Virus record (IMG/VR): IMGVR_UViG_3300032287_002552
Coordinates: 1 to 25,813 of that record
Direction: 5' to 3' (one strand)
Source of the DNA: a virus
DNA: 25,813 bases
Shown here: positions 1-25,813 of the stretch, in pieces
Position numbering within the stretch: position 1 is the first letter of the stretch
Layout of the letters: each line of letters opens with the position of its first letter
The notes under the pieces: model-generated
The model's input: the letters and a program-made list of their open reading frames with translations, nothing else
Databases searched by the model: none
Told to the model about the DNA's origin: nothing
Made by a program: the position numbers and the translations under genes

Positions 1-2
1 AG

Positions 3-746
3 GGGGCTGGCAAGAAGGCTTATGAAAGCCTCAGCAGTCTGCTGAAGTACAAGGTTCCCGGCTATCGAGACGCCACTTCCGCAGCGGAAGATTTCTTCAA
101 GCGGATTGAAGGCCTCAAGCTTGGGTACGACGTGCTCGACGTAGGTAAGACGGCGGCTCCTCCTGGCGTGTTTAATGCACAGGTCACCCCCAAGAATATC
201 GCAGATGTCCGTGCTGGCGCACGGGCGCGGATTGAGAACACACTGGGCACCAAAGAGAACGACCTGCAGGCTCTGCGGGGGGCGCTTGCAGATACTGGCG
301 ATTGGCGTCGGCAGGCGCTCGAGCGGCTCTACGGTCCCGATGCCGTTAATCAGCTTGCTGGTGCCGTCGATCTGCGGCAGACGATGCGAAGCAACTACGG
401 CAACCTGCTACAGGGGTCGCAAACGGCTATCCGTACAACAAATGCAGCGGACGTTGCCGCCAGGGCAGAAGGTTCCAATGTTAAAAGGCTTTTGCCTACG
501 AGTACCACCCCAACAGGTATTGGCATCAATGCAGCCGCCGCTGCGTTTGACAAACTGAAAAATACCATCCCGGCTCTTGGCAAAGAGAGTTTCTATCCAA
601 GCCTGACTAAATCTCTGGCTCTGCAGGGGCCGGAACGCGATCTGTTCGTGCGCCGTCTCCTTGAAGAAGAAGCACGGCGCCGGGGGATCAATGCCTTGAC
701 TGCGGGGGGCACCCCGATGATCTCTGGTCTGTTGGGAGGCCCATAA
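3..746 (+). CDS. C-terminal part of a large virion/ejection-type protein (5' partial)
   Basis: The reading frame is open from the window edge to the TAA at 744-746, so this is the C-terminal 247 residues of a longer protein. A GTG at 132 is the first start-like codon but has no ribosome binding site, and the upstream codons are in frame and protein-like, so I treat the gene as entering from outside. The sequence is helical, alanine/arginine rich, lacks signal peptide or membrane segments, and ends in a Gly/Pro-rich tail. It lies 2 nt before the holin gene at the end of the late operon. In short-tailed phages this place usually holds internal virion or DNA-ejection proteins; that assignment is contextual only. 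No catalytic motif is visible in this part. Confidence 0.6.
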   Translation, partial: GAGKKAYESLSSLLKYKVPGYRDATSAAEDFFKRIEGLKLGYDVLDVGKTAAPPGVFNAQVTPKNIADVRAGARARIENTLGTKENDLQALRGALADTGDWRRQALERLYGPDAVNQLAGAVDLRQTMRSNYGNLLQGSQTAIRTTNAADVAARAEGSNVKRLLPTSTTPTGIGINAAAAAFDKLKNTIPALGKESFYPSLTKSLALQGPERDLFVRRLLEEEARRRGINALTAGGTPMISGLLGGP

Positions 747-748
747 CC

Positions 749-1150
749 ATGATCCTCGATCTGCTGGGCGGTATCACGCCCATCATCAACAAGGTTCTGT
801 CTTACATCCCAGACCCAGCCGCCAGGCAGGCCGCTGAGTTGCAAATGCAGCAGGACATGCTGAAGTTTGCCGCAGAGCAGGGTGCCCAGCAGGCAGAAAT
901 CAACAAGGTGGAAGCCGCCCATACGAACATCTTCGTATCGGGCTGGCGTCCATTTCTTGGCTGGACATGCGGCGCAGCGTTTGCCTGGAACTATGTCGGG
1001 TTCCCCATGGCGTCTTGGGCAGTGGCAGTGTTCGGGTATGACGTGCCCCTCAAGCCCGTGCTAGATAATGGCCTAATGGAGTTGACCCTGGGTATGCTCG
1101 GTCTGGGCGCCATGCGCAGTTTTGAGAAGCTGAAGGGTGTGGCCCGATGA
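749..1150 (+). CDS. 3-TM holin (GTA_holin_3TM-like)
   Basis: A 133-residue protein with an amphipathic N-terminal half, a Gln/Glu-rich segment at about residues 30-58, the motif SGWRPFLGWTCGAAFAWNY at about 64-82, and hydrophobic segments at roughly 67-95 and 107-125. This arrangement matches the holin family first described for gene-transfer-agent release (GTA_holin_3TM). It should form lesions in the inner membrane that release endolysin at the end of infection. The gene follows the virion protein by 2 nt and overlaps the next gene by 4 nt (ATGA), so the three are cotranscribed and probably translationally coupled. No endolysin is visible in this window. The family call rests on the WRP...W motif and gene context. 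Confidence 0.8.
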   Translation: MILDLLGGITPIINKVLSYIPDPAARQAAELQMQQDMLKFAAEQGAQQAEINKVEAAHTNIFVSGWRPFLGWTCGAAFAWNYVGFPMASWAVAVFGYDVPLKPVLDNGLMELTLGMLGLGAMRSFEKLKGVAR

Positions 1151-1353
1151 GCGATGACGTGCAGCGCGATCTCGGTAAGATGGAAGCGGACCTGAAGAAT
1201 CTGGCCCGCTCCATGGATGAAATCAAAACCGACCTGCGGGAAATCCGCACCAGCTTTGATCAGATGAAGGGCGGCACCAGGGTTTTTATGGGTGTCGCGG
1301 CAGTGCTAGGCAGCGGCATTACCTTGTTCGTGAACTGGCTGATAAAGCACTAA
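1147..1353 (+). CDS. small coiled-coil protein with C-terminal TM segment, lysis-associated
   Basis: A 68-residue protein. Residues 3-42 form a charged heptad-like helix and residues 46-65 form one hydrophobic membrane segment ending in a basic HKstop. The layout resembles XhlA-type hemolysin/holin accessory proteins: N-terminal coiled coil in the cytoplasm and a C-terminal anchor. The start overlaps the holin stop as ATGA, so it is probably coupled to holin synthesis. A role as holin partner or antiholin is inferred from position and topology only. Its last 35 nt overlap a short opposite-strand reading frame (1319-1456). Confidence 0.7.
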   Translation: MSDDVQRDLGKMEADLKNLARSMDEIKTDLREIRTSFDQMKGGTRVFMGVAAVLGSGITLFVNWLIKH

Positions 1354-1456
1354 TCAAGTCGAGCACGGCAGACGCGATCAGTTCTGCGTCTGCCTTGCCA
1401 ATCCCACGCTCACGGAGAAGATTCACCACCCTCTGGTGCGTGTAATCAACGGGCAT
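1319..1456 (-). CDS. possible 45-aa protein at the end of the replication operon
   Basis: A short frame beginning with ATG at 1456-1454 that overlaps the primase stop (TGA at 1448-1446) by 11 nt, with an AAGGGA-type ribosome site about 9 nt upstream inside the primase gene. It would encode MPVDYTHQRVVNLLRERGIG followed by an Ala/Asp/Leu-rich helix and a basic end, with TAA at 1321-1319. The overlap style is the same as for other genes in this operon, and the hydrophilic/helical sequence looks protein-like. Against it: it is short, it overlaps the end of the convergent lysis gene, and its middle contains the 1367-1394 inverted repeat. I do not recognise a family. Confidence 0.4.
   Translation of the reverse strand: MPVDYTHQRVVNLLRERGIGKADAELIASAVLDLISALSASSRTR
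1367..1394. terminator. 9-bp perfect inverted repeat between convergent operons (possible terminator)
   Basis: GGCAGACGC at 1367-1375 and its exact complement GCGTCTGCC at 1386-1394 flank a 10-nt loop. It lies between the end of the rightward lysis genes and the end of the leftward replication genes, where a bidirectional terminator is expected. No clear T-run follows on either strand, so it would be a weak or Rho-assisted terminator. The repeat also lies inside the possible 45-aa leftward frame, so it could be partly coding coincidence. Confidence 0.4.
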
Positions 1457-3854
1457 TGGAAATCTTCCCTTCTTTCTCTGCCTTATATCGCGCTCTGAGC
1501 AATTCCCCGTCCCCTTCTGCGATCTCTGCCGTGCGGCACCATGGTCGATCCGGCTTGTTCCCGAGGCGCACCTGTTTGCTTCGGCGGTGCCATTGCGCGA
1601 AGCGCATAGCGTTCGTGATTTGGTTGGACCACTTCAAACTGCTGCGCACGGCTTCGGGGATCGAGAAATCCGTCGCACACCTGTCCATGATCTCAGATGC
1701 TGACAGGATGCTGCGACCTTTCCACGCACCTGTCTGCAACTCCTCGGACAACCAGCGCGCGGCATAGGGTTGACCCTCGCTGATCATCTCGACCTTAGCC
1801 TCGGTCATCTTCGGGCGGTGGTTCGGGTTGAATTTGCTGACATCCCGCTGCCGCAGCCAGACAAAGACCTTCTTCCAGCCCTCCTGCTCCAGATAAAACC
1901 CATCCGCAAGCGCAGTGTAGTAGGCATCAGGGCGGGCCTTGGCATGGGTCGAGATCACAAAGAAACGGCGGTCATCGTGCGACAGGGCGATGGCGTCTTC
2001 ATGGTTGCTGAAGAACACGAAGTTAACCAGATTCGGAATCTCATAGGGCATCCGAAACTTCTTCTCGATGGTGATGGTGTCGCTCGCCGTGCCCGAGATA
2101 ACCGCCTTCATGCGCTCGTACACTTCATTCTTCTCAAAGCGCAGCATCTCCTCGACCACCACCAGTTCCCGCTCAAAGAAGTCAATGAAGCGCGCAGTCA
2201 GATCCTGCGGCTGCACCGTCTGGGCATTGTGCGCCAGCCCAAACAGCAGGGGGCGTAAGAACAAGTCTTTGCCCACACCCTGGCTGCCGATGATGATTGG
2301 CGCCCATCGGATCTTGCGGCCCCGGTGCTGGACAACGTGCCCTAAGAAGTCCAGCAGATACTCCCGGTCTTCCTCATCGTCGAACAGATAGGCGACGTGA
2401 TCGAGCCACGGGCGCACGTCATCGTCGGTGGCGCTTGATGGCAGGCGGTGCTCGGAATCAGTCCAGCGGTTGTAGTAGAAGGCACTGCGGCCATTGTGCG
2501 CCCAGGTCGCAAGGGTGGGCTTCCCTGGCAGATAGGTATGGCCCATCACCTGCTGGACCAGCCCGCTGTTGACCAAGATGTTTGCGGCAGACTTGGTGCC
2601 GGTGGCACCGGCTGGCGCGATCTCGGTGCCCAGCCCATAGGCTGAATTAAGGGCAGAGTGCGAGAATAGCTGCCCGCTGTCCCGCACGATCCACTGCTGC
2701 TGCTCTGCCCAATAAAGCAGCCGCTTGGCTATCGCGGCCAGCTTCTCTGCCTGCTCGGAGGCAGCGTCCTGAGCCACGGCGATCTTCTCCTGCGTGATCG
2801 ATAAATCAGCCTCAAAGTCCAATCGTGCATCATCTATGAACCCGAAGCTGCGCGCCAGGCCAAACAGCCGGTCGGGGCCAACACGCACATGGGTCAGGGA
2901 CCGCCAGACCCCATCGAAATAATCGGCATCCGCCCAGTCCTGCGCAGTGGCCCACTCGCGCACGGCTTGCACGATCTCTGGGCGCAGGCTCTCCCGGCCC
3001 ACTGTGGCGCGAAACGCTGCCAAGACTTCCACGAATTGTTCGCGCATCGGGAACACTTCGGCATCGTTCGGAATGACCCGCAGCGCGGCCAGGGCCACGT
3101 CCACTGGCACGATGGGATCGAGGTCCGCCACGGCCACGCCACCGCTAGCTGATCCGCCCTGCATCTGGACGTGCTGGACGATCTGCCAGCCTCTGGCGTG
3201 GACCTCTGCCGTCAGCGCCCCGAGAAACGCCACCACGTCACGCGAGGTGACCTTGGCAAGCCCGTTTGCGCCCCACGCAGCCAGTTCCGCACCCTCTCGC
3301 CAAGTATACTCAGAGCCGGTCGGGTGCGTCCCCGCCACCAGGTACTGTTGCCCCGCCCCGAGAATCTCGACCGCATGTTTGTCTCCCATCTGATCCTGAA
3401 AAACGATCCTGCTCTTGCGGATCGGCTCGTCCCCCGTGCGCCGGAACACCATCAGCGCACGCGGTGCCCCGCCGCGCTCCCGCACGGGTGCGTTCCCGAG
3501 GTGGAAGGTGGCAAGGCTTTCGATCAGGTCGCGCACGTCGGGGCTGGAAACGTCAATGTCCACTGCGGGCCAGTTCTCTGCACGCAGGCCCACGTTGCCG
3601 GTGGGCCAGGATGCAGATCGAGCGACCACCTGCGGCCCGATGCCCATGGTGGGCCACGCCCCCGTCAGGCCGCACCACTCGCCAGTGTGAAAGTTGTACC
3701 GGCCCGGAATCTTCCCCACCTGCTTGGGATCGACTGCCGACCCCGAAACAACCTTCGCGCCTGGCGGAATGATCGGCAGCAGGTCGGCGGCTGGGAAACT
3801 GCCACGCTGAATGAATGCACTGGTGGCTTGACCGAATGTCGCGCGTTGCGTCAT
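1446..3854 (-). CDS. prim-pol / DUF5906-type primase-helicase
   Basis: An 802-residue replication protein. The N-terminal part (about 35-210) resembles the bifunctional primase/polymerase (AEP) domain: an acidic DID motif at 99-101 and AVEILGAGQQYLVAGTHPTG at 161-180. The C-terminal part is a superfamily-3-like helicase of the DUF5906/D5 type: Walker A GSQGVGKD at 523-530, Walker B VVVEE at 565-569, and a sensor-like VFFSNHEDAI region followed by DDRRFF. It should make primers and unwind the fork. I choose the ATG at 3854 because a 7-codon leader frame with a perfect AGGAGG ends on it (ATGA). An in-frame TTG at 3950 would overlap the upstream gene and run through the terminator hairpin, so it is unlikely. 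It is the last large gene of the leftward operon. Confidence 0.85.
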   Translation of the reverse strand: MTQRATFGQATSAFIQRGSFPAADLLPIIPPGAKVVSGSAVDPKQVGKIPGRYNFHTGEWCGLTGAWPTMGIGPQVVARSASWPTGNVGLRAENWPAVDIDVSSPDVRDLIESLATFHLGNAPVRERGGAPRALMVFRRTGDEPIRKSRIVFQDQMGDKHAVEILGAGQQYLVAGTHPTGSEYTWREGAELAAWGANGLAKVTSRDVVAFLGALTAEVHARGWQIVQHVQMQGGSASGGVAVADLDPIVPVDVALAALRVIPNDAEVFPMREQFVEVLAAFRATVGRESLRPEIVQAVREWATAQDWADADYFDGVWRSLTHVRVGPDRLFGLARSFGFIDDARLDFEADLSITQEKIAVAQDAASEQAEKLAAIAKRLLYWAEQQQWIVRDSGQLFSHSALNSAYGLGTEIAPAGATGTKSAANILVNSGLVQQVMGHTYLPGKPTLATWAHNGRSAFYYNRWTDSEHRLPSSATDDDVRPWLDHVAYLFDDEEDREYLLDFLGHVVQHRGRKIRWAPIIIGSQGVGKDLFLRPLLFGLAHNAQTVQPQDLTARFIDFFERELVVVEEMLRFEKNEVYERMKAVISGTASDTITIEKKFRMPYEIPNLVNFVFFSNHEDAIALSHDDRRFFVISTHAKARPDAYYTALADGFYLEQEGWKKVFVWLRQRDVSKFNPNHRPKMTEAKVEMISEGQPYAARWLSEELQTGAWKGRSILSASEIMDRCATDFSIPEAVRSSLKWSNQITNAMRFAQWHRRSKQVRLGNKPDRPWCRTAEIAEGDGELLRARYKAEKEGKISNAR

Positions 3855-3874
3855 ATTATCCCCGCACTCTCCAT
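3851..3874 (-). CDS. 7-codon leader peptide coupled to the primase start
   Basis: AGGAGG (complement of 3881-3886) stands exactly 6 nt before an ATG at 3874-3872 that opens the frame MESAGII and stops with TGA at 3853-3851. That TGA overlaps the ATG of the primase gene as ATGA. The primase ATG itself has only a poor site, so ribosomes would load on the leader and re-initiate. This is the strongest Shine-Dalgarno in the neighbourhood, yet it serves the out-of-frame leader rather than the primase. Whether the peptide has a function or only couples translation is unknown. Confidence 0.55.
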   Translation of the reverse strand: MESAGII

Positions 3875-3896
3875 GTGTATCCTCCTGATACTGACT

Positions 3897-3929
3897 TGCC
3901 TGCGGGATAAAACCCGCAGGCATTTTTTT
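3897..3929 (+). terminator. strong rho-independent terminator facing rightward, antisense to replication genes
   Basis: A perfect 10-bp stem (TGCCTGCGGG at 3897-3906, CCCGCAGGCA at 3913-3922) with a 6-nt loop ATAAAA, followed on the + strand by seven T residues (3923-3929). On the - strand there is no U-run after the hairpin, so leftward operon transcription should pass. It sits in the only sizeable gap at this end of the leftward operon. Its likely job is to stop rightward read-through from the late operon ending at 1353 before it runs antisense into the replication genes. Confidence 0.8.
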
Positions 3930-3930
3930 G

Positions 3931-4146
3931 TCAGGAGTCGAGGGGTTCAATGATGACCCGCAGGCCCAGCGCCTCGCAATAGTCCAATACTGATTGGAAC
4001 CGCGTGGTCCCCGCGTTCTTCTTCCACCACCAATACATGGACGGCGACTTGCCCGCGATGGCGGACATCTCGCGCTCTGACTTGCCGCGCAGTGTGCGGG
4101 CAGTGTCGATGACCTTTACCAGGTCGTTGGCGGTTCTAACGTGCAT
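3931..4146 (-). CDS. small HTH (XRE-like) DNA-binding protein
   Basis: A 71-residue protein with an XRE-type helix-turn-helix pattern: TARTLRGKSEREMSAIAGKS at about 16-35 as the first two helices, then SPSMYWWWKKNAG and RFQSVLDYCEALGLRVII, typical of the recognition and support helices of small Cro-like proteins. It may regulate phage or host transcription, or act as an antitoxin-like autoregulator. I start at the ATG at 4146 because GGAGAG lies 8 nt upstream; an ATG at 4176 is in frame but has no ribosome site. It overlaps the DUF5664 gene stop by 11 nt. The tryptophan triplet in the turn is unusual. Its stop abuts the T-run of the 3.9-kb terminator. Confidence 0.65.
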   Translation of the reverse strand: MHVRTANDLVKVIDTARTLRGKSEREMSAIAGKSPSMYWWWKKNAGTTRFQSVLDYCEALGLRVIIEPLDS

Positions 4147-4468
4147 CTCTGAAACTCTCCATCTCAGGCCGGTCATCTGTGCCTAGTTCCCGATGCTCAT
4201 AAGCCATCAGGAACCCAAGGCAACAAGCGGCGTGTGCCAAGTGCGGCAAGCCGGATTCCTCATCGCACTTCTGCCCAGTCCACCACGCCCAAAGGTGCCG
4301 CTGTAAAGCAGCAAAATACCGACTGTATTCTGCCCCCTGCGCCCAGTTGTTCGGCGCATACTTCTGCGCACCGTACTCCAGCACTCTGGCTGTTTCGTGC
4401 AGCAGTTCTGGGGGAAGCAGATCATAGCGTGGTTTGCCGCCGTCTGCCTTCTTAAACTCACTTCCCAT
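4136..4468 (-). CDS. DUF5664 dATP/dGTP diphosphohydrolase-like protein
   Basis: A 110-residue all-helical protein with the DUF5664 signature: KADGGKPRYDLLPPELLHE at about 7-25, VLEYGAQKYAPNNW at about 29-42, AALQRHLWAWWTGQ at about 53-66, and DEESGLPHLAHAACCLGFL at about 69-87. The family is annotated in Pfam as the dATP/dGTP diphosphohydrolase N-terminal domain and is related in fold to MazG-type NTP pyrophosphatases; Glu/Asp/His residues in the last motif would bind metal. It could tune dNTP pools during phage replication. ATG at 4468 overlaps the end of the polymerase gene by 11 nt. No purZ is seen here, so a 2-aminoadenine (Z) genome is not indicated. Confidence 0.75.
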   Translation of the reverse strand: MGSEFKKADGGKPRYDLLPPELLHETARVLEYGAQKYAPNNWAQGAEYSRYFAALQRHLWAWWTGQKCDEESGLPHLAHAACCLGFLMAYEHRELGTDDRPEMESFRDAR

Positions 4469-6404
4469 AGCGCAGTCCTTCCTTGGCCTCTGCTGCCACC
4501 GGGAACCCCTTGGCCCAGTCTGGCACTTGGCACATGATCTCGACCATTTCTTCCTGCGATCCCCAGGCATTGGGTACTTCGCAAATCACCTCGTCATGCA
4601 CCGACGCGATCACCGGATAGCCTCGCGGCTCCAGCGCCAGCATGGCACCTGCGATCAGATCGCGGCAGATGCCCTGCACAATGTTCTCGGTCAGCTTGCC
4701 GCCGAAGGTGCGTTCCTGCTGCCACTTGCGGGTGAAGCTGCTGACGGCCATGTATGCCAAAGCCGGCTTGACCCCAAACGGACCAGCCTGTTCGACCACA
4801 CGCGGCTCCCGGTAAAACAGCTTCCGGCCCGAAGGCAGGCGGACCATCAACCAATCCTTTTCGCAGCGGAACATCACTTTGCCGTAAGTGGTGTCATTGC
4901 ATGGGCGGCGCACTGCGGCAATCGCAGCGTCCTCCAGCCTGCGCCACAGCAGCGGGATCTGAGGGTAAAGGGTGCGGTAGGTCCGCACGGCCCGCTCTGC
5001 CAGTTCCTCGCTGATATGAACACCCATCGCTGCACAAGCCTGCCGGAAGCGCACCGCGCCCATGCTGTACCCACAACCCAGGATCACGGTCTTGCCAAGG
5101 AAACGCTCGACTGAATCTTTGCCAATCTCGCTGGGGTCCACCCCATAGATCGAAGCCGCCATGGCCTCGTAAACCTTGCCGCCGCGTGCAAACAGGTCCA
5201 CCAGATCATCCTGGCCCGCCAGCCACGCCACCCCTCTGGCCTCGATGGCAGCGTAGTCGGCCCAGATCAACCGGCTTCCCGGCTCTGCCACGATGGTCCC
5301 GCGCACCATCTGGGACAGGATGCCGGATGTCTCCGGACCCACCGGCAGGAGGGTAGCCTCCGCAGCGTCCCAGTCCTTGACGGTTGCGCGGGGCAGGTTC
5401 TGCAACTGCACGCCTGATCCGCTCCACCGGCCCGTACTGGCACCGTGGTACATCAGATTCCCCCGCACGCGGCCATCGGCGGACACACGGTCGAGCATGG
5501 CGGTGTACTTGGCTACGCTCGACTTGCCACCCTGGGCGCGAATGCGCAGCACGGCCTTGATATTTTCCGGCAAGTTCTCCTTGTTGAGCAGGTGCTGGAT
5601 GGCCTCTTTGTTCAGGGACTCATCGGACCCCTCGAACACGTTGATGCCCTGTTGGCTTAACCAAGTCTTGATTCCACCCACATTGCTGGCGGTCTTCACT
5701 GCGCCGTCGGTCAGCTTCTCCAGCGCCTCATTAAGCGCAGCCTGGGCAATCCCGGCCACCTCGACGGCCTTCTGCGCGAAAGCCGTGTGGATTCGCACGC
5801 CCCGGTCGTTAATCAGTTCAGTGTGCGCCCACACCGGCTTGTCTTCGCCAAGGTGGCGCAACTGCTTATCCAGCAGGCGCTCAACCTCTACGTCGGTGGC
5901 GCAGTATTGGGCGAGGCGCTGCATCCTTGGGGCATCCTCCCACCAGGTGCAGGTGCCTAGTTCCACATCCTCGCTGCGGGGCCGGCACATCCGCATCATG
6001 AGGCGGTGGCCCTCTGCGTCCTTCTGCACGTCCAGCCCCAGTGCCTGGGCCGCACCGTCCAGCGACCGGGGCAGGGCCATCCTGGCCGCTCTTGCCGCAG
6101 TGCAGTCCCATCGGTCCAGCGGGATGATAGGCAGTTGGAACTTATCCACCAGCTTGGCGTTATAGAGGGTGCGCTCAAAGCCAGAGTTATGGGCGACCAC
6201 GATGCAGGAGGGGTCGCAAAAGGCAGCGCGAAGAGCCGCAGGTAGAGGAGCTTTGAGAGGGAACCACGTTTGAATTGGTGCGTCGTCAACGGCCCAACAC
6301 AAAACTATGATCTCTGTCGTTGAGTCTTCGGCGTACCTATACACCCCAGATCGGCGCAGATCGACGGCGCTCCTCGTTTCTACGTCAATGTGACACCTAA
6401 CCAT
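4458..6404 (-). CDS. family-A DNA polymerase with 3'-5' exonuclease domain
   Basis: A 648-residue phage-type replicative polymerase. The exonuclease domain has ExoI D7-V-E9, ExoII around AHNSGFE (71-77) and ExoIII Y167-x3-D171. The polymerase domain has motif A WADYAAIEAR (D383, E388), motif B SVERFLGKTVILGCGY (K438, Y446) and motif C HDE (603-605). There is no 5' nuclease domain, as usual for phage PolA enzymes. All key residues are present, so it should be active and proofreading. The start overlaps the stop of the upstream HNH gene by 8 nt, so an endonuclease gene sits directly against an intact polymerase gene. It lies downstream of SSB and upstream of the dNTP diphosphohydrolase. Confidence 0.95.
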   Translation of the reverse strand: MVRCHIDVETRSAVDLRRSGVYRYAEDSTTEIIVLCWAVDDAPIQTWFPLKAPLPAALRAAFCDPSCIVVAHNSGFERTLYNAKLVDKFQLPIIPLDRWDCTAARAARMALPRSLDGAAQALGLDVQKDAEGHRLMMRMCRPRSEDVELGTCTWWEDAPRMQRLAQYCATDVEVERLLDKQLRHLGEDKPVWAHTELINDRGVRIHTAFAQKAVEVAGIAQAALNEALEKLTDGAVKTASNVGGIKTWLSQQGINVFEGSDESLNKEAIQHLLNKENLPENIKAVLRIRAQGGKSSVAKYTAMLDRVSADGRVRGNLMYHGASTGRWSGSGVQLQNLPRATVKDWDAAEATLLPVGPETSGILSQMVRGTIVAEPGSRLIWADYAAIEARGVAWLAGQDDLVDLFARGGKVYEAMAASIYGVDPSEIGKDSVERFLGKTVILGCGYSMGAVRFRQACAAMGVHISEELAERAVRTYRTLYPQIPLLWRRLEDAAIAAVRRPCNDTTYGKVMFRCEKDWLMVRLPSGRKLFYREPRVVEQAGPFGVKPALAYMAVSSFTRKWQQERTFGGKLTENIVQGICRDLIAGAMLALEPRGYPVIASVHDEVICEVPNAWGSQEEMVEIMCQVPDWAKGFPVAAEAKEGLRYGK

Positions 6405-6912
6405 TTCGCCGTGTCTCCCATCCCTTGCGAGCGGCTAGGCTTCTCTCTGCGGGAGTTTGAGCAGCGGCGGCCTTGCGAGCAATGCGGCTTCTCTCTGCGG
6501 GGGTCATACCCGCAGCGCGCTTGCGCATAGCTTGGCTCCTAGCTTCGAAAGGGTAAGACCGGTGCCTAATAGCATCTTGCGCGTTGGCGCTGCGCGTATC
6601 GTAACGCAAATTCTCCAAACGATTATCTGAAGCAATACCATTCCAATGGCAAACTTCGAGATTTTCTGGGCAGGGGCCGACAAAAGCGGCCATTACCAAC
6701 CTGTGTACGGATTTATCTCCTCCCTGCCCTAGATTTACCTGCAAGTGACCTGATGAATCTCGCCTAGGGCTAAGGGTTTTACCTTTCAACTTCCAAGTAA
6801 CTTCCTTTCCATTCCGAACCGCCATCACCTCTCGATCAAGAGAACGGACATTCCCCAGGTCGCTTACCTCGTAATGCCCTTCGTAGCCAACCACTGGGCG
6901 CCAGATTTCCAT
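6397..6912 (-). CDS. HNH endonuclease with NUMOD4 domain (free-standing homing-type)
   Basis: A 171-residue protein. Residues 1-30 carry the NUMOD4 motif (WRPVVGYEGHYEVSDLGNVR), and residues about 70-108 the HNH core HRLVMAAFVG...LEVCHWNGIASDNRLENLRY. The C-terminal tail has two copies of TPAERS with basic spacers, likely DNA-binding NUMOD-type helices. Such enzymes cut related phage genomes and spread their own gene. AAGGAA lies 7 nt before the ATG. The gene is visibly more AT-rich than its neighbours, sits between ssb and the polymerase gene, and is preceded by a highly structured RNA region, all consistent with a separately acquired mobile gene. The polymerase frame is not interrupted. Confidence 0.9.
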   Translation of the reverse strand: MEIWRPVVGYEGHYEVSDLGNVRSLDREVMAVRNGKEVTWKLKGKTLSPRRDSSGHLQVNLGQGGDKSVHRLVMAAFVGPCPENLEVCHWNGIASDNRLENLRYDTRSANAQDAIRHRSYPFEARSQAMRKRAAGMTPAERSRIARKAAAAQTPAERSLAARKGWETRRNG

Positions 6913-6939
6913 CTTGCATTTCCTTCAAAAGATCCACCC

Positions 6940-7063
6940 GCCTGACAACCCGCGTTGATCTCTCGATCAGCCCGCAGGTTGTCAGGCAAGGTGGCAGGGG
7001 ACCATCCCGTGTTTTACGGTCCCCCAACAGGCGCTGTCGGTCCGCTAGGCACCGACCACGGGA
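6940..7063 (-). ncRNA. structured RNA: pseudoknot plus long GNRA-capped hairpin
   Basis: Between ssb and the HNH gene the - strand can fold in three parts. (a) GGGGACC/GGTCCCC (6997-7003 with 7018-7024) closes a loop containing one half of TCCCGTG/CACGGGA (7005-7011 with 7057-7063), giving an H-type pseudoknot. (b) A small hairpin GTCGGT/ACCGAC (7036-7041 with 7051-7056) sits within it. (c) A 15-bp stem (6940-6954 with 6973-6987) is topped by a 5-bp stem (6956-6960 with 6965-6969) and a GAGA tetraloop. On the - strand the only non-Watson-Crick pair in the long stem is a G-U wobble and the loop is a GNRA type; on the + strand these become a C-A mismatch and TCTC. This argues that the leftward RNA is the functional one. 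Its class is unknown. Confidence 0.55.
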
Positions 7064-7076
7064 CGATTCTTAGGGA

Positions 7077-7634
7077 TCAGAACGGTGCGTCATCATCCCA
7101 ATCGTTGCCAGACTTTGCGCCCAGATCTTCCGCCATGGCGTCGAAATCATCCTGCGGGCGACCCGCTCCGCTAAACGGCGAATCATGCTTCAGAAGCTGG
7201 ATGTTCTGCAACCCGAAGCCCACGCCCTTGAGCACATTGTCGTAGGCGTATGCGCGTGCCGTGACCCGACACCAGCGGCCCGCATAGGCTTCGCGCTCGT
7301 CTGTCACTGGTTCAAGCGAGGCGTTGACGATCCCCGGCTGGCTCTTGCTCTTGAGCGAGATGAACTTCCAGCCCTCTGCGTAACCCGCGAGGTGGGCCTT
7401 GTCGCCTGCATCGCGGATGACGTTCTTGGCACCGTGCATCTGCTTGGGCCATTTCTTCTGGTCCGCACCCCACTTCTCCACGGCTGCGGCGTGCAGGGCC
7501 GCAGTCAACGGGGCGGTGTCGAAGTCAGGGGGGAGCAGGATGGTCAATCCATACTTCCCACCCATGTCCTCGCGCTGCGGCTGGAAGATGGCGGGAAACG
7601 ACAAGCGGCCTGGGCCAATGGTAATCTTAGACAT
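7077..7634 (-). CDS. ssDNA-binding protein, DUF2815/Enc34-like
   Basis: A 185-residue protein starting MSKITIGPGRLSFPAIFQPQ, the usual opening of the DUF2815 family, whose Enc34 phage member is an OB-fold ssDNA-binding protein similar in role to T7 gp2.5. The body contains the KYGLTILLPPDFD strand region and a conserved aromatic/basic stretch (YAEGWKFISLKSKSQPGIV). The C-terminus is strongly acidic and ends NDWDDDAPF, a typical SSB tail that recruits partners and ends in a Phe. It should coat single-stranded DNA at the fork and in recombination. It precedes the polymerase, with the structured RNA and HNH gene in between. Confidence 0.85.
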   Translation of the reverse strand: MSKITIGPGRLSFPAIFQPQREDMGGKYGLTILLPPDFDTAPLTAALHAAAVEKWGADQKKWPKQMHGAKNVIRDAGDKAHLAGYAEGWKFISLKSKSQPGIVNASLEPVTDEREAYAGRWCRVTARAYAYDNVLKGVGFGLQNIQLLKHDSPFSGAGRPQDDFDAMAEDLGAKSGNDWDDDAPF

Positions 7635-7661
7635 GCTGTGTACCTTTTCGAGATTGTAAGG

Positions 7662-8060
7662 TTATTCCGCGAACTCAGATGCGGCAGTGCGGGTCGCGGC
7701 TTCCCGACTGTCGGTCTCACGGGCCAGCTTCATGCCCGAGGATTCTGCGTCGATCAAATCAAACAGGTCCAACTGGATTCCCTGCTTCTTCGCCAGCTTC
7801 TCAGCCTGCGCAGGGGTTACAAGGTCTTCTGTCAGAAAACCGCTCAAACCTTCACTTGCAAGGCGCTGCTTCACCAATCGTGCATCCTTCCATTTGCGCA
7901 CGGCGCGCTTGGGCACCAGCTTCCAGCCGGGGATGTCCCGGCCATCGGCGATGGCAGTATACGCAAGCCCGCGCACGGCAGTAAGCCACGTCTCGATCAC
8001 GTCGGCGTTTTCCAGCACCTCGGCGATCTCGTCCTCAGACAGGTGCAGTGGCGAAATCAT
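7662..8060 (-). CDS. C-terminal half of split DUF2800 nuclease
   Basis: A 132-residue frame that matches the usual C-terminal part of DUF2800 proteins: a helical linker, then GRDIPGWKLVPKRAVRKWKD at about 36-55, corresponding to the family's PGYKLVEGRSNRKW-type motif, and a C-terminal tail. In the family this segment normally follows the nuclease domain in one polypeptide; here it is in another frame. An ATG at 8060 lies inside the end of the N-terminal gene (overlap 26 nt), with AAGGA about 9 nt upstream, so separate translation is plausible. A +1 frameshift near the GTC TGA at the end of the first frame would instead fuse the halves. Confidence 0.75.
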   Translation of the reverse strand: MISPLHLSEDEIAEVLENADVIETWLTAVRGLAYTAIADGRDIPGWKLVPKRAVRKWKDARLVKQRLASEGLSGFLTEDLVTPAQAEKLAKKQGIQLDLFDLIDAESSGMKLARETDSREAATRTAASEFAE

Positions 8061-8769
8061 CGAAGTCCATCCTTGCCAGCTTGTAGACATAATCCCGCAG
8101 GGTCGGGCAGGTGGCCCGCGCCAAACAAAAGTTGCAATGGCTCCCGGCAGCAAACGGCGGGTTGTCCGAGGTGGCCTTCACCACCGCGTCCAGCATCTCC
8201 GATTCCAACTCCCGCAGTTCCGCCAGGGTTACCTTCCGGCGCTTCACGCCACCGAAACGGGGCTGGCAGATGATCACCTCGATATCATCTGGCTTCCAGC
8301 CGGGGAACTGCGCGATGGCCCCGAGGGCGTAGAACCCAAGCTGGGGATTCACCCGCCCCGCGTACTCCGGTTCCACGTTGATGCCTCGCCCACCCTTTAG
8401 ATCCACCAGCTTGATCCAGTCATCCCCATAGATGATGGCGTCAGCGGTGCCGGTGAACTCAGCAAAGCTGGGGATGTTGACGCGCGTCTCGATCAGCAGC
8501 CCATCACCAATGTTCTCTGCGTTGACCAGATCCACATACTGCCGCACCACGTCGATCTGTTCCTCGTTGAGCATGAAGGCTGGATGCGAGTCGAGGAAAT
8601 CAATCTGCACATGCCCATCAAGCACCAGCGCAGCCGCCTCATGTAACAGCGTACCTTCCAGTGCCGCAGGCGAGGAAACGTTTGGCAGCCCATCGGTTGC
8701 CGAGATGGAGCCGGGGCACCGCATCCAGCGGTGCGCCGCGCTCGCCCCGAAACGGGAATGTCCGCTCAC
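8035..8769 (-). CDS. PD-(D/E)XK nuclease, Cas4/RecB-like (DUF2800 N-terminal part)
   Basis: A 244-residue nuclease domain. It opens HSRFGASAAHRWMRCPGS, the DUF2800 signature, with Cys18. The catalytic core shows E39-G-T-x-x-H, D110 in GTADAII and VDLKGG (D123, K125), the PD-(D/E)XK pattern. Cys212, Cys215 and Cys221 with Cys18 make a Cas4/AddB-like [4Fe-4S] set. It likely processes DNA ends in phage replication or recombination, working with the adjacent SNF2 helicase and SSB. The start overlaps the upstream gene as ATGA. The family's C-terminal region is absent from this frame and continues in the overlapping downstream frame. Confidence 0.85.
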   Translation of the reverse strand: MSGHSRFGASAAHRWMRCPGSISATDGLPNVSSPAALEGTLLHEAAALVLDGHVQIDFLDSHPAFMLNEEQIDVVRQYVDLVNAENIGDGLLIETRVNIPSFAEFTGTADAIIYGDDWIKLVDLKGGRGINVEPEYAGRVNPQLGFYALGAIAQFPGWKPDDIEVIICQPRFGGVKRRKVTLAELRELESEMLDAVVKATSDNPPFAAGSHCNFCLARATCPTLRDYVYKLARMDFDDFATAPV

Positions 8770-9086
8770 CGCGAAGCCCCGCTGAACACATCATCCACCA
8801 GCTGCCCCTTGGCGGCACTGGCAATCGCTGCCCACGACCCAATCGGCACCTCGCGCAGCGTGGTTTCCCCGGTGTACTTCTCCAGCAGTGCCGGGAACGA
8901 GTGACCCGCCGCCTCATAGCTGTCAGCAAGTGCCCACATCTTGCCCCAGGTAAGGTCGTACTGCTCCAGCACGGGCAGGGGGTCCGCTTCTGGGTTGTTG
9001 TCCAGCGCGTCGAACTCACCCAACATCGCCTCGATGTTCTCCAGCAGTTCCTGCATGGAGCCACCCTCAACCGAAATTTTCATCAT
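8766..9086 (-). CDS. acidic protein of unknown function between helicase and nuclease
   Basis: A 106-residue acidic, mostly helical protein with no family I recognise. Visible features are a leucine-rich helix SMQELLENIEAMLGEFDALD at about 10-29, DLTWGKMWALADSYEAAG at about 44-61 and a C-terminal GQLVDDVFSGAS. The ATG at 9086 overlaps the helicase stop (ATGA), with GGAG 7-8 nt upstream; the next codon is also ATG. Its stop overlaps the nuclease start by 4 nt. Being locked between helicase and nuclease, it may be an accessory of that DNA-processing set, but this is only positional. Confidence 0.7.
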   Translation of the reverse strand: MMKISVEGGSMQELLENIEAMLGEFDALDNNPEADPLPVLEQYDLTWGKMWALADSYEAAGHSFPALLEKYTGETTLREVPIGSWAAIASAAKGQLVDDVFSGASR

Positions 9087-10417
9087 CCAAGTGCTCCTTC
9101 TATGATCCGCTGCTTGCGCAGCAACGTATATGTGATCTTCTCGTCGATAGAGTCGGTGAGGCAGACATAACTGGCCCACACCTTCTTCGACTGCCCCGCT
9201 CGATAGGCCCGAGCGATTGCCTGCTCATTTAAGGCTGGAGTCCAGGCTGGCTCCACGATTAACACCCTCTCAGCACATTGTAGGTTAAGGCCCGTTCCAG
9301 CCGCCTGGATCTGCGCCACCAGCACCCGACACTTTGCATCGCCGGTGAACTGCTTGATGACCTCGTCCCTGCGCTCTTGCGTCAGCCCGCCGCTGTACTG
9401 GGCTACACCGCCAGCCCGCAGAAGCTGGGTGGCTGAGAGCCGTTCGACGATCAAAGCCCCTACGTCCTTGTGCTGGTAGAAGACTATGATTTTGTGGACG
9501 CCACCCTGTAGTTCTGACTGAACCAATTCGGCGGAATGTACCGCCTTGGCTAGGCCAATCCGTCGCCGCAGCGTGGCGAGGGCTGGGGCGAATCGCTCCA
9601 GTTTGGTGTCATCGCCAGTTTTCAGCATCTCCTGGAGTTCCAGCAGGGCCTCCGGCGGAACATCTGAGAGGTCCAGATCAGCCGCAGGCACCCAGGCTTC
9701 GGTGATTTGCAGGGGCGGGAGTTCGAGGACATCCGCTTTATGGACGCGGGAGACTACCGGCCCCAACAAGGCGCGCAGTTCCGGCAGGTTCTTGCCCCCG
9801 ACCACCACCGGCCCGTAGGGCGTCTGGCGGACATGGCAGAACTTCTCCATGAACTGTGCCTTTGTGCCGATACCGGCTTCTGCCAGCACCTGCGGCATCA
9901 GCCGGGATAGATGCGGCCACAGGTCGCTTGGGTCGTTTACCAGCGGCGTGCCGGTGGCCACCCACACCCGCTCCGCGCGCTTGTACAGTGCCCCGGCAGA
10001 TCGAGCCGTGGCCCCATAAACGGCCCGCGTGCGCTTGGCGGCAGTGTTCTTCAGCATGTGGCCCTCATCGAGCACCAGCGACTCCCACTGAAGGGTGAAC
10101 AGTTGCTTCCATATCGCAGGGTTGACGGTGTGTTCGTAGGAACAGATGACCAGCCGTGCCTGTGGCGCGATTCGGTCCTTGCCGGATTGCACCACCTGGA
10201 TGTCGCGCTGCGCATAGCAGTTGAAAATCACTGCCTCGCGGGCCACCTGGCTGCGGATTGCCGGTGGCCCGAGGTATAGGCAGCGGCCACCTCTTTGGCT
10301 TGCTGCTTGCAGCAGGGGCAGGGTCTTGCCGACGCCTGGCTCCCACGCCAGCAGATAGTTGCCAGCCAGCAGGTGCTCTAAAGCAGCCTGCTGGTGCTTC
10401 CAGGCTTTCATCCCCAT
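9083..10417 (-). CDS. SNF2-family DEAD-like helicase/ATPase
   Basis: A 444-residue, minimal SNF2 helicase of the type common in phage replication modules. Motif I EPGVGKT (26-32), motif II DEGH (117-120), motif III ATGTPLVNDPSDLWPHL, motif V around AGTGLNLQCAERV and motif VI QAIARAYRAGQ are all present. It should be an ATP-driven dsDNA translocase or helicase. The first ATG is at 10417; an ATG two codons later at 10411 overlaps the upstream stop as ATGA, matching the pattern used elsewhere in this operon, and may be the true start. It precedes the acidic protein and the DUF2800 nuclease. Confidence 0.9.
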   Translation of the reverse strand: MGMKAWKHQQAALEHLLAGNYLLAWEPGVGKTLPLLQAASQRGGRCLYLGPPAIRSQVAREAVIFNCYAQRDIQVVQSGKDRIAPQARLVICSYEHTVNPAIWKQLFTLQWESLVLDEGHMLKNTAAKRTRAVYGATARSAGALYKRAERVWVATGTPLVNDPSDLWPHLSRLMPQVLAEAGIGTKAQFMEKFCHVRQTPYGPVVVGGKNLPELRALLGPVVSRVHKADVLELPPLQITEAWVPAADLDLSDVPPEALLELQEMLKTGDDTKLERFAPALATLRRRIGLAKAVHSAELVQSELQGGVHKIIVFYQHKDVGALIVERLSATQLLRAGGVAQYSGGLTQERRDEVIKQFTGDAKCRVLVAQIQAAGTGLNLQCAERVLIVEPAWTPALNEQAIARAYRAGQSKKVWASYVCLTDSIDEKITYTLLRKQRIIEGALG

Positions 10418-11001
10418 TGCTCTGCCATGGCGCTGGCGATGCCGGGAAAGAATCTGCTGCGCTCTTTCCAGCGGTCTGGACTTGGCGGCATCCGATGCAC
10501 GCGCGGTTCCCTGCCTTCTACGATGTTGGTTGGAACGAGCGGTTTAAGATTCCGTAGCCAAAGGCAAGTGCGTTTCGTTTCAGGATGCCCGAACTGCCAA
10601 GGTTGCACAGATTGTGCCGGTGGCGCGTAATTTACGATGCGCTCCTTGGCATACCGGTGCATCACTGGATTTTCTACACAGACATGCGGAATCGGCGCGT
10701 TCCACATTGTGCTGAACAGGTCCGCACCCTCCTCCAGTTCAGCCCACATTTGTTCCTTGGTGCGGTTAGGCGGTGGGCTAGACAACCATCGCACACCAGA
10801 GTTGCACAGGCGCGTACAAGGTGGGTGGGCTACAATCAGGAAATCCCACCCTGCGTGCAGGATGTTGCGCACATCGTCTTGGATATGGCGGTTGTTGCCG
10901 TCCTCGCTGGGCAGCAGGTCGCAAGACCAGGCATCGTGCCCTCGCGCCAAGAAGGCGTCCCGCACGGTGCCTGAGAACTCGCAGGCTACAAGCACTCTCA
11001 T
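10408..11001 (-). CDS. cytosine-C5-methyltransferase-like phage protein
   Basis: A 197-residue protein related to C5-cytosine DNA methyltransferases: SAM-binding motif I MRVLVACEFSGTVRDAF, motif IV PPC at 60-62 (Cys62 would be the nucleophile), and ENP at 110-112, the motif VI Glu. The conserved C-terminal block PWQFGHPETKRTCLWLRNL and RVHRMPPSPDRWKERSR belongs to a widespread phage subfamily. It is much shorter than typical methyltransferases and has no obvious target-recognition domain, so it may act on many sites, on nucleotides, or need a partner. Methylation could protect phage DNA from host restriction. It ends on the helicase start. Confidence 0.8.
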   Translation of the reverse strand: MRVLVACEFSGTVRDAFLARGHDAWSCDLLPSEDGNNRHIQDDVRNILHAGWDFLIVAHPPCTRLCNSGVRWLSSPPPNRTKEQMWAELEEGADLFSTMWNAPIPHVCVENPVMHRYAKERIVNYAPPAQSVQPWQFGHPETKRTCLWLRNLKPLVPTNIVEGREPRVHRMPPSPDRWKERSRFFPGIASAMAEQWG

Positions 11002-11019
11002 TGTGTCCCTCTTTTCTTA

Positions 11020-11259
11020 TCAGTGGATCTTCGGGCGATCTGTCAGCGCCTCCAGCAGCACCTCGATGGCCCGCATCAGGTACACGATGGCCTCACTTTC
11101 CGGCACCACGCGGTCATTGATCAGGTACACCGATTCGGTGTCCTCATCTTCAGGGTCGGGCTTCACGCCCACCAGCAGCATGGTGTCGAAGCCGAAGCTG
11201 GCCTTGATCTTCAAAAGCAGCTTCTCCTGATTCGCCTTAAACTTTGTTTCTTCATCCAT
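11020..11259 (-). CDS. 79-aa acidic phage protein, unknown function
   Basis: A small protein starting MDEETKFKANQEKLLLKIKA with a strongly acidic stretch PDPEDEDTESVYLINDRV in the middle and a C-terminal amphipathic helix (VYLMRAIEVLLEAL). I do not recognise a family. The ATG at 11259 is preceded by AGAAGGTAGGA; the frame is open further upstream to 11409 but that part is basic, lacks a ribosome site and would run across the 11287-11319 inverted repeat, so the short version is preferred. It ends 18 nt before the methyltransferase-like gene. Confidence 0.6.
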   Translation of the reverse strand: MDEETKFKANQEKLLLKIKASFGFDTMLLVGVKPDPEDEDTESVYLINDRVVPESEAIVYLMRAIEVLLEALTDRPKIH

Positions 11260-11286
11260 CACAATCCTACCTTCTCTGAGTTTGGG

Positions 11287-11319
11287 TTTGCGCAAGTTTG
11301 CACAGGATGGCTGCGCAAA
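11287..11319. repeat. 8-bp inverted repeat in a short intergenic gap
   Basis: TTTGCGCA at 11287-11294 and its exact complement TGCGCAAA at 11312-11319, spaced by 17 nt, fill most of the 85-nt gap between two - strand genes (11345 and 11259). It is one of the few real gaps in this packed operon. The spacing suits a protein-binding operator or a weak hairpin; there is no T-run for an intrinsic terminator. Confidence 0.4.
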
Positions 11320-11344
11320 GCGGTGAAAAGTTAAACCTGGCGGC

Positions 11345-11623
11345 TTAGGCTTCGACCTTCCTAGGCCGGCCGGGGCGGCGCTTTTCAGTAGTAGCCTCGA
11401 CAGATTCATGAGGCGGCAGAGGATTGCTCACGGGTCCAGCCTGTGCTTCCGGCACTAGACCAACCTCTGCCGGGGACCATTCCCCGCACCAGTCCTTGCG
11501 GCTGACGCGCGGCCAGCCTGAGCCGGTGGGTGGGTTCTTGCGGCAGACGCCATACGGGGACATGCCGTCATTGTCCCAATGGTAGCACTGGTCACAGGTA
11601 TTAGAGACTGGTGATGGTGTCAT
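11345..11623 (-). CDS. small Cys4 zinc-binding protein with C-terminal AT-hook-like motif
   Basis: A 92-residue protein. The N-terminal half has four cysteines arranged CDQC (about 10-13), VCRK and WCGEW, suggesting one structural zinc site, and ends in GEWSP as in several small phage proteins. The C-terminus is a proline-rich linker followed by KRRPGRPRK, which contains the GRP core of an AT-hook, so it may bind the minor groove of AT-rich DNA. I choose the ATG at 11623, with GAGG 9 nt upstream, overlapping the previous gene by 23 nt. Function is otherwise unknown; a regulator of phage or host DNA is a reasonable inference. Confidence 0.65.
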   Translation of the reverse strand: MTPSPVSNTCDQCYHWDNDGMSPYGVCRKNPPTGSGWPRVSRKDWCGEWSPAEVGLVPEAQAGPVSNPLPPHESVEATTEKRRPGRPRKVEA

Positions 11624-11912
11624 GGATCTTGGCCTCGATGTCGGAGTGGTAATCATCCAGTGCGGCACGCACCAGTGGCTCGATACGGTGCTGGCGCCCC
11701 GCCAATGGGATGGGTGTACCGGTAGAGTCATAGCATGTGATGTCAGACAGGCCATCGTACTTCCAGTCGAAGTCCCAGGTCTGCTGTTCGCCATCGTACT
11801 CCCCAGTGAAGTCGATCCACATGTACCCTTCGCAGGTAAGCGGGTGGTGGTTGTAGGTGATGCTCAGTTCATCAAAGGGGAACTGAAGCGACCCTTGAGC
11901 ATGCGTTGCCAT
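11601..11912 (-). CDS. 103-aa protein, unknown, aromatic/acidic
   Basis: A protein starting MATHAQGSLQFPFDELSITY. The central part is beta-rich and full of Tyr, Trp and Asp (YMWIDFTGEYDGEQQTWDFD), with a C-terminal helix LVRAALDDYHSDIEAKIHDT. The pattern suggests a small beta-sheet fold, but I recognise no family. The start at 11912 overlaps the upstream stop as TGATG, consistent with translational coupling. It lies in a block of small early proteins between nucleotide-metabolism and replication genes. Confidence 0.65.
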   Translation of the reverse strand: MATHAQGSLQFPFDELSITYNHHPLTCEGYMWIDFTGEYDGEQQTWDFDWKYDGLSDITCYDSTGTPIPLAGRQHRIEPLVRAALDDYHSDIEAKIHDTITSL

Positions 11913-12121
11913 CACTCTGCACCATGATAAATAGGAGTTGGAGCCGGGATAATTAGAAGTGCCGCACCCTTGCGCCACATGGAAATGCACTGGTAATGCG
12001 GCATTCCGTAAGTCTGGCATTCGTTCATGAATGCGTGCCGCTCGTCCTGCATGAGCAGCAGCACCCATACAATCCCCACCGCAATGATTGTCGGCAGGGC
12101 CACTGTTAAAATGAGTCTCAT
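11912..12121 (-). CDS. 69-aa single-pass membrane protein
   Basis: Residues 2-24 (RLILTVALPTIIAVGIVWVLLL) form an N-terminal membrane helix or uncleaved signal anchor. The rest is a short domain with two cysteines (ECQTYGMPHYQC) and a C-terminal LIIPAPTPIY stretch. Similar short proteins with a Cys-x-GMPxYxC-SMWR-type region occur in phage early operons, without known function. The cysteine pair could form a disulphide if the C-terminus is periplasmic. ATG at 12121 overlaps the previous gene (ATGA), and the end overlaps the next start (TGATG). Confidence 0.65.
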   Translation of the reverse strand: MRLILTVALPTIIAVGIVWVLLLMQDERHAFMNECQTYGMPHYQCISMWRKGAALLIIPAPTPIYHGAE

Positions 12122-12648
12122 CCTTCCCTCCGGTGTTCGTTGCACAGGCGGTTGCCTATGCCCCAGCTAAAAAACTTCGCGTTGCATGCCATGCAACGGC
12201 GTTCGGTGTACTGTTCTTTCTCCGCTCGTATCACCCGCTCCTTCCGCCGGCTGCGGCCATCGGGCAGGGCTTTCGGACCCAGTTCCATGGACCTGGCCTT
12301 CAAGCCGTTGGCGAGCAGTTGTGCCCTGATGGCACGGGGCGTGCGAGTGGGGATGTCTGCGGCGATCTCAGCGGCGGATTTGTTGGCCTCAACGCCCGCA
12401 TACAAGGCGCGCAGTTCAGCCGCATTCCAACTGTCGGCACGCAGCAGCATACGGGCTTTGTTGCCCACTGCGTCCAGCGATCGGTTGGGCACCCGCAGCT
12501 TTAGCAAGTCGTTTGTCTCCCCCAGCGCCAGGCCCTGCAACATCTGCTCGACCTCATGCGGGGTCCACATCTCTTTGCCGGCCAGGGTAGACTGGGCCAT
12601 CCTCGACTGCATGTTCCCGTTCTGTCGGGTGGTGGCACGGGTGATCAT
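12118..12648 (-). CDS. SANT/Myb-like HTH DNA-binding protein with C-terminal zinc site
   Basis: A 176-residue putative regulator. Residues about 27-70 (MWTPHEVEQM...) and 73-115 (SWNAAELRALYAG...SAAEIAADIPTRTPRAIRAQL) look like two Myb/SANT- or GcrA-type helix-turn-helix repeats, each led by Trp. Residues about 130-150 are very basic, and C152-x2-C155...C169-x2-H172 forms a zinc-ribbon-like C-terminus. It probably binds phage or host DNA and could control early or late promoters. The ATG at 12648 overlaps the previous gene as ATGA; internal Met codons at residues 13 and 17 are alternative starts. Confidence 0.7.
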   Translation of the reverse strand: MITRATTRQNGNMQSRMAQSTLAGKEMWTPHEVEQMLQGLALGETNDLLKLRVPNRSLDAVGNKARMLLRADSWNAAELRALYAGVEANKSAAEIAADIPTRTPRAIRAQLLANGLKARSMELGPKALPDGRSRRKERVIRAEKEQYTERRCMACNAKFFSWGIGNRLCNEHRREG

Positions 12649-12947
12649 CGTCCCAGTTCCTCGATGTGTCGGACAGCGCACTGATAGTGCCCCGGCCCCC
12701 ACTGCCAGCAGCCCTCGCTGTGGGTGCCGACGCGCTCCAGCCAGTTCTGTTCCCACCGGAGGCACGCAGTCAGCCGCTTGATCTCGGCGTGCGCAGTGCC
12801 CAGGTGGTCGTTCCAGTGCTGGTCTTTGGCGTGCAGGCGCTCGATCTCAGCCTGCGCCTCCTCCAGCAGATTATCGGAATCCAGCCATCGCTGGCCGGCG
12901 TCATCGTTCTGCAAGTGCGCTTCGATGCGCGCGATCAGGTCAGGCAT
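12645..12947 (-). CDS. 100-aa coiled-coil phage protein
   Basis: The N-terminal two thirds (residues 1-70) are a charged helix with heptad-like Leu/Ile spacing (LLEEAQAEIERLHAKD, AHAEIKRL), followed by a Trp/Cys/His-containing end (GCWQWGPGHYQCAVRHIEEL). Proteins of this layout are common small early proteins in phages, with no defined role. The start overlaps the tiny membrane peptide gene by 8 nt, and the stop overlaps the SANT-protein start as ATGA. Confidence 0.65.
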   Translation of the reverse strand: MPDLIARIEAHLQNDDAGQRWLDSDNLLEEAQAEIERLHAKDQHWNDHLGTAHAEIKRLTACLRWEQNWLERVGTHSEGCWQWGPGHYQCAVRHIEELGR

Positions 12948-13008
12948 GGCTACCCACCCAGACGATCAGGATAATCAGCACCAAGGCTGAGATTAACAGC
13001 AGGTTCAT
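12940..13008 (-). CDS. 22-aa single-TM peptide
   Basis: The frame encodes MNLLLISALVLIILIVWVGS followed by His-Ala and stops at 12942-12940. It is almost entirely one membrane helix. The ATG overlaps the thyX stop as ATGA, with AAGGA (of AAGGAACAAAGGA) about 8 nt upstream, and its end overlaps the next gene start by 8 nt; such tight overlap at both ends supports real translation. Its role is unknown; tiny early membrane peptides in phages may affect superinfection or host membrane enzymes. Confidence 0.6.
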   Translation of the reverse strand: MNLLLISALVLIILIVWVGSHA

Positions 13009-13649
13009 TCCTTTGTTCCTTCCATCAAAGCGGCCCAAGATACTGGGAACTTTTTGCGGCAGTGCTTGGCGATCTGCGCGGCCACGTCGCGTGTTTCCAC
13101 TTGGGAGTGGGCGTCCAGCCGCAACTGGCATACCCTGGCGAAGAACAGCAGCGATCCCGTCCACACCCAACTGGTCATTGTAGCCTGCGGCAGCACCATG
13201 CGGGCCTGTTCCGGGGCCACCCCCCGCTTCAGGAGGGTTTGGTAGGCCCGCAGGGCATCACCCACGACGGTGTTATAGATCATGTCAGTCAGGAACGAAT
13301 CCCCGGCGTGCAGCGTGCCACCAGATCCCTGCTTGACGTTTTCCGCACGCGCCCGCCAAGCGTCGGGGTAGTAAACCGTCGGTTCCCCGTCGATGTACCG
13401 GCGCGATTCCTCATTCCACGCCGCACCCACCTGGTGCTTCGCCAGCTGCCGCGCCACGAAGATTGGGGCAGTGACGCGGAACGACAGGCAGGTATGGGCA
13501 AAGGGGGACCAATGGTCATGCCGTGCCAGATAGGCAACCAACTTCTCGTCCGCCTCATCGAGCACCGTCTTACGTTTGGCGAAGCTGACCCGCGCAGCGT
13601 TCACCACCGACAGATCCTTACCCATGTGGTCTATCAGTTCAACCTGCAT
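13005..13649 (-). CDS. thyX: flavin-dependent thymidylate synthase ThyX
   Basis: A 214-residue ThyX: it makes dTMP from dUMP using FAD, methylene-tetrahydrofolate and NADPH. The family motif lies at residues 71-85 as KHQVGAAWNEESRRY, a phage variant of the RHRxxSxNExSxRY signature in which the first and third Arg are Lys and Gln and one residue is added. The upstream HDHWSPFAHTCLSFRVTAPIFVARQ block is also typical. The gene directly follows dCMP deaminase, which supplies dUMP, so the two form a dTMP-production unit. Start and stop overlap neighbouring genes. Confidence 0.93.
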   Translation of the reverse strand: MQVELIDHMGKDLSVVNAARVSFAKRKTVLDEADEKLVAYLARHDHWSPFAHTCLSFRVTAPIFVARQLAKHQVGAAWNEESRRYIDGEPTVYYPDAWRARAENVKQGSGGTLHAGDSFLTDMIYNTVVGDALRAYQTLLKRGVAPEQARMVLPQATMTSWVWTGSLLFFARVCQLRLDAHSQVETRDVAAQIAKHCRKKFPVSWAALMEGTKE

Positions 13650-14071
13650 CAGAACACCACCTCATCCAGCATTACGTTGGCCTCTCGGAACATCTCGGCA
13701 CCGATGGCGCAGGCTGCGGCCCACCTAGCAGGCGCAGGGGGGAAAACGATGCGCCCGATGCCAGCCTGAATGATCGGGCCTGCGCAATGACTGCACGGGG
13801 GCATGGGCCAGACATACAGCGTGGCGCCTTCCAGAGGGGCGGAAGCAAACAGCAGGGCATTCATCTCCGCGTGGACGATCCTTGCCAGCTTATACTCCCG
13901 GTCGAATAGGCCGGTGTCCGGCACGCCCTTGGGGTACCCGTTGAATCCGATGGACAGCACGCGGTGATCGTAATCCGCGATCACAGCCCCGACCTTGGTG
14001 GACGGGTCTTTGCTCCACTGCGCAACGTGCTGCGCAAGGGACAGCAGGCGGTGGTCCCAGTTGGTGCTCAT
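13649..14071 (-). CDS. dCMP deaminase
   Basis: A 140-residue zinc deaminase converting dCMP to dUMP. It has the zinc/catalytic motif H67-A-E69 and the second metal motif P92-C93-x2-C96 (PPCSHC), plus the N-terminal SKDPSTKVGAVI and NGYPKGVPD segments typical of deoxycytidylate deaminases. It feeds ThyX immediately downstream. The ATG overlaps the stop of the preceding gene as ATGA and its stop overlaps the thyX start. Length is normal for the phage enzymes, and no residue appears missing. Confidence 0.93.
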   Translation of the reverse strand: MSTNWDHRLLSLAQHVAQWSKDPSTKVGAVIADYDHRVLSIGFNGYPKGVPDTGLFDREYKLARIVHAEMNALLFASAPLEGATLYVWPMPPCSHCAGPIIQAGIGRIVFPPAPARWAAACAIGAEMFREANVMLDEVVF

Positions 14072-14343
14072 GACTGCACCGCACGCAGGTGCTCAATCTC
14101 GACCAGTAAGCCGTGATTCTTCTGCGCCAGGCGGGAGTTGGTGGCGTTGGCCTTCTGTAGCTTGGCGGACAGTTCGGCGACGATGACTTCGAGGAGGTGT
14201 GGGTAAGCGTCAATCACGACCTTCGCGCGGGCCTTGTGAAGGGCCACCACGTAGCTTGGCAGTGCTTCATAGGGCAGGTGCGACTCTAGTGCGGCCAGGG
14301 CACGGGTCGCTCGATCCAGTGGATCGGCAGGGGCGTCGGTCAT
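14068..14343 (-). CDS. 91-aa helical/coiled-coil protein, first gene of the leftward operon
   Basis: It starts MTDAPADPLDRATRALAALE. The C-terminal half (AELSAKLQKANATNSRLAQ...LLVEIEHLRAV) is a predicted coiled coil. I recognise no family. The ATG at 14343 is preceded by AGAGGA with about 9 nt spacing; an in-frame upstream ATG at 14406 would run through the presumed promoter and has no ribosome site. As the first gene after the control region it may be the earliest expressed leftward product. Confidence 0.65.
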   Translation of the reverse strand: MTDAPADPLDRATRALAALESHLPYEALPSYVVALHKARAKVVIDAYPHLLEVIVAELSAKLQKANATNSRLAQKNHGLLVEIEHLRAVQS

Positions 14344-14377
14344 TTGTCGGTGTCCTCTTGGTTGGTTCGACCAAGGA

Positions 14378-14406
14378 ACCCTACTGACTAGTTCAACAAG
14401 GCGCAA
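14378..14406 (-). promoter_or_regulatory. candidate leftward promoter of the replication operon
   Basis: On the - strand, TTGCGC (14401-14406) and TAGGGT (14378-14383) are 17 nt apart and lie 35 nt before the first leftward gene. Both hexamers are only partial sigma-70 matches, so this is weak by sequence alone. The spacer contains ACTAGT (14387-14392), and CTAGT also lies within the spacers of the two better promoters at 16.3 and 17.4 kb, which suggests a shared control site. A short inverted repeat CTTGGT/ACCAAG lies in the leader. Confidence 0.35.
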
Positions 14407-14447
14407 GAGTGAAAACGCAGCGCGACATTCAGGTGTAGGTTGTATTT

Positions 14448-14756
14448 GCCGTAACGCAGTGTCGAGTTGGGGCAGTCGCTGTTACGCTGTTACGGCGACC
14501 CCTACGGTACTTTTTGCCTTTAATCGCAGTGGGTTAAGGAGGGTTGTTAATCCGTAAAAATCTATTCTCTCTAAAGTTCTAAATGTTTTTATATATAAGG
14601 GTATAGGAGTAGGAGTGATATATAGAGAGTTTTAGGGCAAAAAGCTGTTACGCTGTTACGCTCTGGCTTAACTCCCCGCTGCGATTGAGGTTTCGACTGC
14701 ACTAGACAGCGTAACGGTGTCACAGGTGCTTAGTGAGATCAGACAAGCTGTTACGC
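14448..14756. promoter_or_regulatory. iteron-like repeats around an AT-rich core (origin/control-region candidate)
   Basis: TGTTACGC-type octamers occur as two tandem doublets (14480-14495 and 14646-14661), a single copy at 14749-14756, and inverted near-copies at 14448-14459 and 14709-14716. Between the doublets lies a very AT-rich stretch (about 14535-14640) with TATATATA-like runs and CTCTCT/AGAGAG arms. Symmetrical iterons around a melting-prone core are typical of replication origins, or of cooperative repressor sites. It sits exactly where leftward replication genes and rightward genes diverge. I see no convincing ORF in 14344-14780. Confidence 0.5.
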
Positions 14757-14819
14757 TCGCCCCATGCGCGCCATCTCTGACCCCGTGCGAATTATGCCGC
14801 ACATCAGGTGCGCGATATT

Positions 14820-14904
14820 GGACGTGGACGTGGACGTGGACGTGGACGTAGACGTGGACGTGGACGTGGACGTGGACGTAGACGTGGACGTGGACGTGGA
14901 CGTA
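14820..14904. repeat. GACGTG hexamer tandem array with higher-order units
   Basis: About 14 consecutive copies of GACGTG/GACGTA. They are organised as two identical 30-bp units (14821-14850, 14851-14880), each four GACGTG followed by one GACGTA, and a 24-bp unit (14881-14904) with three plus one. Degenerate copies continue near 14922-14935 and 14951. All units are multiples of 3, so the array is open in frame with ruvC and could encode an Arg-Gly repeat if translation began at the GTG at 14808. No ribosome site supports that start. A repeated ACGT core could also be a protein-binding array. Confidence 0.75.
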
Positions 14905-14999
14905 GCGGTTTAGCTAGGCCTGAACGTGGACGTGGGGTATACCAAGGGCTGGACGTAGGCCGGATCGACCGACCTGCCGAACGGGGGACCGACCGCACC

Positions 15000-15659
15000 A
15001 TGCGCATAATCGGGATCGATCCAGGCGTGACCGGCGCCCTAGCCGTTTTGGTCGCGGCCGGGGGGCCGGGGGCCGACCTATGTCGGGCCGATATATGTCG
15101 ATCCGATATATATCAAACCGATATATGCCAGCCCGATATAGGTGACCCCACATCTAGTGCTATATCGGATCGATATATACCAGATATGGGGCCGGCGGGC
15201 CGCGTGCCCATAGTGCCAGGGCCAAGCGGGGCCGGGGGGCTTGGCCTTTGGCGCCTGGCGGCCGTCTATGATTTGCCGGCCGTGTGCGAGCGGACAAGCG
15301 CCGGCAAAGCCAGACGGCATATAGACCCTGTGGCCCTGGCGGCCCTACTAGAGCAAATCGGGCCGGTAGAACGATGCATCGTCGAAAGGCTTTCGGCCCC
15401 GCCAGGGATATCTGGCATCGCTGCATATTCCCTTGGCGCAACCGCTGCCACCATCGCAACGGTCCTAGCTTTATCCGGCATGCGGCCCCGCCTGATATCA
15501 CCTGCAACCTGGAAGCGGGCCATGGAAGTGCCGAAGGAGAAGAATGCGGCCCGCGAATATGCCAGCTTGCGATTCGGTACGGCCGAGTATTGGCCCCGCA
15601 AGCTGCACCATAACAGGGCGGAAGCGGCCCTAATCGCATTGTATGGCGCGCTATCTTAA
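15000..15659 (+). CDS. RuvC-like Holliday-junction resolvase with internal repeat insertion
   Basis: A 219-residue RNase-H-fold resolvase. Catalytic D7 lies in GIDPGVTGALAVL, E129 in CIVERLSAPPG, and the end RKLHHNRAEAALIAL supplies the last metal ligands, with His where many phage relatives have Asp. The conserved SPATWKRAM block is also present. It would cut branched replication intermediates before packaging. Residues about 21-80 are an insertion between the first two strands that normal relatives lack; it contains five pentapeptide-like units (ADLCR ADICR SDIYQ TDICQ) and a copy of a dispersed 54-bp element. I start at the ATG at 15000, although only a weak GGGGGA lies upstream; a GTG at 14808 would add an Arg-Gly tail from the hexamer array. 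Codons ATA and CTA are frequent, unlike the structural genes. Confidence 0.85.
   Translation: MRIIGIDPGVTGALAVLVAAGGPGADLCRADICRSDIYQTDICQPDIGDPTSSAISDRYIPDMGPAGRVPIVPGPSGAGGLGLWRLAAVYDLPAVCERTSAGKARRHIDPVALAALLEQIGPVERCIVERLSAPPGISGIAAYSLGATAATIATVLALSGMRPRLISPATWKRAMEVPKEKNAAREYASLRFGTAEYWPRKLHHNRAEAALIALYGALS
15081..15140. repeat. four 15-bp tandem repeats inside ruvC
   Basis: Four consecutive 15-bp units (15081-15095, 15096-15110, 15111-15125, 15126-15140) each end in CCGATATA. They encode a five-residue repeat whose units read x-D-I-C/Y-R/Q, in register with the A(D/N)LxX pentapeptide-repeat pattern. The third unit, TATCAAACCGATATA, recurs exactly at 18025-18039, and TCAAACCGATA recurs at 17487-17497. 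Confidence 0.8.
15146..15199 (+). repeat. 54-bp dispersed element, copy 1 (inside ruvC)
   Basis: This stretch is the reverse complement of 18001-18054 with 46 of 54 positions identical by my count. Copy 1 lies in frame within the insertion of ruvC (residues about 49-67). Its core TATATCGG is the inverse of the CCGATATA units just upstream, so the left tandem repeats and this copy could also pair as a cruciform. Confidence 0.7.
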
Positions 15660-15665
15660 ACGCTA

Positions 15666-15691
15666 AAAGCCCCGCGCTCTGGCGGGGCTTT
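15666..15691. terminator. bidirectional intrinsic terminator between ruvC and a leftward mini-operon
   Basis: AAAGCCCCGC (15666-15675) and GCGGGGCTTT (15682-15691) form a perfect 10-bp GC-rich stem with a 6-nt loop. It is followed by TTTGCTT rightward and TTTTAGCG leftward. It lies 7 nt after the ruvC stop and downstream of the leftward small-protein operon, so it can end both transcripts. Confidence 0.8.
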
Positions 15692-15710
15692 GCTTGCGCA
15701 TGGTTCCTAT

Positions 15711-15776
15711 TCACGTGCGCGCATATCGGGCCCTATTCCTCTCACCGTGCCGATTTGTTACCGTGTATCTTTCCAT
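15711..15776 (-). CDS. possible 21-aa basic peptide
   Basis: A short frame MERYTVTNRHGERNRARYAR with one further residue, starting at 15776 five nt after the preceding gene's stop, with GGGAG about 9 nt upstream, and ending before the bidirectional terminator. It fits as the last gene of the leftward mini-operon and is strongly basic. The frame is too short for sequence alone to prove coding. Confidence 0.3.
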   Translation of the reverse strand: MERYTVTNRHGERNRARYART

Positions 15777-15780
15777 GGCT

Positions 15781-15924
15781 CTAGACTCCCATAATTGCGC
15801 GCGCGAAAATCGCGGCCGCGATGATAGTTCCCCACATCAAAACCAGGGTTGCGAATTCAGCCACAGCCAGCCACAAATCGGTCCGACGGGGCTTGGCCTT
15901 TGGCACGTAAATCGGTTTGCGCAT
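15781..15924 (-). CDS. 47-aa single-TM protein
   Basis: Basic N-terminus (MRKPIYVPKAKPRRTDLW) followed by a membrane helix at about residues 19-43 (LAVAEFATLVLMWGTIIAAA). Positive-inside charge suggests the N-terminus is cytoplasmic. The ATG overlaps the zinc-ribbon stop as TAATG, so it is coupled. It is the third gene of the mini-operon driven from the 16.3-kb promoter. No known family; an early membrane-acting phage peptide is the likely class. Confidence 0.6.
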   Translation of the reverse strand: MRKPIYVPKAKPRRTDLWLAVAEFATLVLMWGTIIAAAIFARAIMGV

Positions 15925-16118
15925 TACTCGACTCCCATAAAAAGATATTCCTCGGCCCCGTTAATCTGGTGTTCACCACAGTCAGGGCATTCGTAGCCCC
16001 GCGCATCTGGCTCCACACCGTAATCCATGCCGCCGCAGGCATTGCAGAAGCCCACATATTCATCAGCTTCCAGTGCCGCCATGACGCGGCCGGCCGTTAT
16101 CAGGCGATGGATTTTCAT
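15924..16118 (-). CDS. 64-aa zinc-ribbon protein of phage/alphaproteobacterial type
   Basis: The sequence MKIHRLITAGRVMAALEADE is followed by two CxxC knuckles (FCNACG and YECPDCG) separated by the conserved GVEPDARGY, then GAEEYLFMG. This is a recurrent small protein in phages and in alphaproteobacteria; it probably binds one zinc and may modulate transcription or another host enzyme. I use the ATG at 16118, which overlaps the previous gene stop as ATGA, rather than an in-frame ATG four codons upstream. Function is not established. Confidence 0.75.
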   Translation of the reverse strand: MKIHRLITAGRVMAALEADEYVGFCNACGGMDYGVEPDARGYECPDCGEHQINGAEEYLFMGVE

Positions 16119-16237
16119 GCCGTCCACCATGCCCAGACCAGGGCCACGTCAAAAGCCCCGGCCGCCAAGATGCCAGCCCCGACAATGGCCCAATGCAACA
16201 AATCCATATTCCGATGATAACGCTGAATCCGATTCAT
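16115..16237 (-). CDS. 40-aa single-TM protein, first gene of mini-operon A
   Basis: Basic N-terminus MNRIQRYHRNMDLLHW followed by one hydrophobic helix AIVGAGILAAGAFDVALVWA. It starts directly after the conserved 55-bp leader shared with the 17.3-kb operon and is followed by the zinc-ribbon gene with an ATGA overlap. The start is supported by AGGGATAGG in the leader. Function unknown. Confidence 0.6.
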   Translation of the reverse strand: MNRIQRYHRNMDLLHWAIVGAGILAAGAFDVALVWAWWTA

Positions 16238-16327
16238 GATCCTATCCCTTTCCTTGGGGCCTCCATTGGCCCGCCCAAGGAATATGGCTGACTGCACTAG
16301 GCACGTCAAGCGCCATAATGCAGTCAG
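16235..16327 (-). promoter_or_regulatory. promoter/operator/leader module A
   Basis: On the - strand, TTGACG (16304-16309) and CATATT (16281-16286) are exactly 17 nt apart, a good sigma-70-type promoter. A perfect inverted repeat CTGACTGCA/TGCAGTCAG (16288-16296, 16319-16327) brackets the -35 box and would serve as operator. The transcribed leader folds into a hairpin (TTCCTTG...CAAGGAA with an inner GGGCC/GGCCC stem) just before the ribosome site. Positions 16235-16289 match module B (17344-17398) at 50 of 55 bases. Confidence 0.7.
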
Positions 16328-16343
16328 TTGAATTATTTTTGAG

Positions 16344-17015
16344 TCAGCCCCGTGCGATAGCATCGGCCCGCTTTGATGCCGTGCCATGGGCGGGGAATCC
16401 GACAATGGTATCTCGGAGCCTAGCGCAAAGCTTGCACGATTCACACGTAACATCGTCGCGATAGGTGGCGGGGCACACGACAACACGGCGGCCCTTCGGT
16501 GTTTTGATATCGGCCCGCGGTGCCGTATCACGGGGCAACAGCACTACTACCGGCCCGATATCTAGATCAGCCAAAGCATCGGCATGCGCCAGGGTATTGC
16601 CGCTTAAATTGATTGTGAATCCGGCCCTGTTAGCTTCCGCAATGGCAATCTGATCAGCCACGGAATGCAGGGGCTTATGAGTGTACGTATAAGCCATTGT
16701 GCCGCGTGCGGCCCGCACCAATTGTGCAAGCTTTACACGGTCTAGCTTATCGCCAAGCCCCGGCAAATCGCCCGCTTGGTTATGTCGCCATATCTGGCCC
16801 TTGCGAATCGTGCGCACGGCCGCAAGGAATCCCCGCCAATCAAAGCCCCGAATCCCCGCGTCAACCTTGCGCCAAAACATTTTGAGCGGGCCGAATTCGG
16901 CATAGCACATGCCTTTCAAGGGGCATGAATCCGGGCAAGTATCGGATTGTGTAGTGCTGACGGGAATCTTTCCCGTCTTAACATTGGTGCTGATCATTGT
17001 GAGTGCATAGGCCAT
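16344..17015 (-). CDS. Gp88/DUF7227-like Cys-rich phage protein
   Basis: A 223-residue protein of a widespread but uncharacterised phage family. N-terminal cysteines lie at 27, 31 and 37 (DTCPDSCPLKGMCYAEFG), followed by the conserved WRHNQAGDLPGLGD (about 76-89), TYTHKP (about 110-115), FTINLSGNTLAHADALADL (about 133-151) and VVVLLP (about 156-161), then a C-terminal cysteine set at 181, 191, 194 and 197 (CESCKLC). The repeating strand-loop-helix pattern with two Cys clusters suggests a TIM-barrel-like enzyme with metal or Fe-S sites; this is inference. The ATG at 17015 has AAGGA 6 nt upstream. It ends operon B. Confidence 0.75.
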   Translation of the reverse strand: MAYALTMISTNVKTGKIPVSTTQSDTCPDSCPLKGMCYAEFGPLKMFWRKVDAGIRGFDWRGFLAAVRTIRKGQIWRHNQAGDLPGLGDKLDRVKLAQLVRAARGTMAYTYTHKPLHSVADQIAIAEANRAGFTINLSGNTLAHADALADLDIGPVVVLLPRDTAPRADIKTPKGRRVVVCPATYRDDVTCESCKLCARLRDTIVGFPAHGTASKRADAIARG

Positions 17016-17045
17016 TGTGTTTCCTTTCACATGTGCCGGGGTGGA

Positions 17046-17228
17046 TCAGAGCGCGGCCGGGGCCGCTTGCGCGACGATAACGGCATAGCCCAAGGCCTTA
17101 ATGCCGTCGATATGCCGCCGTGTAAGGGTTTTGGTGGCAAGCAAATCGGTAAAGCCCCTGGCGATATCGCACGCCGGATAAATCAATTCGTTGCCATAGA
17201 CGGTTTTGATGGTGACTGTGATTTGCAT
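17046..17228 (-). CDS. 60-aa early phage protein
   Basis: The sequence MQITVTIKTVYGNELIYPAC continues with a helix (DIARGFTDLLATKTLTRRHID) and a beta strand (GYAVIVAQ). The compact strand-helix-strand pattern resembles small conserved phage proteins, but I know no function. The ATG at 17228 follows AAGGAATTAGGA. It lies between a 33-aa membrane peptide gene and the Gp88-like gene, so it belongs to mini-operon B. Confidence 0.65.
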   Translation of the reverse strand: MQITVTIKTVYGNELIYPACDIARGFTDLLATKTLTRRHIDGIKALGYAVIVAQAAPAAL

Positions 17229-17244
17229 GGTCCTAATTCCTTGT

Positions 17245-17346
17245 CTAGCGGTTGCCAATGACGGTTGCGTACAGAACGAATCCGATTCCGCCGGCCATGA
17301 GTGCGATATAGTAGCAGGCAAAAAACGCGTCGGTTGCGGCATCCAT
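17245..17346 (-). CDS. 33-aa single-TM peptide, first gene of mini-operon B
   Basis: The frame encodes MDAATDAFFACYYIALMAGG followed by IGFVLYATVIGNR, a single membrane segment with short polar ends. It starts immediately at the end of the leader module shared with operon A, with GGAAGGAATAGG as ribosome site. Its position and nature mirror the 40-aa peptide of operon A, although the sequences are not clearly homologous. Confidence 0.6.
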   Translation of the reverse strand: MDAATDAFFACYYIALMAGGIGFVLYATVIGNR

Positions 17347-17421
17347 GATCCTATTCCTTCCCTTGGGGCCGTCATTGGCCCGCCCAATGAATATGGCTTG
17401 CCCTACTAGACAAGGCAAGCC
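17344..17421 (-). promoter_or_regulatory. promoter/operator/leader module B
   Basis: On the - strand, TTGCCT (17413-17418) and CATATT (17390-17395) are 17 nt apart. A perfect inverted repeat GGCTTGCC/GGCAAGCC (17395-17402, 17414-17421) overlaps the spacer and -35 box, as an operator different in sequence from module A. The leader repeats the hairpin-forming GGGCC/GGCCC arms. CTAGT stands 3 nt after the -35 box exactly as in module A. Confidence 0.7.
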
Positions 17422-17511
17422 CCTATTTGCATCGCGCGCAATTTTCCGCCATGAATTAATTCGATTAGTCCAAACCTATTGATCGCTCAAACCGATAAGG
17501 GACTCACTACA

Positions 17512-17910
17512 GTGCCATATGTTAAGGGGCAAAGCGGCAATCCTGGCGGCCAGAACATTGCCGCATTGCGCACCAAGCGCATGATAGAGGGGCTTGGCCC
17601 GCGTGCCGTTGCCAAGCTAGAGAAGCTATTAGACGGGGACAATGACGCGCTAGCCTTCCAGGCGGCAAAGGAAATCCTATCGCGCGTCGCACCCGTGCCC
17701 AAAACTGGCACCATGCTAGTGCAGCACTCGGCGAGTCCTCATCTGGCGGCCCTGGTAGGCTTGGCGACGGCAACGGCGGCCCGCGTGATCGATCACCAGG
17801 CTGATTTGCCCATGCTCGGCGATGCCTCGGGGCCGCTCGGCGATGCCTCGGCACACCTATCAGGCGAGTCAGGCGCGCCAGGGCCAGATAATCCGGCCGA
17901 TTCTTGCTAA
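17512..17910 (+). CDS. DUF5681-like protein, small-terminase candidate
   Basis: A 132-residue protein. It opens VPYVKGQSGNPGGQN, the N-terminal motif of DUF5681-type phage proteins, followed by helices (TKRMIEGLGPRAVAKLEKLL, DALAFQAAKEILSRV) that could form an HTH-like DNA-binding fold, then a low-complexity tail with the duplicated unit GDAS. I choose the GTG at 17512, with AAGGGA 9 nt upstream, over a TTG at 17479. It lies directly upstream of terL, the usual place of TerS, which recognises the packaging site. The gene is flanked by 11-bp direct repeats AACCTATTGAT (17473-17483, 17909-17919). Confidence 0.55.
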   Translation: MPYVKGQSGNPGGQNIAALRTKRMIEGLGPRAVAKLEKLLDGDNDALAFQAAKEILSRVAPVPKTGTMLVQHSASPHLAALVGLATATAARVIDHQADLPMLGDASGPLGDASAHLSGESGAPGPDNPADSC

Positions 17911-18000
17911 CCTATTGATTACATTGGTGTCGGCATTTTCCATAATGCATGTTATGCGAACAACGTAGGGTTGTATGGCACAACGATTAGGAGAGTAGGG

Positions 18001-18054
18001 GCCGCCGGCCCTAGATCTGGTATGTATCAAACCGATATAGCACAAGATGTAGGG
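18001..18054 (-). repeat. 54-bp dispersed element, copy 2 (upstream of terL)
   Basis: This is an inverted copy of 15146-15199, 46 of 54 bases identical, located in the non-coding gap between the small-terminase candidate and terL. It includes TATCAAACCGATATA, identical to one of the ruvC tandem units. The two copies define an inverted repeat with about 2.8 kb between them. Confidence 0.7.
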
Positions 18055-18069
18055 CGGGGCGGCCGTGAG

Positions 18070-18157
18070 GCCCCCCGGCCCCGGCCCCGGCGGGGGGCGG
18101 CTGCGGTGGCAACCACCCTGTGCCTATACCCAAAAATACCCAGTTATAGCTGGGTAT
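18070..18157. promoter_or_regulatory. two hairpins in the gap before terL
   Basis: A very GC-rich hairpin GCCCCCCG/CGGGGGGC (18070-18077, 18091-18098) with a GGCCCC-repeat loop is followed by ATACCCAG/CTGGGTAT (18136-18143, 18150-18157) with loop TTATAG. The 265-nt gap 17911-18175 has no ORF I support. Upstream a weak promoter-like TTACAT-16-CATAAT lies at about 17920-17947. The hairpins could be a terminator, a leader element or part of a packaging site; they do not decide between these. Confidence 0.45.
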
Positions 18158-18175
18158 ACCCGATAGGACGTATAC

Positions 18176-19624
18176 ATGACCCCCACCCCCACCCCCGGCC
18201 CTTCCAAGCCTGCGCCCGCTCCAGAAAATATAAAAACAATGGAGCAGGCTTTCGCCTACTTCATTGAGGTGTATCGGAACCGACCAGTGGAGTTCGTTGA
18301 GGATGTCCTCAAAGCCTCACCCCTGCCATGGCAAAGAGAGTTCCTCCTAGCAGTGGCACGCGGTGAGCGCCGCATCAGCGTGCGTGCTGGTCACGGCGTG
18401 GGTAAGTCCACCGTGTGCTCCTGGGCGCTGATCTGGTTCATGCTGACCCGCTACCCACAGAAGTCCATCCTTACCGCCCCCACTGCGGGCCAGCTGTTCG
18501 ACGCCCTGTTCTCTGAGGTCAAGCGGTGGGTCAACGCCCTGCCCGATTACCTGAAGGACCAGTTGGAAGTGTTCTCGGACCGCATCGTGCATAAGCACGC
18601 CCCTGAATCCAGCTTCATGTCTGCTCGTACTTCCTCTGCCGAAAGGCCCGAGGCCCTTGCGGGAGTCCACAGCGAGCACGTCCTGCTGATCTGCGATGAG
18701 GCAAGCGCAATCCCCGAGCCGGTCTTCGAGTCCGCTGCGGGTTCAATGTCGGGCCACAGCGCCACCACGATCCTGATCGGGAACCCCACCCGCAACAGCG
18801 GCCTATTCTTCAAGACGCACCATCAGCTAAAAGCCGACTGGTTTACGATGCACGTCTCCTGCCTCGACAACCGGCTGGTATCTACCGATTTCGTGCGCCA
18901 AATCATCAACACCTATGGCGAAGAATCCAACGCCTATCGCGTCCGCGTGCTGGGCGAGTTTGCCCTGCGCGAAGATGACGTGCTGATTCCAGCGGAACTG
19001 GTGGACGCTGCGATGAAGCGGGACATCGTGCTGGACCGGCTGGAGCCGATGGTCTATGGCGTGGACGTTGCCCGCTTCGGTGATGATAGGACCGTCATTT
19101 GCAAGCGCCAGGGCCAGGTGGTCACCGAGATCAAGGCTTGGACGGGTGCGGACCTGATGGAAACCACGGGAAGGATCGTGCATGAGGCAGAACTTGATAA
19201 GCCCGCCGAGATCATGGTGGATAGCATTGGCCTGGGGTCTGGGGTCGCTGACCGCCTGCGCGAGTTGGGCTACAACGTCCGTGATGTAAACGTCTCTGAG
19301 TCCAGTGCGATGAACCCCCAGGCTGCGCGCTTGCGGGATGAGTTGTGGCTGGAGGTGAAGGAATGGTTGATGCAGCGCACCTGCAAGCTGCCCCAGAGCG
19401 ATGATCTGAAGGCGGAACTGTGCAGCCCAACCTACGGGTTCACATCGAACGGCAAGATCAAGGTCGAGGGCAAGAGCGAGATGAAGCGGCGCGGGATGCG
19501 CTCGCCAGACGTAGCGGATGCGCTATGCCTGACGTTCGCTGCTGGCGCGGCACGGGTGGGCGGGCGCTCCAGCCGGTGGGTCACCGGCAAGCCGCTGAAG
19601 CGGGCGGTTGCCGGGATTGTATGA
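18176..19624 (+). CDS. terL: terminase large subunit
   Basis: A 482-residue packaging motor. The ATPase domain has Walker A AGHGVGKST (71-79) and Walker B LLICDE (170-175). The RNase-H-like nuclease domain has D297 in VYGVDVARFGDD, D349 in MVDSIG and D444/D447 in RSPDVADAL. It cuts concatemers and pumps DNA into the procapsid through the portal. A Pro/Thr-rich N-terminal tail (TPTPTPGPSKPAPAP) precedes the first helix and is unusual. AGGA lies 7-8 nt upstream of the ATG. It is the first gene of the head operon. Confidence 0.95.
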   Translation: MTPTPTPGPSKPAPAPENIKTMEQAFAYFIEVYRNRPVEFVEDVLKASPLPWQREFLLAVARGERRISVRAGHGVGKSTVCSWALIWFMLTRYPQKSILTAPTAGQLFDALFSEVKRWVNALPDYLKDQLEVFSDRIVHKHAPESSFMSARTSSAERPEALAGVHSEHVLLICDEASAIPEPVFESAAGSMSGHSATTILIGNPTRNSGLFFKTHHQLKADWFTMHVSCLDNRLVSTDFVRQIINTYGEESNAYRVRVLGEFALREDDVLIPAELVDAAMKRDIVLDRLEPMVYGVDVARFGDDRTVICKRQGQVVTEIKAWTGADLMETTGRIVHEAELDKPAEIMVDSIGLGSGVADRLRELGYNVRDVNVSESSAMNPQAARLRDELWLEVKEWLMQRTCKLPQSDDLKAELCSPTYGFTSNGKIKVEGKSEMKRRGMRSPDVADALCLTFAAGAARVGGRSSRWVTGKPLKRAVAGIV

Positions 19625-19673
19625 AACCCACATTTCGGTTATGGTTTCGCGAGCAAACTTAGGGGTACGACCC

Positions 19674-19940
19674 ATGAAGGCCAGGAAAACCAAGCCGTCC
19701 CCGTTTGGCGGACTGCAAGACGGCTTCTCCGCTGCCGAAGGCAGCATGACCCTGACGCCGCAGGGGAGTGGAGGGTATGACCTCGACCCTCTGAGCCTTG
19801 TGCCCCGGCGCAAGTCTGCGCGGACCCAGACCCCTGCGCAGCACGCAGCCGTCAAGAAGGCCGCTGCCGTCAGCCGCAACAAGCGCAAGATTGCAGCCGG
19901 TCTGCCGGTGGTGGGCAGCGGCCCGAAGTTTGGGATGTGA
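19674..19940 (+). CDS. 88-aa basic phage protein
   Basis: It begins MKARKTKPSPFGGLQDGFSA and ends in a basic Ala/Lys region (QHAAVKKAAAVSRNKRKIAA) and GSGPKFGM. Low complexity and high charge suggest a flexible, perhaps DNA- or scaffold-associated protein. The ATG at 19674 is preceded by AGGGG with 8 nt spacing. It lies 49 nt after terL. Family unknown to me. Confidence 0.65.
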   Translation: MKARKTKPSPFGGLQDGFSAAEGSMTLTPQGSGGYDLDPLSLVPRRKSARTQTPAQHAAVKKAAAVSRNKRKIAAGLPVVGSGPKFGM

Positions 19941-19942
19941 CC

Positions 19943-20119
19943 ATGGCGAAGCCGGGACTCTACGCCAACATCAATGCCAAGCAGAAGCGCATCGCTGCTG
20001 GATCTGGCGAGACGATGCGCAAGCCTGGTGCAAAAGGCGCACCCACTGCCAAGGCGTTCAAGGCTTCTGCAAAGACCGCGAAGCCCGCTGCCATGAAGCC
20101 CAGTAAGAAGGGCATGTAA
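19943..20119 (+). CDS. 58-aa Lys/Ala-rich phage protein
   Basis: The sequence MAKPGLYANINAKQKRIAAG with a SGETMRKPGAKGAPTAKAF continuation and Lys/Ala-rich end is a recurring small protein in phage head operons. It is very basic and may bind nucleic acid. The start lies 2 nt after the previous stop. Function not known. Confidence 0.7.
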   Translation: MAKPGLYANINAKQKRIAAGSGETMRKPGAKGAPTAKAFKASAKTAKPAAMKPSKKGM

Positions 20120-20128
20120 GGGTAGAGC

Positions 20129-20566
20129 ATGGACGATGATGCGATGGAGTGCCCCCTCGCCACCCGCGACATGGAGGCCAACCTAGCCAACCGGCAGCAT
20201 GCCATCGAGGAATATGGCTACGGTCCCCCCGACCCCAGCCAGCCCAACGAAAAGTTCTGGGCAGCGAAGTCCAAGATGTGGGCCGGTGCTGGCGACGTTA
20301 AGTCGATGCGGTGCGGTAACTGCGCGGCATTCATCCAGACGCCCTCGATGCTGGAGTGCATCGAGGAAGGCATCGACGAGGATTCCGGCGAGTATGCGTC
20401 GGCGGTAGTTGACGCGGCGGGCCTGGGATATTGCGAACTGTTTGAGTTCAAGTGTGCGGCTGACCGCACCTGCGATGCTTGGCTCACTGGCGGGCCGGTC
20501 ACCAAGGAAATGACCGGCAAGCAGACGGCCATCTTAGAATTTGCCAAGAAGGGGCTGGAAGAATGA
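20129..20566 (+). CDS. Cys-rich phage protein before portal
   Basis: A 145-residue protein with six cysteines: C62-x2-C65 (MRCGNCAAF), C77, C102, C109 and C115 (GYCELFEFKCAADRTCDAW), ending in a helix. The block YGYGPPDPSQPNEKFWAAK and the CGNCAAF...LGYC...CAA.RTC.AW..GGP pattern recur next to portal genes in podoviruses; some are annotated as iron-sulfur-like. It likely binds zinc or Fe-S. AAGGG lies 6 nt before the ATG. Role in head assembly is only inferred. Confidence 0.75.
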   Translation: MDDDAMECPLATRDMEANLANRQHAIEEYGYGPPDPSQPNEKFWAAKSKMWAGAGDVKSMRCGNCAAFIQTPSMLECIEEGIDEDSGEYASAVVDAAGLGYCELFEFKCAADRTCDAWLTGGPVTKEMTGKQTAILEFAKKGLEE

Positions 20567-20901
20567 GCAAGCTACTGAAAGACCAGGCCGGGGTAATCTA
20601 TCCGGCAATCGTCGGGAAGCTGGGCACCAACCAGAATCTGACTGCCGGTGCGACTACCGCTGCGTCTACTGCGTTTGGGCAGGAAACCACGCTGATCCGC
20701 GTGGCGCTCGCTCCCCTGACAGGCGCTGGCGCGCACGTTCACTTTGCTATCGGCACTGCCCCCACGGCAACGACCAGCAGCGCGTTCATCCCCTGCGGCG
20801 TGATTGAGTACATCGCGGTTGCCCCCGGCGACAAGATTGCGCTGCTGCGCGGTGGTGCCACCAGCATTGACGTGTCGATCTGCGAAATCACCAACGCTTA
20901 A
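20563..20901 (+). CDS. 112-aa beta-rich virion protein candidate
   Basis: Starting MSKLLKDQAGVIYPAIVGKL, the protein is rich in Ala/Thr/Gly with alternating hydrophobic strands (TTLIRVALAPLTGAGAHVHF, CGVIEYIAVAPGDKIALL), suggesting a small beta-sandwich. Such proteins in this place may decorate the capsid or be tail accessory factors. The start overlaps the previous stop as ATGA. No family recognised with confidence. Confidence 0.65.
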   Translation: MSKLLKDQAGVIYPAIVGKLGTNQNLTAGATTAASTAFGQETTLIRVALAPLTGAGAHVHFAIGTAPTATTSSAFIPCGVIEYIAVAPGDKIALLRGGATSIDVSICEITNA

Positions 20902-20911
20902 GGGGACGATC

Positions 20912-21058
20912 ATGCCGCTGACCAAGAAGGGTTCAAAGATCCTGACGGCGATGACCGAGGAGTATGGCGCCAAGAAGGGGAAAGCCGTGCTCTACGCCAC
21001 GATCAACAAGGGCAAGATCAAGGGCGCCGAAAAGGCCCCCGCAGGAAAGAAGAAGTAA
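20912..21058 (+). CDS. 48-aa basic phage protein
   Basis: MPLTKKGSKILTAMTEEYGA and the following KKGKAVLYATINKGKIKGAE match a common small phage protein pattern ending in a Lys-rich tail. It is highly charged and probably helical. It lies 10 nt after the previous gene with GGGGACGATC upstream. Function unknown. Confidence 0.7.
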   Translation: MPLTKKGSKILTAMTEEYGAKKGKAVLYATINKGKIKGAEKAPAGKKK

Positions 21059-21059
21059 C

Positions 21060-21677
21060 ATGGCGGAACGGCAGCAGATGCCTGATCTGACACCGGAGCA
21101 GCTTGTCACCTTGTACCGAATGGGATTGACCCCGTTTGGTACACCGGATGTGCAGCGTGCAGGTGGCGGACTGGGGCCGTTTTCTGTCGGGGTCAGTGGG
21201 TCCAAGAAGGGCGACTACCAGACGGGCACCACCTACGCTAATGCTTCTGTGCCAATCGGCCCTGCCCGGGCGTCTGGTGGCGTTGCGGTGGCGAAAGGTT
21301 CCAGAGGCGGGCCAGCAGTGGTGCCAAATGTTTCTTTGAACCTAGGCCCAGTAAACGCCAACGCTTCACGGGTTTACGCTGACGGGCAGAACGTAGCAAA
21401 CAGCTACGGGGCGGGAATAACCCTGGATGATATTATTCTGGCCTACCAGAGAAGCCAGCCGGTGCAGGGGTACGGTAGCAACAGCTATTCCATCACCGCG
21501 CCTGTCGGTGGCACCCAGGTGTCTGCCTCTGCTACGCAAGGTAGGCAGCAGCCCACCCAATATGCCGGTGGCGTCACTGTGCCTGGCTTGTTGGGCGGGA
21601 ATCTTATGGTAGGGGGCGAGTATACCCCCGAGTCCAAAGACAAGGCGTTTTACGCACGTTACAAGCGGAGTTTCTGA
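21060..21677 (+). CDS. 205-aa Gly-rich structural protein candidate
   Basis: The N-terminus MAERQQMPDLTPEQLVTLYR is helical; the rest is a long Gly/Ser/Ala/Val-rich series of short strands (for example VSGSKKGDYQTGTTYANASV, NVSLNLGPVNANASRVYADG), and the end is FYARYKRSF. The repeating beta pattern suggests a beta-barrel or beta-helix virion protein. It sits directly before the portal gene, 1 nt after the preceding stop. I recognise no family. Confidence 0.65.
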   Translation: MAERQQMPDLTPEQLVTLYRMGLTPFGTPDVQRAGGGLGPFSVGVSGSKKGDYQTGTTYANASVPIGPARASGGVAVAKGSRGGPAVVPNVSLNLGPVNANASRVYADGQNVANSYGAGITLDDIILAYQRSQPVQGYGSNSYSITAPVGGTQVSASATQGRQQPTQYAGGVTVPGLLGGNLMVGGEYTPESKDKAFYARYKRSF

Positions 21678-21678
21678 T

Positions 21679-23952
21679 ATGCAGTCTTACGTCTCAAACA
21701 CGGGTTCCGGCAGCACCAACGCCCTGGCTTCGCGTGTTTCGGACGCGGCTGCGATGAGCGAGACGATCCAGTTCGGTGATCCGCCGGAGACTGATACCGG
21801 CGAAATGTCGGAGGACCAGTTCTCCGCGTCGGTAGGCTCCACCATCGACGATGCCGTGGACTATATCGATGGGTTCATTGCGCCGGCCCGTGCCCTTGCC
21901 ACCCAGTATTATCGTGGCGACCTGTTCGGGAACGAGGAAGAAGGCCGCAGCCAGATCGTAATGACCGAGGTGCGGGATACGATCCAGGCGATTATCCCGA
22001 GCCTGCTGCGAATCTTCACCAGCAGCGAGCAGGTGGTGGAGTATGCACCGCGTGATGAACGCTCGGTTGAGGTTGCGGAACAGGCAACAGATTACGTCAA
22101 CTTCGTTTTCTACAACGACAACCCCGGCTTCAGCATCCTGCATGAGTGCTTTAAGGATGCCCTGAAAAGCAAGACCGGCATCATCAAGTGGCGGTGGTCC
22201 GAGGACATCGAGGTGACGCAGGCTGAGTATACCGGCCTCGACCAGATGTCGGTGAACCTGCTGCTGGAAGACCCCGACTGCGAACTGGTCAGCATGACCC
22301 AGACCGTAATGCAGGAAGCCGTCATCTCTCCCGAAGGGCAGATGGTTTCCCCGGAAATCATTACCTTTGACGTAACGATTCGCCGGAAAATCAAGCGCAG
22401 CCGTGCGGTGATTGAGTCCGTACCGCCCGAGGAATTTCTGATTGCGCGTGAAGCACGCGACCTCGACACCGCTGCCTACGTCGGCCATCGCTCGCTGAAG
22501 ACCATGAGCGAATTGGTGGCGATGGGCTATGACCGCGACGAGATCGAGAAGTATGCCGGCCAGGGCGACGTGTTCTCGGTGAATGACGAGGCCCAGACGC
22601 GCAACCCTGCGATCATGTCGTTCATGTCCCACGCGGACAACCCCGACCCGAGCATGCGCCGCGTGCTGTATGTCGAAAGCTACGTGCGCATCGATAAGGA
22701 CGGGGACGGCATCGCGGAATTGCGCAAGGTTTGCTCGCTGGGGAATGCGTACCATATTTTGTACGATGAGGTGGCGACGGACGTGCCCTTCGCGTTCTTC
22801 TGCCCAGACCCTGAACCACACATGATTATCGGGCAGTCCATTGCAGACCAGACGATGGATTTGCAGTTGATCAAGTCCAGCATCGTGCGCAACACGATGG
22901 ATAGCTTGGCTCAAGTCATCCACCCCCGCACCGTAGTGGTGGAGGGGCAGGTGAACATGGACGATGTGATGAACAACGAAACGGGCGCGATCATTCGCGC
23001 GCGTGCGCCTGGCATGGTGCAGCCGCTGGTGGAGCCATTTGTCGGGCAGGCGGCGATGCCGCTCATCGCCTACATGGATGATATTCGGGCGCAGCGCACC
23101 GGCATCTCTGCGGCCTCGCAGGGCCTGAACCCCGACGTGCTACAGTCCACCACCAAGGCTGCGGTGACTGCCACCGTGCAGGGCGCGCAGGAACGCATCG
23201 AACTCATCGCCCGCATGTTCGCTGAGAACGGCATGAAGCGGTTGTTTAAGGGCCTGCTGAAGCTGCTGATCCGGCACCAGGACAAGCCGCGCATGCTCCG
23301 CTTGCGGGGCAAGTGGGTGCAGATCGACCCCCAGTATTGGGACGCAGACATGGACGTGCAGGTGAACGTGGCCCTGGGGCACGGCACCGACTCTGACAAG
23401 CTGCAATTCCTGACGATGGTCTCCCAGAAGCAGGAGCAGATTCTCCAGACGCTTGGACCAAGCAACCCCCTGGTGGATCTGGCGCAGTACCGCAACACCT
23501 TGGCGCAGATCTGCACGCTTGCCGGCTTCAAGGATGCCAGCCGGTATTTCAAGGCGGTGGACATGCAGGCAGTTGCGCAGCAGGCGCAGCAGCAGGCCCA
23601 GAACCAGCCGCCCGACCCGAACATGATGCTGATCCAGATCGAGGGGCAGAAGGCCCAGGCCCAGGCCCAGATCGACGCTGCCAAGGTGCAGGCTGACGTG
23701 CAGGATTCCATCCGGCAGGATCAGCGCGAGCGCGAGAAGATGCAGCTGGACATGCTGGTGCGGGTGGCTGAGATCGAGGCCAAATATGGCACGCAGGTCA
23801 ACATTGCAAAGATTGAAGCCACCGTGCGGGCAGAGACAGAGCGCAACAACGCCATGAATGCAAGCATGGTCCCCCCTATGTCGACACCCTCGTCGGCACC
23901 CCTAGCACAACCGCCAGAGATGATGCCACCGGGGATGCTGCCCAATGCCTGA
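21679..23952 (+). CDS. portal protein, P22-like
   Basis: A 757-residue portal, the dodecameric DNA entry ring at one capsid vertex. Typical features are GFIAPARALATQYYRGDLFG near residue 65, VRDTIQAIIPSLLRIFTSS (about 98-116), the wing/stem region with YVRIDKDGDGIAELRKV, and a long C-terminal Gln/Ala coiled region (QAVAQQAQQQAQNQPPDP, GQKAQAQAQIDAAKVQADV) forming the barrel. Its length is in the range of P22-like portals. GGAG 8 nt before the ATG at 21679 supports the start; an ATG at codon 26 is an alternative. It follows TerL and precedes scaffold. Confidence 0.92.
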   Translation: MQSYVSNTGSGSTNALASRVSDAAAMSETIQFGDPPETDTGEMSEDQFSASVGSTIDDAVDYIDGFIAPARALATQYYRGDLFGNEEEGRSQIVMTEVRDTIQAIIPSLLRIFTSSEQVVEYAPRDERSVEVAEQATDYVNFVFYNDNPGFSILHECFKDALKSKTGIIKWRWSEDIEVTQAEYTGLDQMSVNLLLEDPDCELVSMTQTVMQEAVISPEGQMVSPEIITFDVTIRRKIKRSRAVIESVPPEEFLIAREARDLDTAAYVGHRSLKTMSELVAMGYDRDEIEKYAGQGDVFSVNDEAQTRNPAIMSFMSHADNPDPSMRRVLYVESYVRIDKDGDGIAELRKVCSLGNAYHILYDEVATDVPFAFFCPDPEPHMIIGQSIADQTMDLQLIKSSIVRNTMDSLAQVIHPRTVVVEGQVNMDDVMNNETGAIIRARAPGMVQPLVEPFVGQAAMPLIAYMDDIRAQRTGISAASQGLNPDVLQSTTKAAVTATVQGAQERIELIARMFAENGMKRLFKGLLKLLIRHQDKPRMLRLRGKWVQIDPQYWDADMDVQVNVALGHGTDSDKLQFLTMVSQKQEQILQTLGPSNPLVDLAQYRNTLAQICTLAGFKDASRYFKAVDMQAVAQQAQQQAQNQPPDPNMMLIQIEGQKAQAQAQIDAAKVQADVQDSIRQDQREREKMQLDMLVRVAEIEAKYGTQVNIAKIEATVRAETERNNAMNASMVPPMSTPSSAPLAQPPEMMPPGMLPNA

Positions 23953-24202
23953 ACATGAGTTGATCCGCGCGGCACAGGAGTTCGCGTCTTCCGATTCAGT
24001 GCAGGAAATCCTGCGCCGGCTGGAAGCCAAGTATGTCGAGGAATGGAAGGCTAGCGCAGCCGGAAAGCCGGAAAGCCGGGAGCACTGCTACCGGATGGTT
24101 CTGGCAATCACCGCTCTGCGAGATGAGATGAAAATCTTGGCGCAGAGCACCAAGGTTAACCAGTGGAACCGCAAAGTTGCGCGGAACACGATTTTAGGAT
24201 AA
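23945..24202 (+). CDS. 85-aa helical protein between portal and scaffold
   Basis: The sequence MPEHELIRAAQEFASSDSVQ and the rest (EILRRLEAKYVEEWKAS, ITALRDEMKILAQST) are almost entirely helical. The start overlaps the end of the portal gene by 8 nt. Small helical proteins here are common in podovirus head operons and may assist portal or scaffold assembly; that is a positional guess. Confidence 0.7.
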   Translation: MPEHELIRAAQEFASSDSVQEILRRLEAKYVEEWKASAAGKPESREHCYRMVLAITALRDEMKILAQSTKVNQWNRKVARNTILG

Positions 24203-24208
24203 TAGTCA

Positions 24209-25210
24209 ATGACCGATACGGCCATCCAGGCTACCGGCATCGCAGAAGCAGCCCAATCGTTTGAGGCATTGCTGGGCGGGGATTCCCCGGCACCCACTGC
24301 GCCCCAGGCTAAAGTTGCATCTGATGAAGCCCCTGCTGAGAACGCAGAGGCGTTTGTAGGTGAATCCGAAGGGGATGAGACGGCGGCTGCGTATGACGCG
24401 GATGCTGCCCCCGAAGGTGAAGCCGCCGCTGAAGACGACGATACCGGCGAAGAATCGCCAGAGGGTCAATTTGTCACCGTCAAGATTGATGGCAAGACAG
24501 AACAGATTCCCCTGGAAGAAGCGATCAAGGGTTATCAGCGCCAGGCGGATTATTCGCGGAAGACTGCCGCACTTGCAGAAGAACGGCGTTCGTTCGATGC
24601 AGATCGGCAGGCGGTGGTACAGGAGCGCACGCAGTACGCTCACCTGCTTACCGCGCTTCAGCAGCAGTTGCAGGCGCAACAGCCGCAGGAGCCGGATTGG
24701 CAGAAGCTCTACGATAGCGATCCCTTTGAGTACGTGCGCCAGAAGGATCTTTACCGGGACCGACAGGAAAGGCTGGCAGCAGCCAGCTATGAGTCGCAGC
24801 GTGTACAGGTCGTTCAGGCACAGGAGCAGCAGGCGCAGCTTGCCGCACTGGTTAGCGAAAACCGGCAGAAGCTGGTTGAAGCGGTGCCAGCGTGGAAAGA
24901 CGCAAAGCGGTGGGAATCTGATCGACCCAAGATCCTTGAATATGGGCAGAAGCTAGGCTTTACCCCCGAGGAACTGGGCCAGACTTACGACCACCGTGCG
25001 GTTGTCGCCCTCTGGAAGGCCATGCAGTACGACTCCCTGGTAGCAAACCGGCCCCAGCCGGTTACCGGCAAGGGTCCGAAAAGCGCCCCAGCGGGATCTG
25101 CCAGTTCTGCCCCGAAAAGCACGTCTGAGACCACCCGAGCGAAACAGCGTCTCGCTAAAACGGGGAATGTCCGCGATGCGGCAACCCTATTTGAATCGTT
25201 CTTGGACTGA
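24209..25210 (+). CDS. capsid scaffolding protein
   Basis: A 333-residue protein. Residues 1-85 are extremely acidic and Ala-rich, the middle (about 105-235) is a long Gln/Glu/Arg coiled coil (YQRQADYSRKTAALAEERRS, LTALQQQLQAQQPQEPD), and the end is a Ser/Pro/Lys-rich linker finishing with a short helix (RDAATLFESFLD) that could bind the coat protein. This layout and the position between portal and major capsid protein are typical of scaffolds. It would guide procapsid assembly and be released or cleaved before packaging. Confidence 0.8.
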   Translation: MTDTAIQATGIAEAAQSFEALLGGDSPAPTAPQAKVASDEAPAENAEAFVGESEGDETAAAYDADAAPEGEAAAEDDDTGEESPEGQFVTVKIDGKTEQIPLEEAIKGYQRQADYSRKTAALAEERRSFDADRQAVVQERTQYAHLLTALQQQLQAQQPQEPDWQKLYDSDPFEYVRQKDLYRDRQERLAAASYESQRVQVVQAQEQQAQLAALVSENRQKLVEAVPAWKDAKRWESDRPKILEYGQKLGFTPEELGQTYDHRAVVALWKAMQYDSLVANRPQPVTGKGPKSAPAGSASSAPKSTSETTRAKQRLAKTGNVRDAATLFESFLD

Positions 25211-25223
25211 AAGGTACTGAATC

Positions 25224-25813
25224 ATGGCTATCGCTACTAATACCCTCACCCGCTACGACGGCTACCGTGCCGTACGCGAAGACCTCGCCAACGTGATTTA
25301 CAACATCTCTCCCGTCGATGTGCCCTTCATGAGCAACATCGGCCGCGAAACGGTGAAGAACACGTATTATGAGTGGCAGACCGATTCCCTGGCTGCTGCG
25401 GTGACCACGAATGCGCAGCTTGAAGGCGACGATTCCTTCGCGGCTGATTCGCAGGCTGCGACTGAGCGTGTCGGCAACTACACGCAGATCAGCCGCAAGG
25501 TGGTCCAGACCTCTGGCACCATCGAAGCCGTGGACAAGGCTGGCATGCGTTCGTACCTTGCTTACGAACTCGCCAAGGCGGCTTCGGAACTGAAGCGTGA
25601 CATGGAGGCCACGCTGACCTCCAATGCCGTTGCGGTTGCTGGTGGCAACACCACGGCCCGCAAGACGGCAGGGCTCGGTGGCTGGATCATCACCAACAGC
25701 TATTCCGGCTCCGGCACCACTGCCGCTGCCCCGGTAATGTCTGGTGGCGCTGGTTCGCTCGACGGCTTCCCGACCACGGCTGCTGTCGCTGGTACGGCCC
25801 GCGCGTTCACCGA
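25224..25813 (+). CDS. major capsid protein, SU10/DUF5309-like (3' partial)
   Basis: The first 196 codons are present and run off the window. The opening MAIATNTLTRYDGYRAVRED, then DVPFMSNIGRETVKNTYYEW, QISRKVVQTSGTIEAVDKAG and a helix ELKRDMEATLTSN, match the SU10-type major capsid protein (DUF5309), an HK97-fold coat. It follows scaffold by 13 nt with AAGG upstream. Codon choice is strongly of the GCT/GCC/ACC/CTG type, as expected for a highly expressed structural gene. Confidence 0.88.
   Translation, partial: MAIATNTLTRYDGYRAVREDLANVIYNISPVDVPFMSNIGRETVKNTYYEWQTDSLAAAVTTNAQLEGDDSFAADSQAATERVGNYTQISRKVVQTSGTIEAVDKAGMRSYLAYELAKAASELKRDMEATLTSNAVAVAGGNTTARKTAGLGGWIITNSYSGSGTTAAAPVMSGGAGSLDGFPTTAAVAGTARAFT

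Follow-up and report, generated by a model that had tools for sequence, protein, structure and literature searches.

The ssb gene of this phage is followed, on the minus (leftward) strand, by a 137 nt structured element (positions 7070-6934) in which an H-type pseudoknot with a nested inner hairpin precedes a long hairpin, and comparison of three related sequences indicates that this pseudoknot and long hairpin constitute a real, evolutionarily maintained RNA structure. All positions refer to the window, the whole stretch of DNA that was analysed (25,813 nucleotides of the IMG/VR virus record IMGVR_UViG_3300032287_002552). The element may well act in cis as a structured, intercistronic regulator of an mRNA carrying ssb, a variable cargo gene and polA in a narrow clade of phages, a role that we put forward tentatively.

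Overall structure of the element

Lying between ssb and the gene that follows, the element starts a few bases past the ssb stop codon. In the 5' domain, the S1 strand UCCCGUG (7063-7057) pairs with CACGGGA (7011-7005) and the S2 strand GGGGACC (7024-7018) pairs with GGUCCCC (7003-6997). Loop 1 of the pseudoknot accommodates the inner hairpin, GUCGGU-(9)-ACCGAC (7036-7056; arms 7056-7051 and 7041-7036), and the 5' strand of S2 is joined to the 3' strand of S1 by an A-rich connector, GUAAAA (7017-7012), which is kept as GNAAAA in the alignments. The 3' domain is the long hairpin (6994-6934), which comprises, from the base upward, 6 bp (CCACCU, 6994-6989, with GGGUGG, 6939-6934), a conserved bulged U, 15 bp (6987-6973 with 6954-6940, giving a 21 bp stem with the six basal pairs), a conserved 3x1 internal loop (GGC, 6972-6970, opposite A 6955) and an upper helix with its loop, which in the window are a 5 bp stem and GAGA. 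The base of the long hairpin, CCACCUUGCC/GGCGGGUGG, is unchanged in three phages, the window and the two IMG/VR loci L001 and L002, and the conserved unpaired bases of the element are ACAGCG, GNAAAA and UGCCACCUU. Every helix named in the first-pass annotation (S1, S2, the inner hairpin, the 15 bp stem and the upper stem) is present on the minus strand; its description of the extent of the fold holds for these helices but overlooked the six basal pairs and the 3x1 internal loop, the true span being 7070-6934.

Comparative evidence for the fold

Searching viral contigs with ssb yielded 15 loci, and the element lies directly after ssb in two of them, L001 and L002, where the SSB protein is identical and 91% identical, respectively, to that of the window. 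Between the window and L002, 39 of the 39 pairs of the five helices stay standard despite 20 changed paired bases, and in nine pairs both partners have changed, among them two in S1 (of six core pairs), two in S2 and two in the inner hairpin. When the same number of changes was placed at random, a mean of 25 pairs and a maximum of 35 pairs were kept in 200,000 draws, against the 39 observed; for the pseudoknot domain alone, this null gives P ~1e-5. In the long hairpin, seven of the 21 stem pairs are double-changed. The three-row alignment A3, from which S2 was omitted since the aligner shifts its register and in which two N letters were put into the upper stem of the window to align it, contains double changes in 11 of 39 pairs, against a shuffle mean of 4.3 (0 of 500 shuffles reach 11), and sliding the partners lowers the paired cells from 99% to 35-44%. 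The covariation that had been proposed for inspection in homologous regions is present: among three sequences, of which the window and L001 are identical in the 5' domain, pairing is kept by compensatory change in all main helices.

The window and L001 do not differ in the 91 nt that follow ssb, whereas within ssb, which encodes an identical protein, 43 of 558 DNA sites differ; at the ssb rate, 91 unchanged sites would be expected with P ~7e-4. Recombination could contribute to this identity too, since the two match less well from a point inside the 3' hairpin up to and including the N-terminal part of polA.

The fold of the leftward strand has a z-score of -5.5 against shuffles, and 0 of 200 shuffles equal it. 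Folding without pseudoknots favours an 11 bp extension of S1, so that the pseudoknot itself rests on the comparison. Strong palindromes occur on both strands and, together with the replication-gene neighbourhood and the DNA-level role discussed for the STAXI motifs that lie close to ssb genes (PMC2864571), they would suit a signal in single-stranded DNA, the folded strand serving as an origin, priming or assembly site in replication. We consider such a signal clearly unlikely, because alignment A3, read on the leftward strand, contains six G-U cells and none that are A-C, and these six would be mismatches on the opposite strand, because a pseudoknot differs from the cruciforms usual in DNA and because the position of the element is tied to the ssb stop. 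Selection thus appears to act on the RNA and not on the DNA, as had been argued in the first-pass annotation, to judge from the compensatory changes in both pseudoknot stems and the G-U pairs found solely on the leftward strand. The accompanying argument from a GNRA tetraloop falls away, since the loop has 3 nt in L001 and L002 and GNRA is not conserved.

Genomic context and distribution

The upstream gene, ssb (7077-7634, minus strand), encodes an Enc34-type/Gp2.5-like ssDNA-binding protein (PF10991, 4.4e-30; phrog_112, 2.3e-38), and the conserved downstream gene is polA (4458-6404, minus strand), encoding a family A DNA polymerase (PF00476, 7.7e-25). Between the RNA and polA the window carries, as variable cargo, a NUMOD4-HNH endonuclease gene (6397-6912, minus strand; PF07463, PF13392). 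The gene after the RNA is this HNH gene in the window, polA itself in L001 and a DNA methyltransferase gene in L002 (phrog_799, 4.9e-56), and in L007-L009, which have simple hairpins and no element, a C5 DNA methylase gene comes next. These three different genes, together with the methylase of L007-L009, mark the slot before polA as a cargo insertion site. The RNA goes with ssb, and the following gene changes independently.

The proposal that the RNA was mobilized together with the HNH endonuclease is consistent with the element directly preceding the HNH gene in the window and with the divergence of both HNH flanks from L001 (35 of 50 matches at 7000-6951 and 26-36 of 50 at 6400-6101), which is compatible with co-conversion of the flanks on HNH transfer. 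However, the RNA occurs without HNH in L001, where polA is next, and in L002, where the methyltransferase is next, which largely refutes this proposal, and the nearest relatives of the HNH gene, in Gordonia phages, sit in an unrelated tail-gene setting; mobilization with HNH is therefore very improbable indeed. As HNH is replaceable cargo, annotating the RNA as belonging to a homing element would be unwarranted.

The start of the HNH gene (6820-6909) has 74% identity over 90 nt to HNH genes beside tail genes in Gordonia phages, a similarity that suggests wide transfer of the gene. The region upstream of the Gordonia HNH genes was considered as a source of the RNA and rejected, as it leaves merely 70 nt to the preceding gene and its neighbours are unrelated. 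Divergence on either side of HNH is mosaic, with low identity to L001 at 6400-5700 and 7000-6934, and the N-terminal part of the window polA is nearer to L002 than to L001, which is likewise compatible with flank co-conversion during HNH transfer.

The covariance model R1, built from the window, L001 and L002, scores 150.7, 161 and 141.5 bits on these sequences, respectively. It found no further copy in ~960 kb of relatives, 80 genome loci and 30 whole records, and none in >560 bacterial genomes from the classes to which a Porphyrobacter and an Acidovorax genome belong, a result of little weight because these classes were guesses at the host. Protein scans with ssb, polA and helicase and four DNA patterns in viral contigs gave no copy beyond the same three; one DNA pattern in genome contigs added none among the matches listed, and named phages found by DNA similarity had no match in the RNA. 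A weak R1 match at 18102-18002 of the window is the palindrome of another repeat and was set aside. The distribution is narrow, and the element appears to be clade-specific, with three copies found.

Comparison with known RNA classes

A cmscan search of Rfam to E = 10 with the window and L002 regions gave no credible match, in keeping with the earlier remark that the RNA fits no known class; just weak hairpin matches were returned, mostly to microRNA models, all far below the gathering scores. There was no Rfam match to a group I intron model with a P3-P8 core, and none to E = 10 to HDV-like, hammerhead, twister, pistol or hatchet ribozyme models. The compact, pseudoknotted fold and its conserved unpaired bases would accord with a free-standing RNA that has a function of its own, be it a small ribozyme, a phage RNA acting in trans or the relic of an intron, and the order S1-hairpin-S2-S1'-S2' is similar to that of P3/P7 in group I cores. 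That no Rfam family, including ribozymes and group I introns, gave a credible match speaks against this origin, as does the spacing of 1-2 nt between the 3' strands of S1 and S2, which leaves no room for a P8-like element; the suggestion of a small ribozyme or intron remnant finds no support here. In addition, no sigma-70-like promoter was found at 6300-7800 by a scan limited to the sigma-70 type, which argues against an independent RNA gene; the three copies seem to have no terminator in common, and they always occur in one mRNA context. A free-standing RNA is hence distinctly improbable.

STAXI (RF01728), a candidate RNA of unknown function listed for Enterobacteriales (Weinberg et al. 2010, PMC2864571), is likewise based on a pseudoknot and is often near ssb or other DNA-handling genes, comparable to the position here directly after ssb (PF10991). 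The STAXI pseudoknot is, however, repeated in tandem two to three times, whereas each locus here (three of three copies) has one pseudoknot with a nested hairpin and a long stem, and STAXI is absent from the cmscan list to E = 10 for the window and L002 regions. The L17 downstream element (RF01708, PMC2864571) is similar in being a structured RNA apparently in the 3' UTR of the preceding gene, whereas its sequence, structure, gene and hosts are all unrelated.

Phage T4 regulates gene 32 (gp32) via a leader pseudoknot and gene 43 (gp43) via an operator hairpin (PMC3014915), both genes, for an SSB and a polymerase, having structured elements in their mRNAs. By analogy, the phage SSB or polymerase might bind the pseudoknot or hairpin and control translation or decay of the mRNA, since the element sits in the interval from ssb to polA, and the conserved GGC/A internal loop and the A-rich connector could be the contact points. 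Nevertheless, the T4 elements lie upstream of the regulated gene and are bound by its product, whereas here the topology is another, binding is hypothetical and the element follows the ssb stop in the window, L001 and L002, and so does not occupy a 5' leader position of the gene 32 type. Moreover, an HNH or methyltransferase gene separates the element from polA in two of the three phages, and the SSB and polymerase are from other families than those of T4. Such a protein-binding operator is possible but unlikely.

Structure at the ssb gap in relatives

In relatives whose ssb is 63-82% identical, the ssb gap contains two plain hairpins and no pseudoknot. Two stem-loops occupy the gap in L003-L014 and L017, the first spanning the ssb stop and the second being GC-rich, and the arms of the first covary among relatives (GGGACGAC/GUCGUUCC, GGGACAAC/GUUGUCCC). 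The two-hairpin ssb-polA gaps (L003-L014 and MW202496) share with the element the locus, a structured RNA after the ssb stop and the arms of a hairpin termed H1; they differ in that their hairpins are plain, contain none of the conserved motifs and are not detected by R1. A terminator-like hairpin with a U tract is located at the ssb gap of phiM5, and the gap is 2 nt in one distant phage. The stem-loops in relatives and the phiM5 hairpin mark structure as a trait of this site behind ssb.

In the window, H1 (7060-7099, minus strand) is an alternative hairpin across the ssb stop, formed by GGGAUGAU (7099-7092) and AUCGUCCC (7067-7060), and it shares UCCC with S1. Its 8 bp arms are intact in L001, L003-L007, L010 and L014, with six of eight pairs in L002 and one U-G in the window arm. 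In the window clade H1 and S1 are mutually exclusive, because the 3' arm of the one and the 5' strand of the other share bases. Most H1 carriers (L001, L003-L014 and L017) have a C-rich loop directly after the ssb stop, which could be a Rho or anti-Shine-Dalgarno-like element.

Proposed function

A spacer between ssb and the downstream genes, suggested in the first-pass annotation as a leader, is still the best option. Long intercistronic hairpins after a gene, with two helical turns and an internal loop, are familiar as phage RNase III processing stems and sib-type retroregulators of lambda; the long hairpin is alike, whereas here a covarying pseudoknot precedes it. The two rigid domains would provide a protected and possibly processed 3' end of the ssb mRNA, the long hairpin being of the size cut by RNase III, with a stem length and internal loop compatible with such processing, and/or they may act as a leaky terminator limiting read-through to the downstream genes. 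Abundant SSB and scarce polymerase or cargo products could then come from one operon. The UCCC after the stop would have two alternative partners, one upstream in the end of ssb (H1) and one downstream in the pseudoknot (S1), and translation of ssb up to its stop could favour the pseudoknot over H1.

A U-rich tract directly follows the hairpin in the window (AUCUUUUG) and L001 (GUUUUUCA), and a scan for the intrinsic-terminator consensus listed none on the leftward strand. No U tract is present there in L002, so that simple termination seems not to be a function common to the three. The pseudoknot seems not to be explained by a role at the mRNA end alone, a plain hairpin seeming to be enough in relatives. 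Stop-codon read-through was also considered: the window meets an in-frame UAA in the A-rich connector after 20 codons and the stop context of L002 differs (by eye), so there is no shared recoding signal. A new class of phage RNA that links translation of ssb to polymerase and cargo expression, either as a ligand- or protein-sensing switch between H1 and S1 or as a ribozyme, seems quite unlikely.

This covariation-supported RNA is absent from Rfam and lies at a replication-gene junction where related phages have simpler stem-loops. It makes testable how phages set the SSB:polymerase ratio from one operon, and whether such pseudoknots go beyond the T4 gene 32 case.

Other repeats in the window

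A (TGGACG)14 array and a palindromic 15-nt array, at 14819-14903 and 15070-15201, lie inside an open reading frame for a probable RuvC-like protein, a call made by eye with no Pfam match. A 56-nt inverted copy (86%) is found at 17999-18054, 2.8 kb from the arrays, and two 83-nt direct repeats (16232-16314 and 17341-17423), 82% identical, lie 1.1 kb apart.
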